Position numbers and translations under genes: made by a program. 64,000 nucleotides of DNA from contig NZ_CP064908.1 of NCBI RefSeq assembly GCF_015841355.1, positions 2,232,001 through 2,296,000 of the forward strand. Direction: 5' to 3'. The stretch comes from Synechococcus sp. CBW1107. Its GTDB lineage: Bacteria; Cyanobacteriota; Cyanobacteriia; PCC-6307; Cyanobiaceae. Below are positions 1 to 64,000 of the stretch, one piece after another (within the stretch, counting starts at the first letter, position 1; each line of letters begins with the position of its first letter). The notes beneath the pieces are model-generated. The model was not told the DNA's origin, ran no database searches, and saw nothing but the letters and a program-made list of their open reading frames with translations.

Positions 1-552
1 GACGTTGTGCAACAGCGCCTGGCGCTCCTGCACCCGCTGGGGTTCTCTGAGCAGGGCCAGCAGCAGGTCGTACTCCCGCACTGTGAGCTGGATCGGCTTG
101 CCTCCGCGGCTCACCTCATGGCTGGCGGTGTTCACTTCAAGATCCGCGAAGCGAAGCAGATCGTCGCTGCTGGAGGCGCCGGGCAGCCGGCGCAGCCGGG
201 CCCGCACCCGTGCAAGCAGCTCCTCGATCGAGAAGGGTTTGGTGAGGTAGTCGTCGGCACCGGCATCTAGTGCCTCCACACGCTCCGCCACCGCATCGCG
301 GGCGGTGAGCATCAGCACTGGGGTGGTGAGCTCACTGGCCCGCAGCCGCCGACACACCTCCACGCCGCTGAAATCTGGCAGGCTCCAATCGAGCAACACA
401 AGATCCCAGCCAGCGTCCCGCAGGCGGATCAGCGCCTGCTGGCCCGTTCCCACCGCTTCCACGGAGTAGCCCTCCACGGTGAGTTCACCGGCCAGGAAGT
501 GGTGCAGCTCGGGGTCATCATCGACGACCAGAACCCTGTGCTGGTGGGGCAT
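1..552 (-). CDS. OmpR/PhoB-family response regulator, C-terminus cut by window edge
   Basis: This is a DNA-binding response regulator of a two-component system. The visible 184 residues begin MPHQHRVLVVDDDPELHHFL, with the acidic pocket DDD at residues 11-13. The likely phospho-acceptor is Asp55 in LVLLDWSLPDFSG, and the conserved Thr (VLMLTARD) and Lys (YLTKPFS) follow. A winged-helix domain begins near residue 130 (LEVNTASHEVSRGGKPIQLT, then REYDLLLALL) and runs off the window. The start is the ATG at 550-552. An IS256-family element begins 12 bp upstream of it, so the native promoter has been displaced. No partner kinase is visible. Confidence 0.93.
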   Translation of the reverse strand, partial: MPHQHRVLVVDDDPELHHFLAGELTVEGYSVEAVGTGQQALIRLRDAGWDLVLLDWSLPDFSGVEVCRRLRASELTTPVLMLTARDAVAERVEALDAGADDYLTKPFSIEELLARVRARLRRLPGASSSDDLLRFADLEVNTASHEVSRGGKPIQLTVREYDLLLALLREPQRVQERQALLHNV

Positions 553-564
553 AGGACTTCTTTT

Positions 565-2164
565 GGTAGCGCCCCTCCGAGTGGTGTAACTCAGGAGGTC
601 CTGTGACCCTCTCCGGAGGGTGAACAGGAGCAGTCAGGGGATGACTGCTTGGAAGCTGATTGCGCAGCTCCATTGATCCATTATGAACCCTGATCGCTGA
701 ATTGGCAACTCAGCGATCGATGTGTTCTGTGTAGATCGAGGTAGAAGCTGGTGCGCTTCAGCTGATGGTTGCAGCCGGCTGGGCGTTCGGATCTGCATCG
801 GTGAGCTCCAAGGGCTCTTCTGGCTCTGGGATCTTGGCCATGGTGGCCTCAGAGAAGAAGCGGCGACGCTCCAGCTGCCATTCCTCCTGCTGCTCCAGCA
901 GCTGGCTGCCCACCAGGCGCACGATCGCTGGATCATTGGGGAAGATGCCGACCACGTTGGTGCGGCGTTTGATCTCCTTGTTGAGGCGCTCGAGCGGGTT
1001 GGTGCTCCAGACCTTGCGCCAGTGCTCCTGGGGGAAGTGCAGGAAGGCCAGCACGTCGTCCCGGGCGGCTTCCATCACGGGCACGGCGCCGGGGAACTGC
1101 TTGCGCAGCATCTCGGTGACCCGCTGCCAGTGGGCGCGCACCTGATCTGGAGCCTGGATCACGAACACCGCTTTCATGGCAGCGGCCACCATGTCCTGGC
1201 CGGCCTTGGGCACATGGCTCAGCAGGTTGCGCAGGAAGTGCACCCGGCACCTCTGCCAGCTACTGCCCTGGAACATCCGCTTGATCGCTGCCGTCAGGCC
1301 CAGGTGGGCATCCGAGATCACCAGGCGGGTGCCGTCGAGGCCACGCTCCTTGAGTGAGCCCAGGAACTGACGCCAGAAGCCCTCCGCCTCGCTGTCGCCC
1401 ACGGCAATGCCGAGAACTTCGCGGTAGCCGAGGGCATTGATGCCGATCGCCACCACCACCGCCCGCGACACCACCTGCATATTTCGGCCCAGGCGGCCGT
1501 GGAGGTAGGTGGCGTCGAGGTAGACGTAGGGAAAGCGGGCATGGTCAAGCGGCCGGCCCAGAAAGGCTTTCACCTGCTCATCGAGCCCCTGGCAGATGCG
1601 GCTCACCTCCGATTTGGAGATGCCGCTGGCCCCGCCCAGCGCCTCCACCAGGGCGTCGACCTTGCGGGTGGAGATCCCGCCGGTGTAGGCCTCCATCACC
1701 ACGGCGTAGAGCGCCTTGTCCACCCGGCGGCGTGGCTCCAGCCAGCTGGGAAAGAAGCTGCCCTGCCGCAACCTGGGAATGGCCAGGCTGAGGTCGCCCA
1801 CCTGGGTGGTGAGCAGCCGCTCCCGGTAGCCGTTGCGATGGGTGGAGCGCTGATCGGGGCAGCGCTCATGGAGTTGAGCGCCCGTGAGGGCAGAAACCTC
1901 GGCTTCCAGCAGGTCCTGGAAACCCCGGCGCACGATCTCTGGGATCAGGGCGCCAGCGGTGGTGCCCTCCATGAGCTGGCTCAGCTCGGAGGCGCCACTA
2001 TGGGTGAGGGTCATGGTCTGTGTTCGGTTTGGTGGTAGTTCTCCGAACAGGGTCACAGACCGGCCCACCCATTGCCACAGCTGAAATCTGAGGGAGGTGA
2101 GCCGTCAGCCCCGGCTACGCCGGGGCTGATCCTCCTGAGTTACACCACTTGCTGGGACGCCGCT
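565..2164 (-). mobile_element. IS256-family insertion sequence, copy 1 (1600 bp)
   Basis: This element matches copy 2 at 38764-40363 over 1600 bp; every reading frame that could be compared gave the same translation. The ends are imperfect inverted repeats of about 34 bp whose inner 18-20 bp are perfect (GTGGTGTAACTCAGGAGG). The boundaries were set by comparing the two copies. The 8 bp outside the left end (CTTCTTTT) and outside the right end (CAGAACCT) differ, so there is no target-site duplication, unlike copy 2. One transposase gene is carried on the minus strand. Confidence 0.93.
758..2014 (-). CDS. IS256-family (Mutator-type) transposase, copy 1
   Basis: This is a DDE transposase of the IS256/Mutator family, about 418 residues from MTLTHSGASELSQ. 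Family hallmarks are PYVYLDATYLHGR (first catalytic Asp), LVISDAHLGLTAAIKRMF (second Asp), the C/H-type segment WQRCRVHFLRNLLSHVP, and WSTNPLERLNKEIKRRTNVV with the catalytic Glu. An upstream in-frame start (MGRSVTLFGELPPN, from 2068) is possible, but the internal ATG at 2012-2014 gives the usual family length. The translation is identical to that of copy 2, so it is probably active or was recently. Confidence 0.95.
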   Translation of the reverse strand: MTLTHSGASELSQLMEGTTAGALIPEIVRRGFQDLLEAEVSALTGAQLHERCPDQRSTHRNGYRERLLTTQVGDLSLAIPRLRQGSFFPSWLEPRRRVDKALYAVVMEAYTGGISTRKVDALVEALGGASGISKSEVSRICQGLDEQVKAFLGRPLDHARFPYVYLDATYLHGRLGRNMQVVSRAVVVAIGINALGYREVLGIAVGDSEAEGFWRQFLGSLKERGLDGTRLVISDAHLGLTAAIKRMFQGSSWQRCRVHFLRNLLSHVPKAGQDMVAAAMKAVFVIQAPDQVRAHWQRVTEMLRKQFPGAVPVMEAARDDVLAFLHFPQEHWRKVWSTNPLERLNKEIKRRTNVVGIFPNDPAIVRLVGSQLLEQQEEWQLERRRFFSEATMAKIPEPEEPLELTDADPNAQPAATIS

Positions 2165-2247
2165 CAGAACCTCTTGGCCGATCACAGGAACTGCGAGTAC
2201 AACACCCTCAGGCCTCCAAAGCCCTGACTCCCTGAAGCAGAGCACCG

Positions 2248-2592
2248 ATGACCAGATACCTCCCGGCCGATGATCAGTGCTGGCAGTCCATTGATGTGCG
2301 GGGAATCACGATGCAGGCCTGCCGCCTGTGGGAAGGGAACTACAACGTGGAATCGGGGCTCTATCGAATGCCTGAAGGCATGTCGATCCCAACGCATCAT
2401 CATGCCCATTGGTGCCAGGTGTTTATTCTCAGCGGAGTGATGGAAGTGCAGGCGGAGGCCGAGGATCCGCACCTCATCGCAGCTGGCGGCTCCTATTTTG
2501 TCGAGCCTGGGGATACCCACCGAGAAACGGCTGTCAAGGACAGCCTGCTGCTGGTGATCTGTGAGGAAGAACGGGAGGAGTTCCGCCGCTAG
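2248..2592 (+). CDS. Cupin-domain protein
   Basis: This small single-domain cupin has 114 residues. It shows the metal-binding first cupin motif as a histidine cluster (PTHHHAHWCQVFILSG) and the second motif as YFVEPGDTHRETAV. The compact size resembles stand-alone cupins that bind Fe, Zn or Mn, or small ligands. The substrate cannot be told from sequence. The ATG lies 84 bp from the right end of IS copy 1, so its upstream region may have been changed by that element. Confidence 0.8.
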   Translation: MTRYLPADDQCWQSIDVRGITMQACRLWEGNYNVESGLYRMPEGMSIPTHHHAHWCQVFILSGVMEVQAEAEDPHLIAAGGSYFVEPGDTHRETAVKDSLLLVICEEEREEFRR

Positions 2593-2662
2593 AGAAGCGA
2601 CTCATTATCCTGCTGCTCGCTCGCATCCTTTCGATGGATGCCTTGGCGCGTGGGCGAGAATC

Positions 2663-2974
2663 ATGAGCCGTCGATTCCAGTCCCAATTCGTCGCAGCGTT
2701 CCCGAGGTGGCTCAAGGAGGAGATGGAACAGTCTGGTTGCAGGAGGATCCTCAATCGGTTCATCATCATCCCCTGCGGGTTCTGGCCCGTCGACGGTCCG
2801 ATCTGTGTCGGTGAGTCGGAGTCGGTTGCTGTCGCGACCCTGGTTGCCGTCTCCACTCCGCAGGGCATGCTCTGGTGTCTGCTCCCTGGCCGGATTGTTC
2901 CCCATGGATCCCCACCAGCACGTCACGGCGGTGATCACCCATCGCGTCCGCCCCGGCAGGGAGGCGGGCTATGA
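2663..2974 (+). other. Doubtful open frame in the 2593-2903 intergenic stretch
   Basis: The roughly 310 bases between the cupin gene and the next gene hold no convincing gene. The only candidate is a 103-residue frame beginning MSRRFQSQFVAAFPRWLKEE, which overlaps the next gene by about 70 bp and resembles no family I recognise. Its first 75 residues have acceptable composition, but the tail is Pro/Arg/Gly-rich, as expected of a non-coding frame. I treat it as probably not a gene. Confidence 0.15.
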
Positions 2975-3452
2975 GGCCTGGATCAAGGGCATCGCCGCCG
3001 ACGCCCGCCGTTTCGACGGCCATCTGGGGGTGCACATCCTGACCCCCCAGCTCGGTGGAGGCTCTGATTACGCGATCGTGCTGCAGTTCGACACCTGCCC
3101 CCACCTCGAGTCCTGGCTGCAGTCCGAGGTGCGCAGGGGCTGGATCGAGCGGGTGATGCCGCTGATCAGCGAGCAGGAATCCATCCAGGTGCTCACGGGC
3201 CTGGAGGCCTGGTTCCGGTTGCCCGGACAATCCACCCGTCCATCCCCGCGGCGTTACAAGCAGGCCCTGCTGGTGTGGTTGGGTGTCACCAGCGTGGCCC
3301 TGCTGGTGAGCCCCCACGTGGCCGTCTGGCTGGCCGCCTGGCCCTGGGCGCTGCGGGTGTCGGTGAATGCGGCCATCACGGTGGTGTTGCTCACCTATGC
3401 GGTCATGCCCTTTCTCACCCGCCGTTTCCAGGGCTGGCTGTTCAGCGGCTGA
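2904..3452 (+). CDS. Antibiotic biosynthesis monooxygenase-like domain with C-terminal membrane segments
   Basis: The protein has 182 residues. The N-terminal ~95 residues (VTAVITHRVRPGREAGYEAW, then DGHLGVHILTP and YAIVLQFDTCPHLESWLQSE) have the dimeric alpha/beta-barrel pattern of the ABM family. The C-terminal half has two hydrophobic segments (ALLVWLGVTSVALLVSPHVA and VNAAITVVLLTYAVMPFLT). The layout matches membrane-anchored ABM proteins of unknown substrate. The ATG at 2904 was chosen because the domain begins directly after it; an upstream in-frame start would add an unrelated tail. Confidence 0.75.
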   Translation: MDPHQHVTAVITHRVRPGREAGYEAWIKGIAADARRFDGHLGVHILTPQLGGGSDYAIVLQFDTCPHLESWLQSEVRRGWIERVMPLISEQESIQVLTGLEAWFRLPGQSTRPSPRRYKQALLVWLGVTSVALLVSPHVAVWLAAWPWALRVSVNAAITVVLLTYAVMPFLTRRFQGWLFSG

Positions 3453-3591
3453 TCCTGCTCTGCAGGTTTGGGCGCAGACCCTCCCAGAGCCGGGCCAGGT
3501 CGTCGGGATCGCCGGCATCGAGGCTCGCGCCAGTGGCCGCCCTGAAGACGGCCTAGAAGGGAGAGAAGGTTGGTGCGTGAAGGCCACAACG

Positions 3592-4092
3592 ATGCGCATC
3601 ATCCTTCTGGGCAATGCCGGAGCTGGCAAGAGCACCCTGGCCAGGCAGCTGGTGGCCCGGCAGCCGGCGGCGCGGCTCTCCCTCGACGCTGTGGCGTTTG
3701 AGCCAGGCAGCCCCCAGCGTCGCCCGCTGGCGCAGAGCGTGGCTGCCGTGCGGCAGTTCATCGCCGAGCACGACCACTGGATCATCGAAGGCTGCTATGC
3801 CGACATCCTCGAGCCGGTGCTGGTGCACGCCGACGACCTGATCTTCCTCAATCCCGGTGTGGACATCTGCGTGGCCCACTGCCGGGACCGGCCCTGGGAG
3901 CCCGAGAAGTTCAGCTCCGCTCGCGAGCAGGAGGAGCATCTCGAGAACCTGATCGTCTGGGTGCGCGCCTACCCCACGCGCTCTGATGAGTACGGACTCA
4001 GCCGTCACCGGGCGCTCTACGGCACCTTCCCAGGCCGCAAATGCGAGCTCACGCAACCGGAGCACTTCAGCGAGGTGCTCCAGCCTCGGTGA
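3592..4092 (+). CDS. P-loop nucleotide kinase-like protein
   Basis: This is a small P-loop NTPase of 166 residues resembling adenylate-kinase-type or FlaR-like proteins. Walker A is at the extreme N-terminus (MRIILLGNAGAGKSTLARQL), and a Walker-B-like strand is ADDLIFLNPGVDIC. An Arg-containing lid-like region follows (HCRDRPWEPEKFS). The substrate is unknown. A GTG at 3577 adds five residues and has a purine-rich GAGAGAAGG 7-8 bp upstream, so translation may begin there; the ATG matches the usual family start. Confidence 0.7.
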   Translation: MRIILLGNAGAGKSTLARQLVARQPAARLSLDAVAFEPGSPQRRPLAQSVAAVRQFIAEHDHWIIEGCYADILEPVLVHADDLIFLNPGVDICVAHCRDRPWEPEKFSSAREQEEHLENLIVWVRAYPTRSDEYGLSRHRALYGTFPGRKCELTQPEHFSEVLQPR

Positions 4093-4209
4093 GTTCCGGC
4101 ACCGTTCCTCAGCGCCCCTCGGCGTGCCCGCAGGACCAGTCGGTGGTGCCTTTGCGCGATCGAGGGGCAGAATCCGCACATTCCCTGCTCTGTGCCTCCG
4201 GAGTGGCCG

Positions 4210-4623
4210 ATGACCCTCGAGGACGACAACAAAGCCGTGGTTCGGCGCTACGTGGAGGCGTTCAACACTGGAAATCTGCAGGCCCTCAAGGGTCTGTTCG
4301 CAGAAGACGCGGAGATTCAGGGAGTGCTCGGCCATGGCCTGGTGAACAAGGTGGAGCCGATCTGGCGCCAGCTGATCGAGGGCTATGGCCTGCAGCTCAC
4401 CAATGAAGACCTGGTGGCGGAGGGTGATCAGGTCTGCGCCCGCTACACCGAAACCGGCACCTTCAAGGCCCCGGCCTTCGGGAACCGGCCCACCGGACGC
4501 TCCAACACCCTGGTGGCCATGGAGTTGTTCACCTTCACCATCCGGGAGGGCAGGATCAGCCGGCGCTGGGGTGCCCGCGACGCCGCCTCCCAGGCCCGCC
4601 AGCTTGGCCAGCCACCGTCCTAG
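4210..4623 (+). CDS. SnoaL-like / NTF2-fold protein
   Basis: This is a 137-residue protein of the SnoaL-like polyketide-cyclase/ester-cyclase type (NTF2 fold). Typical signatures are NKAVVRRYVEAFNTGNLQAL, DAEIQGVLG, VEPIWRQLIEGY, VCARYTETGTFKAP and MELFTFTIREGRISRRWGARD. Such proteins are often small hydrolases, isomerases or ligand binders, and the function cannot be narrowed here. The ATG at 4210 fits the fold. The broken cation-transporter gene starts 5 bp downstream, so the two may be co-transcribed. Confidence 0.8.
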   Translation: MTLEDDNKAVVRRYVEAFNTGNLQALKGLFAEDAEIQGVLGHGLVNKVEPIWRQLIEGYGLQLTNEDLVAEGDQVCARYTETGTFKAPAFGNRPTGRSNTLVAMELFTFTIREGRISRRWGARDAASQARQLGQPPS

Positions 4624-4627
4624 AGCC

Positions 4628-5250
4628 ATGGCGGATTGCGGTTGCGGTGGGAATCAGGCCGAGGGGCTGGAACGCCGCACCCTCACGGCGTTGCTGCTGA
4701 TCAATGCCGGCATGGCCCTGGTCGAATCGCTGGCGGGCTGGCGGGCTGGCTGGCCGATTCCTCAGGGCTCCTTGCCGATTCGCTCGACATGCTCGCCGAT
4801 GCCGCGGTGTATGGGCTGTCGCTGATTGCCGTCGGCAAAGGCGTGAGTCGCCAGGCCCATGCGGCACGGCTGAGCGGGATTCTTCAGATTCTGCTGGGCT
4901 TCGGAGTGCTGCTCGATGGGCTGCGCCGCTTCCTGCTCGGCAGCGATCCGCAGAGCCTGCCGATCATCGCGATCGGCGTCCTCGCCCTGATCGCCAACAT
5001 CGTCTGTCTGCTGCTGATCGCCCGTCACCGCCATGGGGGCGTGCACATGCGGGCGTCCTGGATCTTCTCCACCAATGATGTGATCGCCAATCTCGGCGTG
5101 ATCCTGGCGGGTTGCCTGGTGTGGGCACTGGGCAGCCCTTACCCCGACCTGATCGTCGGCGTGGTCGTGTCGCTGCTGGTGGTGCGTGGCGGTCTCAGGA
5201 TCGTGGCGGAGGCTCAGCGCACCACCAGCACACCTTCAGGTCGGCGGTGA
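4628..5250 (+). pseudogene. Cation transporter (CDF-like), frameshifted by an 8-bp tandem duplication
   Basis: The gene starts MADCGCGGNQAEGLERRTLT, and the frame reads well to VESLAGW near 4740. It then shifts to the frame reading LADSSGLLADSLDMLADAAV and continues as a multi-span membrane protein to 5250 (about 205 residues in all). The family is the short cation-efflux/CDF-like transporters. The break coincides with a perfect tandem duplication of GGCGGGCT (4732-4739 and 4740-4747). Removing one copy restores one frame reading LAGWLADSSG. This is either a real inactivating mutation, a slippage-prone switch, or a sequencing error. Confidence 0.8.
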
Positions 5251-5465
5251 ACATCTGGCGGAGCCGGTCCGCCCCTGAGCACGCCTCAACACAACGCCAC
5301 GAGCTGTCGAAGCCAGTGTCCGGCCCACAATGGCTTGACCATGATCCTGGTCCGGGAGGTGCCTTCTTTCCCCTCGACCTCACCGCCTGCGAAGGCTCCC
5401 AGCCAACAGCAATCACGCCTCGTGATCCCTCGTATTCCCCTTACTCCTCGGAGGCGGCCAAATCG

Positions 5466-5720
5466 ATGGTGCACCTGGTTCAGGTTCTCTTCGCGGTGTC
5501 CCAGCCTGTCGTCAACGCCATCGGCCCCTGGGAGGAGGCGCGACGGGCGCCTCCAGATCGCGACACCATCCGGTTGACTTTCCTTGTCTCCGATGGTCTG
5601 TACTTCGGCGAAGCTCCGATGACGGTCATGCAGCGAGAGCCGATGGCCCCGCCCCCATCCTTCAACGGGCGACAGAGCTCCTGCAGGCTGTGGTCGCCAC
5701 CGGGGCGACGTGACGCCTGA
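5466..5720 (+). pseudogene. Small hypothetical protein, probable frameshift near 5640
   Basis: An 84-residue frame begins MVHLVQVLFAVSQPVVNAIG and reads plausibly to TVMQRE near 5640 (includes RLTFLVSDGLYFGEAP). After that the frame turns into a Pro/Ser/Arg-rich tail. From the same point another frame gives a natural-looking helix, PILQRATELLQAVVATGAT, ending at TGA 5711-5713. I infer a single-base indel around 5640-5645 in a small cytoplasmic protein of unknown function. The 215 bases before it (5251-5465) hold nothing I can support. Confidence 0.45.
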
Positions 5721-5735
5721 CCCCCTGCCGGTCCC

Positions 5736-6485
5736 TCAGTCCACCCGGAAGGTCACACCCATCACGGCCGTGATGTCCTTCTCAATCGTGGTGGTGTCGT
5801 AGGAGCCGAAGCTGCTCATCTCGGTGGAGTTGGGCACCGTGATCTGAAAGGAGCCGGTGTCGGCCTGGGTGATCACGCCGATGTGGGAGCCGGCCTGGCG
5901 CGCGATCTCGCGGGCGCGCAGCCGGGCATCACGGGTGGCCTTGGCGAGCATGTCCACCCGCTTTTCAGAGAGCCTGGTGTAGGTGTAGGCCGGATCGTTG
6001 ATGGTGAGTGGCACCCCCTGGCCCACGAGCTCACCGATCTGCTGGGCCACCGCAGCCACCTTCTCCACCTCGGGGCTGCTGATGCGGATCTGCTGGCGGG
6101 TGGTGAAGGTGGTGGATTGCAGCTCACCGGTGCGGGAGTCGCGCACCTCCGACTTGTCGGACTTGATCGGATTGCGGCTGATGGCATCGGCGGGGATGCC
6201 CTGCTGCCGCAGAAAGTCGATCGTGCGCTGAACCTCCGGCTGCAGCTCCTGATAGGAGGCCTGAAGGGTCGGTGCGCTCCGGGCCACGTCCACGGTCCAG
6301 TCCACGAAGTCGCTGGTGATGCGCTCGGTGCTGGAACCGGTCACGGTGATGGTGTCGTTGCCGCGGCGGACGCCCTTCACAAGCACGCTGCTGGACACCA
6401 CCAGACCCGTGGCCAGCACCGCCATGGCGAACACCAGCGGTGGCGTGCGGCGCAGGGTGGTCACAAGCGGGGAGAGTGGACCCAT
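5736..6485 (-). CDS. SIMPL-domain (DUF541) periplasmic protein
   Basis: This is a 249-residue protein with an N-terminal membrane anchor or signal (TPPLVFAMAVLATGLVVSSS) and a SIMPL/DUF541 domain. The domain hallmarks are DTITVTGSSTERITSDFVDW near the start, then YTRLSEKRVDMLAKATRDAR and ARLRAREIARQAG. Related proteins include YggE and the BP26 outer-membrane family, linked to envelope or oxidative stress without a defined activity. The start at 6483-6485 (MGPLSPLVTTLRRTPP) leaves a sensible signal region; an upstream ATG would add 23 atypical residues. Confidence 0.85.
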   Translation of the reverse strand: MGPLSPLVTTLRRTPPLVFAMAVLATGLVVSSSVLVKGVRRGNDTITVTGSSTERITSDFVDWTVDVARSAPTLQASYQELQPEVQRTIDFLRQQGIPADAISRNPIKSDKSEVRDSRTGELQSTTFTTRQQIRISSPEVEKVAAVAQQIGELVGQGVPLTINDPAYTYTRLSEKRVDMLAKATRDARLRAREIARQAGSHIGVITQADTGSFQITVPNSTEMSSFGSYDTTTIEKDITAVMGVTFRVD

Positions 6486-6636
6486 GGCCCCGAGGGCGGC
6501 TGAGCGGTATGAGCAGTCTGGGTGGGTGGCGCCGCCGTCGCTATGGGGCTGCATGCACCGTCAACGTCAAGTCAGACAGGCCAACTGATCATCGTCGCGG
6601 CACGGCAGAGTTTCATCGTCAGAGCCCGGGGCGAGT

Positions 6637-7062
6637 ATGCCAAAGGTCATTCAGGCCGGTCTCGCGTATGGCGCCATCGTTCTCGGCGCCGGGTTCCTGC
6701 TCGGTCTGGTCAGGGTTCCCCTGCTGGTCCCTCGCATCGGTGAACGATGGGCGGAACTTGTGGAGATGCCGATCATGGCTGTGGTCATCGATCGGGCTGC
6801 CGGGCACATGCTTCGCCGCTTCCCTGACATCTGCTCGCCGATCAGCGCGCTGATCACTGGCGGCCTGGGCCTCGCTCTTGTGATTGCCGCGGAGCTGACT
6901 CTCGCCGGAGTCCTTCAGCAACGGTCCATCGCACAGGTCATCAGCAGCCGGGATCAGGTCTCGGGCTCGGTCTACTTGGTCATGCTGCTCATCTTTGCTG
7001 CCATGCCAAGGCTTCGTCTTCCCAGGCATCAGGCCTGCGCCAGCCGGGACCATGGGGCCTGA
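6637..7062 (+). CDS. Four-span membrane protein, unknown function
   Basis: This 141-residue integral membrane protein has hydrophobic segments at about 7-27 (AGLAYGAIVLGAGFLLGLVR), 41-55, 70-95 (ALITGGLGLALVIAAELTLAG) and 112-124. The stretch VPRIGERWAELVEMPIM is conserved in small hypothetical membrane proteins of several phyla. The C-terminal tail after residue 125 is polar. No catalytic motif is visible. It lies 12 bp upstream of a possibly truncated membrane-protein gene. Confidence 0.6.
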   Translation: MPKVIQAGLAYGAIVLGAGFLLGLVRVPLLVPRIGERWAELVEMPIMAVVIDRAAGHMLRRFPDICSPISALITGGLGLALVIAAELTLAGVLQQRSIAQVISSRDQVSGSVYLVMLLIFAAMPRLRLPRHQACASRDHGA

Positions 7063-7074
7063 TCCCTGGCGCCG

Positions 7075-7554
7075 ATGAATCCTCGTGAACCTCCCCAGTC
7101 CCAGTTGGCCGCTGCGGTGGGCATCGCCGCTCTTGTCGCCCCAGCGCTGCACGTGATCATGGACGTCCTGGAGTGGCGCCACGGCGGTTTCTCGACAGTG
7201 CAGCTCTGGCTCAACTACCTCGCCTTCCTGCCGATGCCCTGGGATGTGCACTCCTGGTCGGGCAGCGGCCAGGTGCGGCCTGACCCTTCCATCCAGACGA
7301 CGGGACCCCACAGGTCCGGTCCCGTCTTGCCGGCGGCGCGCTCATCGGACACCAGCCAGCGATCGTCTCAGGGCTCCCCCCAGCTCAGCCCCGGTAACCT
7401 GAAGCCTCGCCCGGGCTTTGCCCATGGCTGCATTCAGGCCTCTTCCTGCCCTGGCCCTGGCGGGCGGCCTTGTGCTGGTGCTGAGTGCAGCGTGGCACGC
7501 CTGGAATTCACCCGCCCGGAGGTTGGAGCGGCTGCAGCAGGAGGTGGCCCCTAA
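7075..7554 (+). pseudogene. Truncated membrane-protein fragment
   Basis: The first ~55 residues (MNPREPPQSQLAAAVGIAAL, then APALHVIMDVLEWRHGG and WLNYLAFLPMPW) look like the N-terminus of a genuine small membrane protein. After about 7240 the frame becomes Ser/Pro/Gly-rich, runs through a terminator-like hairpin and overlaps the next gene by 130 bp, so the tail is not protein-like. I infer a C-terminal deletion or frameshift. The original function is unknown. Confidence 0.4.
7299..7326 (+). terminator. Strong hairpin, possible terminator
   Basis: Two perfect 9-bp arms, GACGGGACC and GGTCCCGTC, are separated by a 10-nt loop. Only a short T-poor tail (TTGCC) follows, so a classical intrinsic terminator is possible but not certain. 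It lies inside the degenerate tail of the truncated membrane gene and upstream of the next gene. Confidence 0.45.
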
Positions 7555-7831
7555 GGGTGGCCGTGTGTTCCAGACCACTCTCAACAACCAGGAGATGGCC
7601 TTTCTGCTTCAGGATTGCAAGCTCTACAAGCTTGAGGTCAGCCGCCGCAGTCTGCGCCGGGAACTGGTGCTGAAGCCCGACTTTTATCCCTTCGCGTTCT
7701 GCTTCAAGCAGAGCATCGAGCGCAGGGGAGACAGCCTCGAGGTCTACCTGCTGATGCAGGCCCTGGGTGCCGGCGGCGGTAACCAGGGAGGGGGAACGTA
7801 CCGCAGCACCGATGGCCGCACATGGCAGTGA
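7424..7831 (+). CDS. Small exported or membrane-anchored hypothetical protein
   Basis: The protein has 135 residues, with an N-terminal hydrophobic segment (ALALAGGLVLVLSAAWHAW) that serves as signal or anchor. A polar domain follows with two Cys (LLQDCKLYKLEVSRR and YPFAFCFKQSIERRG). I do not recognise the family. A TTG two codons earlier is also in frame; the ATG at 7424 was preferred. The antiporter gene starts 1 bp after its stop codon, suggesting co-transcription. Confidence 0.6.
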   Translation: MAAFRPLPALALAGGLVLVLSAAWHAWNSPARRLERLQQEVAPKGGRVFQTTLNNQEMAFLLQDCKLYKLEVSRRSLRRELVLKPDFYPFAFCFKQSIERRGDSLEVYLLMQALGAGGGNQGGGTYRSTDGRTWQ

Positions 7832-7832
7832 C

Positions 7833-9800
7833 ATGACCTCCCTTCTGCTCGACATTGTCGTGATCTTCACGATGTCAGCCGTGGCGGTGGTGCTCTGTCA
7901 CCGCTTCAGCATTCCCAGCTCGATCGGCCTGCTGCTGGCGGGTGTGCTCGCCGGGCCGGATCTGTTCCGGCTGGTGCAGAACGTCCACGAGATCGAACTG
8001 CTGGCCGAGATCGGCGTGGTGCTGCTGCTGTTCGTGATCGGGCTGGAGATCTCCCTGGCGGACGTCGCGCGTCTGCGCCGTCATTTCCTCATCGGCGGCT
8101 CCCTGCAGTTCTTCGGCACCGCAGCACTGGTGGGGGCGATCTGCAGGGGGCTGGGGCTCTCCCTAGGACAGGGGGTGTATGTGGGCTTCGTGGTGGCGCT
8201 CTCCAGCACGGCCATCGTGCTGCGCATGCTGCAGGAGCGAGCCGAACTGGAAACACCGCATGGGCGCACCACCCTGGCGATCCTGATCTATCAGGATGTG
8301 GGTGTCGTTCCGGTGATGCTGATCGCACCCCTGCTGGCTGGGGTGGGGGCAGCGTCGGGAGCAGACACGATTGCGGCCCTGCTGGGAAGGATCGCCCTCG
8401 TGGCTCTGGTGGCGTGGCTGGCCTGGCGCTGGATCGTGCCCTGGCTGCTGGAGCGCATCACCCGCACCCGCAGTTCGGAGGCCTTTCTGCTCGGTGTGTT
8501 CAGCCTTTGCGTGGGCATCGCGATGATGACCCAGTCGCTGGGGTTGTCACTGGCGCTGGGTGCTTTTCTGGCGGGTTTCATTCTCTCGGAGTCGGAGTAT
8601 TCCCATCAGGCGGTGGCGGTGATGCTGCCCTTCCGCGATGTGTTGATGAGCCTGTTCTTCGTGTCGATCGGCATGCTGCTCGACATCCAGTTCATGCTCG
8701 CCCACCCGCTCTCGCTGCTGCTGCTCACCCTGGGAGTGGTGCTGGTCAAACCCCTGGTGGCCGCCGGCTCGGCCCTGGTGGTGGGCCTGCCCCTGGGTGG
8801 GTCGGTGCTCACCGGCCTGGCGCTCGCCCAGGTGGGTGAATTCTCCCTGGTGGCCACCAAGGCCGGCGTGAGCACCGGCCTGCTCGGGCCCGACATCTTC
8901 CAGACCGTTCTGGATGTGGCCGTGCTGAGCATGATGCTCACCCCGGCTCTGGTGGCCTGCGGTCCAGGCCTGGCCGCCTGGGTGGCCACCACCCCCCTGC
9001 GGCGGCTGGAGCGCCGCCGCCTGGTGCCGGTCAGCTCCGGCAGCACCGATGGCCTCAGTGGTCACATCCTGATCGTGGGCTTCGGGGTCACCGGCGCCAA
9101 CCTGGCCCGCACGGCCCGACGCTGCGACATCCCCTATGCCGTGCTCGATGTGAACGCCGCGATCGTGCGCGATGCCCTCAGCGCCGGTGAGCCGATTCAC
9201 TACGGCGATGCCAGCCAGGAGCCGATCCTGCGCCTGGTGCATGCCGATCGGGCCCGCGCCATCGTGGTGGTGATCGATGATCCCGCCGGTGCCCGGCGCG
9301 TCGTGGAACTGGCGCGCCGCTTTGCTCCCGATGCCTTCATCCTTGTGCGCAGCCGCTACCTGCGTGAGGTGGAAACGCTGCTGTCCCTGGGGGCCGATGA
9401 GGTGATCGCCGATGAACTCGAGGTGTCGATCGAGGTGTTCTCCCGCGTGCTGGCGCGGATGCTCGTGCCCCGCGAGGACATCAAGCGTCTGATCGGTGAG
9501 GTGCGCGGCGACTGGCGCCAGATGGCCCGCAGCCTCTCGCCGGAGTCCACGGCCGTGAGCGACCTGCGCGTCGCTGTCCCCCACCTCACCACCCACTCCC
9601 TGCGCCTGGGCGAACAGTCACCGCTGGTGGGCCACACCATCGCCAGCTGCGGTCTGCGCGCGGAGCACAACGTCACGATCCTGGCGATCACCCGTTCTGG
9701 GGAACCCATCACGCATCCCCACGGCCACACCCTCCTGCTGGCTGACGACATCCTCTTCGTGATCGGTCCCGAGGCCTGGGATCCGTTCAGCGTGCGCTGA
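7833..9800 (+). CDS. CPA2-family monovalent cation:proton antiporter with RCK domain
   Basis: This 655-residue inner-membrane protein is of the KefB/KefC type. It exchanges K+ or Na+ for protons. About 12 hydrophobic spans fill residues 1-390, including FVIGLEISLADVARLRRHFL and LSLALGAFLAGFILSESEYS. A cytoplasmic RCK (TrkA-N) Rossmann domain follows, with the nucleotide-binding loop HILIVGFGVTGANLARTARR at about 408 and acidic Asp at strand two (YAVLDVN). A TrkA-C domain forms the last ~90 residues. The RCK domain suggests gating by nucleotide or ligand. Confidence 0.9.
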   Translation: MTSLLLDIVVIFTMSAVAVVLCHRFSIPSSIGLLLAGVLAGPDLFRLVQNVHEIELLAEIGVVLLLFVIGLEISLADVARLRRHFLIGGSLQFFGTAALVGAICRGLGLSLGQGVYVGFVVALSSTAIVLRMLQERAELETPHGRTTLAILIYQDVGVVPVMLIAPLLAGVGAASGADTIAALLGRIALVALVAWLAWRWIVPWLLERITRTRSSEAFLLGVFSLCVGIAMMTQSLGLSLALGAFLAGFILSESEYSHQAVAVMLPFRDVLMSLFFVSIGMLLDIQFMLAHPLSLLLLTLGVVLVKPLVAAGSALVVGLPLGGSVLTGLALAQVGEFSLVATKAGVSTGLLGPDIFQTVLDVAVLSMMLTPALVACGPGLAAWVATTPLRRLERRRLVPVSSGSTDGLSGHILIVGFGVTGANLARTARRCDIPYAVLDVNAAIVRDALSAGEPIHYGDASQEPILRLVHADRARAIVVVIDDPAGARRVVELARRFAPDAFILVRSRYLREVETLLSLGADEVIADELEVSIEVFSRVLARMLVPREDIKRLIGEVRGDWRQMARSLSPESTAVSDLRVAVPHLTTHSLRLGEQSPLVGHTIASCGLRAEHNVTILAITRSGEPITHPHGHTLLLADDILFVIGPEAWDPFSVR

Positions 9801-9817
9801 AGACGTGCCAGCGGCGA

Positions 9818-10189
9818 TCAACGCATGGAATGCAGTCCGATCGGATTGCCCTCCGTGTCGAGCACCACCGAGATGAAGCCGAACTCGCCGATCGCCATCT
9901 TCGGGCGGCAGACCTGGCCGCCGGCCGGCACCACGCGACTTTCTTCAATGGCGCAGTCCTCGCAGCTGAAGTACACCATGGTTCCGCCCTTGCCGGGTTC
10001 GCAGCCGTCCATGCGCATCAGCGCGCCGCCGGCGCCCACCTGGGAGGTGTCCATCGGGAAGCACCAGTAGTCCATCTCCGGATTGGAGAAGTCCTGGAAC
10101 TCCACCTGGAACACGTCGGTGTAAAAGGCCTTGGCCCGTTCGATGTCGCTCACGTTGAGCTCGAACCAGGTCACGGGATTGCTCGGCAT
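9818..10189 (-). CDS. VOC-family (glyoxalase/bleomycin-resistance fold) protein
   Basis: The 123-residue product has two beta-alpha-beta-beta-beta modules typical of VOC proteins. Module 1 is TWFELNVSDIERAKAFYTDV and module 2 is TMVYFSCEDCAIEESRVVPA, then FGFISVVLDTEGNPIGLHS. No specific substrate can be inferred; candidate metal ligands include the terminal His and Glu positions. The start MPSNPVTWFEL (ATG at 10187-10189) was chosen because earlier in-frame codons encode a low-complexity leader. It is divergent from mtnA. Confidence 0.85.
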   Translation of the reverse strand: MPSNPVTWFELNVSDIERAKAFYTDVFQVEFQDFSNPEMDYWCFPMDTSQVGAGGALMRMDGCEPGKGGTMVYFSCEDCAIEESRVVPAGGQVCRPKMAIGEFGFISVVLDTEGNPIGLHSMR

Positions 10190-10311
10190 GGTGCCTCGCG
10201 GCGAGGTCCGGTTCAGCTTAGGAACTGTTCCTGGACCCGCTGGTCCCAGGTCGGTGCCAGTGCCCTGTGGTTTGTCAGCATGGTGCGGCGACACGTGGCA
10301 CGCGGCATCGG

Positions 10312-11466
10312 ATGAACATCGACGGCAAGGCCTGGCGCACGATCTGGCTCGAAGACGGCGGCCGTTCGGTGGGGGTGATCGATCAGACCCGCCTGCCCCA
10401 CAGCTTCAGCACCCGCTCGCTCGCCACGCTCGATCAGGCCGCCGAGGCGATCGCCACGATGGTGGTGCGCGGCGCCCCCCTGATCGGTGTCACCGGTGCC
10501 TACGGCCTGATGCTCGCCCTGCAGGCCGATCCGGGGGAGGCCTCTCTGGCGGCGGCCTTTGAGCGGCTCAACGCCACCCGCCCCACCGCGATCAACCTGC
10601 GCTGGGCCCTGGAGCGGGTGCGTGACCGGGTGATTCCGCTGCCTGCGGCCGAGCGCGCCGCCGCGGCCGCGGCGGAGGCGGCCGTCATCGCCGATGAGGA
10701 TGTGGCCATGTGCGCGGCGATCGGCGATCACGGTCTTGAGCTCCTGAGGCGGCTGGCGGCTGAGCGGCCTCCCGAGCGGCAGCAGGAACCCCTGAATGTG
10801 CTCACCCACTGCAACGCCGGCTGGCTGGCCACCGTCGACTGGGGCACCGCCCTGGCCCCGATCTACAAGGCCCACCGTGCCGGGCTGGCCATCCATGTCT
10901 GGGTGGATGAAACACGCCCCCGCAACCAGGGCGCCAGCCTCACCGCCTTCGAGCTGGGCCGCGAAGGGGTGCCCCACACCGTCATCGTCGACAACGCCGG
11001 CGGTCACCTCATGCAGCACGGCCTGGTGGATGCGGTGATCGTGGGCACCGACCGCACCACCCGCACGGGGGATGTCTGCAACAAGATCGGCACCTACCTC
11101 AAGGCCCTGGCCGCCCACGACAACGGCGTGCCCTTCTACGTCGCGCTGCCCGCCTCCACCATCGACTGGACCCTCGCCGATGGTGTGGCCGGGATCCCGA
11201 TCGAGGCCCGCTCCCCCGAGGAGGTGACCCACATCCAGGGGCTGGCCCAGACCGGCTCCGCAGCGGGTGAGGTCGCCCTGCTGCAGCTGCCCCCCCAGGG
11301 AAGCAGGGGCTTCAACCCTGCCTTCGATGTCACCCCGGCGCGGCTGGTCACGGCCCTGATCACCGAGCGGGGGGTGGCACCAGCCAGCGAAGCGGGATTG
11401 CGGAGCCTCTATGGACCGCTGGCCTCGGGCTCAGAGCCAGCGGCGGCGGCGGAAGTAGAGCGCTAG
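10312..11466 (+). CDS. mtnA: S-methyl-5-thioribose-1-phosphate isomerase
   Basis: The enzyme converts methylthioribose-1-phosphate to methylthioribulose-1-phosphate in the methionine salvage pathway. It has 384 residues and belongs to the eIF2B-alpha/MtnA superfamily. Key motifs are MVVRGAPLIGVTGAYGL, the catalytic-Cys region LTHCNAGWLAT, VDETRPRNQGASLTA and the catalytic Asp in VGTDRTTRTGDVCNKIGTY. The start MNIDGKAWRTIWL matches the family. The 3' end overlaps the convergent corA gene by 36 bp. No other salvage gene is adjacent. Confidence 0.93.
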   Translation: MNIDGKAWRTIWLEDGGRSVGVIDQTRLPHSFSTRSLATLDQAAEAIATMVVRGAPLIGVTGAYGLMLALQADPGEASLAAAFERLNATRPTAINLRWALERVRDRVIPLPAAERAAAAAAEAAVIADEDVAMCAAIGDHGLELLRRLAAERPPERQQEPLNVLTHCNAGWLATVDWGTALAPIYKAHRAGLAIHVWVDETRPRNQGASLTAFELGREGVPHTVIVDNAGGHLMQHGLVDAVIVGTDRTTRTGDVCNKIGTYLKALAAHDNGVPFYVALPASTIDWTLADGVAGIPIEARSPEEVTHIQGLAQTGSAAGEVALLQLPPQGSRGFNPAFDVTPARLVTALITERGVAPASEAGLRSLYGPLASGSEPAAAAEVER

Positions 11467-12531
11467 ACCCGCGCCGATCAGCACCATCAGTCCCAGGGTG
11501 GCCTGATAGCCAAGCCGCCAGCGCAGCTCCGGCATGTTCTCGAAGTTCATGCCGTACACGCCCGCGATGAAGGTGAGCGGGATGAAGATCGACGAGATGA
11601 TCGTGAGCGTCTTCATGACTTCGTTCATGCGGTTGCTGAGACTGGAGAGATAGGTGTCGTGCATGCCGCCGAGGATGTCCCGGTAGGTTTCCACCATGTC
11701 GATCACCTGAATGGTGTGGTCGTAGAGATCACGCCAGTACACCCGGGTGCTGTCGGTCAGCACCGGTGAGGATCCCTTCTCGATCGCACTGATCACTTCA
11801 CGGCAGGGCCATGCCGCCTTGCGCAGCGTCAGCACGTCGCGCTTGAGATAGTGAATGTCCTGAATGTCATCCGGGCTCGGGTCTTCGAGAATCTTGTCAT
11901 CGATCTCCTCGATGTGATCACCGATCTGCTCGATGGCCTGGAAGTAGTGATCCACCACCGTGGCCATCAGTGCGTAGGCGAGGTAGTCGGCCTTCAGCTG
12001 CCGGATTCGGCCCTTGCCCTTCCTGATTCTTTCACGCAGGGAATCGAAGACATCTCCCTCATCCTCCAGGAAGGAGAGCACCACGTTCTCGGCCAGGATC
12101 AGGCTGAGGTGCTCGATGCTGATCGAGGCGCTGCTGCGCTCGAACTCCATCATCTTCATCACGATCAGCAGGTAGTGACCAAACTCCTCCAGCTTGGGGC
12201 GCTGGCTGGTGTTCACCAGGTCTTCCAGCGTCATCGGGTGGAGGCCAAAGTGTTCTCCCAGTCTTTCGATCAAGCCCACGTCGTGGATGCCATTGACGTT
12301 GATCCAGGTCACGCTGTTCCCAGCCAGGGCCTGCTCGAAGCACTGGCTCAGTTCCACATCCTGGGTTTCACTCAGCTGCTCGGCGTTGTAATCGAAGATG
12401 TCGACACGGGCGCGCTCACACTTGCGCTCGCCAACGAACACCATCGTTCCCGGCGCCATCCCGGCTTTGCTGCCCCCGCCGCTGTGCGTGCGTGCCTGGC
12501 GGCGCCGACCGGACCTTCTGGATCGCCCCAT
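11431..12531 (-). CDS. corA: CorA-type magnesium/cobalt channel
   Basis: This divalent-cation channel of the CorA family has 366 residues. A large cytoplasmic N-terminal domain (TWINVNGIHDVGLIERLGEH) leads through a long helix to two C-terminal membrane spans. The signature filter motif is present as IAGVYGMNFENMPELRW, and a basic tail (YFRRRRWL) closes the protein. The start MGRSRRSGRRRQ was chosen; an earlier in-frame codon is possible but would run into the divergent neighbour's start. Function is well supported; the exact metal preference is not. Confidence 0.92.
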   Translation of the reverse strand: MGRSRRSGRRRQARTHSGGGSKAGMAPGTMVFVGERKCERARVDIFDYNAEQLSETQDVELSQCFEQALAGNSVTWINVNGIHDVGLIERLGEHFGLHPMTLEDLVNTSQRPKLEEFGHYLLIVMKMMEFERSSASISIEHLSLILAENVVLSFLEDEGDVFDSLRERIRKGKGRIRQLKADYLAYALMATVVDHYFQAIEQIGDHIEEIDDKILEDPSPDDIQDIHYLKRDVLTLRKAAWPCREVISAIEKGSSPVLTDSTRVYWRDLYDHTIQVIDMVETYRDILGGMHDTYLSSLSNRMNEVMKTLTIISSIFIPLTFIAGVYGMNFENMPELRWRLGYQATLGLMVLIGAGLALYFRRRRWL

Positions 12532-12632
12532 CGCGGCGGCGGCGTCTGCCGGTCTCAGTGACCTTGATGCTGGCACGGTTCGGCCGCTGCGCCCTTCCCT
12601 AGCCTCCTGGTCAATCCCCGCCACTCCGCCGG

Positions 12633-14714
12633 ATGCCGAGTCAGAACCGCTGGTCACAGGCCGAGGCCGAGGCCGCCGTGGCCCGCTACGGCGCCGTGGG
12701 CATCAGCAGAGATCTGGCCCTTCGCACCTACAGCGCCCGACTGCTCGGCGGCGACCCCGACCTGGTGCTGCATGGCGGCGGCAACACCTCCGTGAAGACC
12801 GAGGTCACCGGCCTGCTGGGCGAGACCATCCCGGTGCTGTGCGTCAAGGGAAGCGGCTGGGACCTGGCCACGATCGAGCCCCCCGGCCACCCGGCCGTGC
12901 GACTGGAGCCCCTCCAGGCTCTGAGGGTTCTCGAGCGCCTCAGCGACGAGGACATGGTGGCCGCCCAGCGCAGAAACCTGATCGACCCATCAGCCCCCAA
13001 CCCCTCGGTGGAGGCCCTGCTTCACGCGTTCCTGCCCCACAAGTTCGTCGATCACACCCACTCGATCGCCCTGCTGGCCCTGGCCGATCAGCCGGACGCC
13101 GAAGCGCTCTGCCGGGAGGTCTACGGCGATCGTGTCGCCCTGGTTCCCTACGTGATGCCCGGCTTCGCCCTGGCCAAGGCGGCGGCTGAGGCCTTTGAGG
13201 CGGCCGAGCAGCGGGCCATGGCCGCCGGGGTGGAGCTCGAAGGCATGGTCCTGCTGCAGCACGGTCTCTTCTCCTTCGGCGCCACGGCCGAGCAGAGCTA
13301 CGGGCGGATGCTGGCTCTGGTGGGGGAGGCCGAGGCACGCCTGGCCCGGGTGAGCGCCCAGCCCAGGCCGCGACCCCTGCCGGAGCCCCCCATCCCTGCG
13401 GCTGCCGTGCTGCCGGTGCTGCGCGGGTTGCTCAGCCGGGCCGCCGGGGCCGACGTGGCCTCACGCCGCTGGCTGCTTGATCTCCGCGCCTCGGAGCCCG
13501 CCCTGGCGGTGGTCAACGATCAGCGCCTGGTCGACTGGGCTCACCGCGGCGTGGCCACGCCCGACCACGTCATCCGCACCAAGGCCCAGGCGCTGGTGCT
13601 GCCACCCGCCTGCGGCGATCCGGGCCCCTGGACGGAGGCCGCCGCCATGGCGCTGGAGGCGTTCATCGCTGACTACAAGGCCTACGTGGCTCGCCAGAAT
13701 GCCCGGGTCGGCGGTGGACGCACGCCGCTGGATCCCCTGCCGCGGGTGCTGGCCATCCCCGGCCTTGGGCTGGCGGGCGTGGGCCGCTCGGCCCAGGAGG
13801 CCTCCGTCACCGCCGATATCGCCGAAGCCTGGGCCCGCACCCTGCTGGCAGCGGAGGCCCTGGGCCGCTTCCAGCCCGTGGGTGAGGACGACACCTTCGA
13901 CATGGAGTACTGGAGCCTGGAGCAGGCCAAGCTCGGTAAGGCCAAGGAGCTGCCCCTGGCCCGATGCGTGGTGCTGGTGACGGGCGGCGCCGGAGCGATC
14001 GGGGCCGCCACCGCCCGCGCCTTCGCCCGGCGAGGCGCCGATCTGGCGGTGCTCGATCGCCAGGGAGAGCAGGCCGTGGAGGTGGCGGCCAGCTGCGGGC
14101 GCCGCGCCCTGGGTCTGGCCTGCGATCTCACCGATCCCCAGGCTGTACGCCAGGCGCTGTCGGCGGTGGCGGGCCACTTCGGCGGCCTCGACATCGTGGT
14201 CAGCAATGCCGGTGCCGCCTGGAGTGGCGCCATCGCCGATCTCAGCGACGCCGACCTGCGGGCCAGTTTCGAACTCAACCTCTTCTCACACCAGAGCGTG
14301 GCCCAGGCAGCGATGGCCATCTTCCGCGCCCAGGGAATGGGCGGTCAGCTGCTCTTCAACGTGAGCAAGCAGGCGCTCAACCCCGGCCCCGGCTTCGGCG
14401 CCTATGGCATCGCCAAGGCGGCCCTGATGGCTCTGATGCGCCAGTACGCCCTCGAGGGCGGTCGCGAAGGGGTGCGCGCCAATGCCATCAATGCCGATCG
14501 CATCCGCTCCGGCCTGCTGGATGAGGGCATGATCCAGGAACGCTCCGCCGCCCGGGGCGTCAGCGAGAAGGCCTACATGGCCGGCAACCTGCTGGGTGAG
14601 GAGGTGCGGGCCAGCGATGTGGCGGAGGCCTTCGTGGCCCTGGCCCTGATGGAGCGCACCACCGGCGCGGTGCTGACCGTCGATGGGGGCAACGTGGCGG
14701 CGATGGTGCGCTGA
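12633..14714 (+). CDS. Bifunctional class II aldolase / short-chain dehydrogenase fusion
   Basis: The protein has 693 residues. The N-terminal ~420 residues resemble class II aldolases (LVLHGGGNTSVKTEVTGLLG, VDHTHSIALLALADQ as zinc-site His region, EGMVLLQHGLFSFG). The C-terminal ~250 residues are an SDR: VVLVTGGAGAIGAATARAFA (NAD-binding), IVVSNAGAAWSGAIADLSDA, and a modified active site with YGIAKAALMALMRQYALEGG (YxxxK). The architecture matches the rhamnulose-phosphate aldolase/lactaldehyde dehydrogenase-type fusion (RhaD-like). The sugar substrate in cyanobacteria is not established. Confidence 0.88.
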   Translation: MPSQNRWSQAEAEAAVARYGAVGISRDLALRTYSARLLGGDPDLVLHGGGNTSVKTEVTGLLGETIPVLCVKGSGWDLATIEPPGHPAVRLEPLQALRVLERLSDEDMVAAQRRNLIDPSAPNPSVEALLHAFLPHKFVDHTHSIALLALADQPDAEALCREVYGDRVALVPYVMPGFALAKAAAEAFEAAEQRAMAAGVELEGMVLLQHGLFSFGATAEQSYGRMLALVGEAEARLARVSAQPRPRPLPEPPIPAAAVLPVLRGLLSRAAGADVASRRWLLDLRASEPALAVVNDQRLVDWAHRGVATPDHVIRTKAQALVLPPACGDPGPWTEAAAMALEAFIADYKAYVARQNARVGGGRTPLDPLPRVLAIPGLGLAGVGRSAQEASVTADIAEAWARTLLAAEALGRFQPVGEDDTFDMEYWSLEQAKLGKAKELPLARCVVLVTGGAGAIGAATARAFARRGADLAVLDRQGEQAVEVAASCGRRALGLACDLTDPQAVRQALSAVAGHFGGLDIVVSNAGAAWSGAIADLSDADLRASFELNLFSHQSVAQAAMAIFRAQGMGGQLLFNVSKQALNPGPGFGAYGIAKAALMALMRQYALEGGREGVRANAINADRIRSGLLDEGMIQERSAARGVSEKAYMAGNLLGEEVRASDVAEAFVALALMERTTGAVLTVDGGNVAAMVR

Positions 14715-14719
14715 GGGCC

Positions 14720-16147
14720 TCAGGCCGGGCTTCGGGACCCGGCCATCAGGGCCAGGCCCAGCCCTCCCCAGAGGAGCACCAGCGCCAGGCAGAGCCCGGT
14801 CCAGGCCGGCAGCCCCCAGCTGCTCACCGCCAGCGGCGCCACCACCGTGATCACTCCTCCGGCCACGATCGGCTGGAGCAGCAGTTGCTTGATCGAAAAC
14901 GGCTGCAGGGCTTCGCTGCGATCCAGTGGATCAGCCATGCGCAGCAGCAGCAGTCCGCTGGCCGCCACGCCGGTGGCCTGGCCGAACTCGATGATCCCCC
15001 GCTCGAACCAGGCCGAAGGCAGGATGCGCGGGGCCAGCAGCAGCAACACCCCCAGGTTCCAGGCCAGACCGGCCAGGGCCAGGGCCGTGAGCGACATCCA
15101 GTCGTGAGCCAGCAGGGTCAGATCCAGGCAGGCGGTGGCTGCCGTGATCAGCAGATCGGCCGACACCGTGCCCAGGCGGTTCTGCACCCGGGTCGAGACC
15201 CAGTGGTCCTTGCCGGAACGCTCCAGCAGCCAGCGCACCAGCAGCGATCCCACCAGGGCCAGGGGGAACACCGGGAACACATCGACCACCATCGCCAGCC
15301 CCCCGCCCACGTGGTCGGCCACCCGCCGCAGACCGGCAAGGGCCACCACGCCGAAGGCCACGGCGAGTCCCGTCAGGGCCAGGTTGAGGGCCAGGGCCGA
15401 AAGCCTCAGCTCCGGCGGTGGGGGCAAGGGTGGCTCGGCCTGGGCGGCAAGCGCCTCAGCCTGCTGGGGCGTGACGCCCTCCTCCGGCTCAGGGGGGTTC
15501 GCCACGCCTGAGGCGATGGTGGACCCTCCCATCAGCCAGCCCCGGCTGCGGGCCAGCACCACCACCAGCCCCCCCACCACCGTGGAGATCAGCAACCCCA
15601 CCGTGGCCATGGCCAGACCCAGGGCCTCGCCGCCTTCGAAGCCCAGGCTGGCGTAGCTGGCGCCCATGGCGGCGGCCGAGCCGTGCCCCCCCTCGTAGGC
15701 CACCTCGATCAGGCAGGCCATCAACGGATGGACTCCCAGCAGCGGCTGCAGCACCAGCAGCACCACCAGGCCACCCACCAGGTACTGACCGAAGGCCAGG
15801 GTGAGGGCCAGCAGCACCTGGGCCGAGAGCGGCCGCCAGAGCCCGGCCGGTCTGGGCAGGGGTTTGGCCAGCAACAGCGTGGCGAACACCAGGGTGAGCA
15901 GCACCATCGGCAGCTGATCCCAGATGTCGATCACGGGTTGGCTGAGCAGGGGCACCAGCCCCGCCGGCGCCACCAGCAGGCCGAGCACTCCGGCCAGCAG
16001 GGCCTCGGGAATGCCCCAGTGGCGCAGTCCGAGCACATCACCGAGGCTGCGGCCCACCACCAGCACCAGACCAAGGGCCACCAGCGCCACGGCCGGCGTC
16101 TCCACGGCCTCCACCAGAATCCTGACGCTGACTGGGATGAACGGCAT
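14720..16147 (-). CDS. gltS: Sodium/glutamate symporter family protein
   Basis: This is a 475-residue GltS-type Na+-coupled carrier. About 10-12 hydrophobic spans form two inverted halves with glycine-rich reentrant signatures, GGHGSAAAMGASYASLGFEG in the N-half and FGQATGVAASGLLLLRMADP in the C-half. A proline-rich linker (EPPLPPPPELR) separates the halves. Glutamate is the usual substrate of the family but is inferred. Its ATG overlaps by 1 bp the stop of the S9 peptidase gene upstream (TGATG), implying translational coupling. Confidence 0.85.
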   Translation of the reverse strand: MPFIPVSVRILVEAVETPAVALVALGLVLVVGRSLGDVLGLRHWGIPEALLAGVLGLLVAPAGLVPLLSQPVIDIWDQLPMVLLTLVFATLLLAKPLPRPAGLWRPLSAQVLLALTLAFGQYLVGGLVVLLVLQPLLGVHPLMACLIEVAYEGGHGSAAAMGASYASLGFEGGEALGLAMATVGLLISTVVGGLVVVLARSRGWLMGGSTIASGVANPPEPEEGVTPQQAEALAAQAEPPLPPPPELRLSALALNLALTGLAVAFGVVALAGLRRVADHVGGGLAMVVDVFPVFPLALVGSLLVRWLLERSGKDHWVSTRVQNRLGTVSADLLITAATACLDLTLLAHDWMSLTALALAGLAWNLGVLLLLAPRILPSAWFERGIIEFGQATGVAASGLLLLRMADPLDRSEALQPFSIKQLLLQPIVAGGVITVVAPLAVSSWGLPAWTGLCLALVLLWGGLGLALMAGSRSPA

Positions 16148-18132
16148 CAGAGGGCTAGGTGCTTCCGGAAGAAAGCCTCTGTGGCCTCCAGCACCTCAAT
16201 CTGCACGGTGCCGCTGCGGAAGCCATGGCCTTCACCCGGAAAGCGATGCAGTTCCACGGGGATCCGGTTCTGCACCAGAGCCTCCACGATCCGTTCGGTC
16301 TGGGCTGGGGGGACCACCTTGTCCTCGAGACCCTGGAAGAAAATCACCGGGCAGCGGATCCGCTCGGCGTGGTGGAGCGGGGATCGGGCCTCATAGATGG
16401 CCCGTGCTGCCGGCCAGGGACCCACGAGGCCGTCGAGGTAGCGGGCCTCGAAGCGGTGACTGCTGTCGGCCAGGCTGGCGAGGTCGGCCACGGCGTAGCG
16501 GCACGCCCCCGCACGGAACACATCGCTGAAGCAGAGGGCGGCCAGCACGGTGAACCCACCGGCGCTGCCTCCTTCGATCGCGATCCGCTCAGGGCTGGCG
16601 CGGCCCGTGGCCACCAGGGCGCGGGCCGCCGCGGAGCAGTCGGCCACATCCACCACACCCCAGAGCCCATCGAGCCTTTCGCGGTAGGCCCGCCCGAAGC
16701 CCGTGGAGCCGCCGTAGTTCACATCCACCACGCCCCAGCCCCGGCTGGTCCAGTACTGAATGGCCGGATTCAGACCGGTGCCGGCCATGCCCGTCGGTCC
16801 GCTGTGACCCTTCACCAGCAGCGGCGCACCGGCGTTGCCTCCCCCCTGAGGGGGGTGATACCAGGCGTGGGTGGGGCGGCCTCCGTAGCCCTCGAACCAG
16901 AGCGCCTCAGCCGGCTGTCCGCCGTCCGCCGGGATGGAGTGAGCCAGCGGACGGCGGACAGCCGCCGGCACCCCCGCCAGGTCGGCGGCCGCCTGGTGCC
17001 GCCAACGGCCCCTGGCCAGATCCAGGCTGAGCAGGCCCGCCTCGGTGCTGGCGTCGGCGGCCACCGCCACCAGCTGGCCGTTCTCGGCCCAGAGCCCCTC
17101 GAGATCATCGAAGGGGCAGGGGATCGGCTCCCAGCGAGCCAGGGCTGGCTCCGTTCCGCCGTCTGGGTCACGGGTGTTGAGCAGCACGCGGCCCAGCTGC
17201 CAGCGGCCCTGCACGCAGGCGGCCGCCACCAGCTGGCGGCCATCCCAGGCAGTGGTGAGCATCCCGTACACCCACTGCGGCATGCCGAACTCCGCCTCCA
17301 TCGGCAGCAGCCGCTGCCAGGCCCCAGCGCCTGTGGCCTCCAGCCTCTCCAGGTTCCACCAGCCGTGGCGGTCGTTGGCCACCACCAGATCCCCGTTCGC
17401 CAGCCAGAGGGGCTGGAAGACCGAGCAGGCCGCCGGCTGGCCCGCCGTGCCGGAGCCGGCGATGAGCCGCGCCGGACCCAGCTCTCCTCCGGGCAGCACG
17501 TCCGCCAGCCAGAGCTGGCTGCGCTCCCAGGGCATGTGCGGCTGCTGCCACTCCACCCAGGCGAGACGGCCGCCATCGGGGCTCAGCACGGCATAGCCGC
17601 AGAAGTCGAGGGCCTGGCGCAGCAGCTGCGGTTCACCCCCCTCCAGGGGCACGGCCACCAGCTGATCGAGCCCGCCGGCCTCCATCACCCCGATCCAGCG
17701 CCGTCGCCGCCCATCGATCAACCCATCGGCGAAGGCGCGCTCCCCCGGCTCGGTGAGCCGCATGGGCTGAGCCGACGGCCGCTCGGTCTCGAGACGCCAG
17801 AGGCAGCGATCGCGATCGTTCACCACCACCACAGGCCCGCCCGCGCTGGCTCCGGCCGGTCCCCGGTCCACCGCCACCACACCGCCGCCGTATTCATGGA
17901 CGCGGCTGCGCAGGTTCCAGTCGCCGGGCGTGAGCTCGATCGCCTCGGCTGTGGGCGAGGGTCTCATCATCAAGGTGGTGCGCCCCTGCTCGGCGGGGCG
18001 TTGCTCCAGCCAGAACAGCCGGCCTCGGTGCAGCTGGGGTTCCTTGATCCGCGGCGTGCGACCCACCACCTCCGACGCCTCCAGGGGCCGGCCCGGCCCG
18101 GCTCCTGCACCCTGCCCTGAACCGTGCCCCAC
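16147..18132 (-). CDS. Prolyl-oligopeptidase family (S9) serine peptidase
   Basis: The product has 661 residues, with an N-terminal beta-propeller (about 25-370; repeated LSPDGGRLAWVEW-like blades) and a C-terminal alpha/beta-hydrolase domain. The nucleophile elbow is AIEGGSAGGFTVLAALCFSD (Ser about 520). The Asp is in FFQGLEDKVVPPAQ (about 602) and the His in RFPGEGHGFRSG (about 634). It probably acts as an acylaminoacyl-type or dipeptidyl peptidase in the cytoplasm, since no signal peptide is obvious. It is operonic with gltS and divergent from def. Confidence 0.92.
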   Translation of the reverse strand: MGHGSGQGAGAGPGRPLEASEVVGRTPRIKEPQLHRGRLFWLEQRPAEQGRTTLMMRPSPTAEAIELTPGDWNLRSRVHEYGGGVVAVDRGPAGASAGGPVVVVNDRDRCLWRLETERPSAQPMRLTEPGERAFADGLIDGRRRRWIGVMEAGGLDQLVAVPLEGGEPQLLRQALDFCGYAVLSPDGGRLAWVEWQQPHMPWERSQLWLADVLPGGELGPARLIAGSGTAGQPAACSVFQPLWLANGDLVVANDRHGWWNLERLEATGAGAWQRLLPMEAEFGMPQWVYGMLTTAWDGRQLVAAACVQGRWQLGRVLLNTRDPDGGTEPALARWEPIPCPFDDLEGLWAENGQLVAVAADASTEAGLLSLDLARGRWRHQAAADLAGVPAAVRRPLAHSIPADGGQPAEALWFEGYGGRPTHAWYHPPQGGGNAGAPLLVKGHSGPTGMAGTGLNPAIQYWTSRGWGVVDVNYGGSTGFGRAYRERLDGLWGVVDVADCSAAARALVATGRASPERIAIEGGSAGGFTVLAALCFSDVFRAGACRYAVADLASLADSSHRFEARYLDGLVGPWPAARAIYEARSPLHHAERIRCPVIFFQGLEDKVVPPAQTERIVEALVQNRIPVELHRFPGEGHGFRSGTVQIEVLEATEAFFRKHLAL

Positions 18133-18193
18133 CAGCGGCTCCTACAATCACACCATCGTTTCAGGTGACGCTTTGGCCAGCAGCTTCGCCAAG

Positions 18194-18778
18194 ATGGCCC
18201 GACAGGCGGAGCAGACCAGCCGCACGGTCCAGGTCCCCAAGCAGGTGCTCGACACCCCTCCGCTGACGATTCACAGGCTGGGCGATCAGGTGCTGCGCCA
18301 GCCCGCCAAGCGCATCAGCAAGGTGGATGAATCGGTTCGTGAGCTGGCCCGCGACATGTTGCGCAGCATGTACAGCGCCCACGGCATCGGCCTGGCCGCA
18401 CCCCAGGTGGGGGTGCACAAGCAGTTGCTGGTGATCGACCTCGATCCCGAGAACCCCGCCACGCCACCGATGGTGCTGGTGAATCCGGAACTGAACGCCA
18501 CCAGCGCGGCGCTCAACACCTATGAGGAGGGCTGTCTGAGCATTCCCGGGGTCTACCTCTCCGTGGTGCGCCCGAGCGAGGCAGAGGTCAGTTACCGCGA
18601 CGAGCAGGGGCGCCCACGCCGCATCAAGGCCGATGGCCTCCTCGCCCGCTGCATCCTCCACGAGATGGACCATCTCAAGGGGGTGCTCTTCGTCGATCTG
18701 GTCAGCGATGAGCTCAGTCTCAACGAGGAGCTCAAGGATCACGGCTTCCGCCGTGATGATGTCCACTCCCAGCGCTGA
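18194..18778 (+). CDS. def: Peptide deformylase
   Basis: The enzyme removes the N-formyl group from nascent proteins. It has 194 residues and all three metalloprotease motifs: GIGLAAPQVGV (motif I), EEGCLSIPGVY with the metal Cys (motif II), and CILHEMDHLKGVLFVD with the HExxH His pair and catalytic Glu (motif III). The ATG at 18194 is the first internal Met; an in-frame TTG at 18173 would add seven residues. An N-terminal extension of ~30 residues before LTIHRLGDQVLRQ is common in cyanobacterial deformylases. Confidence 0.95.
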   Translation: MARQAEQTSRTVQVPKQVLDTPPLTIHRLGDQVLRQPAKRISKVDESVRELARDMLRSMYSAHGIGLAAPQVGVHKQLLVIDLDPENPATPPMVLVNPELNATSAALNTYEEGCLSIPGVYLSVVRPSEAEVSYRDEQGRPRRIKADGLLARCILHEMDHLKGVLFVDLVSDELSLNEELKDHGFRRDDVHSQR

Positions 18779-18784
18779 TTCCCC

Positions 18785-18982
18785 ATGCCGATGCAACCCC
18801 TCGCAGGGGTCTTTCTCGGGCTCGCCTGCCTGCTTGGCATCGCCGCCACCGGCTCGGTCTTCGAGCTCTCCTACGGCGAGCCTGACCTGGGGGTGCTCAC
18901 CACGCGGCTGATTCTGGCGGCCTGTCTGCCCGGCACCCTGATCAGCCTGCTGGTCGCAATTCGTCTCAACAAGGCCAGCTGA
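18785..18982 (+). CDS. Small two-span membrane protein
   Basis: This 65-residue protein has two hydrophobic helices, PLAGVFLGLACLLGIAATGS and LILAACLPGTLISLLVAIRL, joined by a short acidic loop (FELSYGEPDLG). It starts 6 bp after def. Similar tiny membrane proteins occur next to def in picocyanobacteria as far as I recall, but no function is known to me. Confidence 0.65.
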   Translation: MPMQPLAGVFLGLACLLGIAATGSVFELSYGEPDLGVLTTRLILAACLPGTLISLLVAIRLNKAS

Positions 18983-19042
18983 GCGCCCCTGGCGGCACTT
19001 GATCTCACTTCTACGATCGGGCTCACCTCGTCTCGTTCACCG

Positions 19043-19774
19043 ATGCGCGTCGCGCCACTGCCGCTCCTCCTGCGATCGTTCAGCACGCTGCTGTCCCCCC
19101 TGCCGGCAGTGCTGGTGCTGGGTGTTGCCGCCGCCGGCCCCGTCGCCGCCCAGGGAGCTCTGTTCAGTGCCCGTGACCTGGATCAGTCGAAGTTCGTGAT
19201 GGTGGCGGCGCCGATCGGCGATGGCCTTCGCGCCCAGCTGAACATCTACGAGCAGGTGAGTGACCGCCGTCCCTGCTTCTCCACCAACGGCTCGTCGCCG
19301 ACCCGGGTGGAGCCCCTGCTGGCCACCTTTGACTTCACCGGCATCTGCTCCCGCTACATGGATGGCAACGGCTATTCCCTGCGGGTGGGCGGCAGCGATC
19401 TGGGCACCGTGTACAGGCTGAGCGTGGTGCGGCAGGGCAGCGACAACATCCTGCTGGCCGCACCGGGCCGCAACCAGGCGGGTCCCGAGGTGGTGGTGGC
19501 CCGCACCCAGGGCCACAGCGACGGTTTCCTGCTGTTCGTTCCCGAACCGGGCTGGAAGCTGATGCGCCGCCACTTCGGCAACCGCGCCCTGGGGCATGTC
19601 TACCTGTACCGGGAGACCTGGCCGGGCCAGGAGGCCGCCCAGTCCGAGGCTCAGGCCCCAGCCGCCACCACCACCTCAGGTCAGGCTCCAGCAACCAGTC
19701 CGCCTGCGGTCTCCCCCGCCCCGGCCACTCCGGTGACCCTTTCGCCGATCCCCAGCTCCAAGGCCCAGCCGTGA
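19043..19774 (+). CDS. DUF3747-type exported protein
   Basis: The 243-residue secreted protein has a signal peptide (LLSPLPAVLVLGVAAAGPVAAQ) with predicted cleavage after AxA near residue 36. The domain includes ARDLDQSKFVMVAAPIGDGL, LNIYEQVSDRRPCFS and FDFTGICSRYMDGNGYSLRV, matching the cyanobacterial DUF3747 family. Two Cys could form a disulphide. The last ~45 residues are Ala/Pro/Thr-rich and probably disordered. The biochemical role is unknown. Confidence 0.8.
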   Translation: MRVAPLPLLLRSFSTLLSPLPAVLVLGVAAAGPVAAQGALFSARDLDQSKFVMVAAPIGDGLRAQLNIYEQVSDRRPCFSTNGSSPTRVEPLLATFDFTGICSRYMDGNGYSLRVGGSDLGTVYRLSVVRQGSDNILLAAPGRNQAGPEVVVARTQGHSDGFLLFVPEPGWKLMRRHFGNRALGHVYLYRETWPGQEAAQSEAQAPAATTTSGQAPATSPPAVSPAPATPVTLSPIPSSKAQP

Positions 19775-19832
19775 TCGGGGGCCGTTGAGCCGATTGCTAC
19801 ATTGACGTTCAACAAGCCCCACTGCGTGGTTC

Positions 19833-20003
19833 ATGACCCAGGTCACCGTCGGCGAAAACGAAGGCATCGAGTCGGCCCTGCGCCGCTTCAAGCGGCAGGT
19901 GTCCAAAGCCGGCATCTTCGCCGACCTCAAGCGCCTGCGTCACCACGAGACGCCAACCGAGAAGTACAAGCGCAAGGCCCAGCAGCGTCGTCGTCGCCGC
20001 TGA
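19833..20003 (+). CDS. rpsU: 30S ribosomal protein S21
   Basis: This 56-residue basic protein reads [20 protein letters not shown] and continues [20 protein letters not shown] to a poly-Arg tail (QQRRRRR). The Glu-rich start, the ALRRFKRQ core and the Arg-rich C-terminus are diagnostic of S21, which helps 16S rRNA initiate translation. It stands alone between the DUF3747 gene and a convergent comM-like gene, as is common for rpsU outside ribosomal operons. Confidence 0.95.
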
Positions 20004-20036
20004 TCGCCCGCGGGGCTCGACCTGAACCTGATCAGA

Positions 20037-21623
20037 TCAGCGCTGGCGCTGCTGTTCAGCGTTCCTGAACGACATTTCTCTGCCGACCTGGTCAAATGAT
20101 CGGTACGACAGGGCTTCGCCTAGGTGCTGAGACTTCACCACCTGGGTTCCCTCCAGATCCGCCAGGGTGAGGGCGACCCGCAGCAGCCGCTCTCCAGCCC
20201 GGGCGCTCAGGCCCCGTCGAGCGATGGCCTGTTGCCAGAGCCTCTTCGAGCCTGGACTCAGCTCCACCAGGGTCCTGAGACTCGCGCCCTGAAGCTGTCC
20301 ATTGGGCTGACCACCGGGATTGCGGCGCGCCATCCTCTGCCGAGCCCTCATCACCCGCGTCGCCACCACCGCCGTGCTCTCGGGACTGTCCTTCGGCCCG
20401 GCTGGCCGGGCTGCTCCCAGGCCGAAGCTGCGCACCAGGTCACCTGGGTCCAGACGCCCCATCACCACCTGCAGATCGAGGCGGTCAAGCAGGGGTCCCG
20501 ACAGCCGCGACCAGTAGCGCCGCCGCTGGGCCTCGCCGCAGCAGCAGGTCCGCTCCGGATCCCCGAACCAGCCGCAGGGACAGGGGTTGGTGGCCGCCAC
20601 CAGTGCCGCGCGGCAGGGAAAGCGATTCTGCTGACGTGAGCGGCTGATCCACACCTCCCCCTCCTCCAGGGGTTGGCGCAGCTGCTCGAGCACCTCGCGG
20701 CGAAACTCCGCCAGTTCATCGAGGAAGAGCACGCCATGGTGGGCCAGCGACAGCTCCCCGGGTCTCGGCGTGGCGCCACCGCCCACCAGGGCTGTGGCCG
20801 TGCAGCTGTGGTGGGGAGCCCGGAAAGGCCTTGAGCCGATCAGGCCGCCACCCTCCGGCAGCAGTCCAGCCACGGAATAGAGCTGGGTCAGCTCCAGGGC
20901 CTCCTGGCGGGGCAGGGGCGGCAGCAGACCCGCCAGGCGCCGCGCCAGCATCGTTTTGCCGCTGCCCGGTGGACCCACCAGCAGCAGGTGGTGGCCTCCG
21001 GCCGCGGCGATCTCCAGGGCACGCCGGCCGTGGGCCTGACCGATCACCTCAGCCAGGTCGGGCTGCTTCGCCTCCGGCTGCGTCAGGGCGGGTGCCGGAG
21101 CCGGAATGCCCTGCGCATCCGCCAGCCAGCCCATCAGCTGCGCCAGATCAGACGCCGGCCACACCTCCAGCCCCGCAACCAGCGCTGCCTCGCCGCCATT
21201 GGCCTGGGGCACCACCAGAGCTCTCGCTCCGGCACGTCTGGCGGCCAGGGCGAGAGCCATCACTCCACGCACCGGCCGCAGGCCGCCATCGAGGCCCAGC
21301 TCCCCGGTGCTCCAGATCCCCTGCATGTGCTCGGGCGAGAGCTGGCCCGAGGCCAGCAGCAGCCCCAGGGCGATCGGCAGATCGAAACCCGGCCCCTCCT
21401 TACGCAGATCCGCCGGGGCCAGGCTGACGATCACCCGGGTGAGGGGCATGCGGAAGCCGCTGTTGCGCAGGGCGGCCCGAACCCGCTCACGGGACTCGCG
21501 CACGGCCGCTTCCGCCAGACCGACGATCTGGAGCCCCGGCAGACCGGGGGCGATGTCCACCTCCACCGCCACCTCCCTGGCCTCCAGGCCCTGCAGGGTG
21601 GCGCTGCTGCAGCGTGCCAACAT
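20037..21623 (-). CDS. YifB/ComM-like Mg-chelatase-type ATPase
   Basis: This 528-residue AAA+ ATPase combines an N-terminal Lon-protease-like domain (EVDIAPGLPGLQIVGLAEAA) with a chelatase-type ATPase: Walker A LLVGPPGSGKTMLARRLAGL, Walker B VLFLDELAEFRREVLEQLRQ, and a Cys-rich insertion NPCPCGWFGDPERTCCC. The ComM relatives act as branch-migration helicases during natural transformation. In picocyanobacteria this role is inferred from family only. The start is ATG with MLARCSSATLQGLEAREV, typical of the family. Confidence 0.92.
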   Translation of the reverse strand: MLARCSSATLQGLEAREVAVEVDIAPGLPGLQIVGLAEAAVRESRERVRAALRNSGFRMPLTRVIVSLAPADLRKEGPGFDLPIALGLLLASGQLSPEHMQGIWSTGELGLDGGLRPVRGVMALALAARRAGARALVVPQANGGEAALVAGLEVWPASDLAQLMGWLADAQGIPAPAPALTQPEAKQPDLAEVIGQAHGRRALEIAAAGGHHLLLVGPPGSGKTMLARRLAGLLPPLPRQEALELTQLYSVAGLLPEGGGLIGSRPFRAPHHSCTATALVGGGATPRPGELSLAHHGVLFLDELAEFRREVLEQLRQPLEEGEVWISRSRQQNRFPCRAALVAATNPCPCGWFGDPERTCCCGEAQRRRYWSRLSGPLLDRLDLQVVMGRLDPGDLVRSFGLGAARPAGPKDSPESTAVVATRVMRARQRMARRNPGGQPNGQLQGASLRTLVELSPGSKRLWQQAIARRGLSARAGERLLRVALTLADLEGTQVVKSQHLGEALSYRSFDQVGREMSFRNAEQQRQR

Positions 21624-21704
21624 CGGCGCTCAGGCGTCCGGACACCCAGTCAGTGCCCCGCCTGTCTCACCCCCCCACCCGTTGCCGTTCAAGGCGGAGG
21701 CGTC

Positions 21705-22049
21705 ATGGCTGAGAGCGACACGATTTTCGGGCGCATCCTGCGGGGCGAGATTCCCTGCGATCAGGTGCACGCCGATGAGCATTGCCTGGCCTTCCGTGAC
21801 ATCCAGCCCCAGGCGCCTGTGCACGTGCTGGTGATTCCGCGCGAGCCGCTGGTGAACCTGGCCGACGCCGAACCCCGCCACCAGGCCCTGCTGGGCCATC
21901 TGCTGCTGGTGGCGGCTCAGGTGGCGAAGCAGGAGGGGCTGAGCGGCTGGCGCATGGTCATCAACAACGGCGCCGAGGCCGGACAGACGGTCTTTCATCT
22001 GCATGTGCACGTGATCGGCGGCCGGCCCCTGCTCTGGCCCCCCGGCTGA
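21705..22049 (+). CDS. HIT-family (histidine triad) nucleotide-binding protein
   Basis: This 114-residue HINT-type hydrolase reads SDTIFGRILRGEIPCDQVHA at the N-terminus and ends with the histidine triad VFHLHVHVIGGRPLLWPPG (HxHxHxx). It is expected to hydrolyse nucleoside phosphoramidates such as AMP-lysine. The ATG at 21705 gives the canonical start MAESDTIFG. It is divergent from the comM-like gene and 40 bp upstream of the ABC exporter. Confidence 0.93.
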   Translation: MAESDTIFGRILRGEIPCDQVHADEHCLAFRDIQPQAPVHVLVIPREPLVNLADAEPRHQALLGHLLLVAAQVAKQEGLSGWRMVINNGAEAGQTVFHLHVHVIGGRPLLWPPG

Positions 22050-22089
22050 CGCCCGCCAGCGGCGACAATGAGCCGACTTGCAGCCGTTC

Positions 22090-24117
22090 ATGCGTCCCCT
22101 CAAGGCCCTTCGCGAGCAGTTGGCCAAGCTGCAGCGCCTGGCCCAGCCCTACTTCCTGCCGCTGGATGAGGGGAATCGCGGCAGCGGCCAGTTCCTGCTG
22201 CTGGTGATCGCCCTGCTGGCGGTGGTGGTCGGGCTCACCCTGCTGCTGCTCACCGGGACGGTGGCCGCCGCCGGTGCCTGGATCCCCGACCTGCGCAGCC
22301 GCTTCCTGCCAGGGGTCCCCGAGCAGGTGGCGGCGATCTGGAACGGACCGATCGGCGTGGTCGTGATGGTCCTGTTCGCCGCCGGCCTCAGCTGCTTCGT
22401 GGCTCTGCGCGGCAAGCTGCGCCAGGGACGCTGGCTGCCCTGGCTGCTGCTCGGGGTGATCGCCCTGCTGATCCTGGTGATCAATGGCATCAACGTCGGC
22501 ATCAGCTACATCGCCCGGAACATCGACAACGTTCTGGTGGCCTACAAGGAGGAGGAGTTCTGGAAGATCGTCGCGATCTACGCCTTCTGCCTGGTGCTGG
22601 CCCTGCCGATCCGCGCCATCCAGAGCTACCTGATCCCCAAGCTGGGCCTGATGTGGCGGGAATGGCTCAGTGGTCGCATGCTGGGCCGCTACCTCACCAA
22701 CCGGGCCTACTACGTTCTCAATCCCAACGACGAGAGCATCGAGGAGATCGACAACCCGGACCAGCGGATCTCCCAGGACGCGGCCAGCTTCACGGCCACC
22801 AGCCTGAGCGTGACGGTGGAAATCATCGCCGCCCTGCTCACCTTCTTCAGTTTCATCATCGTTCTCTGGAGCATCAACCAGACCCTGGCCCTCTGGCTGC
22901 TGGCCTATTCGGTGGGGGGAACGGCCCTGATCGTGTTCGCCAGCCGCAAGCTGGTCAACCTGAACTATCAGCAGCTCAAGCTGGAGGCCGACTTCCGCTA
23001 CGGCCTCGTCCACATCCGCGACAACGCTGAATCGATCGCCTTCTACCGGGGGGAGCGCCAGGAGCAGAAGGAGGGTGAACGCCGCCTCGACGGGGTCATC
23101 GTCAACTACAACCGGCTGATCATCTGGGAAGCCCTGATCCAGGTGATCCAGCGCTCGTACGACTACTTCTCGCGCTTCCTGCCCTGGCTCGTGATCGCGC
23201 CGATCTACTTCGCCAAGCAGGTGGACTTCGGGGTCTTCGGCCAGGCCAGCATCGCCTTTTCCCAGGTGCTGTTCTCGGTCAGCTACATCGTCAACAACAT
23301 CGACCGGCTGGCCGCCTTCTCCGCCTCCATCAGCCGTCTCGAGGGCTTCCAGGGCAAGGTGGAGGCGATCAATGCCGAGATGGCCGAGTTCGTGGCCGCC
23401 GAGCAGGCCTCCGCCGGAGGCGCCATGGGTGCCGCAGCCGCAGCCGTGCGTCCCGAGTCGATCCTGGTGAGCCACGTGGATCTGGTGCCGCCCCGCACCA
23501 GCCGCCTGCTGGTGAGCGATCTCAGCCTGGAGGTGACAGCCCACCAGAGGCTGCTGGTGGTCGGGCCTTCGGGCTGCGGCAAGACCTCCTTCCTGCGGCT
23601 GGTGAGTGGGCTCTGGCCTCCGGCCGCCGGCCATGTGCAGCGCCCGCCGGTGGGTGAGCTGATGTTCATTCCCCAGAAGCCCTACATGCTGCTGGGCAGC
23701 CTGCGGGAGCAGCTCTGCTACCCCCAGCCCACCGATCGCTTCAGCGACGACCAGCTGCGCCACGTGCTCGAGGAGGTGCGCCTGCCCGAACTGGTGAGCC
23801 GCTACCCCGATCTGGACATCAAGCAGGACTGGCCCCGGTTGCTCTCGCTCGGCGAGCAGCAGCGTCTGGCCTTCGCCCGGCTGCTGCTCAACTCCCCCCG
23901 CTTCGTGGTTCTCGACGAGGCCACCAGCGCCCTTGACGTGGCCACCGAGAAGGCCCTCTACGAGCTGCTGGTGGAGCGGGAGATGGCTTTCGTGAGTGTG
24001 GGTCACAGGCCCACCCTGGTGGCCTTCCACGACACCGTGCTCGAGCTCGACGGCCAGGGCGGCTGGCGGCTGCTGCCCGCCGCCGGTTATGACTTTGGCC
24101 GCAACCGTGAGCCCTGA
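22090..24117 (+). CDS. SbmA/BacA-type ABC transporter, fused permease and ATPase
   Basis: This 675-residue protein of the ABC-D/YddA family is related to vitamin B12, bleomycin and antimicrobial-peptide transporters. Six spans fill residues 35-440, with the family core RAIQSYLIPKLGLMWREWLS and NPDQRISQDAASFTATSLSV. The ATPase has Walker A LLVVGPSGCGKTSFLRLVSG, an ABC signature reduced to LLSLGEQQRLAFARLLL and Walker B FVVLDEATSALD. Substrate and direction are unknown. Its stop overlaps the hli start (ATGA). Confidence 0.88.
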   Translation: MRPLKALREQLAKLQRLAQPYFLPLDEGNRGSGQFLLLVIALLAVVVGLTLLLLTGTVAAAGAWIPDLRSRFLPGVPEQVAAIWNGPIGVVVMVLFAAGLSCFVALRGKLRQGRWLPWLLLGVIALLILVINGINVGISYIARNIDNVLVAYKEEEFWKIVAIYAFCLVLALPIRAIQSYLIPKLGLMWREWLSGRMLGRYLTNRAYYVLNPNDESIEEIDNPDQRISQDAASFTATSLSVTVEIIAALLTFFSFIIVLWSINQTLALWLLAYSVGGTALIVFASRKLVNLNYQQLKLEADFRYGLVHIRDNAESIAFYRGERQEQKEGERRLDGVIVNYNRLIIWEALIQVIQRSYDYFSRFLPWLVIAPIYFAKQVDFGVFGQASIAFSQVLFSVSYIVNNIDRLAAFSASISRLEGFQGKVEAINAEMAEFVAAEQASAGGAMGAAAAAVRPESILVSHVDLVPPRTSRLLVSDLSLEVTAHQRLLVVGPSGCGKTSFLRLVSGLWPPAAGHVQRPPVGELMFIPQKPYMLLGSLREQLCYPQPTDRFSDDQLRHVLEEVRLPELVSRYPDLDIKQDWPRLLSLGEQQRLAFARLLLNSPRFVVLDEATSALDVATEKALYELLVEREMAFVSVGHRPTLVAFHDTVLELDGQGGWRLLPAAGYDFGRNREP

Positions 24118-24317
24118 TGACATCCCCTGTCCCTGCCGGTGACCCTGAGGTCGTTCCAGCCACCAGTGCCACCACCTCCGAAGTGCCGGCGTTCGGCTGG
24201 AGCAGCTACGCGGAGCGGGTGAACGGGCGCTTCGCCATGCTCGGCTTTGCCGCCGTGCTGCTGATTGAGGCACTCAGCGGCGACACCTTCCTGCACTGGG
24301 CGGGCCTCGTGCCCTGA
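24117..24317 (+). CDS. hli: High-light-inducible (HLIP/SCP) chlorophyll-binding protein
   Basis: This 66-residue protein of the CAB/ELIP/HLIP family has one membrane helix. The chlorophyll-binding motif ERVNGRFAMLGFAAVLLIEA (ExxNxR) is followed by GDTFLHWAGLVP. HLIPs bind chlorophyll and carotenoid, protect newly made chlorophyll and quench energy near photosystem II. The ATG overlaps the ABC exporter stop by 1 bp, so the two are probably translated together. The N-terminal 30 residues are Pro/Thr/Ser-rich. Confidence 0.93.
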   Translation: MTSPVPAGDPEVVPATSATTSEVPAFGWSSYAERVNGRFAMLGFAAVLLIEALSGDTFLHWAGLVP

Positions 24318-24320
24318 GTC

Positions 24321-24842
24321 TCAGGGGAGCTCGATCAGGTCCACCTGCCAGAGGCCGCCGCGGCTGACCTGAACAGCCAGCACGCGTCCATCCGCGCCCA
24401 GCTGCACCTGCCGGGGGACTCCCGGCGGATCCAGCGGCAGCGGCTGCAGACCCGCCCTGCTGCGGAGGTAGAGCACCAGTTCGGTGCGGCCGTCCCGCTG
24501 GCGGATCAGCGCGATCCGCTCACCGCTGGCATCGACACTGACGTTCAGGGGCTGGGCGTCGGGCCGGTTCAGGCCCTGCAGGGGGACGGGCCGGTTCTGA
24601 TCCAGGTCGATCAGCTCAACCCGCTCGCGTCCGTCACGCCCGCTGATCAGGGCCAGCCAGCGGCCGCTCAGAGAGGGATCGCGGTTGCTGCCGTTCTGCT
24701 CCAGCCGTTGGTTGACGGCTGGCAGGGGCCGCAGTGGTGTGGCCGCGCAGGCGGTGAGCAGGCCGGCGGCCAGCAGGGTCAACGCCAGCTGTGCCAGCCC
24801 CTGCCGGGGGGCACCTGACTCAGTCCTCCCCTGGGGTGTCAT
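24321..24842 (-). CDS. Lipoprotein with TolB-like beta-propeller blades (paralogue B)
   Basis: The 173-residue product starts with a signal and lipobox (ALTLLAAGLLTAC, lipidated Cys near 32). Short propeller-like repeats follow (RDPSLSGRWLALISGRDGRE, then VSVDASGERIALIRQRDGRT and VQLGADGRVLAVQVSRGGLW). It is too short for a full propeller. It overlaps by 4 bp the upstream paralogue (ATGA), so the pair is translationally coupled and may form a joint propeller. Function unknown. Confidence 0.7.
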   Translation of the reverse strand: MTPQGRTESGAPRQGLAQLALTLLAAGLLTACAATPLRPLPAVNQRLEQNGSNRDPSLSGRWLALISGRDGRERVELIDLDQNRPVPLQGLNRPDAQPLNVSVDASGERIALIRQRDGRTELVLYLRSRAGLQPLPLDPPGVPRQVQLGADGRVLAVQVSRGGLWQVDLIELP

Positions 24843-25372
24843 GGCGTTGCTCCGGCCGGCGTGCGCAGCAGCACTCCGGCCGGCGGATCGACCTCCAGCA
24901 CCCCCCCCAGCTCGAACACCTCCACCCGCCAGCGGCCGGCGGATACCAGTTGCAGGGCGAGGCGCTGGCCGTCGGGCGCCAGGCTCAGTCGCACCGGTTC
25001 GCGCCCGCCCGGCAGGGGCAAGGGCAGCAGCCGGTCGGTGAGGCGATCTTCGATCACCGCCAGGCGCCTGTCGCCCCGCTGCACGATCAGGGCCAGGTAG
25101 CGGCCTCTCCAGCTCAGGGAGGGGGAGCTGTGGGGCTGCCAGCGGTTGAGGTGGCGCAGAGGCAACACCCGTCCGGTGGCGCGTTCCTGGAGAAGAACGG
25201 TGGAGCGACCCTGTCGTTCGATCACGCTGGCCAGCAGACGACCATCACCGCTGAGGGCTGGATCCTGGCGGCTGAGGCTCGACGACCAGCCAGGGCCAGG
25301 AGCTGGCCGGGTTCGGCGGGCCCACGGCAGGGAGCATGCACTCAGAAGAACCGCCAGGACCGCCGCCGTCAC
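24839..25372 (-). CDS. Lipoprotein with TolB-like beta-propeller blades (paralogue A)
   Basis: This is the 177-residue first gene of a two-gene unit. A signal peptide with lipobox VLLSACSLPW places the Cys near residue 13. Blade-like repeats include RQDPALSGDGRLLASVIERQ, PSLSWRGRYLALIVQRGDRR and LSLAPDGQRLALQLVSAGRW. The repeat pattern matches the downstream paralogue, indicating duplication. Neither has a catalytic motif I can identify. Confidence 0.7.
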   Translation of the reverse strand: MTAAVLAVLLSACSLPWARRTRPAPGPGWSSSLSRQDPALSGDGRLLASVIERQGRSTVLLQERATGRVLPLRHLNRWQPHSSPSLSWRGRYLALIVQRGDRRLAVIEDRLTDRLLPLPLPGGREPVRLSLAPDGQRLALQLVSAGRWRVEVFELGGVLEVDPPAGVLLRTPAGATP

Positions 25373-25401
25373 CGTCAGTGAGCGGGGCCTCGGCAGGGTG
25401 A

Positions 25402-26391
25402 TCAGCTGTCGAAACGGGAGGTGTTGTCCCGGGGCCGGCTGCTGGAAGGGGTGGGCCTCAGCGGGGTGTAGTCGGCATCGCTCACGGGGGTGCCGGTGGG
25501 GGTGGAACCGGCACCAGAACCGGAGCTGGTCGTGGTGCTGGGGCGGTTGCGGATCGGAGTGCCCTGGGGGACGCCAGGGGGAGTGCCCGATGCCGGATCC
25601 GTGCCGCCGGCCGGGCCGGGCCGGCGGCTGGAGCGAGGCATGGTCTCGGCGCTGGGCACCGGACGGCTGCCGCGACGGGGCTCGATGCCGCTGTCGCGCT
25701 CCCGCCGGCGGGAACCGAAGGCCGGGCCTGAGGGTGCCGTGCTGGATGGCGCGGTGCTGGAGATCCCGGCCCTGCGGGTGCTGTAGGCGTCGGGCTCGCG
25801 TCGGGGGCTGGTTTCAGGAGCGTCCCAGGAGCTGTCGCCTGCCGGGCGGCGGCTGGTTTCAGGAGCGTCCCAGGAGCTGTCGCCTGCCGGGCGGCGGCTG
25901 GCGGCACGCTCGGGAATGGCAGGACGGGCGGCCTCACGACGGGGGCGGTAGAAGCTGGGTTCGTCGTCCGCTTCCTCGTTGAGGGGGGAGCGGATCCGCC
26001 GGCGCAGGGGCTGGGGCTCCTCGAAGCGCTCCATGTCGTCATCCCAGCCGGGACGCCCGCCGACCCTGGGCCTGGCGGGCATGGGCTCGTCGTCGTCGAA
26101 GTAGGAGGAGCGCCGTGCCTGCTCGGTGGTGACGCCCCGCAGGCGCACGCTTTCGTAGGCGAAGAAGACGGTGGTTCCCGCCAGCAGGAACTGGCCGAAC
26201 TGAAGGATCGGATCGAGCCGCCAGCCCTGGAAGAAGAGAATCCCGCCACAGAGCAGACCCACGGCGGCGAAGAAGACGTCGTAGTCGCGGGCGAGGGCAG
26301 GCTTGAAGCTCCTCATGAAATAGAGGAACGCACCACCGACGGCCAACACGATGCCGACGATGCTGGCCCAGTTCAGGCTGGCATTGACCAC
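25402..26391 (-). CDS. ycf66: Ycf66-family protein
   Basis: This 329-residue cyanobacterial and plastid-conserved protein has an N-terminal membrane region with three spans (WASIVGIVLAVGGAFLYFMR, DVFFAAVGLLCGGILFFQGW and LDPILQFGQFLLAGTTVFFAY). A long Pro/Ser/Arg-rich hydrophilic tail of about 240 residues follows. The tail carries a perfect 15-residue tandem repeat, SRRPAGDSSWDAPET x2. The family's function is unknown. Neighbouring psbX suggests a photosynthetic context, but only by proximity. Confidence 0.88.
   Translation of the reverse strand: MVNASLNWASIVGIVLAVGGAFLYFMRSFKPALARDYDVFFAAVGLLCGGILFFQGWRLDPILQFGQFLLAGTTVFFAYESVRLRGVTTEQARRSSYFDDDEPMPARPRVGGRPGWDDDMERFEEPQPLRRRIRSPLNEEADDEPSFYRPRREAARPAIPERAASRRPAGDSSWDAPETSRRPAGDSSWDAPETSPRREPDAYSTRRAGISSTAPSSTAPSGPAFGSRRRERDSGIEPRRGSRPVPSAETMPRSSRRPGPAGGTDPASGTPPGVPQGTPIRNRPSTTTSSGSGAGSTPTGTPVSDADYTPLRPTPSSSRPRDNTSRFDS
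25806..25895. repeat. 45-bp perfect tandem repeat inside ycf66
   Basis: Two identical 45-bp units, 25806-25850 and 25851-25895, encode the 15-residue duplication in the disordered Ycf66 tail. The unit length is a multiple of three, so the frame is kept. A partial third unit begins at 25896. Confidence 0.95.
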
Positions 26392-26483
26392 GTCTGAAAC
26401 CTCAGGCGAACGACTTGTTCCGTCCGCCAGGGGTGAACGGCAGTTCCAGTTTAGGGACCTGGAACGGAAGAATCAGCGGCAGC

Positions 26484-26606
26484 TCAGAGCTTGCGGTCGA
26501 CCTGGTCGTTCTGGCTGATCAGCACCAGGGCGATGGTGATCGGAATCACCACGATCAGCGCTCCGTACACGAGGCTGCTGAGGAAGTTGGAGAGGGATGG
26601 GGTCAT
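26484..26606 (-). CDS. psbX: Photosystem II protein PsbX
   Basis: This 40-residue single-span subunit of photosystem II reads [20 protein letters not shown] then [20 protein letters not shown]. The sequence matches the standard cyanobacterial PsbX pattern (MTPSLxNFxxSLxxGAxIVVIP, SQxDxVxR). PsbX sits at the periphery near cytochrome b559. The gene lies between ycf66 (same strand, downstream) and a divergent YggT-family gene. Confidence 0.95.
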
Positions 26607-26683
26607 GGCGCCATGGGATCCGCACCGGATCTTAGGCAGCGGTGCCCGCTTCCTACGATGGGACCACCGCTGCTTACCGCTTT

Positions 26684-27010
26684 GTGACGGCCGTCTCCGT
26701 GCTGGTCTCTGCCCTGCCGGTGCTCCACACCGCGCTGGCTCTGGGCCTGGCGGCCTGGACCCTGCTGTTCCTGTTCCGCATCGTGCTCACCTGGTACCCA
26801 CAGGTGGATCTGAACCGCGGGGCGATGCGCCTGATCGGCTGGCCCACCGAGGGGCTGTTGCGCTTCAGCCGCCGGCTGATTCCCGCCATCGGCGGCGTCG
26901 ATGTGACCCCGGTGATCTGGGTGGGGCTGATCAGCCTGCTCAGGGAGCTGGTGGTGGGACAGCAGGGGCTGCTCACCCAGGTGCTGCGTCAGAGCCAGTC
27001 CATTGTCTGA
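26684..27010 (+). CDS. YggT/Ycf19-family membrane protein
   Basis: This ~108-residue membrane protein of the YggT/Ycf19 family has two to three spans ([39 protein letters not shown]). The conserved central motif is [20 protein letters not shown] followed by [17 protein letters not shown]. In plastids and cyanobacteria the family has been linked to membrane and nucleoid organisation or complex assembly. The GTG at 26684 ([14 protein letters not shown]) was chosen; a GTG at 26642 would add 14 atypical residues. Confidence 0.85.
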
Positions 27011-27054
27011 GTGCGTCCATGGCCATGGCCTGAAGCCGGCGGTTCGTCGCCGGG

Positions 27055-28419
27055 TCAGCCGCGCGGATCAGCAGGCGGCAGCATCTCCTGCTCCACGAAC
27101 TTGGTGTGGACATCGCCGCTCTGGAACTCGGGCCGATCCAGCAGGGCGAGGTGGAACTCGATCGTGGTGGGGATACCGGTGATCGCACATTCGCTCAGGG
27201 CCCGGCGCATGCGCTTGACGGCCGCCTCGCGATCGAGCCCCCAGACAATCAGCTTGCCGATCAGCGAGTCGTAGAAGGGGGGGATTTCGTAGCCTGTATA
27301 GACGTGGCTGTCGACCCGCACGCCCGGCCCCCCCGGTGGCAACCAGCCGGTGATCCGGCCCGGGGCCGGCCGGAAGTTCTGCTGCGGGTCTTCGGCATTG
27401 ATGCGGCATTCGATCGCATGGCCGCGCAGCTGCACGTCCTCCTGGCGCATGCTCAGGGGCTCGCCCCCGGCGATGCGCAGTTGCTCGGCGATCAGATCAA
27501 AGCCGGTGACCATCTCCGTGACGGGATGCTCCACCTGGATGCGGGTGTTCATCTCCATGAAATAGAAGCTGCCGCTGCGATCCACGAGGAACTCCACGGT
27601 GCCCGCGCCCTCATAGGTGATGCTGCGGGCTGCCGCCACCGCCGCCTCGCCCATGCGCCGTCGCAGCTCAGGATCCAGCGCCGGACTGGGGGCTTCCTCC
27701 AGCAGCTTCTGGTGTCGGCGCTGGATCGAGCAGTCGCGCTCGCCCAGGTGCACGACATTGCCGTGGCGGTCAGCCAGGATCTGCACCTCGACGTGGCGGG
27801 GCCGCTCGATGAACTTCTCCATGTAGAGGCCGGGGTTGCCGAAGGCCGCTTCCGCTTCCCCCTGAGCTGCCTTGAAGAGTCCCTCGAGCTGCTCCGGCTC
27901 CTGCACCAGGCGCATGCCACGGCCACCACCGCCGGCCGTGGCCTTGATCATCACGGGGAAGCCCATGCGCCCAGCCAGCACGGAGGCCTCCCGGGCGTCC
28001 TCCAGCAGACCTTCACTGCCGGGGATGGTGGGAACTCCAACCCGCTGCATGGTGGCCTTGGCCGTGGATTTGTCCCCCATGGCCCGGATCGCCTCCGGGG
28101 ATGGTCCGACGAAGGTGAGGCCGTGGGCGGTGCAGATTTCCGCGAATCGGTCGTTCTCGGCCAGGAAGCCATAACCGGGATGGATCGCATCGGCGCCCCG
28201 GGAGATCGCCGCGGCAATGATGTTGGGAATGTTGAGATAGCTCTTGCTGCTGGGGGCTTCCCCCACGCAGACCGCCTCGTCGGCCAGTTGCACGTGCAGG
28301 GCGTTGCGGTCGACGGTGCTGTAGACCGCCACTGTGCTGATGCCCAGTTCGCGGCAGCTGCGCAGGATTCTGAGAGAAATCTCGCCACGGTTGGCGATCA
28401 GCAGCTTGCCGATGGGCAT
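27055..28419 (-). CDS. accC: Biotin carboxylase subunit of acetyl-CoA carboxylase
   Basis: The enzyme carboxylates biotin on BCCP with ATP and bicarbonate, the first half of the committed step of fatty-acid synthesis. It has 454 residues. Motifs include [37 protein letters not shown], the Gly-rich ATP loop [34 protein letters not shown], the [16 protein letters not shown] segment and [19 protein letters not shown]. The start [14 protein letters not shown] is canonical. The other subunits are not in the window, as is usual in cyanobacteria. Confidence 0.97.
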
Positions 28420-28545
28420 CCGTGGTGGGTCAAGGCCGCTGCGGACTGTATCAGTGCTGACCCTTGACTCCGCAGTTCGGCGGAGGCCGGGACCGGCGAT
28501 GGGTATATTGACGAGCCGAAGGGAGTCCAGACTCCTGACGGCCAC

Positions 28546-28627
28546 GCGGATGTGGTGGAATTGGTAGACACGCACGTTTGAGGGGCGTGTGGCTTCGGCC
28601 TTGCGAGTTCAAGTCTCGCCATCCGCA
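28546..28627 (+). tRNA. tRNA-Leu (GAG)
   Basis: An 82-nt class II tRNA. The acceptor stem is GCGGATG paired with CATCCGC, with discriminator A at 28627. The D-arm contains TGGTGGAATTGGTAGACACG, the anticodon stem is CACGT/GCGTG with loop TTGAGGG (anticodon GAG). A short variable arm (GGCTTCGGCC) and T-loop GAGTTCAAGTCTC follow. The CCA end is not encoded, as expected in cyanobacteria. Confidence 0.96.
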
Positions 28628-28644
28628 TTTTCCCTTCCCACAAC

Positions 28645-29928
28645 TTGAGAGAGCCGCTGCTGAGCCGCACGCCCACCACAGCGATCGTGCTGGTGTGCAA
28701 CGGCCCTGGCGAACTCACCACCTGGGTGCGCCCTCTTGCCCAGCGCCTGCATCGTCAGCTGGAGCTTCAACCCGTCGTGCCTGGGGCGGCGTGCTCCCTG
28801 GAGCTGGTGCTCGTGCCCTGCCCCAACGCCACCGGCAGCGAAGCGCGGGTGGCCCGTGACCTCGGCCTGTTCTCCCGCATCGTGCCGGCCCGGAAGTTCT
28901 GGGAACTGCTGGTCAGGCCCCGGCGCCATGGACCCTGGCCCGCCCATGGGGTGGTGGTCTTCCTGGGCGGAGATCAGTTCTGGACCGTGCTGCTCTCGGC
29001 GCGTCTCGGTTACCGCCACCTCACGTATGCCGAGTGGGTGGCCCGTTGGCCGCGCTGGAACGACCGCATCGCCGCGATGGGCCCCCAGGCCGCCACGCGC
29101 CTGCCTCCCCGCTGGCGCAAGCGCTGCACGGTGGTGGGGGATCTGATGGCCGATCTCTCCGAGGAGGCGCGGGCGGTGGCTCCCCTGCCCGAGGGGGAGT
29201 GGGTGGCCCTGCTGCCCGGCTCCAAACGGGCGAAGCTGCAGGTGGGTGTTCCTTTCCTGCTCGACACCGCCGATCGACTCGCCCGCCTGCGGCCCGGGTG
29301 TCGCTTCATCCTGCCGGTGGCACCGACCACCAGCGTGCCCGATCTGCTGGCCTACGGAGGCAGCGGCAACCCGATTCAGCGCCACTACGGCGGTCAGCCG
29401 CCCCGGCTGCTCGAGCCGGAGGCCGGCTCCGGCCAGCGCTGGCTGATCAGCGGGGCCGGCACCCCCATCCTGCTGTTCGAGCAGCATCCGGCCCATGCCC
29501 CCCTGAGCCAGTGCGCTCTGGCGCTCACCACCGTGGGGGCGAACACGGCTGAACTCGGGGCCCTCGGTGTGCCGATGATCGTCCTGGTGCCCACCCAGCA
29601 TCTGCAGGTGATGCAGGCCTGGGACGGCTGGCTGGGTCTGCTGGCGCGCCTGCCCCTGCTGCGCTGGTTGCTGGGCCTGGCGCTCACGGCCTGGCGCATG
29701 CGCCAGCGGGGGTTTCTGGCCTGGCCGAACATCTCGGCTGGACGTGCCGTGGTGCCCGAGCGGGTGGGAGCGATCACGCCCGCCGAGATCGCTGCCGAGG
29801 CCAATGAGTGGCTGGCCCACCCGGAGCGGCTGCGGGGCCAGCGCGACGATCTGCGCAGCCTGCGCGGCCAGCCCGGGGCCGTGGCGGCCCTGGCGGCGAT
29901 GGTGCAGGAGCTTCTGCCGGCTGCCTAA
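28645..29928 (+). CDS. LpxB-like (lipid-A-disaccharide-synthase-related) protein
   Basis: A 427-residue GT-B-fold protein distantly related to LpxB. It has an N-terminal Rossmann-type start (IVLVCNGPGELTTWVRPLAQ), a middle strand VALLPGSKRAKLQ resembling the sugar-nucleotide site, and a C-terminal ALTTVGANTAELGALGVPMI followed by VLVPTQHLQVMQAWDG. Cyanobacteria carry this second LpxB-like family besides true LpxB, with unknown acceptor. The start is unsure: TTG at 28645 or a later codon. It lies 17 bp after the tRNA. Confidence 0.75.
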   Translation: MREPLLSRTPTTAIVLVCNGPGELTTWVRPLAQRLHRQLELQPVVPGAACSLELVLVPCPNATGSEARVARDLGLFSRIVPARKFWELLVRPRRHGPWPAHGVVVFLGGDQFWTVLLSARLGYRHLTYAEWVARWPRWNDRIAAMGPQAATRLPPRWRKRCTVVGDLMADLSEEARAVAPLPEGEWVALLPGSKRAKLQVGVPFLLDTADRLARLRPGCRFILPVAPTTSVPDLLAYGGSGNPIQRHYGGQPPRLLEPEAGSGQRWLISGAGTPILLFEQHPAHAPLSQCALALTTVGANTAELGALGVPMIVLVPTQHLQVMQAWDGWLGLLARLPLLRWLLGLALTAWRMRQRGFLAWPNISAGRAVVPERVGAITPAEIAAEANEWLAHPERLRGQRDDLRSLRGQPGAVAALAAMVQELLPAA

Positions 29929-29956
29929 ATTGACGGCAGCAGACCTTTCTTGCCCG

Positions 29957-30370
29957 ATGGCCAGCTCCGACACGGCCGCCACGCCAGCCCCCTCCGATCA
30001 CGACTGGCGTGAGCGCCTCACGCCCGAGCAGTACGAGGTGGCCCGTTGCGGCGGGACCGAGCGGGCCTTCACCGGGGCCTACTGGAACACCAAGCAGGAG
30101 GGTCGCTACGACTGCATCTGCTGCGGTTCGCCCCTGTTCGGCTCCAGCGCCAAGTTCGATTCCGGTACGGGCTGGCCCAGCTTCTGGGACGGGCTCGATC
30201 CCGCAGCGATCACCACCATCGAGGACCGCAGCCACGGCATGGTGCGAACCGAAATCCGCTGTGCCAGGTGTGAGGCCCACCTGGGCCACCTCTTCCATGA
30301 CGGCCCCGGCCCCACGGGCCTTCGCTACTGCGTGAACTCGGCCTCCCTGAACTTCAGGCCGGCGGACTGA
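29957..30370 (+). CDS. msrB: Peptide-methionine (R)-S-oxide reductase MsrB
   Basis: The enzyme repairs oxidised methionine (R-sulfoxide) in proteins. It has 137 residues with both zinc CxxC pairs (DCICCGSPLFG and IRCARCEAHLGHLF). The substrate loop is SGTGWPSFWDGLD, and the catalytic Cys is in GLRYCVNSASLNF near the C-terminus. The ATG at 29957 gives a hydrophilic leader before WRERLTPEQYEVARCGGTER. The position downstream of the LpxB-like gene (28 bp) suggests co-transcription. Confidence 0.95.
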   Translation: MASSDTAATPAPSDHDWRERLTPEQYEVARCGGTERAFTGAYWNTKQEGRYDCICCGSPLFGSSAKFDSGTGWPSFWDGLDPAAITTIEDRSHGMVRTEIRCARCEAHLGHLFHDGPGPTGLRYCVNSASLNFRPAD

Positions 30371-30412
30371 GGCCCCCCGGCCGGCCTATCCCAGGATTCA
30401 CCCGGTCACCAG

Positions 30413-31426
30413 TCACCAGGGATCCGAGAAGCGCTCCTCATTCGTGCGGGGGCGGGCCGGGGGCTCCAGCACCTCCGGTTCCGGCTCCTGCCTCCCCCGG
30501 TAGGGCTCGGGTTCCACATCAAGCGGCTGACGCTGCTGGTCTCCGCTGGAGCGAAGCGGAGCCTGACGGGGCTGCTGGGGCAGGGGGCTCCGGCGTCTTG
30601 GTTCGTCGTCGTACTCATCTTCGTCGAGGTACCGCCGCTGACGCAGGGGTTCCTGACGGCGGCGCTCCAGCTCCACGTACTCCAGTTCCTCCTGCTCCTC
30701 CACCTGCACGGCACGGCTGGAGGCGGGCTGAATCCGGCGCTGCTCCTGGACGCTGGGCTGTCCGGAGGCCAGCTGGTTCTCCACCGGCACCATGGTCTGG
30801 CGGAAGCGGTCCCGCTCCTCCTGCTCCCAGCTGGGGCCGCCGATGCCCAGTTTCTCGAGCAGGCCGCTGCCCAGCTGCTTGAGTTTCTCCTCAGCGCCCT
30901 CGTACACGATGATCCGATCGGGCCCGCTGCTCACGATCTCCTCGACGCTCAGTTCCCAGGTGCTGAGCACCCCTTCGCCAAGCAGTGGAACACCGAGGGC
31001 TCCCAGCACCAGGGTGGTGAGCTCTCCGGTTTCGATGTCGAAGCTGAAGCCCAGCACCCGTCCCAGCTGTTCGCCCGACTCGCTGATCACCTGGCAGTTG
31101 ATCACCTTGCTGTAGCGATCGGGGTTGAACCCTTCCGCCAGGGAATCGGCGGAATCCACCAGCACCACATCGCCCACCTGGCGGATGCGATCGAGCGGCA
31201 TCCAGCGTGGCAGACCAGGCAGAAAGCGGGTGAAGGGGTTGTCGCGCAGACCGAGCGCCACCACCTCCCGGCGGTCGATGTCGACCACCACTTCGCCCAC
31301 CACGCCCAGCCGGCGGCCGGTGTCGCGGGTGATCACCTGGGTTCCCATCAGCTCGGAGCGCAGCCAGAGCCTGTCGCTGGGGGCGGCGCCGGAAGGGTCG
31401 GCGGAGGGAGGGTAGGAGGAGGTCAA
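30413..31426 (-). CDS. PRC-barrel domain protein with disordered tail
   Basis: This 337-residue protein has two PRC-barrel domains (about 25-100: LMGTQVITRDTGRRLGVVGE; about 105-180: VINCQVISESGEQLGRVLGF, FDIETGELTTLVLGALG). An ~150-residue Glu/Arg/Gln/Pro-rich tail follows (QVEEQEELEYVELERRRQEP). In cyanobacteria, PRC-barrel proteins of this layout have been linked to ribosome or photosynthetic-complex maturation, but the specific role is inferred only. Upstream, smc starts on the same strand's far side, separated by about 65 bp from its stop. Confidence 0.8.
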   Translation of the reverse strand: MTSSYPPSADPSGAAPSDRLWLRSELMGTQVITRDTGRRLGVVGEVVVDIDRREVVALGLRDNPFTRFLPGLPRWMPLDRIRQVGDVVLVDSADSLAEGFNPDRYSKVINCQVISESGEQLGRVLGFSFDIETGELTTLVLGALGVPLLGEGVLSTWELSVEEIVSSGPDRIIVYEGAEEKLKQLGSGLLEKLGIGGPSWEQEERDRFRQTMVPVENQLASGQPSVQEQRRIQPASSRAVQVEEQEELEYVELERRRQEPLRQRRYLDEDEYDDEPRRRSPLPQQPRQAPLRSSGDQQRQPLDVEPEPYRGRQEPEPEVLEPPARPRTNEERFSDPW

Positions 31427-31491
31427 AGGCCAGATCCCGGGCGGGTGTCGGCGAAGTGGGTGGTCGGATCATTGTGACCCACCGCACCGGT

Positions 31492-34400
31492 TCAGGCGGC
31501 GGTGGGCATCCCGACCACCTGGGTGTGGGCCCCACGGGCCTGAGTCACCCCCACCGTGCGGGTAGCGGCGGCGATCATCGGCCTGCGGTGGCTGACCACC
31601 AGGAACTGGGCCTGATCGGCCTGGCTGGCGATCAGCGCGGCCAGCCGCTCCACATTCACACCATCGAGGAAGCTGTCGACCTCGTCGAGGGCATAGAAGG
31701 GGGAAGGGCGGAAGCGCTGCAGGGCGAACAGGAAGCTCAGGGCCGTGAGCGACTTCTCCCCACCCGACATCGAGGCCAGCCGGCGCACGGTCTTGCCCTT
31801 GGGGTGGGCCACCAGGGTGAGCCCGCCTTCGAGGGGCTGGGCCTCGTTCTCCAGCTGCAGGTGCCCTTCGCCTTCGGAGAGTCCGGCGAAGATCGTGCGG
31901 AAGTGGCCATCCACGGCGTGGAACGCCTCCAGGAACGCCTCCTGGCGCAGGGTGGCCACGGTCTCGATACGCAGCAGCAGTTCCTCCCGTTCGCTGGAGA
32001 GCACCTCCAGCCGGCTGGCGAGGTCGGCCAGGCGCTGCTCCAGCTGCTCCAGTTCCTCCAGAGCCAGCATGTTCACCGGCTCCAGAGCTTCCATGCGCTG
32101 CTGCAGCCGCTGCAACTCCTGCTGCAGCGCTTCGAGGCCTGCTGAGCGCAGCTCCTCGGAGATCTCGGGCAGGGGATCGGGCAGGGCCCGCTCCATCGCC
32201 TCCAGCCGCAGGGCCTGAGACCGCTCCTGCTCTCCGAGCGCCAGGCGCTCCTCCCCCAGCCGCTGCAGGTCCCACTGGCGTTGCTGCAAGGCCTGCCGTT
32301 GCTGGGCCACCTGGGCTTCGGCGGCATCGCGGGCCCGGCGCCGTTCGCCGAAACGCTCCTGCAGCCGTTGCTGCTGCCCCTCCAGCTCCGCCTGGCGTTC
32401 CTGGCCCTGGCGTTCCTGCTCGCGCCGTTGACGGTGCTCTTCGGCCAGGCTGAGCACAGCCTGCTGCAACCGCGCTTCCTCCCCGGCGAGGGCTTCGAGC
32501 TGATCCCCGAGGCGGGTGAGGCTCAAGCTGCGCTCCCGCTGGGCCAGCAGCAGGGCGTCCCGCTGCTCGCGAGCGCTGGCCAGCCGCTGATCGGCCGCCT
32601 CCAGGTCGCGTTGCAGGCCCTGCCAGCGGGCGCTGTCTCCGGACGCCTGGGCTTCGGCCTCGGCCACCTCCAGCCCGGCCAGGTCCAGCAGCATGGGGGC
32701 CAGCTCGCGCTCCAGCTGCTGGCGGCGCTGCCGGCCGCTCTCCAGGCCCTCCCGGGTGTGGTTGAGCCGTTGCTGGAGCTGCTCCATCCGTTGCAGCTGG
32801 GGCCCCAGGGCCCGCTCCGCCGCCGCCCGCTCCGCTGTCAGGGCGGCCCGGCGCTGCTGTCCCTCCTGCAGCGCCGGGCGCAGCTTCTCCAGCTGCCGGC
32901 CCAGATCGGCCTCTCGGCGGCGGCAGACCACCAGGCTCTCCCCCAGCTCTAGCAGGCGGCGCCGGTGGGGCTCCGCCTCGTCCTGCTCACCGGCGCGTCC
33001 GAAGCTGAGCTGGCCGGAGCGCTGCTGCAGGCTGCCGCCGGTCATGGCGCCGCTGCGCTCCAGCAGTTCCCCTTCCAGGGTCACGGCCCGGCAGCGGCCG
33101 AGTTCCCGTCGCGCACTGGACAGGTCTTCGAACACCAGGGTGTCGCCGAAGACGTGGCGGAAGACGTCGGTGTAGACGGGCTCGAAGCGCAGCAGATCGA
33201 TGGCGCGGCCCACCAGCCCGCCGGCGCCGGAGTGACCGGTTCCGCCACGCTCCAGGGCGGCGTTGCCACCTCCACTGCCACTGCCGCGGATCTTGTTGAG
33301 CGGCAGGAAGGTGAGGCGACCGGCCCGGCGGCTCTTGAGCAGCTCGATCGCCTGGGAGGCGATGCGGTCGTCATCGACCACCACCTGGGCCAGGCGGCCG
33401 CCGGCGGCCACCTCCAGGGCCAGCCGGAAGCGCTCCTCCACCTCGGCCAGTTGAGCCACGGGGCCGTGCAGCCCCCCCAGACCCGATTCCAGCAGCAGGC
33501 GCAGGGCACCGGTGCCACGGCTCTCCTGGAGGGTGTCGCGGCGGCTTTCGATCCGGGCGATCTCCCGCTCCAGCTGGGCCTGTTCCTGCTCCAGTCGGGT
33601 GCGGGTGCGTTGCTGCAGGGCCAGGGTCTCTGCCAGCTCCCGGGCCTGACTCTGTTGCTGCTCCACCTGGGCCTGCACAGCTTCGGCTTCGGCCAGCAGC
33701 TCCTGCAGGCGCCGCTGCTGCTCCCGGTCGGCGCTGCCACCGCTGGCCAGCTCCCCCTCCAGTTCCAGCAGGCGCTCCTCGGCCTGGCGCAGTCTCTCGC
33801 TGAGCTGCTGCTGTTCCGCCAGCAGGGGCGCCACCGACTGCTGCAGCTCCTGACGCCGCTGGCTGCGGTGCTTCTGCTCCTCCAGCCAGGTGCCGGAGCG
33901 ACCTGCCACGTCCCCCAGCCGTCGCCGGGAGAGCTCCACCGCGCTCTCAGCGCTCAGGCAGGCCTGCTCCGCCGCCGCCAGGGCGCTGGCGTGCCGGTCA
34001 TCGGCGCTGAGCTCCTGGCGCTGGCGCTGCAGCTCGGCGTGCTGGCGCTGCAGCTCCTGACGCTGGCCCTGAAGGGACTCCGCCTGCTGCTGTTGCCGCT
34101 CCGCCTGGCGCTTCAGCTCGCGGGCGCTGGTCTCCAGGCCGGCCAGTTCCGCCTGCACCACCAGCAGGCTGTCCTCCCCGAGGGCCTTGACCTCGGCCTG
34201 AAGCAGGCTGAGCCCTGCGCTGGCCTGCTTCAGGGCCTCCTGGGCGGCGGCGAGGGCCGTGCGGTCGTTCAGCTCCTGGGCCTCCAGGGCCTGTTGACGC
34301 CGCTGCAGGGCCTCCAGCTGGCTGCCGGCCTGTTCATGGGCGAGCACCTGTTCCTGAAGGCGGCCGAGCTGCTGGCGCTGCCTCAGGTCCTGATAGGTGC

Positions 34401-35100
34401 GGGCCTTGGCGCAGTCGCGCTCCAGCCTCTGGCGGGCCCCCAGCAACTCCTGTTCGACGATGCGGCAGCGTTCCTGGCGCTCCTGCACCTCATCGAGCTT
34501 GGCGCGGGTCTGGTCGATGCGGGAATCGAACAGGGCAACCCCGGCCAGTTCATCGATCAGTCCCCGCCGTTCGCGGGCGCCCATCGAGACGATCCGGGTC
34601 ACATCTCCCTGCATGACCACGTTGCTGCCTTCGGGATCCACGCGCAGTCGCCGCAGCTGGCTCTGCAGCTGCTGCAGGTTGCAGGGAACTCCGTCGGCGC
34701 TGTAACTGCTGCTGTAGGTGCCGCCGGGGGCCAGCCGCAGCCGCCGGCTCACGGTCCATTCCTTCTGCCCCGTCTGGATCCAGGGTCCCTCCGCCGGGGC
34801 CTCCAGCCCCGCTTCGGCCGGATCGGGCTGCCAGTCGCTGAGGTCGAAGCGCACACTCACCACCGTTTCGGCGGCCTTGCCCTGACGCACCACGGCGCTG
34901 TTGATCAGGTCGGGCAGCCGCTCGGCGCGCATGCCGCGGCTGCTGGCCAGGCCGAGGCAGAACAGCACGGCATCAAGAATGTTGCTCTTGCCTGAGCCGT
35001 TTGGGCCGGTGATCACGGTGAAGGATGGCTCCAGCCGGATCGCCATCGCTCCGCCGAACGACTTGAACTGAGAGAGTTCGACCTGATTGATGTAAACCAA
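31492..35100 (-). CDS. smc: Chromosome segregation ATPase SMC
   Basis: This SMC ATPase of about 1202 residues compacts and helps segregate the chromosome. The Walker A is VITGPNGSGKSNILDAVLFC near residue 35. Two long coiled coils flank a hinge (about 510-640; GGLHGPVAQLAEVEERFRLA, ILL-type GRAIDLLRFEPVYTDVFRHV). The C-terminal signature is MSGGEKSLTALSFLFALQRF with Walker B FYALDEVDSFLDGVNVERL. The start was taken as the TTG at 35098-35100 (reads as MVYINQVELSQFKSFGG), which matches the family; an upstream ATG adds unrelated residues. Confidence 0.95.
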   Translation of the reverse strand: MVYINQVELSQFKSFGGAMAIRLEPSFTVITGPNGSGKSNILDAVLFCLGLASSRGMRAERLPDLINSAVVRQGKAAETVVSVRFDLSDWQPDPAEAGLEAPAEGPWIQTGQKEWTVSRRLRLAPGGTYSSSYSADGVPCNLQQLQSQLRRLRVDPEGSNVVMQGDVTRIVSMGARERRGLIDELAGVALFDSRIDQTRAKLDEVQERQERCRIVEQELLGARQRLERDCAKARTYQDLRQRQQLGRLQEQVLAHEQAGSQLEALQRRQQALEAQELNDRTALAAAQEALKQASAGLSLLQAEVKALGEDSLLVVQAELAGLETSARELKRQAERQQQQAESLQGQRQELQRQHAELQRQRQELSADDRHASALAAAEQACLSAESAVELSRRRLGDVAGRSGTWLEEQKHRSQRRQELQQSVAPLLAEQQQLSERLRQAEERLLELEGELASGGSADREQQRRLQELLAEAEAVQAQVEQQQSQARELAETLALQQRTRTRLEQEQAQLEREIARIESRRDTLQESRGTGALRLLLESGLGGLHGPVAQLAEVEERFRLALEVAAGGRLAQVVVDDDRIASQAIELLKSRRAGRLTFLPLNKIRGSGSGGGNAALERGGTGHSGAGGLVGRAIDLLRFEPVYTDVFRHVFGDTLVFEDLSSARRELGRCRAVTLEGELLERSGAMTGGSLQQRSGQLSFGRAGEQDEAEPHRRRLLELGESLVVCRRREADLGRQLEKLRPALQEGQQRRAALTAERAAAERALGPQLQRMEQLQQRLNHTREGLESGRQRRQQLERELAPMLLDLAGLEVAEAEAQASGDSARWQGLQRDLEAADQRLASAREQRDALLLAQRERSLSLTRLGDQLEALAGEEARLQQAVLSLAEEHRQRREQERQGQERQAELEGQQQRLQERFGERRRARDAAEAQVAQQRQALQQRQWDLQRLGEERLALGEQERSQALRLEAMERALPDPLPEISEELRSAGLEALQQELQRLQQRMEALEPVNMLALEELEQLEQRLADLASRLEVLSSEREELLLRIETVATLRQEAFLEAFHAVDGHFRTIFAGLSEGEGHLQLENEAQPLEGGLTLVAHPKGKTVRRLASMSGGEKSLTALSFLFALQRFRPSPFYALDEVDSFLDGVNVERLAALIASQADQAQFLVVSHRRPMIAAATRTVGVTQARGAHTQVVGMPTAA

Positions 35101-35203
35101 CAGGCCCGCGTGCAGTGCTGAGCACCCAGAACCTAGCGGAACCGGTGACGATCTCAAGCCCCTACCTATCGTGAAGGTCAGAGTCCCCGAGGAACGTCAC
35201 GTC

Positions 35204-35620
35204 ATGGAACCCGAAACCCCCATCGTCAGTCGCGATCGCTTCCGCGAGCGTTTCGATGCCCTGCTGCCCACCATCCAGCGTGAGTGGCCGCAGGTGGCCC
35301 GCGAAACCCTGGAGGCCACCCGCGGCAGCCTCGATGAGGTGGTCTCGGTGATCGCCCAGCAGACCGGCCGCACCGCCAGCGGCGTGCAGGAGCAACTGCT
35401 CGACCTGGTCCATGTGGCGGGCGATCGCACCCGCGACCTGGTGGATCGCATCGGTCCTCTGGAGGAACAGCTGGAGCATCTTCTCGATGAACTCAACAGC
35501 AGCCTGCGGCCCCGGATCGAGAAGCCCGTGCGTGAACGCCCCTTGCTGGCGGTGGGTGTGGCCGCGGCGGTGGGCCTGATCGCCGGGCTGCTGCTGGCTC
35601 CGGGCCGGCGTTCCTCATGA
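35204..35620 (+). CDS. DUF883/ElaB-like membrane-anchored protein
   Basis: A 138-residue mostly helical protein. The amphipathic region (RFDALLPTIQREWPQVARET, VVSVIAQQTGRTASGVQEQL) is followed by a C-terminal glycine-rich hydrophobic segment (LLAVGVAAAVGLIAGLLLAP) ending GRRSS, as in ElaB/YqjD/DUF883 proteins that anchor to the inner membrane. It is the first gene of a three-gene overlapping operon. The ATG at 35204 was chosen over an upstream GTG. Confidence 0.7.
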   Translation: MEPETPIVSRDRFRERFDALLPTIQREWPQVARETLEATRGSLDEVVSVIAQQTGRTASGVQEQLLDLVHVAGDRTRDLVDRIGPLEEQLEHLLDELNSSLRPRIEKPVRERPLLAVGVAAAVGLIAGLLLAPGRRSS

Positions 35621-36030
35621 GTCCGGCCGACGATGATCGCCAGGGGCGGCGCTCAGGCGGCGCCGGGATGGGCCGGGTGGCGGCGGGTCGTGTCACGGCG
35701 CTGGTGACGTCGGTGATGGACCTGCACGTGCGCATCGCGCTGCAGGAGGTGGATCACGAAAAGCGGCGGCTGATCAGCGGTGGCGTGCTGCTGGCGGCCG
35801 GCGGCACGCTGATGCTGCTGGCCTCGGTGGCTGGCCACGTGGCCCTGGTGCTGTGGCTGCACCAGAGCTTCGGCTGGGGCTGGCTCCAGGCTGTGCTGCT
35901 GCTGCTGGTGGTGGATCTGGTGTTGGCTGGTGTGCTGCTGCGCATCGGCGGTCAGCTGATCCAGGGCCCCTACCTTCCCCAGACCACCGCAGGACTGAGC
36001 AAAACCACCCGCGCCCTGCTGGGCCGATGA
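35617..36030 (+). CDS. Phage-holin-superfamily / YqjE-like membrane protein
   Basis: A 137-residue membrane protein with two adjacent spans (LISGGVLLAAGGTLMLLASV and WLQAVLLLLVVDLVLAGVLL). The preceding amphipathic helix LHVRIALQEVDHEKRRLIS is typical of the holin-like YqjE family. It overlaps by 4 bp (ATGA) both the preceding and the following gene. The pairing of a DUF883-like and a YqjE-like gene parallels the yqjD-yqjE arrangement in enterobacteria, which I infer to be the same module. Confidence 0.7.
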   Translation: MSPADDDRQGRRSGGAGMGRVAAGRVTALVTSVMDLHVRIALQEVDHEKRRLISGGVLLAAGGTLMLLASVAGHVALVLWLHQSFGWGWLQAVLLLLVVDLVLAGVLLRIGGQLIQGPYLPQTTAGLSKTTRALLGR

Positions 36031-36632
36031 GCCCGAAGCCGTTTCCCCGATCCAGCCACGACCCCGCGGAGCTGGAGCAGCCTCAGGATCCGCCGCCGCA
36101 GGAAACGGCGGAACAACGGCGCCAGGACGTGCTGCTCACCGAGCTCTGGTGCCAGATGCTGATCGATTGCCATGATCTGGCTGAGGCGTTGCCCGAGGGT
36201 CTGCCATCCGAGCCGGTACCCAGCCGGATCTGGAGCAGCCTGCGCCGGGAGTCGGTGCCCAGCGCCTCCAGCCTGGAGCGGTTGTCACCGGAGATCCGGG
36301 CCGAATTGCGCCTGCAGACCGGTTGCGCCTGTGGCTTCCATCACCTGCAGCGGATCGGTTACGCCGATGTGTGCGAGCGGGCCAACCAGTTGCAGACCGC
36401 GGGGGATGAGGGCTCCTATCTCGGCGGTTGTCTGCTGCTGCTGCTCTCCCTGGTGCTGGGCCTGCCCCCCAGCGAAGCGATGGTGACTCAGCTCAGCCAG
36501 CACTACAGCAATGCCGATGCTGATCTGGAGCGCTGCGAGCAGTTCCTCTTCGAGCTGATGCTCTCACTGCTGGCCCGCCACACCCAGGAGGTGCTCCAGG
36601 CCTGCGCCCAGGGCGAGGACGAGGAGGCCTAG
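36027..36632 (+). CDS. Hypothetical protein, third gene of the YqjDE-like operon
   Basis: A 201-residue cytoplasmic-looking protein. A Pro/Gln-rich leader is followed by helices (VLLTELWCQMLIDCHDLAEA) and a conserved-looking block RLQTGCACGFHHLQRIGYAD, then a hydrophobic patch LGGCLLLLLSLVLGLPPSEA. Two Cys (CAC) could bind a metal or form a disulphide. I do not recognise the family. It overlaps the holin-like gene by 4 bp. Confidence 0.55.
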   Translation: MSPKPFPRSSHDPAELEQPQDPPPQETAEQRRQDVLLTELWCQMLIDCHDLAEALPEGLPSEPVPSRIWSSLRRESVPSASSLERLSPEIRAELRLQTGCACGFHHLQRIGYADVCERANQLQTAGDEGSYLGGCLLLLLSLVLGLPPSEAMVTQLSQHYSNADADLERCEQFLFELMLSLLARHTQEVLQACAQGEDEEA

Positions 36633-36670
36633 GGGCTGCCTGTGGAGCCAGTGGCTCAGTGGGTCCCGTA

Positions 36671-37888
36671 TCAGCGGATCTCGTAGTGCAGCCAACGGCA
36701 GTCGATGCCTCCATTGCTCACCGGAATCCGCCGCCGGGCCTTCATGCGCAGGGCCCCGGTGAGTTCCGGGTTGCCGCTGAGCAGCCACAGGCTCCACCCC
36801 GAGCAGCGTCGCTTGAGCATCGCGCCGAGATCGGCGTAGAGGCCTTCGAGGTCGTCGCCACCCCCGAGCCTGGCGCCGTAGGGCGGGTTGCAGACGATCA
36901 CTCCAGGTCCACCGGGCGGCTCGAAGTCGCGGCAGTCGCCCTGCTGCAGGTGCACGTGCTCCGCCACGCCGGCGCTGACGCTGTTGGCGCGGGCCTGTGC
37001 GAGCACATCGGGGTCGCATTCCAGCCCCACGATCGGCTTCAGCGCGGGGGGCTCCGCCGCCATGGCCTGGGCGGCCTGCACCTCCCGCTCCCAGAGCGTG
37101 TCCTTGAAATCGGGCCAGTGGCGCAGCAGCTGCGGCCGCGGCGTTCCTCCGAGGGGATCGAGGCCAGGCACGCGGCCGAGCTGCCGGCAGGCGGCTTCGA
37201 TCAGCAGGGTGCCGGAGCCGCAGAGGGGATCGGCGAGGGGCACCGAGCCATCCCAGCCCGTGAGCGCGATCAGGCCACTGGCGAGGTTTTCCTTCAACGG
37301 CGCCAGGCCCACGGCGGCCCGCCAGCCGCGCCGGTGCAGGCTGCCGCCAGCCCCGTCCACACTCAGCACCCCCACGCCGCCGCGTCCGCCGGGCACCTGG
37401 CCCAGATGCAGATGCAGGCAGAGCTCGGGGTCGTTGAGATCGATCGAGGAGCGCTCGCCCCAGCGCTGCCGCTGCCCATCCACCAAAGCATTCTTCACCT
37501 GCAGTGCGGTGAAGTGGCTGTGGGCCAGACCAGGCAGGCTGCCACTCACATCCACCCGAAAGCTGCGGCTCGGCGGCAGCCACTGATCCCAGTCGACGGC
37601 TCCGGCCACGGCCTCATAGAGCTGGCGGGGGCCGTCGCAGCTGAAGCGGGCCAGCTCCCGCAGGATCCGGAAGGGAAGCCTGGCCTGCAGCTGCAGGCGG
37701 TAGAAGCCCTCCAGATCGGTGCGAAAGGCCACGGCCCGCCGCAACACCTGCACCGAGGTGGCGCCCAGAGCGTTGAGCTCAGCGGCGCCTTCCGCCTCGA
37801 GGCCGGGGGGCAGCACGGCCACACCGGCCAGCGGCTCGCCGATGAATCGGCCCATCCTGGTTTCGCTCCGCTGCCTGGGTTCGGTCAT
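36671..37888 (-). CDS. THUMP-domain class I RNA methyltransferase (RlmL/RlmK-N type)
   Basis: A 405-residue SAM-dependent methyltransferase resembling the N-terminal half of RlmL (23S rRNA G2445). The THUMP domain spans about 20-170 (FRTDLEGFYRLQLQARLPFR, RSFRVDVSGSLPGLAHSHF). The catalytic domain has PLADPLCGSGTLLIEAACR (SAM loop), VGLECDPDVLAQARANS and the NPPY motif in VIVCNPPYGARLGGGDDLEG. Start options are MTEPRQRS (37888) or MGRFIGEP (37855). The 5' end lies ~50 bp from the ssrA acceptor piece, divergently. Confidence 0.88.
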   Translation of the reverse strand: MTEPRQRSETRMGRFIGEPLAGVAVLPPGLEAEGAAELNALGATSVQVLRRAVAFRTDLEGFYRLQLQARLPFRILRELARFSCDGPRQLYEAVAGAVDWDQWLPPSRSFRVDVSGSLPGLAHSHFTALQVKNALVDGQRQRWGERSSIDLNDPELCLHLHLGQVPGGRGGVGVLSVDGAGGSLHRRGWRAAVGLAPLKENLASGLIALTGWDGSVPLADPLCGSGTLLIEAACRQLGRVPGLDPLGGTPRPQLLRHWPDFKDTLWEREVQAAQAMAAEPPALKPIVGLECDPDVLAQARANSVSAGVAEHVHLQQGDCRDFEPPGGPGVIVCNPPYGARLGGGDDLEGLYADLGAMLKRRCSGWSLWLLSGNPELTGALRMKARRRIPVSNGGIDCRWLHYEIR

Positions 37889-37940
37889 GCCCACCCTGCC
37901 GCTCTGCCCGCCGGCCCTTGTCTGCTGCCACAATGACAAG

Positions 37941-38010
37941 GTCCGTCCTCGGGCGGACTAGGTGGCTCACACCGGTGCTTCGGACAGCGGTTCGATTCCG
38001 CTCAGCTCCA
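37941..38010 (+). ncRNA. ssrA: tmRNA (ssrA), acceptor piece of the permuted two-piece gene
   Basis: The natural 3' part of tmRNA lies upstream of the natural 5' part, so the gene is circularly permuted. The T-arm and acceptor strand read GGACAGCGGTTCGATTCC then GCTCAGCTCCA, with the T-loop TTCGATTC. The 3' acceptor strand CAGCTCC pairs with GGGGCTG at 38041-38047, seven pairs with one G-U. A small hairpin (GTCCG/CGGAC) marks the 5' end. The intervening 38011-38040 segment should be removed during processing. The CCA end is not encoded. Confidence 0.92.
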
Positions 38011-38040
38011 TTCCACCCCCGCTGCGGCGGCGGTTGTCGG

Positions 38041-38240
38041 GGGGCTGCAATGGTTTCGACGGGGTATGAGGAGGGTGACTGAAGCCTGCTCGGTAAGAGC
38101 AAACCCGTAACAGCGAACAACATCGTTCGTTTCTCCCGTCAGACCGCCCCTGTGGCCGCCTGACTCCTATAGGGAGATGGGGTAGGTCAGCCTTATCACC
38201 CAAATGACCCATGGGGGGCTGGAAGGCCCCCTTCCCATTG
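38041..38240 (+). ncRNA. ssrA: tmRNA (ssrA), coding piece with proteolysis tag
   Basis: The coding RNA begins GGGGCTGCAATGGTTTCGAC, a standard tmRNA 5' end. The resume codon GCG at 38113 starts the tag ANNIVRFSRQTAPVAA, ending with TGA at 38161-38163. The tag tells proteases to destroy stalled peptides. The tag and the split gene are those of Synechococcus/Prochlorococcus-type cyanobacteria. The exact 3' end of the mature RNA is uncertain; a GC-rich hairpin (38214-38231) follows and overlaps the island att repeat. Confidence 0.92.
38213..38240. repeat. att-like repeat, left copy (28 bp, in the ssrA 3' hairpin)
   Basis: This 28-bp sequence recurs perfectly at 50385-50412, 12.2 kb away in the same orientation. 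Similarity extends imperfectly about 20 bp further upstream (TATCACCCAA, then TGA). It includes a 6-bp stem GGGGGC/GCCCCC with loop TGGAAG. Together with an integrase gene beside the other copy, it fits attL of an element integrated in ssrA. Confidence 0.8.
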
Positions 38241-38249
38241 CAATTACTG

Positions 38250-38357
38250 GTGTCTTACGAGTCTCGTCAGCCCCGCACCAACAACTGTTTGGCCGTTCGC
38301 ACCACCGACGGCCGCTACCAGTCGATCACCTACACGACCAAGGCCGACTGCAACTGA
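38250..38357 (+). CDS. Possible small protein just inside the island (35 aa)
   Basis: A GTG-started frame encodes MSYESRQPRTNNCLAVRTTD then GRYQSITYTTKADCN. It has two Cys and good codon choice, stops 28 bp before a strong terminator hairpin, and begins 10 bp inside the att repeat. I do not recognise it. It could be a fragment moved in with the element, or read-through coding by chance. Confidence 0.3.
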   Translation: MSYESRQPRTNNCLAVRTTDGRYQSITYTTKADCN

Positions 38358-38384
38358 GCCAAGGAACTACTCAGTAGTAGCGAC

Positions 38385-38421
38385 AGCTCTCCACGCCTGG
38401 TTATGCCGGGCCTGGAGAGCT
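38385..38421 (+). terminator. Terminator hairpin after the small frame
   Basis: Two 16-nt arms (AGCTCTCCACGCCTGG and CCGGGCCTGGAGAGCT) pair at 15 of 16 positions around the loop TTATG. TTTGTTG follows. It could end transcription coming from ssrA or from the small frame. The 38422-38556 stretch after it holds nothing else I can support. Confidence 0.7.
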
Positions 38422-38763
38422 TTGTTGCTGATGCCCCTGCAGGCCCACAAGCCATCCGCAACCTCTTGATCCCGCTGTCATTCGAGCTACCAAAAGGCAA
38501 TAGCGGGACTGCAGCTGGAGCAAAGATCCTGCTGACTCTTAGATTTGACCTACGGATTACTGGCGACGGATCGGGCCTTTGGTCCGAGCATCGGAATCGA
38601 ACCAACTGCTCTCATTGGCGATGCGGGGATCGCCTTGAATCGTGAAGGTGATAAAGCCGGTTTTGAAAACCAAGGCACCGTCACTGAGCTTGCTGGCGAC
38701 AGACTTGCCATTTACCAACACCTTGTTTTTGTTATCAATGCGGATGGTGGCCACGGTTTGCCC

Positions 38764-40363
38764 GGTAGCGCCCCTCCGAGTGGTGTAACTCAGGAGGTCC
38801 TGTGACCCTCTCCGGAGGGTGAACAGGAGCAGTCAGGGGATGACTGCTTGGAAGCTGATTGCGCAGCTCCATTGATCCATTATGAACCCTGATCGCTGAA
38901 TTGGCAACTCAGCGATCGATGTGTTCTGTGTAGATCGAGGTAGAAGCTGGTGCGCTTCAGCTGATGGTTGCAGCCGGCTGGGCGTTCGGATCTGCATCGG
39001 TGAGCTCCAAGGGCTCTTCTGGCTCTGGGATCTTGGCCATGGTGGCCTCAGAGAAGAAGCGGCGACGCTCCAGCTGCCATTCCTCCTGCTGCTCCAGCAG
39101 CTGGCTGCCCACCAGGCGCACGATCGCTGGATCATTGGGGAAGATGCCGACCACGTTGGTGCGGCGTTTGATCTCCTTGTTGAGGCGCTCGAGCGGGTTG
39201 GTGCTCCAGACCTTGCGCCAGTGCTCCTGGGGGAAGTGCAGGAAGGCCAGCACGTCGTCCCGGGCGGCTTCCATCACGGGCACGGCGCCGGGGAACTGCT
39301 TGCGCAGCATCTCGGTGACCCGCTGCCAGTGGGCGCGCACCTGATCTGGAGCCTGGATCACGAACACCGCTTTCATGGCAGCGGCCACCATGTCCTGGCC
39401 GGCCTTGGGCACATGGCTCAGCAGGTTGCGCAGGAAGTGCACCCGGCACCTCTGCCAGCTACTGCCCTGGAACATCCGCTTGATCGCTGCCGTCAGGCCC
39501 AGGTGGGCATCCGAGATCACCAGGCGGGTGCCGTCGAGGCCACGCTCCTTGAGTGAGCCCAGGAACTGACGCCAGAAGCCCTCCGCCTCGCTGTCGCCCA
39601 CGGCAATGCCGAGAACTTCGCGGTAGCCGAGGGCATTGATGCCGATCGCCACCACCACCGCCCGCGACACCACCTGCATATTTCGGCCCAGGCGGCCGTG
39701 GAGGTAGGTGGCGTCGAGGTAGACGTAGGGAAAGCGGGCATGGTCAAGCGGCCGGCCCAGAAAGGCTTTCACCTGCTCATCGAGCCCCTGGCAGATGCGG
39801 CTCACCTCCGATTTGGAGATGCCGCTGGCCCCGCCCAGCGCCTCCACCAGGGCGTCGACCTTGCGGGTGGAGATCCCGCCGGTGTAGGCCTCCATCACCA
39901 CGGCGTAGAGCGCCTTGTCCACCCGGCGGCGTGGCTCCAGCCAGCTGGGAAAGAAGCTGCCCTGCCGCAACCTGGGAATGGCCAGGCTGAGGTCGCCCAC
40001 CTGGGTGGTGAGCAGCCGCTCCCGGTAGCCGTTGCGATGGGTGGAGCGCTGATCGGGGCAGCGCTCATGGAGTTGAGCGCCCGTGAGGGCAGAAACCTCG
40101 GCTTCCAGCAGGTCCTGGAAACCCCGGCGCACGATCTCTGGGATCAGGGCGCCAGCGGTGGTGCCCTCCATGAGCTGGCTCAGCTCGGAGGCGCCACTAT
40201 GGGTGAGGGTCATGGTCTGTGTTCGGTTTGGTGGTAGTTCTCCGAACAGGGTCACAGACCGGCCCACCCATTGCCACAGCTGAAATCTGAGGGAGGTGAG
40301 CCGTCAGCCCCGGCTACGCCGGGGCTGATCCTCCTGAGTTACACCACTTGCTGGGACGCCGCT
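38764..40363 (-). mobile_element. IS256-family insertion sequence, copy 2 (1600 bp)
   Basis: The same element as at 565-2164. It is flanked by a perfect 8-bp direct repeat GTTTGCCC, the expected size for this family, which fixes the ends exactly. The terminal inverted repeats share GTGGTGTAACTCAGGAGG. The insertion breaks a secreted-protein gene. Identity with copy 1 implies very recent transposition. Confidence 0.96.
38957..40213 (-). CDS. IS256-family transposase, copy 2
   Basis: The translation is identical to the transposase of copy 1, including YVYLDATYLHGR, VISDAHLGLTAAIKR and NPLERLNKEIKRRTNVV. About 418 residues from MTLTHSGASELSQ (ATG at 40211-40213), with the same alternative upstream start. 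It is expected to act on the terminal repeats of both copies. Confidence 0.95.
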   Translation of the reverse strand: MTLTHSGASELSQLMEGTTAGALIPEIVRRGFQDLLEAEVSALTGAQLHERCPDQRSTHRNGYRERLLTTQVGDLSLAIPRLRQGSFFPSWLEPRRRVDKALYAVVMEAYTGGISTRKVDALVEALGGASGISKSEVSRICQGLDEQVKAFLGRPLDHARFPYVYLDATYLHGRLGRNMQVVSRAVVVAIGINALGYREVLGIAVGDSEAEGFWRQFLGSLKERGLDGTRLVISDAHLGLTAAIKRMFQGSSWQRCRVHFLRNLLSHVPKAGQDMVAAAMKAVFVIQAPDQVRAHWQRVTEMLRKQFPGAVPVMEAARDDVLAFLHFPQEHWRKVWSTNPLERLNKEIKRRTNVVGIFPNDPAIVRLVGSQLLEQQEEWQLERRRFFSEATMAKIPEPEEPLELTDADPNAQPAATIS

Positions 40364-40623
40364 GTTTGCCCAGTTCCGGGATTCTTGGCGACCCACTTGC
40401 CGGCGTAAGGCGAAGCGGCGACAGCCGGTGCCGTTCCGAAACCAGCTTTGGCGTTTTCGGCTTTGCTCTTGTTGATGTCGCAGCCTTTCAACTCTGTTAG
40501 CTGGGTACAGCCAGATTTCTCGAGCTTCTTGGCATAAGCCGGATCAATGGCATGTGAAGCAAGAGGCAAGAACAGCCCGCTCGCGGCGACCGCGGCAAGG
40601 AGAATGCGCTTTTCCTGTTTCAT

Positions 40624-41555
40624 TTTGAAAACATTTTTGGGTTGTTGAGAGAAATTATTGCAAAGCCAAGAGTTTAAATCCTTTTTAAGCTTAGCACTGC
40701 AAGAATTATCACAAGCCAGTGTAACACTGGCAAAGCAGCGTGGTCAACAAGCGATCGTCAGTTCTGTCGCTGCCATATAGAGGGTGGCTTGTCAAGAGCT
40801 GGCTTTTGGCAAGCCGCAGCCCTCAATTCTAAATTACAGGACTGACAACGCAGTGCCCCAGCAACGCATGGTTGAAACCTCCTCCACCGTGTCTGAAGTT
40901 GCATGCCCTGATTGATTGGTGGTGAGTGATGCAGCACGCATGAGCGGTGCAGATCGGTGCTGACATAACACGCGGCCTGACTGACATCGGGATCGTGGGG
41001 CATCACGCGCAGTGCAGCGTGAATGTGACCAAGCGCCTGACTGAAGTGTTGCCACTGAGCAGCTGCGCTGACAGCAGGCTGACCAAACTGTTATCCAGCC
41101 TGCGGCTCAATCGCCCAGGCATCAGAGGGAACCAGGAAGCGGAGGCCGACGCCAGCACTGATCGCGTCCCTATACCTGCCAAGAACTCAGCAGGTGAGGG
41201 TGTCAGGAGCCCGTGGTGTGACATTTGCAGAACCTTCGGCTCTTACCTTGATGGTCGCTGCCCCCCTCCCCCCTGATTGGCTCAGCTGGTAGCGAAGCCT
41301 GAAGTGGGGATGGGAAAACAATTTACGGCTGATCGTCGAACTAGACGTTCGGGTTGTGAACGTTGTCCAGGCGAGCCGAGAGTCTGCGCTTCTCGCCATG
41401 ATCTCAGACGAAGACATCGTGATCAGGCTGGGCGTTGTGCGTGACGTTGACGATCCTGCATTAGATCTGCGCAGTCAGTGCCTGGGGATTAGGCGCGCGG
41501 CAGATGAAGTCGGCACCATCATCGAGCTTCACTTCAGAGGTGAGGAGGCCTGGCA
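40624..41555. other. Gene-free, partly A+T-rich stretch inside the island
   Basis: About 930 bases upstream of the split secreted gene and beyond. The first 110 bases are A+T-rich (promoter-like for the secreted gene). The rest contains only short frames with stops and no family signature. A minus-strand stretch near 40850-41100 looks faintly protein-like (FSQALGHIHAALRVMPHDPD) but carries an in-frame stop just upstream and no start, so it may be a decayed gene. Confidence 0.5.
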
Positions 41556-42215
41556 TCACTCAATCGACTGGGTGCCCAGCCTCGACCAGAGATCGCGCAG
41601 CAGGCTGTCACCACCCAGCCGGTTGGTACCACGCAGACTGAGCAGGACACAGGCGTAGGTCCGGTGGGGCCTCAGCCCCAGCAGTCGCTGCAGGCGATCA
41701 CCGGGGTCGCGAGGGGGTGGGCCGCTGATCTGCCCAAGGCTGGAGGCGGTGATGCCGCTGCTACCGCCGGCCACCACACAGCCCTGGAGGGTGGGATCGT
41801 CGCCGAGGGTGCCGAGGGCCTGTTCCTGGCCCATGTCTTGCAGCAGGCGACGGCTGCGGAGGGACAGTGCCGGATCAGAGCGGGTGAGCTCCGCCACCTG
41901 CAACCGATCGGGCTCGCGGGCGACGAGGCGGGTGAGGGTCAGCTCCACCGCAGCGGCCGGCTTTGTCCCTGGAGCAGTCGGGCCGGGAACGAGCAGTATC
42001 CGGCGGGTGCGACTGCGGGCCCAGTCGCGCTGCCGCTCACCGCCGCGAACCTCCAGCTGCTTCAGCTGATACCCCTCCGGCAGGGACAGCGACGAGGCCA
42101 CGGGGATCGCGGCGCGGGGCCAGGGCGGCATGGCGATCTGGCGGACCAGGGCGGCGCCGGCCAACAGGCAGAGACCTCCGAGAACGGCCCGGAGCCGGCG
42201 ATCAGGAACCGGCAT
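41556..42215 (-). CDS. Cyanoexosortase A system-associated protein
   Basis: A 219-residue protein with one N-terminal membrane span (LRAVLGGLCLLAGAALVRQI) and an extracytoplasmic domain (LSLPEGYQLKQLEVRGGERQ, then VAELTRSDPALSLRSRRLLQ and GCVVAGGSSGITASSLGQI). The size, topology and the 14-bp overlap with the exosortase gene match the accessory proteins that follow exosortases and supply an EpsI-like extracytoplasmic domain. The assignment rests on context more than on a specific motif. Confidence 0.75.
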   Translation of the reverse strand: MPVPDRRLRAVLGGLCLLAGAALVRQIAMPPWPRAAIPVASSLSLPEGYQLKQLEVRGGERQRDWARSRTRRILLVPGPTAPGTKPAAAVELTLTRLVAREPDRLQVAELTRSDPALSLRSRRLLQDMGQEQALGTLGDDPTLQGCVVAGGSSGITASSLGQISGPPPRDPGDRLQRLLGLRPHRTYACVLLSLRGTNRLGGDSLLRDLWSRLGTQSIE

Positions 42216-43113
42216 CGGGAGGCACGGCTGCAGCGGCGAGCTGCCGGTCGATCAGCAGAAGGTAGAGCCTGGCCAGCAGCGCCACTGCGATCACCGAGAA
42301 CACCAGAGAACCCATGTCCTCATGGAAGAAGTCGAAGAGCACCTGCTGGTGCGGCACCTGAAAGCCGACGATCAGCGCCAGCAGGGCGATGCGGATCACG
42401 TTGCTGAGCATGGCCAGGGGAACCGCCGCCAGCAGCACGAACATCCGGTTGCGCCAGCGATCCAGCGGGAAGGCGAGCAGGAAGATGACGGCCACCAGGA
42501 TCACCATCACCATGAGATCCCGGCCGCTGCAGGGTCCGGACACCTCCACTGCCCCATAGGGAAGAGAGACGAGACGCCCCTGCACATCCGCGGGGATCCC
42601 CACGGTCTGAAGCCCCACCCCCGTGGCCAGCGCGGTGAGATGACTGAGCGGCGCTTCGGGGTAGTGGTCGTAGAACTTCCGCACCAGCACGGCGGGCATG
42701 AACAGGGACAGGATCAGCAGCGAGGCGGCGAAGGGCCGCAGACGGCGCGGGGGTGCGCAGAGCAGCGCCAGGCCGAGGCCCTCGATCAGCGGGAGCAGGT
42801 AGATCACGAAATCACGGGCCAGGATCAGCTCCGCCCGCAGCACTGACCACACCACCAGAACGGCCCCGAGGATCAGCCCGCCACGGGTGGGCCGGGGGTC
42901 GAGGCTGGGCAGCAGATCCTCGATGCAGAGGAGGGCGCCACCCCAGATCAGCATCAGCATCACCAGCAGCTGGAGTTCGTCCTGGGTGGAATGGAAGACC
43001 CAGAGGTGGTGGCAGGCGAGCAGGGCAGCCAGGAGGATCCACAGACGGCGCGATCTGAACGATCTCAGCAAGGCACGGGAGGGCGGAGCATGGCCTGAAT
43101 CGGGTTGGTTCAT
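42202..43113 (-). CDS. Cyanoexosortase A
   Basis: A 303-residue membrane cysteine transpeptidase-like enzyme with about 8 spans. The exosortase catalytic triad is visible: Cys in VEVSGPCSGRDLMVMVILVA (about 195), Arg in AMLSNVIRIALLALIVGF (about 240) and His in FDFFHEDMGSLVFSVIAVAL (about 265). Exosortases cleave PEP-CTERM-type tails and hand proteins to the outer envelope. It is the second gene of an operon starting with an HpsJ-like gene 22 bp upstream, and a matching substrate is encoded just beyond. Confidence 0.92.
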   Translation of the reverse strand: MNQPDSGHAPPSRALLRSFRSRRLWILLAALLACHHLWVFHSTQDELQLLVMLMLIWGGALLCIEDLLPSLDPRPTRGGLILGAVLVVWSVLRAELILARDFVIYLLPLIEGLGLALLCAPPRRLRPFAASLLILSLFMPAVLVRKFYDHYPEAPLSHLTALATGVGLQTVGIPADVQGRLVSLPYGAVEVSGPCSGRDLMVMVILVAVIFLLAFPLDRWRNRMFVLLAAVPLAMLSNVIRIALLALIVGFQVPHQQVLFDFFHEDMGSLVFSVIAVALLARLYLLLIDRQLAAAAVPPDAGS

Positions 43114-43135
43114 TCCAGCCTGCAGGTCGTGCCGT

Positions 43136-43894
43136 CTAGGTCTCTTCTGCTGGAAACGGGCTGCTGAAGATCACCCACAGGCGTCTGAGACGCCCGGTGT
43201 AGAGCACCCGTGCCAGTACAAGCGCGGCCAGACTGTTGCCGATGGCCTCCTTGGCTGCACTCCAGCGCACGCCCCTCATCTGCTGACTTTTGCGTGCACG
43301 AAGCGTCGTGCGCTCCTGCTCGATGCCGGCCAGCAGTTCCTCCTGGGCCTGTGACAGGGGCAGTGATCCGGTCCGTTCGATGACCGGTGGGGGGAGGTCC
43401 TTGATCGCGCTGTTGAGGTCTTCGGGAGTGGTGGCTGCCGAGATCTGTTTGCCCAGGGTGGCGAGCTGGTCGTTCGCCACGGCGGATTGTCGGTTGGCTG
43501 TTGACTCCACCTGAGCAAGTGCCTTGTAAGCCACGTAGCCCTGCAGGGGGATCAGCAGAAGGAAGCCGAGGGCTGCGGGCAGGGCCCAGCGGGAGGCAAA
43601 GAGCAGCAGCCTCACCGTGCGGGCTGTGGGTGAGATCAGGGCGGCCAGCAGCAGGAAGCCGAAGCCACCGAGGGGGATGGCTGAGTTGTTGATGAGTACG
43701 GTGATCAGCCCCTGAAGCCAGCCGAGGCTTGTGACATCAAGGGGTAGCAATTGGCGCAGGAAGACGATCAGATAGATGACAAAGAAACCCTTGGCCAACG
43801 CCCGCAGCGTGCTGACCAGCAGCTCGACGTCCATTTCGCCGAGATTGAAGATCCCTCCACGATTTGGATCTGACGTGCTTTCCAGTTCTGGCAT
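43136..43894 (-). CDS. HpsJ-like, cyanoexosortase-associated membrane protein
   Basis: A 252-residue membrane protein. Spans are near 30-50 (LAKGFFVIYLIVFLRQLLPL), 55-90 (WLQGLITVLINNSAIPLGGF, then GFLLLAALI) and 105-125, followed by a helical soluble region (LATLGKQISAATTPEDLNSA) and a final hydrophobic patch (AAKEAIGNSLAALVLARVLY). HpsJ-like proteins accompany cyanoexosortase A and hormogonium-polysaccharide loci. I chose the start MPELESTSDPNRGG (43892-43894); an upstream ATG (43969) is possible. Confidence 0.75.
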   Translation of the reverse strand: MPELESTSDPNRGGIFNLGEMDVELLVSTLRALAKGFFVIYLIVFLRQLLPLDVTSLGWLQGLITVLINNSAIPLGGFGFLLLAALISPTARTVRLLLFASRWALPAALGFLLLIPLQGYVAYKALAQVESTANRQSAVANDQLATLGKQISAATTPEDLNSAIKDLPPPVIERTGSLPLSQAQEELLAGIEQERTTLRARKSQQMRGVRWSAAKEAIGNSLAALVLARVLYTGRLRRLWVIFSSPFPAEET

Positions 43895-43974
43895 CGGAGG
43901 GAGATGAAAGAGACAAGTTCGAAAATTATAAGCGGCGAGCATCTGTAGCCATACTTCTGATGCATGCAAACAAC

Positions 43975-44002
43975 AGAAGCCCTGCCACCCGGCAGGGCTT
44001 CT
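43975..44002 (-). terminator. Terminator hairpin after the PEP-CTERM gene
   Basis: A perfect 12-bp stem, AGAAGCCCTGCC and GGCAGGGCTTCT, closes a 4-nt loop. On the minus strand it lies about 25 bp past the stop of the PEP-CTERM gene and is followed by GTTGTTTGC. It separates the substrate gene from the exosortase operon, so the two units are probably transcribed independently. Confidence 0.8.
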
Positions 44003-44026
44003 GGACCGTTCGTGAGCAACCCGAAT

Positions 44027-44548
44027 TCAGGCGTTGGAGACGGGCTGCTTGCTGAACTTGATGCGCTTCCTCAGCTTGCGGCTATAAGCGAAGGCACTCG
44101 CGGCTCCAAGTATGGAGATAGGACCGGGTACGGGGGTTGCATAGGCAAAATTCAAGGGAGTATTAGTTGCGTTAACTGCAGACGCGCAATTGGAGGTACT
44201 ATTGCAATTGATACTAGCTACAGAGGACTCCGGAGGAGTTGTAGAAGATACAGAAAAGACAAATTTTGCGTTTGCATTTAGGCTCGAGTTTTGAGCAGCC
44301 GTCAACCAGGCCTGCCCAAAAATGTTCGCGTTAGCTTGATCGCCGAACCATTCTTGGTTCTGTAATTGAATTTGCTGTTCAGTTGTTAACTGAGCGTACT
44401 GTTCTTGAACCGTAATGATGTCATAAATACCAAATCCTGGAACATCCACCACCAAGGCGCTTGCTTCATGAGGCTGAAGTACCGACGAGGCAGTGGCCAA
44501 AGCAGAGATTATCGCGACAGTACCTCCCCGCCTGGGAAAACCGATCAT
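44027..44548 (-). CDS. PEP-CTERM-type secreted protein, likely cyanoexosortase substrate
   Basis: A 173-residue secreted protein. It has a signal peptide (GGTVAIISALATASSVLQPH, cleavage near ASA), an alpha-helical Gln/Asn-rich domain (EQYAQLTTEQQIQLQNQEWF) and a Ser/Thr/Asn-rich stretch with two Cys (SINCNSTSNCASAVNATN). The C-terminal sorting signal is TPVPGPISILGAASAFAYSR followed by the basic tail KLRKRIKFSK, the PGP-ILGA-type signal of cyanobacterial PEP-CTERM proteins. Genome proximity makes it the probable dedicated substrate of the exosortase. Confidence 0.88.
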   Translation of the reverse strand: MIGFPRRGGTVAIISALATASSVLQPHEASALVVDVPGFGIYDIITVQEQYAQLTTEQQIQLQNQEWFGDQANANIFGQAWLTAAQNSSLNANAKFVFSVSSTTPPESSVASINCNSTSNCASAVNATNTPLNFAYATPVPGPISILGAASAFAYSRKLRKRIKFSKQPVSNA

Positions 44549-44870
44549 GATTTCCTGACCTTCAAGAATAATATTTAGTTTAGCACCATTGTTGGCCTCA
44601 GCCGCTTCGATGTCGACTTGCTGAAAAATTCGACGCGAGGCGCTGCCTCATCCACGCCTCGCCCTCATACTTACCCGTGCAGGGTGCATTCACCGAGATG
44701 CGGGAATGGCATAAAACGCCGGCCTGGGTCTTCCCTCCGTATCCGGCACGAGACGGTCATGTGCCGGTACTCCTGCTCAGTCCCTGCGATGCGCACGTGC
44801 CTCCCGCCGGTCAGTCGATCGCAACCAGGCATGCCGAAGGGCCTGGCGTTGCTCTCGGGCAACTCCACCT
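44549..44870. other. Intergenic stretch with no recognisable gene
   Basis: About 320 bases between the PEP-CTERM gene and the next membrane gene. The first ~70 bases are A+T-rich and probably hold the PEP-CTERM promoter on the minus strand. The remainder is G+C-rich with only short, non-family frames. It may be debris of a former gene or element. Confidence 0.5.
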
Positions 44871-45335
44871 TCAGCGTCGGCGGCGTGCTGAAGCCTGGTG
44901 ACTAAGCCGCCGGTGCATCCAGGCCGCAATCCACCAGAGAACCGCGGCAGTGCTTGCTCCAAGGCCACCCATCACAGCCAAGAAGATGACGCGATCGGAG
45001 ATGGATGGCGTCACACCCGGCTCCCCGCCACTCCCGAGCATCCACATCAGCCCGAGGGTGAGGCCCACGGCGCAGCCCTCGAAGGCAGCTGCCCGAGCCT
45101 GTCGGCCACCCGGCAGTGGGCGTGCCCGGAGATAGGTCTTCACTCGGCGGTAGGCCACACCGGAGAGCGTGGCGAACGCGGCCACCAGCCAGAGAAAAGC
45201 AGAGGGTGGTGGCGTGTCGGCCCCCGCCAGCGCGACAGAGGTGAGGAGCAGGAACAGGCCCACGGCGCAGATCGCCGCAATCCTGCCCTCTCCAGCCGCA
45301 CAGTTAAGCGGCGGCGACAAGCGGCCTCGCGTCAC
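44871..45335 (-). CDS. Membrane protein, unknown
   Basis: A 154-residue protein with four hydrophobic segments (AICAVGLFLLLTSVALAGAD, AFLWLVAAFATLSGVAY, GCAVGLTLGLMWMLGSGG and VIFLAVMGGLGASTAAVLWW) and a basic C-terminus (RRLSHQASARRRR). No family recognised. It overlaps by 4 bp the upstream secreted-protein gene (ATGA), so the pair is translationally coupled. Confidence 0.55.
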   Translation of the reverse strand: MTRGRLSPPLNCAAGEGRIAAICAVGLFLLLTSVALAGADTPPPSAFLWLVAAFATLSGVAYRRVKTYLRARPLPGGRQARAAAFEGCAVGLTLGLMWMLGSGGEPGVTPSISDRVIFLAVMGGLGASTAAVLWWIAAWMHRRLSHQASARRRR

Positions 45336-45694
45336 TCAGCGACGCGCACAGGGGCGGTGCAGAGTCTGGATGCGGCGATGGGTCCAGCAGGCTGGTATCC
45401 CCAGGCAGGGTCCTCACGGAAGCTGTACACCTCCTTCCCGCCGCGCTCGATCGTGAACACGGTCCAGGTCTGACGCTCACAGCTGAGGCCGATCACCGCC
45501 TTGCCATCGTCGAGGGGCAGTTCCACGTGGCGGATCCCGTCATAGATCCACAGCAGCCGGCCTGCTCCGTTCTCGAGCAGGGAGCGAATCGGGCTGCCCA
45601 GGACCTGAGGCTGGGCGCTGGCGGGTGCGGCCAGCCCTGCCACTGTCAGCAGGACGTTGAGGAGCAGCGCCCAGGAGGCCCGGCGGTCACACAT
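45332..45694 (-). CDS. Small secreted protein, unknown
   Basis: A 120-residue protein with a signal peptide (ASWALLLNVLLTVAGLAAPA, cleavage after ASA near 27). The mature part contains two Cys (LSCERQTWTVF, SRLCTAPVRV) and a beta-rich pattern (WIYDGIRHVELPLDDGKAVI). It is the first gene of a two-gene unit with the membrane protein downstream. No family recognised. Confidence 0.6.
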   Translation of the reverse strand: MCDRRASWALLLNVLLTVAGLAAPASAQPQVLGSPIRSLLENGAGRLLWIYDGIRHVELPLDDGKAVIGLSCERQTWTVFTIERGGKEVYSFREDPAWGYQPAGPIAASRLCTAPVRVAE

Positions 45695-45940
45695 GAGGAC
45701 GAAGAAAGGTCTTCATTTTGCGTTCAAGGCGCCCCCCTGTCCGCAGCAAAGGTCAGAGAACAGCAATCGGTCTTGGGATCAGCCGCCAGACCTGACCACA
45801 GCTTCCAGCATCCTGGAGCCAAGGGATGCGACGAAAGCGGCGACTGCGGTAGCAAGGACTACGAAGTTCTACGAGACCATGGCTGTCGCAACCACGAGGG
45901 TTACGGTCCGATGGCCCTCCTGTCCCGAGCAGGTTCCACC

Positions 45941-46186
45941 ATGAACGTTCTCTGGTTTCTCCTCGTCGGTGTGATTGCCGGCTGGCTTGCCGGGGTTCTC
46001 GTCAAAGGGGGAGGCTTCGGGCTCGTCGGCGATCTGGTGGTGGGCATCATCGGCGCCCTGCTCGGTGGGCTTCTCTTCAGCGGTCTCGGTGGAGCCGTGG
46101 GGGGCGGTCTGCTGGGCAGCATCGTGGTGGCCACCCTCGGTGCGGTGATCCTGCTGGTGGTGCTCAGGGTGCTCAAACGGGCCTGA
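45941..46186 (+). CDS. GlsB/YeaQ/YmgE-family membrane protein
   Basis: An 81-residue, three-span, glycine-rich membrane protein (VLWFLLVGVIAGWLAGVLVK, GLVGDLVVGIIGALLGGLLF, SIVVATLGAVILLVVLRVLK). It matches the transglycosylase-associated-protein/GlsB family induced by envelope or general stress; no enzymatic activity is known. The ATG at 45941 (MNVLWFLLVG) is standard. The 245 bases before it hold nothing I can support. Confidence 0.88.
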   Translation: MNVLWFLLVGVIAGWLAGVLVKGGGFGLVGDLVVGIIGALLGGLLFSGLGGAVGGGLLGSIVVATLGAVILLVVLRVLKRA

Positions 46187-46251
46187 TCCCTGCCGAAGAT
46201 CCTTCACCTCGCTGGGCCTAAGGTTCACTTCAGTTCTTTCGACTTATCACC

Positions 46252-46473
46252 ATGAGCCTGGAAGACAAGATCAAGGCTTCCGCCAAGGATGCCGAGGGCA
46301 AGCTTCAGGCTGCGGCCGGTGAGCTCACCGGTGATGACCAACTCAAGGCCGCAGGCGAGGCCAAGCAGATTCAGGCCAAGGTGATCGATGCAGCCGGTGG
46401 CCTCAAGGACAAGGTGGCGGATGCTGCCGATGCCGTCGGCGACGCCCTCAAGGGTTTGGGCAACAAGGCCTGA
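46252..46473 (+). CDS. CsbD-family stress protein
   Basis: A 73-residue, Lys/Ala/Asp-rich helical protein: MSLEDKIKASAKDAEGKLQA then AAGELTGDDQLKAAGEAKQI. The repeat-like GExxxxxxLKAxGxAxQ pattern defines the CsbD family, small hydrophilic proteins induced by general stress. It follows the GlsB-family gene by 65 bp, and the two families often co-occur in stress regulons. Confidence 0.9.
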   Translation: MSLEDKIKASAKDAEGKLQAAAGELTGDDQLKAAGEAKQIQAKVIDAAGGLKDKVADAADAVGDALKGLGNKA

Positions 46474-46488
46474 CCCTTCGCCGTTTGC

Positions 46489-46902
46489 TCAGCGGCGCCT
46501 TGATCGGCCAGCCCCTGCACGGCCATGGCCTGTCAGCATCCGATACGCCTGAAGCAGCAGAGCGATCGCGATCACGGCTGTCGATTGCAGCGTCGGCACG
46601 ACGATGATCGTCATCCGCTGCACCAGTCGGTGTTCGGGCACGGTGTGGAAGCGGTAGCTGTCGATTCCCAGGAGGAGCGTGCCTCCCAGGGAGAGCACCA
46701 GCACAGCGACGAACAGCAGGTTCGAAAGGCGGGGCCGCTCCCGCTCCCTCCAGGCCAGCAGTCCCATCAGCAGGTAGGGGACAAGCAGGAAGGCCAGAAA
46801 CGGCAGATCCCCCGTTCGCATGCCGGTGGTGCCCGTGCCAACGATCACCAGGCTGGCGAGAGCGGCAAGCATGCACAGCATCCGTGTGGCGCGATCAGCC
46901 AC
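46489..46902 (-). CDS. Membrane protein, unknown
   Basis: About 137 residues with four hydrophobic segments (RMLCMLAALASLVIVGTGTT, LPFLAFLLVPYLLMGLLAW, LLFVAVLVLSLGGTLLLGI and TLQSTAVIAIALLLQAYRML) and a basic tail. The start is uncertain: GTG at 46902 or ATG at 46881. It lies 5 bp after the stop of the upstream membrane gene on the same strand. Confidence 0.55.
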   Translation of the reverse strand: MADRATRMLCMLAALASLVIVGTGTTGMRTGDLPFLAFLLVPYLLMGLLAWRERERPRLSNLLFVAVLVLSLGGTLLLGIDSYRFHTVPEHRLVQRMTIIVVPTLQSTAVIAIALLLQAYRMLTGHGRAGAGRSRRR

Positions 46903-46907
46903 CGCGG

Positions 46908-47189
46908 CTATCGAAACGCCCGCAGGAGTGACCAGGCCGAGAGGAGCAACAGCACGGGCCCGATCACAAGCAGATCGACCCGGATGTTCGCTTCCGGCGT
47001 CCTGAGCAGCACCAGCCATTCCCAGCCAGCGAAGATCCCCCAGGCGATGGCCCCGAACAACAGAGCACTGGGATGGCGGGCAACACCGGGCCATCGGAAC
47101 CTCAGGGCCAGGTAGCCCGCCAGAAAAGAGCCGGCCACCGTCAGGATGGCTGGTGGTTGACCGACGAACAGGGTCACGAGCAGTTCCAT
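46908..47189 (-). CDS. Small membrane protein, unknown
   Basis: A 93-residue, three-span protein (ELLVTLFVGQPPAILTVAGS, PSALLFGAIAWGIFAGWEWL, RVDLLVIGPVLLLLSAWSLL). The start MELLVTLFVGQPPA at 47187-47189 avoids the degenerate integrase sequence upstream. It forms a unit with the membrane gene downstream (46489-46902). No family recognised. Confidence 0.55.
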   Translation of the reverse strand: MELLVTLFVGQPPAILTVAGSFLAGYLALRFRWPGVARHPSALLFGAIAWGIFAGWEWLVLLRTPEANIRVDLLVIGPVLLLLSAWSLLRAFR

Positions 47190-47882
47190 GGTTTTGCCAC
47201 CCTGGTGGATGGGCGAGACCGAGCGGACTGCTTTGCTAACAGTCGGGGTCACCTGGGACTTGGAGATGACGCTCTGCACACCGAGAGCGACCCTCTCGCC
47301 AAACCTCATCGTGGAATAGCTGTCCCAAAGGCCGCGGCAGTGGTTGCGTGTGACGCCCACCGGTAGCTGCTGGAATGCACCGCAAGGCTGTGATGTGACC
47401 CATGGCCATCGCCACAGCCCCCACTTCCACCCCGAAGCGATGGCATCGCAGGCTGTAGCTGTCCCGGAAGGCATAGGGCCGCAGCCACTCCCCCCTGGCC
47501 TCGCACTGTTGCTTGAGGGCGCGCCATTCGGGCTGCCTGGACAGGAACTGCTCCAAATAGTGTCCATTAAGCCTGGCCACGCTGCCATCTGAGCTCGTGG
47601 GAAGCTTCAGCAGGCCTGCGGCGAGTGCTCCCGGCAAGTTCCACTCCACCAGGCTGTCGAGCCGATCATTCAGCGGACAGGCCATCAGCCAGCGGGGCTC
47701 AGTCCTTTGCGCCCCGCAGGCCTTGCGGTAGCTGCACCACAGCCTTTTGATGCCGGCCTCGTCCGTCTTCACCGTGAGGTGCTGGAGTTCCGTGGGCCTC
47801 AGCCCGTACTGGGTGAGCAGCCGAAGCACGTTGGCCCAGCCGGGACGGTGACTGCCAGGAAAGATGACGTCCCTGCCGCTGA

Positions 47883-48968
47883 TCAGGCGGCCATTACCAA
47901 CGTAGTCGGATTGGTGCTGTTTTCTGGATCTGGTGGGTTGATCCAGACCACCTCCGGCTGACGCCAGCAGCGTGTGCTGCCGCTCCAGCGGCGAGGATGC
48001 CGTTGACGGGCCTGTTCGTACAGCTGGGCTCGTTGGCTGCAGATCGCAACGGCCTGGCCGCTATGGCGCTGATCGGGAGTCACGAACCGGATGCCGCTGT
48101 GGCGGTGCTGGTGGTTGTACCAGTCCACGAATGCACAGGCCCAGGAGCAGGCTTCTTCCACGCTGTTGAATGGCCGCCGGGGGTAGTCCGGCCGGTATTT
48201 CACGGTGCGGAACAGCGACTCCGAGTAGGGGTTGTCATTGCTGACCCTCGGCCTGGAGAACGACCGCAGAACGCCCAGCTCCTCCAGCCGGGTTTCCAGG
48301 GTGGCCGCTCTCATGGCGTTGCCGTTGTCGGCATGGAGGATCAGCGTCTGGCGGCGCCTTCTACTGATCCGCTCCCGCAGGCAGGCCCGGCTGACGAGAT
48401 CAGCGGCGATCTGTGCGTCCTCGCGATCGGCGACATCCCAGGCCACCACTTTGCGGCTCCAGACGTCGATCACCAGATAGAGATAGAGCCAGACACCACG
48501 CACGCTGGTGGGCAGGTAGGTGATGTCCCAGCTCCACACCTGATTCGGCCCCCTTGCCTCGAGTCGTGGCACTGCGCGGGGTTCCTGCGGTGGACGGGCC
48601 CGACCGCGATGGTGAGCCTGGCCATGGGCGTGGAGCACCCGATAGAAGCTGCGCTCTGAGCCGATGTAGACGCCCCGATCGGCCAGCACAGGAACGATCT
48701 GCGCGGGTGGCAGAGCTGCGAATTCTGATTGGTTGCAGGTGAGGAGAATCCGCTGGCGTTCCTCATCTGTCAATCGGTGAGAAACCAGGCGGTGGCTGCC
48801 TTTACGGCCATCATGGCCGTCCCCATCACCTGCGAACTGACGCCGCCAGCGCTGCAGGGTGCTCAGCCCCACGCCCAGCAGCGTGGCCAGTTCAAAAGAC
48901 CGTGCACCAGCCGCCATACCGGCATCGAGGATCTCCAGCGCCTTACGGCGATCAACTGGAGAGGTCAA
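47883..48968 (-). CDS. IS3-family transposase OrfB (DDE integrase core)
   Basis: A 361-residue retroviral-integrase-type catalytic subunit. Catalytic Asp in QVWSWDITYLPTSVRGVWLY, second Asp in LILHADNGNAMRAATLETRL and Glu in SNDNPYSESLFRTVKYRPDY (DDE with the IS3 spacing). An N-terminal HTH21-like region precedes (RSFYRVLHAHGQAHHRGR). It begins with an ATG overlapping the orfA stop, so it may be made alone or as a frameshifted OrfAB fusion. Confidence 0.93.
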   Translation of the reverse strand: MTSPVDRRKALEILDAGMAAGARSFELATLLGVGLSTLQRWRRQFAGDGDGHDGRKGSHRLVSHRLTDEERQRILLTCNQSEFAALPPAQIVPVLADRGVYIGSERSFYRVLHAHGQAHHRGRARPPQEPRAVPRLEARGPNQVWSWDITYLPTSVRGVWLYLYLVIDVWSRKVVAWDVADREDAQIAADLVSRACLRERISRRRRQTLILHADNGNAMRAATLETRLEELGVLRSFSRPRVSNDNPYSESLFRTVKYRPDYPRRPFNSVEEACSWACAFVDWYNHQHRHSGIRFVTPDQRHSGQAVAICSQRAQLYEQARQRHPRRWSGSTRCWRQPEVVWINPPDPENSTNPTTLVMAA

Positions 48969-49471
48969 TCGTCCCCGTCCTCTCCCCAGTAGGCCTGGAT
49001 CTTTTTTGACGCCATCAGCAGAGCAGCCGCCTCTGCCAAGGCCTTGTCCTTACGGCGCAATTCCTGCTGCAGGCGCTTGATCTCCCGCTGATCGGCCTGG
49101 TGGCGCTTCTCCAGGTCTTTCTGCTCGGCCATGGTCAGCAGTGGCTGCGCATTGGCATCCTGCGCCGCCTGGCGCCAGCGGTCCACCTGTTCGGGGAAAA
49201 GGCCCCGTTCGCGGCAGTAGGTGCTGAGTTCGGTGGCATTCATGCCAGCACTCTCCAGCACCACTGTGAACTTGTCGGAGGGACCCCAACCCTCCGGATC
49301 CTTCTGGGTGGCTGGCACCACCTCCCCCTGCAGCCGCCAGGCCTTCCGCCACTTGTAGAGGGTGATCACGTGAATGCCCAGTTCCTGGGCGATCTCAGTG
49401 CAGCTCTGGCGGTGGGGAGGCCCCATCCGCCGGCGGACATCAGCCTTGACGGCCTCGCTGTAAGGACGCAT
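48965..49471 (-). CDS. IS3-family transposase OrfA (HTH and leucine-zipper)
   Basis: A 168-residue DNA-binding partner. A helix-turn-helix (SCTEIAQELGIHVITLYKWR) is followed by a second HTH-like region (LSTYCRERGLFPEQVDRWRQ) and a coiled coil (EKRHQADQREIKRLQQELRR) used for multimerisation. It begins MRPYSEAVKADVRRRMGPPH, about 52 bp from the right inverted repeat. Confidence 0.92.
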   Translation of the reverse strand: MRPYSEAVKADVRRRMGPPHRQSCTEIAQELGIHVITLYKWRKAWRLQGEVVPATQKDPEGWGPSDKFTVVLESAGMNATELSTYCRERGLFPEQVDRWRQAAQDANAQPLLTMAEQKDLEKRHQADQREIKRLQQELRRKDKALAEAAALLMASKKIQAYWGEDGDD

Positions 49472-50301
49472 TGGTCGGTTCCATCAGGCCCCCTGGTGGT
49501 TGAAATGGTCGGAATGGAGAGGCGTCATCTTTCCTGGCAGAGGGGGGGATTGCGGGCCTCGATGGCGTCGATCAGATCCAGCAGTTCCTGATCATCAAGG
49601 GTGGCCTTGGTGCGTTTCGCGGCTGGGCGACCCCGCAGCTCCTTGATGCTGGCGCTGCTGATCCGCCAGCAGCTGGGTTGGTGGTGGCGGGTGACAGCGT
49701 GATCCGTGAGATTGCGCAGGGCGATGTAGCAGGCCGCACGGCTGGGTGGCTTGCCGCTCCACCGGATCAAGGTGCGCCGGAGAAGTTCGTGGCCATCGGC
49801 AGGTGGCTTGGACTCCGTGAGCAGAAGGACCGCTTCCTCGATGTAGGGCGCGTAGTTGCTTCTCCAGGTCTGCTCAAGGATCTCGTTCCGGCCGTTCTGG
49901 AGGGCATCCCGCAGGCTGTTGGCTATGGCTTCCCAGTCGGCGGTCGGGGCCATTGTGTCGCTCAGTCCCAGCGTGGAGGCCAGGGCCCCCCTGAGCGTCT
50001 GCTGGTTGCTGGCCACGAGCTGTAGATCCGCCCGATCAGCTGGAGGGCCGGACTTACAGATGCCGGAGACCATTCAAGTGGCAACACAACCCCCTGTGCT
50101 GGCTGACCGGGGTGGCGCACCTGCAGGCGGATGCGGGCTCGATGCCGGCTCACAGTCCAGCCTGGGGCGACTTTGGCGGCTCCCCGGAAGCCGATCTCCC
50201 AGGGCTGGCTGCGGGCATGGCGGCCAGGGAAAAATTGCACACAGGGCGTGTGCATAATTGCCCTTTCAGCTTACTCCGAGTTCCTTGGTGTTCTCAGAAG
50301 T

Positions 50302-50324
50302 CCCCCCCCCCCCCCCCCCCCCCC
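50302..50324. repeat. Homopolymer of 23 cytosines
   Basis: An uninterrupted C23 run, 47 bp upstream of the integrase start codon and 60 bp from the right att repeat. On the minus strand it is G23, within the expected integrase upstream region. Such a tract is prone to slippage and can form quadruplex-type structure. Its length in the assembly may be unreliable. Confidence 0.9.
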
Positions 50325-50384
50325 GCAAGGGAAGTCTCAAGTCTGGCTCAAGGATCTGATATCTGTATCACCCAATTGACTCAC

Positions 50385-50412
50385 GGGGGGCTGGAAGGCC
50401 CCCTTCCCATTG
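50385..50412. repeat. att-like repeat, right copy (28 bp)
   Basis: A perfect second copy of 38213-50412's left-end repeat (at 38213-38240), with extended imperfect similarity upstream (TATCACCCAA) but without the rest of ssrA. It lies 130 bp from the integrase start, as expected for attR of an ssrA-integrated element. The sequence to its right (GCAGTAAGTCGG) is presumably the original chromosomal neighbour of ssrA. Confidence 0.8.
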
Positions 50413-50468
50413 GCAGTAAGTCGGAGTTTCAGAGTTCAAGGTCACGGCGATTGAATTGGTGCTCCTGT

Positions 50469-51191
50469 TCATTGCCTGATCCATGTTTCAGCCAGGGCAT
50501 GATCAGCGCCCTCGAAGAAACGGGTCTCGGCATCGATGAATTTCGAGACCAGTTTTTCCGCCAGGGCCTGCCAGGCCCTGTCGCCCACCACCGCCACTCT
50601 CCGGACAGCCCGGCGATGGTCGCGCACGAGCGCCAGGTGGCGCCCCAGGGCACCGAGGCCGGCCCAGCCATCGAACTGGCGCAGATCCAGCAGCAGCTTC
50701 ACACCTTCGATCCCCTGGATCTCGGCGTCGAGGTCGGCTTCGATCCGCTCATACACGCTGGACTCGATCGTGCCGATCAGCTGTGCGTCAATCACTTCGC
50801 CGTCCCGTCTGATGTGCATGGTGCCCAGCGATTCCGCCAACCACCGCCGGGCCTCCTCCAGTTCCGCGTTGCTGAAGACCCGCACCGGGCAGGGCATCAC
50901 CAGGCTGAAAGCCGTCACGGCCGTCCGCACCCAGGCCACATCCGACACAACCGCCAGGCGTTCGAACCCATCCCAGTGTCGCAACGCCTCGCGGCCGTCG
51001 GCCCAGGCCGCGCCCAGGTCGTAGCCCTCAAAGGCGGGCCCCAGCTGGGCGAGCAGCTTGAGACGGTCGTGCTCCTCAAGGGCGCGATCCAGGGCAGGCG
51101 TGAGCACGTGGTCATAATCGTCGGCCGTGATCTGGCCCTGAAAGGAAAAGCCGAGGGTGCCTTCCGGCAGCCCGCTCATGCATTCGATCAT
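50469..51191 (-). CDS. Tandem SpoIIAA-like (STAS-fold) protein
   Basis: A 240-residue protein made of two homologous halves of ~115 residues. Half 1: GTLGFSFQGQITADDYDHVL, then LLAQLGPAFEGYDLGAAWAD and LAVVSDVAWVRTAVTAFS. Half 2: GEVIDAQLIGTIESSVYERI, then LLLDLRQFDGWAGLGALGRH and VAVVGDRAWQALAEKLVSKF. Single-domain relatives (SpoIIAA-like/DUF3478) are soluble or lipid-binding STAS-type proteins. It is the first gene outside the island. Confidence 0.8.
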   Translation of the reverse strand: MIECMSGLPEGTLGFSFQGQITADDYDHVLTPALDRALEEHDRLKLLAQLGPAFEGYDLGAAWADGREALRHWDGFERLAVVSDVAWVRTAVTAFSLVMPCPVRVFSNAELEEARRWLAESLGTMHIRRDGEVIDAQLIGTIESSVYERIEADLDAEIQGIEGVKLLLDLRQFDGWAGLGALGRHLALVRDHRRAVRRVAVVGDRAWQALAEKLVSKFIDAETRFFEGADHALAETWIRQ

Positions 51192-51575
51192 GGGACTGTC
51201 CTCAGGGATGGTTGACCCGAACCGTAGCCATCAGGCCGATGTGTGCCCACAGCAAGAATGCCCGCTTCAGGGGATCGATTTTCGCTCCATCTGCCCCCAG
51301 CGGGTGCGGCACACCGGGTGGCTTGGTGTGTTGGATCAGTGATTTGGAGTGGCAGATTCTGATTGAGTTCGATCTGGAAGGGTATGGCTGCCTGGATAGG
51401 ACATGAAACATCACAGGGAAGGCTGATCGATGCACCTCTCGCGTGCTCTGCAGGTGTTGCCACCTGTTGCCACCGATGAGCCACGCCCTAGGCTGAGAAG
51501 GTTCCGATTGCGGTTCTTCGGGCGGTATTCCGCTGGCACCAAGGCCGTAATTTCGTTAGATGCAACCGAGTCACA
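51192..51575. other. Intergenic stretch, no gene seen
   Basis: About 380 bases between the divergent SpoIIAA-like and DUF2092 genes. It must hold promoters for both. I see only short frames and a nearly repeated GTTGCCACC near 51455-51472, with nothing I can identify as a known regulatory site. Confidence 0.5.
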
Positions 51576-52412
51576 ATGTCAACAGAACTACCGGATTTAT
51601 TCCTAAAGCCCGGCGTTGGCCGCAGTCTTGCCGCTCAGGTCTGTGCAGGCTTGATCGCCGTCACCGCGGGGGTGGTCACCGCCCCTGCCGCAGGGGCGGC
51701 AGAAGCTGAAGCCCTGGCGCTGCTCAAGGGGATGACCACGTACATGTCGGCGCAGCAGGCCATGTCATTCCGTTACGACTCCGATCTGGAGGTTGTGACC
51801 ACCGAACAGCAACGTCTCACGCTGGCCAGTTCCGGAACGGTGTCGCTGGCACGTCCCGGTCGCATCCGGGCCACCCGATCCACCGGTTTCGCCGACGTCG
51901 AAACGATCTTCGATGGCTCCACCTTCACCCTGCTGGGCAAAAAGGCCAACGTCTACATGCAGGTTCCGTTCAGGGGCACGATCGTCTCCCTGGTGGATGA
52001 GCTCAAGGACAAGTACCGCAGACCGCTGCCGGCGGCTGACCTGTTGCTGCCGAATGCCTATGCCGAGCTCACCGAGGGCGTCACGGATGTCAAGGATCTC
52101 GGCAGCGGCGTCGTGGGTGGTGTCGAGTGTGATCACCTCGCCTTTCGCAAGAAGGAGGTCGATTTCCAGATCTGGATCGCCCAGGGGGAGCGACCCTATC
52201 CCTGCCGCTACGTGATCACCTCCACGGCGGTACCTGGCTCGCCTGAGTACAGCATTCAACTCCGTGACTTTCAGACGGGACCCGCGGCCGCCGGCCAGTC
52301 CTTCGCCTTTGTGCCACCCCCGGGGGCCAGGGCCATCAGCAAGGATGAGTTGAAGACGATCAAGTCCATGGGCGAACTGCCCAGTCACTTCGTGCAACGA
52401 GGAACTCCATGA
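51576..52412 (+). CDS. DUF2092-family exported protein
   Basis: A 278-residue exported protein. The signal peptide is AQVCAGLIAVTAGVVTAPAA with cleavage near AGAAEA. The domain reads LLKGMTTYMSAQQAMSFRYD, VSLARPGRIRATRSTGFADV, TLLGKKANVYMQVPFRGTIV and VVGGVECDHLAFRKKEVDFQ, matching the DUF2092 family, whose fold resembles lipoprotein carriers such as LolA. The function is unknown. It overlaps the next gene by 4 bp. Confidence 0.85.
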   Translation: MSTELPDLFLKPGVGRSLAAQVCAGLIAVTAGVVTAPAAGAAEAEALALLKGMTTYMSAQQAMSFRYDSDLEVVTTEQQRLTLASSGTVSLARPGRIRATRSTGFADVETIFDGSTFTLLGKKANVYMQVPFRGTIVSLVDELKDKYRRPLPAADLLLPNAYAELTEGVTDVKDLGSGVVGGVECDHLAFRKKEVDFQIWIAQGERPYPCRYVITSTAVPGSPEYSIQLRDFQTGPAAAGQSFAFVPPPGARAISKDELKTIKSMGELPSHFVQRGTP

Positions 52413-52615
52413 CCACCACCCACAGGACCGCTGCTCTGGTTGCCGCCCTCGCCCTGGCTGGATCAGGCCCCCTGCAGACCATTCCAGGTCAGCTCCTGAA
52501 TGCCCTGGTTCCGCCCGCGCAGGCCCGCGTCGGCCGTCCGCTCACGCCCGTCAGCGTGGCCGGAGTGGGCCGGCGCACCGTGCGTCGCTGTGCCGTTGGC
52601 GTCTACGACTACTGA
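52409..52615 (+). CDS. Small exported protein coupled to DUF2092
   Basis: A 68-residue protein with a signal peptide (TAALVAALALAGSGPLQTIP, cleavage after AQA near 39) and a ~29-residue mature peptide rich in Arg and Val (VGRPLTPVSVAGVGRRTVRR, ending CAVGVYDY). Its ATG overlaps the DUF2092 stop. Similar short partners follow DUF2092 genes in several bacteria as far as I recall. Function unknown. Confidence 0.7.
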   Translation: MTTTHRTAALVAALALAGSGPLQTIPGQLLNALVPPAQARVGRPLTPVSVAGVGRRTVRRCAVGVYDY

Positions 52616-52630
52616 ACTCACAGCCCCCCC

Positions 52631-52846
52631 ATGAGCCGCCCTGAGCTGCCCCACCGTCCTGATTGGTCTGCCCTGCCGGCGGACCTCAGGGAGCAGGTGG
52701 AGCAGTGCAATCCTGAAACCCAGTGGTTCTGGAAGGGGCTGGAAGCCAGCGACGGTTTCGAGCGGTTGCTGATCACCATCCGCCTCGCGCTCGCTGAATC
52801 CGCCTGTGCTGCAGACCCCCACCAGCCAGAAGAGCCTCCGCTTTGA
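52631..52846 (+). CDS. Small hypothetical protein
   Basis: A 71-residue soluble, acidic, Trp-containing protein (MSRPELPHRPDWSALPADLR, EQCNPETQWFWKGLEASDGF). It starts 15 bp after the previous gene and may belong to the DUF2092 operon. No family recognised. Confidence 0.5.
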   Translation: MSRPELPHRPDWSALPADLREQVEQCNPETQWFWKGLEASDGFERLLITIRLALAESACAADPHQPEEPPL

Positions 52847-52926
52847 CGACATACTGAGCGGCAGGACGGCTTCATCGCCTGCAGACCTTGGTCTGATCGT
52901 CCTTCAACCAGCCTTACCGCAAGCCC

Positions 52927-53361
52927 ATGACCAGCGCGGCCACGCACAACAAGATGCAGAGGCTTCGATCCGTCGGCATCTTCGCGGCCACGCCATCCGA
53001 GGTGCTGCTCCAGCTGGCTGAAGCTGTGGAGGAAGTGCATCTCACGGCGGGCGAGCAGCTGTTTGCCAAGGGGGATCTCGGCACCTCCATGTATGTGATC
53101 GTCACCGGCAATGTGCGGATTCACATCGGTGACCAGACCGTGGTGGAGCTTGGCGATGGCGAAATCGTGGGAGAGCTGGCCGCGCTCGATCCCGAACCTC
53201 GCTCGGCTTCCGTCAGCGCGATCGACCCCACCACCCTGTATCGCATCGAGCAGGCCATGCTTCAGGCCCTGATGGCGGATCATCCGGAGATCGTTCAGGC
53301 CGTGATCAAGGAACTGGCCCAGCGTCTGCGCGACACCACCGCCCCCTATGGCTTCGCCTGA
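52927..53361 (+). CDS. Cyclic-nucleotide-binding-domain protein
   Basis: A 144-residue single-domain protein. The CNB beta-barrel is clear: LTAGEQLFAKGDLGTSMYVI, the phosphate-binding cassette DGEIVGELAALDPEPRSASV (with Glu and Arg) and the C-helix (QAMLQALMADHPEIVQAVIK). There is no HTH, so it is not a CRP-type regulator; it probably senses cAMP or cGMP or acts as an adaptor. It sits alone after the DUF2092 operon. Confidence 0.88.
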   Translation: MTSAATHNKMQRLRSVGIFAATPSEVLLQLAEAVEEVHLTAGEQLFAKGDLGTSMYVIVTGNVRIHIGDQTVVELGDGEIVGELAALDPEPRSASVSAIDPTTLYRIEQAMLQALMADHPEIVQAVIKELAQRLRDTTAPYGFA

Positions 53362-53373
53362 GCACCGATGGAT

Positions 53374-53859
53374 TCAGCGGCTGCTGGCAGCGCCGCCCCC
53401 GGCCTTGGCCTTGAAGCCACTCCAGACCGACAGTTCCTCGATGGTCAGCAGGCCTTCACGCCGTTCACCATCGAGATCCCAGGTGGGGAACGCCCGGATC
53501 TTGGCCGCCTGGCAGCGTTCACGCCCGGTCTGATCCTTGTCACATTCCACGTAAGGCAATCGTCGGCCCGCTTCCGTGCCGAACAGATTCTTCTGGTGGA
53601 AGCAGTGGGGGCACCACCAGGCGCCGTAGAAGATCGCTCCCCGGCTGCGCAGGTGCTCCACCAGCGCCTTCTGCTCCGCCGTGGAGGGGCTCACGGCTTC
53701 CCCGACGCTGCCGCTGGTGCTGCCCGCTGGACTTCCACCACGGGCGAGGGCCTGGTTGCGGCTGCTGCCGGCGGCTCCCACCAGCACCAGGCTCAGGCTC
53801 ATCAGCGCCAGGGAAAGCAGCCGGGTGGGCAGCCGCTGGCCGGACGGGGCGTCAGGCAT
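53374..53859 (-). CDS. Thioredoxin-like periplasmic protein
   Basis: A 161-residue protein with an N-terminal membrane anchor (LLSLALMSLSLVLVGAAGSS) and a thioredoxin fold domain with active site FYGAWWCPHCFHQKNLFG (WCPHC). The cis-Pro region is IRAFPTWDLDGERREGLLTI. The WWCPHC type resembles the thioredoxin domain fused to VKOR in cyanobacteria, here as a separate protein. It should act in disulphide exchange outside the cytoplasm. The start MPDAPSGQRLPTRL was chosen over a longer frame. Confidence 0.85.
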   Translation of the reverse strand: MPDAPSGQRLPTRLLSLALMSLSLVLVGAAGSSRNQALARGGSPAGSTSGSVGEAVSPSTAEQKALVEHLRSRGAIFYGAWWCPHCFHQKNLFGTEAGRRLPYVECDKDQTGRERCQAAKIRAFPTWDLDGERREGLLTIEELSVWSGFKAKAGGGAASSR

Positions 53860-53995
53860 GGACCTCACATGTTCAGATGACCCGAGGCTAAGGCTGCGTT
53901 CGGGCTTCCGCCCTTTCCGGGGCCACCTGTTCAAGCCTCTGGCTGGGACACTGGAGCTCAGATGCGCTGCCTCGCGAACCGATGAGCTTGCCTCG

Positions 53996-54985
53996 ATGAG
54001 TGCCAACGGCTATCGCGACTATTTCAAGGTGCTGGGCATCGAGCGCAGCGCGGATGCCGATGCCGTCAAGCGTTCGTTTCGCAAGCTGGCCCGCCAGTAC
54101 CACCCGGATGTGAATCCCGGTGATTCCACGGCCGAGGCCAAGTTCAAGGAGATCAGCGAGGCCTACGAGGTGCTCTCCGATCCCGACAAGCGTCGGCGCT
54201 ACGAACAGTTCGGCCAGTACTGGAGCCAGGCCGGCGGGGGGGCTGGCGGGGCCCCGGGCTTCGATGTGGATTTCGGCCGCTACGGCAACTTCGATGACTT
54301 CATCAACGACCTGCTGGGCCGCTTCGGTGGAGCCCAGGGTGGTTCCGGTTTCGGAGCAGGACCCGGTGGTTTCGGGTTCTCAGGCGGTTTTCCTGGCGGC
54401 TTCCCCAGCGGGTTCGGCGGACCGGCGACGGGTCGCAGCGGCACCCTCAACCTGGACGCGGAAGCGACCATCAGCCTCACTTTCGCCGAAGCGTTCCGCG
54501 GCTGCGAGCGCACCCTGGCCGTCAATGAGGAACGGGTGCAGGTGCGCATCCCGGCCGGTGTCCGCAGCGGCAGCCGCCTCCGGCTCAAGGGCAAGGGCAA
54601 CCTGCAGCCCGGCACCGGCCGTCGCGGCGACCTCTATCTCAATCTTCAGCTTCAGGACCACCCGATCTGGCGCCTGGATGGAGATCAGTTGCGAGCCGAT
54701 CTGCCCCTCAGCCTCGATGAGCTGGCCCTGGGCGGTGAGGTGAGGGTGGCCACCCCTGACGGGGAGGCCACTGTGCAGGTGCCCCCCGGCGTGGCTTTGG
54801 GCCGCAGCCTGCGCCTGAAGGGCAAAGGCTGGCCCGTCAAGGACGGCCGTGGTGATCTGTTGCTCAGCCTCACCCTCAAGCTGCCGGAGCACTTCAGCGA
54901 CACCGAGAGGCAACTGCTGGAGAAGCTGCGCGAGGCCCGCAGTGTTGACCCGCGCCGGGAGTGGATGCGGGCGGCCCAACTCTGA
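53996..54985 (+). CDS. DnaJ-family co-chaperone (CbpA/DnaJ2 type)
   Basis: A 329-residue Hsp40. J-domain RDYFKVLGIERSADADAVKR with HPD in ARQYHPDVNPGDS, then a Gly/Phe-rich linker (about 80-145), then C-terminal substrate-binding domains I and II (DAEATISLTFAEAFRGCERT, VQVPPGVALGRSLRLKGKG). The cysteine-rich zinc domain of DnaJ is absent, which makes it CbpA-like. It stimulates DnaK ATPase. The start MSANGYRDYFKVLG is standard. It is divergent from the thioredoxin-like gene. Confidence 0.93.
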   Translation: MSANGYRDYFKVLGIERSADADAVKRSFRKLARQYHPDVNPGDSTAEAKFKEISEAYEVLSDPDKRRRYEQFGQYWSQAGGGAGGAPGFDVDFGRYGNFDDFINDLLGRFGGAQGGSGFGAGPGGFGFSGGFPGGFPSGFGGPATGRSGTLNLDAEATISLTFAEAFRGCERTLAVNEERVQVRIPAGVRSGSRLRLKGKGNLQPGTGRRGDLYLNLQLQDHPIWRLDGDQLRADLPLSLDELALGGEVRVATPDGEATVQVPPGVALGRSLRLKGKGWPVKDGRGDLLLSLTLKLPEHFSDTERQLLEKLREARSVDPRREWMRAAQL

Positions 54986-55025
54986 AAGTCATCCAGGTGT
55001 GATCGTCTTCCTGAAACGACTGAAT

Positions 55026-55050
55026 TGAGAGGGAAAAATTGATCCTCTCA
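55026..55050 (+). terminator. A+T-looped hairpin after the dnaJ-type gene
   Basis: Arms TGAGAGG and CCTCTCA enclose an 11-nt A-rich loop. It lies 41 bp past the dnaJ-type stop. No T-run follows, so it is only a candidate terminator. The rest of the 214-bp gap should contain the hemB promoter; I cannot place it. Confidence 0.35.
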
Positions 55051-55199
55051 GTGCGAATCTGTACCGTGCGAATGTTTGGCGGCCGGTCACTCCCAGTTGT
55101 CGATGGCTGCTGGCGCCAGATTTCAGACTTCCTATCGATTGAGAGAAAAAAATGGTGTGGAAGCCTGGGCTTTAGGATCGTCTCAAGTGATTCGACTGC

Positions 55200-56201
55200 A
55201 TGGAGCTGACCTACCGTCCGCGGCGCCTCCGCCGCACACCGGCGCTGCGCGCCATGGTGCGTGAGTTTCAGCTGAGCCCGGCGGATTTCATCCTGCCGTT
55301 GTTCGTTCATGAAGGCGCCAGCAACGAGCCGATCGGCGCCATGCCCGGCGCCTTCCGCTGGAGCCTCGAAGGTCTGGTGGAGGAGGTGGGCCGCGCCTGG
55401 GATCTCGGCATCCGCTGCGTGGTGCTCTTCCCGAAGGTCGCCGACGGTCTCAAGACCGAGGACGGAGCTGAATGCTTCAACGAGGGTGGCCTGATCCCCC
55501 GGGCGATCCGGCGGCTCAAGCAGGATCACCCTGGGATGGCGATCATGACCGACGTGGCCCTCGACCCCTACTCCTGTGATGGCCACGACGGCATCGTCAG
55601 TGCCGAGGGCGAGGTGCTCAATGACGAGACCGTGGCGATCCTCTGCCGCCAGGCCGTGGCTCAGGCCAGGGCCGGCGCTGACCTGATCGGCCCCAGCGAC
55701 ATGATGGATGGCCGCGTGGGTGCGATCCGCGAGGCCCTCGATGAGGAGGGATTCGAGCACGTGGGAATCATCAGCTACACCGCCAAGTACGCCTCCGCGT
55801 ACTACGGTCCCTTCCGCGAAGCCCTGGATTCCGCCCCGCGCACCGACTCCAGCAAACCCATTCCCAAAGACAAGAGCACCTACCAGATGGATCCGGCCAA
55901 TGGCCGCGAGTCTCTCACCGAAGCCCTGCTCGATGAGCAGGAAGGTGCCGACATCCTGATGGTGAAGCCTGGCCTGGCCTACCTCGACATCATCCACCGC
56001 CTGCGCGGCGAAACCGAACTTCCGATCGCCGCCTACAACGTCAGCGGTGAATACTCCATGGTCAAGGCGGCCGCGGAGCGGGGCTGGATCGATGAGCGGG
56101 CGGTGGTGCTGGAAACCCTGCTCTGCTTCAAGCGGGCCGGGGCCGATCTGATCCTCACGTATCACGCCTGCGAGGCAGCTCGCTGGCTGCGGGAAGGCTG
56201 A
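55200..56201 (+). CDS. hemB: Delta-aminolevulinic acid dehydratase (porphobilinogen synthase)
   Basis: The enzyme joins two 5-aminolevulinate molecules to porphobilinogen, feeding heme, chlorophyll and phycobilins. It has 333 residues. Active-site Lys are in IISYTAKYASAYYGPFR (about 196) and DILMVKPGLAYLDII (Lys256). The metal site region is DVALDPYSCDGHDGI, which has one Cys where the zinc-type enzymes have several, suggesting a Mg-dependent form typical of phototrophs. The start MELTYRPRRLRRTPALRAMV is canonical. Confidence 0.96.
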   Translation: MELTYRPRRLRRTPALRAMVREFQLSPADFILPLFVHEGASNEPIGAMPGAFRWSLEGLVEEVGRAWDLGIRCVVLFPKVADGLKTEDGAECFNEGGLIPRAIRRLKQDHPGMAIMTDVALDPYSCDGHDGIVSAEGEVLNDETVAILCRQAVAQARAGADLIGPSDMMDGRVGAIREALDEEGFEHVGIISYTAKYASAYYGPFREALDSAPRTDSSKPIPKDKSTYQMDPANGRESLTEALLDEQEGADILMVKPGLAYLDIIHRLRGETELPIAAYNVSGEYSMVKAAAERGWIDERAVVLETLLCFKRAGADLILTYHACEAARWLREG

Positions 56202-56284
56202 CCACGGCGGTGCCCAGCGAAGCCGGTGCAGCCGCGGTGGTGCCCAGCGGCCACTCAGAATGGCGTCAGCGTCAGGGAACGGCC

Positions 56285-56719
56285 ATGGCCGTGCAGCGAC
56301 TGGGCCATGTGGCCGTGCGGGTGGAGGACATGGCCCGGGCCAAGGCCTTCTACGAGGCGCTCGGTCTGCGCGTCACCTGGGACGCCGATGACTGGGCCTA
56401 CCTCCAGTCGCCCGAATCCGGCGATGGCATCGCCCTGCTCTCCCCCAGTTACCGCCAGGCCGGTCCCCATTTCGCGTTCCACTTCGAGGACCGTGCCGGG
56501 GTGGATCGGGTCCACGCCCAGCTTGAGGCCTCCGGCCACCGGGTCGGTCCCGTCCATGACCATCGTGACGGCACCGCTTCCTTCTACCTGCAGGATTCCG
56601 AGGGCAACTGGCTGGAGATGCTCTACGAGCCTCCCACCGGCATCGCCTCCAACACCGGTCAGGCAGTGATTCCGCTCAAGGCGCGATCCCAGGCCGGGCG
56701 AGGGCAGGAGCCGGTTTGA
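56285..56719 (+). CDS. VOC-family protein (glyoxalase I-like)
   Basis: A 144-residue two-module VOC protein: module 1 RLGHVAVRVEDMARAKAFYE, module 2 PHFAFHFEDRAGVDRVHAQL ending ASFYLQDSEGNWLEMLYEPP with the metal-site Glu. Conserved His positions (GHVAV, HFAFHF) could bind metal, but the substrate is unknown. The ATG at 56285 was chosen. mutS2 begins 12 bp downstream, or overlaps if a TTG start is used. Confidence 0.87.
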   Translation: MAVQRLGHVAVRVEDMARAKAFYEALGLRVTWDADDWAYLQSPESGDGIALLSPSYRQAGPHFAFHFEDRAGVDRVHAQLEASGHRVGPVHDHRDGTASFYLQDSEGNWLEMLYEPPTGIASNTGQAVIPLKARSQAGRGQEPV

Positions 56720-56730
56720 GCCCCGCCGCC

Positions 56731-59133
56731 ATGACGGCGATCGCCGTCGAAGCCCTGGAGCTGCTCGAGTGGGAACGGCTCGGTGAGCACCTGGCCAGCT
56801 TCGCGAGCACCAGCGCCGGTGCTGCCCATTGCCGGGCCCTGCCCCTGGCCGCCGATCGCTCCGAGAGCCTGCGCCTGCTCTCTGAAACCAGCGAGCTGCT
56901 GGGCCTCGATGGCCTGATCGAAGGGGGGCTCAGCTTCCAGGGGGCGGCCGATCTCACGGCCACCCTGCGCCACTGCGCCAAGGGGGGCACCGCAGGCGGC
57001 GAGGATCTGCTGGCGGTGGCCTTCACCCAGGCGGTGGCCCGCCGCCTGCGCCGGCAGATCGAGGATCCCGGGCTGCGCCCCGTCTGCAGCCAGCTGATGG
57101 GCGATCTGCGCACCCTGCCGGAGCTGGAGCAGCGCCTGCTCTTCTGCCTGGAGGAGGGTGGCCGGGTGGCGGACCGGGCCAGCCCGGAGCTGGCTGGCGT
57201 GCGCCAGCAGCTGGCCGGCTTGCGCCAGCAGCGCCGCGATCGTCTTCAGGAGCTGATGCGTCGCCAGGGGGGACTACTCCAGGACAGCGTCATCGCCGAG
57301 CGCAACGGCCGCCCGGTGCTGGCGGTGAAGGTGACAGCCGCGTCCCAGCTGCCGGGTCTGGTGCACGACACCTCCGCCTCGGGCAGCACCGTGTTCATCG
57401 AGCCGAAGGCGGTGATCACGCTCGGCAACCAGATCCGGGAACTGGAAGGGAGGGAGCGCCAGGAGGAATGGCGGGTGCTTGCCGGCCTCAGTGCCCAGGT
57501 GGCCGAGGAGGCGCCAGCCCTTGAAGAGCTGCATCGGGTGCTGGTGGCCCTCGATGTCGCCCTGGCCAGGGCCCGCTATGGCCAATGGCTGGGAGGCGTG
57601 TGCCCGGAACTCTCCGCCGACCCCCAGGCGCCAGTCCTGCTGAGCGATCTGCGCCATCCGCTGCTGCTCTGGCAGGAGCCCCGCGGCGGGGAGGCCAAGG
57701 TGGTGCCGGTCACGGTGTCGGTGGGCACGGAGCTGCGGGTGGTGGCGATCACCGGCCCCAACACCGGCGGTAAGACGGTGACCCTCAAAAGCGTGGGTCT
57801 GGCTGCCCTGATGGCCCGGGCTGGGCTTTTTCTGCCCTGTTCCGGCACTCCCCAGCTGCCCTGGTGCTCCCTGGTGCTGGCCGACATCGGCGATGAACAG
57901 TCGTTGCAGCAGAACCTCTCCACCTTCAGCGGCCACGTGCGCCGCATCGCCCGCATCCTTGAAGCCCTCGACGCCCCCACGGCGCCAGGCGCCACCCTGG
58001 TGCTGCTCGATGAAGTGGGGGCCGGCACCGATCCCACCGAAGGCACGGCCCTGGCGATCGCCCTGCTGCGCCATCTGGCGGAGCGGGCCCGGCTCACCAT
58101 CGCCACCACCCACTTCGGTGAGCTCAAGGCGCTCAAGTACGCCGACAGCCGCTTCGAGAACGCCTCGGTGGCCTTCGACAGCGACACCCTCTCCCCCACG
58201 TATCACCTGCAATGGGGGATCCCAGGACGCAGCAATGCCCTGGCGATCGCCAGTCGCCTGGGCCTGGATCAGTCCGTGATCGCCGAGGCCAATGGCCTGC
58301 TTGCGCCCCGGGGCGAGGGGGAACTGAATCAGGTGATCCGCGGCCTCGAAGACCAGCGCCGCCGCCAGCAGGAGGCGGCCGAGGAGGCGGCGGCTCTGCT
58401 GGCGCGCACTGAATTGCTGCATGAGGAACTGCTGCAGCGCTGGCAGCAGCAGCAGGAGCAGTCGGCGGAACTGCAGGAGCAGCGGCGCCAGGCCCTGGAG
58501 CGCTCCATCCGCGACGGGCAGCAGGAGGTGCGGCGCATCATCAGGCGGCTGCGCCAGGGCGGCGGCGACGGCGAACGGGCCCGCCAGGCCGGAGTGCGGC
58601 TGAAGCAGCTCCAGGTGGAGCACACGCCCCAGCCCCGGCGCCGGGCCGCCAGCGGCTGGCGGCCGGCGGTGGGGGAGCGCATCCGCCTGCTCTCCCTGGG
58701 CAAGGCGGCCCAGGTGCTGGCGATCAGCGCGGATGGCCGCGAACTGAGCGTGCGCTGCGGTGTGCTGCGGCTGCAGGTGGATCTCTCCGGCATCGAGAGC
58801 CTGGAGGGGGAGAGGCCCTCCCCGCCCGAGCCGGCTCAGCCTGTGATCGAGGTGCGGGCCAGCGGGCGCCACCTGGGCGGCTCAGGCCCTCAGGTGCGCA
58901 GTGAACGCAACACCGTCGATGTGCGCGGCATGCGGGTGCATGAAGCGGAAGCCGCGGTGGAGGAGCAGCTGCGCAACGCCAATGGCCCCCTCTGGGTGAT
59001 CCATGGCATCGGCACCGGCAAGCTCAAGCGCGGACTGCGTCAGTGGCTGGCGAGCGTGCCCTGGGTGGAGCGGGTCAGTGATGCTGAACGAGGGGATGGC
59101 GGTCAGGGCTGCAGCGTGATCTGGCCGAAATGA
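56731..59133 (+). CDS. mutS2: Endonuclease MutS2
   Basis: An 800-residue MutS-family ATPase lacking the mismatch-recognition domain. Clamp/core helices precede the ATPase: Walker A ITGPNTGGKTVTLKSVGLAA (about 340), Walker B LVLLDEVGAGTDPTEGTALA and the signature STFSGHVRRIARILEAL. The C-terminus has an Smr endonuclease domain (TVDVRGMRVHEAEAAVEEQL, PLWVIHGIGTGKLKRGLRQW). MutS2 can suppress recombination or rescue collided ribosomes, depending on species. Start MTAIAVEALELLEWERLG. Confidence 0.95.
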   Translation: MTAIAVEALELLEWERLGEHLASFASTSAGAAHCRALPLAADRSESLRLLSETSELLGLDGLIEGGLSFQGAADLTATLRHCAKGGTAGGEDLLAVAFTQAVARRLRRQIEDPGLRPVCSQLMGDLRTLPELEQRLLFCLEEGGRVADRASPELAGVRQQLAGLRQQRRDRLQELMRRQGGLLQDSVIAERNGRPVLAVKVTAASQLPGLVHDTSASGSTVFIEPKAVITLGNQIRELEGRERQEEWRVLAGLSAQVAEEAPALEELHRVLVALDVALARARYGQWLGGVCPELSADPQAPVLLSDLRHPLLLWQEPRGGEAKVVPVTVSVGTELRVVAITGPNTGGKTVTLKSVGLAALMARAGLFLPCSGTPQLPWCSLVLADIGDEQSLQQNLSTFSGHVRRIARILEALDAPTAPGATLVLLDEVGAGTDPTEGTALAIALLRHLAERARLTIATTHFGELKALKYADSRFENASVAFDSDTLSPTYHLQWGIPGRSNALAIASRLGLDQSVIAEANGLLAPRGEGELNQVIRGLEDQRRRQQEAAEEAAALLARTELLHEELLQRWQQQQEQSAELQEQRRQALERSIRDGQQEVRRIIRRLRQGGGDGERARQAGVRLKQLQVEHTPQPRRRAASGWRPAVGERIRLLSLGKAAQVLAISADGRELSVRCGVLRLQVDLSGIESLEGERPSPPEPAQPVIEVRASGRHLGGSGPQVRSERNTVDVRGMRVHEAEAAVEEQLRNANGPLWVIHGIGTGKLKRGLRQWLASVPWVERVSDAERGDGGQGCSVIWPK

Positions 59134-59142
59134 GACTCCGCT

Positions 59143-60405
<1,263 letters not shown>

Positions 60406-60439
60406 CAGCCCTCAGACCGGCCGATCCTAGGGTTGGTGA

Positions 60440-61462
<1,023 letters not shown>

Positions 61463-61527
61463 GGGCGAGGGCTCCGGGAGCGCATCCCGTCACATCTCCC
61501 CCTCAGCCAATCGATCGATCAGCCTGA

Positions 61528-61746
61528 TCAGTCGTCGTAGACCCGGCACTCGGGAGCTTCCGGGTTGAGATCGCAATAGACCTCGAGGGAATTGGGATCG
61601 TGATCGTCTTCGGGGTGATGCGATTTGTATTCCTCGAGGGACTTGAGTTCGTCTTCGAGGTGGCGCACCTTCGCCTCGTTGCCGACGGCCTTGGCCGTTT
61701 CGATCTCGATCTGATCCTTGCGGATGTGCTCGTCGATGGAAGTCAT
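61528..61746 (-). CDS. cp12: CP12-family Calvin-cycle regulator, C-terminal Cys pair only
   Basis: A 72-residue acidic, largely disordered protein. The C-terminal hallmark is SLEVYCDLNPEAPECRVYDD, the GAPDH-binding motif of CP12. In light/dark control CP12 ties GAPDH and phosphoribulokinase into an inactive complex. The N-terminal Cys pair that binds PRK in canonical CP12 is missing (only helical, Glu/Lys-rich sequence), so PRK binding may differ. The start MTSIDEHIRKDQIEIETAKA was chosen over an upstream ATG. Confidence 0.88.
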   Translation of the reverse strand: MTSIDEHIRKDQIEIETAKAVGNEAKVRHLEDELKSLEEYKSHHPEDDHDPNSLEVYCDLNPEAPECRVYDD

Positions 61747-61834
61747 AGGAAGGCCGGCCTTCGGCACCGGAGCTTTTCGCAACCACCATACGGGGGGCCA
61801 CCCGTGCTCCGGGGGCAATGTGATCCAGCGCTGA

Positions 61835-63774
<1,940 letters not shown>

Positions 63775-63778
<4 letters not shown>

Positions 63779-64000
63779 GCTCGCGAGGGAGGCCTCTGGC
63801 TCTCCAGGTAAGCAAAGACGCTTTTGTCGCCCACATCGGCGGCGGCCTGCATCGGGAATTTGCGCAAGGTCAGGATCAGCAGCAGCGCCGCCTCGATGGC
63901 CAGCAGGGTGAAGGTGGTGCGGTCCCCGAGCAGGCCCACCAGGCGGCCCAGCAGAGCCACTGGCAGCAGCAGGGTCACCCCGATCGCTTCGGGCCGCTGG
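63775..64000 (-). CDS. Membrane protein, N-terminus beyond window edge
   Basis: The visible C-terminal 74 residues begin QRPEAIGVTLLLPVALLGRL and contain two hydrophobic segments (VTLLLPVALLGRLVGLLGD and FTLLAIEAALLLILTLRKFP), ending VFAYLESQRPPSRA. The stop overlaps the ABC-F start by 4 bp, so it is the upstream gene of that operon. Family not recognisable from the fragment. Confidence 0.65.

Follow-up and report, generated by a model that had tools for sequence, protein, structure and literature searches.

Exosortases have been tied to exopolysaccharide loci, and a single enzyme often serves dozens of substrates, so their chemistry and the fate of their substrates are hard to test. A four-gene locus in the picocyanobacterium Synechococcus sp. 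CBW1107 raises the question of whether an exosortase can instead be dedicated to one neighboring target, and whether such a pair came to its present host on a mobile island. The window analyzed here is a stretch of 64,000 bp, positions 2232001-2296000 of a genome that is complete in one contig of 3,202,093 bases (about 3.2 Mb), and all coordinates below refer to it. A sequence-only reading had described a cyanoexosortase A cassette with one adjacent substrate, and we found every element that it named in place between 41556 and 44548 on the minus strand. Read along that strand, the order is a tagged secreted substrate, a terminator-like hairpin, an HpsJ-like protein, the exosortase and an associated protein, and the whole cassette comprises four intact genes in about 3 kb:

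44027-44548, minus strand: substrate, a 173-residue secreted protein with an Asn/Gln/Ser-rich mature part and a C-terminal sorting tail (open reading frame)
44459-44548, minus strand: signal-peptide-like N-terminus of the substrate, about 30 residues (by reading of the sequence, not by a predictor)
44048-44137, minus strand: C-terminal sorting tail TPVPGPISILGAASAFAYSRKLRKRIKFSK, with motif, short hydrophobic helix and basic end (profile match and alignment with seven other tails)
43974-44003, minus strand: terminator-like hairpin between substrate and HpsJ, a 13-bp stem followed by a T-rich tail
43136-43894, minus strand: HpsJ-family membrane protein, start corrected to ATG 43894 (NF038305, identity to the GFB01 protein, translation)
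42202-43113, minus strand: exosortase, cyanoexosortase-A-like (PF09721, TIGR03763, catalytic residues, identity to the GFB01 enzyme)
41556-42215, minus strand: exosortase-associated protein (homology to genes of GFB01, G107 and G079)

The HpsJ and exosortase genes are separated by 22 bp and the exosortase and associated-protein genes overlap by 14 bp, a tight spacing. The substrate lies directly upstream, with 0.9 kb between exosortase and tail; because a strong terminator-like hairpin (-35.9 kcal/mol, z -4.9) stands behind the substrate gene, this gene is probably a transcription unit of its own. The HpsJ gene likely starts at ATG 43894 rather than at TTG 43969, since the hairpin occupies 44003-43974 and the ATG start matches the counterpart in Synechococcus sp. 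GFB01, which belongs to the same family as CBW1107.

The exosortase belongs to the PF09721 superfamily (105.2 bits, cut-off 25.7), and a search of the complete CBW1107 genome with this model returned no other exosortase. Its presumed active-site residues Cys195, Arg241 and His264, held in the motifs SGPCSGRD, SNVIRIA and FFHEDMG, are invariant across 17 aligned exosortases. Of the named models, TIGR03763 (cyanoexosortase A) gave the best score, so this part of the earlier assignment stood, but at 110.7 bits the enzyme stays under the curated cut-off of 150. Four picocyanobacterial relatives, scoring 94-127 bits, also stay under this cut-off; therefore, the CBW1107 enzyme and its relatives appear to form a divergent group next to the named family, and going by these model scores we file it as cyanoexosortase-A-like and not as a member of cyanoexosortase A. 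The enzyme is 73% identical to that of GFB01. Searches by sequence matched it to none of the solved structures, and a scan of viral contigs found no relative.

The HpsJ protein reaches the family model NF038305 marginally (60.7 bits, cut-off 60), whereas its best named model, the narrower NF050013 (HpsJ-like A), gives 69 bits against a cut-off of 140; identity to the GFB01 counterpart is 55%. The associated protein is 56% identical to that of GFB01 and 32% identical to the gene that follows the exosortase in G107, G079 and other genomes. It did not match TIGR04153, the model for the cyanoexosortase A system-associated protein, and its G079 homologue matches this model weakly (21.6 bits).

We next consider the substrate, which has a hydrophobic stretch at residues 9-24, preceded by two Arg residues, and ends in the tail VPGPISILGAASAFAYSRKLRKRIK. 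The published PEP-CTERM models TIGR02595 and TIGR04155 both miss this tail, which is thus outside the class as they define it; in a wider sense it is PEP-CTERM-like, with a motif, a helix, a basic C-terminus, an N-terminal signal (by reading) and co-distribution with an exosortase. Because the two published models failed, we combined eight tails from three genomes (CBW1107, GFB01 and G013) into a new profile. On CBW1107 this profile found the substrate tail at E values of 1e-17 to 4e-20, and elsewhere in the 3.2 Mb genome it found nothing with E < 0.1 and no other C-terminal match. With E values of 1e-17 and no second C-terminal match, the profile search indicates that the tail is not due to chance. 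Four weak profile matches and one TIGR02595 match elsewhere in CBW1107 were inspected and are not C-terminal tails. The mature part of the substrate gave no match to a known domain, and a search among 291 genomes of the class returned the protein itself alone. An AlphaFold model reached a mean pLDDT of 38, so we claim no fold, and an adhesion role, as the richness in Asn, Gln and Ser might suggest, is a guess.

The same earlier reading had placed the cassette on an integrase-linked island. This proposal gained precise borders, at the 3' end of the tmRNA gene ssrA:

37921-38254, plus strand: ssrA (permuted tmRNA), the integration site (ARAGORN; conserved in nine genomes of the genus)
38194-38240, plus strand: left direct repeat (attL-like), the 3' end of ssrA (94% identical to 50366-50412; border alignment)
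50366-50412, plus strand: right direct repeat (attR-like), a second 47-bp piece of the ssrA 3' end (ssrA search; border alignment)
38241-50412, no strand: genomic island of 12.2 kb, absent in G004 and G005
38764-40363, minus strand: IS256-type (Mutator) insertion sequence within the island (PF00872)
47236-47829, minus strand: tyrosine integrase, C-terminal part, frameshifted near its end (PF00589, E 0.014; frameshift by reading)
47853-49539, minus strand: two-ORF insertion sequence that splits the integrase gene (17-bp perfect inverted repeats at 47853 and 49523; transposase domains)
49540-50073, minus strand: putative N-terminal part of the same integrase, tentative (position and reading; no Pfam match)

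The DNA on the two sides of the island, left of 38240 and right of 50366, is contiguous in congener G004, and G005 is alike; the border alignment shows that such an empty site joins the left and right flanks of the CBW1107 island directly. The island thus has 47-bp direct repeats and empty sites in relatives, and its integrase, whose remnants adjoin the right repeat, is not intact: the gene is split by an insertion sequence and, by our reading, frameshifted near the presumed catalytic tyrosine. On the evidence of this broken gene, the island is no longer self-mobile, and transfer is past rather than present. The notion of a transferable module therefore holds for acquisition on an island but not for present mobility. 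The IS256-type element is identical to a copy at 565-2164 (1600 bp each). Other cargo includes small stress-type genes and, at 45527-46473, a transglycosylase-associated family protein beside a CsbD-like protein, and a run of 23 C on the plus strand lies near the right repeat (50302-50324). Five congeners (G001, G002, G003, G006 and G007) have different DNA, about 2-3 kb long, between ssrA and the conserved right flank. Since several congeners have other DNA there, the 3' side of ssrA is a variable site and looks like an integration hot spot.

A further feature of the host concerns polysaccharide export. PF02563 (polysaccharide export), the sole polysaccharide family searched, had no match in the complete CBW1107 genome; each of eight congeners has one or two members, and they were found also in four other genomes tested. 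The copy near infA in G004 sits past the end of synteny with CBW1107. This absence, together with the split and frameshifted integrase and the IS256 element inside the island, would suit a system that came on a now-dead island and has fallen out of use, its single substrate being the remainder of a larger set. We regard such a relic as unlikely, as none of the four cassette genes is disrupted, the catalytic residues have been conserved, tight spacing persists among the HpsJ, exosortase and associated genes, and the substrate retains its signal, tail and terminator.

How closely tail and enzyme belong together was assessed in a sample of 300 genomes of the family. The tail profile was positive in 44 of them, with up to 27 tails per genome, and the exosortase clade, defined by an E value of 1e-37 or better, was present in 40. 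Both occurred together in 39 genomes, the enzyme alone in 1, the tail alone in 5 and neither in 255, counts for which a Fisher test ignores the relatedness of the 300 genomes. Thirteen genomes carry a distant exosortase type alone, and 2 of these have the tail. Because 39 of 300 genomes have both and 2 of 13 distant-type genomes have the tail, this distribution indicates that the tail is tied to this exosortase clade, with CBW1107, at a single enzyme and a single tail, as the extreme case. Neither this tail nor this exosortase clade occurs in the other eight species of the genus; congeners G002, G003 and G008 (L033, L034 and L035) carry a distant exosortase type but no such tail. Within the sensitivity of the tail profile, which might overlook a second type of tail if it were very different, CBW1107 has one enzyme and one adjacent target. 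The search of the whole genome for further tails, which had been proposed as the check on a dedicated pair, thus found one exosortase and one C-terminal tail, and this favors such a pair.

It could still be that the exosortase processes further proteins whose tails are too divergent to be found, so that the single tail would reflect how the search was done. Even the known tail escapes the published models, which makes detection of tails difficult in this lineage, and some tail-bearing genomes have another exosortase type alone. However, the lineage-specific profile yields up to 27 tails in related genomes and one C-terminal tail in CBW1107, and we therefore judge a broader set of substrates to be improbable.

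Related cassettes occur elsewhere in the family. In the exosortase tree, CBW1107 groups with GFB01 (100/100) and then with G107 and G079 (98/89), inside a picocyanobacterial clade, and congeners G002, G003 and G008 have exosortases that fall far from it. GFB01 has the same HpsJ, exosortase and associated-protein order with two tail genes, one of them incomplete, in an insert of roughly 9.7 kb between infA and trxB; these two genes are direct neighbors in seven other genomes, CBW1107 included. A search for border repeats around this insertion gave none that was clear, and the tail profile found no tails beyond the two of the cassette in this assembly, which is about 78% complete. In G079, an insert of 5.6 kb holds a substrate, HpsJ, exosortase, associated protein and a second substrate, with two local tails, at a site that corresponds to an uninterrupted stretch near 21.7 kb in the CBW1107 window. 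Copies of a 113-bp repeat border this insert, and a third copy lies between the first substrate and the remainder (L162: 6411-6523, 7938-8050 and 11956-12068). By reading, a hinT-like gene seems to have its 5' end within this repeat. The G079 layout, a substrate followed by an HpsJ-exosortase-associated-substrate block, appears as if modules had been added successively at the 5' end of this gene. By these comparisons, such a cassette is present in three genera, each time at another chromosomal site. The enzyme of G013, G107 and G137 lies among apparent polysaccharide genes (annotation by reading). Vertical descent of an ordinary cyanoexosortase locus, with loss in most congeners, an idea to which the frequency of the broader exosortase clade in the family lends something, is very improbable and we reject it: instead of many tails and vertical descent, we found one tail, empty sites with direct repeats in congeners, a gene tree that departs from the genus with the exosortases of three congeners in a remote clade, and related cassettes at other chromosomal sites.

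Together, these results make it quite likely that the locus encodes an exosortase dedicated to its substrate and that CBW1107 acquired the system on an island integrated at the tmRNA gene. In such a system, the substrate would be exported by Sec and its signal peptide removed, and the tail of motif, helix and basic end would retain it in the inner membrane, the PGP motif facing the periplasm. The exosortase, through Cys195, Arg241 and His264, would then cleave the substrate at the motif and either hand it to a surface anchor or release it outward, with HpsJ and the associated protein as predicted membrane partners. We infer cleavage, anchoring, surface location and partner roles, and likewise that enzyme and substrate moved together. 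The mature parts of the CBW1107 and GFB01 substrates are weakly alike (2 of 2000 shuffles reach their score), and for this reason co-transfer of the exact substrate is unproven; the likeness hints at joint travel and falls short of proof. A bolder reading, which we hold tentatively and consider somewhat doubtful, is that of a self-contained, mobile surface-display cassette, made up of an exosortase, two partners and one or two private substrates, that integrates at sites varying from one picocyanobacterial genus to another and operates in the absence of Wza-type polysaccharide export. If true, exosortases would no longer be bound to exopolysaccharide as has been assumed. That related cassettes occupy different sites suggests that sorting enzymes can be exchanged together with their tagged cargo as one unit; such trade could alter the picocyanobacterial surface in one step, and one compact unit may have carried a surface-protein system between species. 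A natural pair of one enzyme and one substrate, with its partners in about 3 kb, would moreover offer a minimal system for studying how cleavage and anchoring proceed and what HpsJ and the associated protein do.

In a literature search, we found no paper on PEP-CTERM systems in Cyanobium and Synechococcus together. Among known systems, the CBW1107 locus resembles the cyanoexosortase A system (TIGR03763, NF050013 and TIGR04153), which supplies the best named models for its exosortase and HpsJ; the same partner genes adjoin the enzyme, and the tail has a motif, helix and basic end. It differs in that both proteins score below the cut-offs of these models, the associated protein is unmatched, PGP stands in place of PEP in a tail that TIGR02595 and TIGR04155 miss, and the genes form a compact cassette on an island. 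For the cyanoexosortase B system of Nostoc punctiforme, Sec export, retention in the inner membrane by the tail, processing by the exosortase and outward transfer by an unknown path have been proposed (PMC12188702). Shared with it are a single exosortase, an associated protein directly downstream, and the proposed Sec export and tail processing; N. punctiforme, however, has 35 PEP-CTERM proteins and a location among polysaccharide genes, in contrast to one tail and an island in CBW1107, whose exosortase scores 35 bits against the CrtB model. The EpsH/PEP-CTERM system of Proteobacteria likewise shows co-distribution of exosortase and tail and substrates that are single-gene units. Haft and others reported exopolysaccharide genes in all PEP-CTERM bacteria (PMC1569441), whereas CBW1107 has no PF02563 match, and it is therefore a possible exception to this association as far as this one family indicates. 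The notion of a dedicated sorting system comes from rhombosortase and GlyGly-CTERM (PMC3237569), where, as here, there is one enzyme and one target per genome, encoded by neighboring genes. Rhombosortase is a rhomboid protease, whereas the CBW1107 enzyme is an exosortase that sits on an integrative island together with HpsJ and an associated protein.
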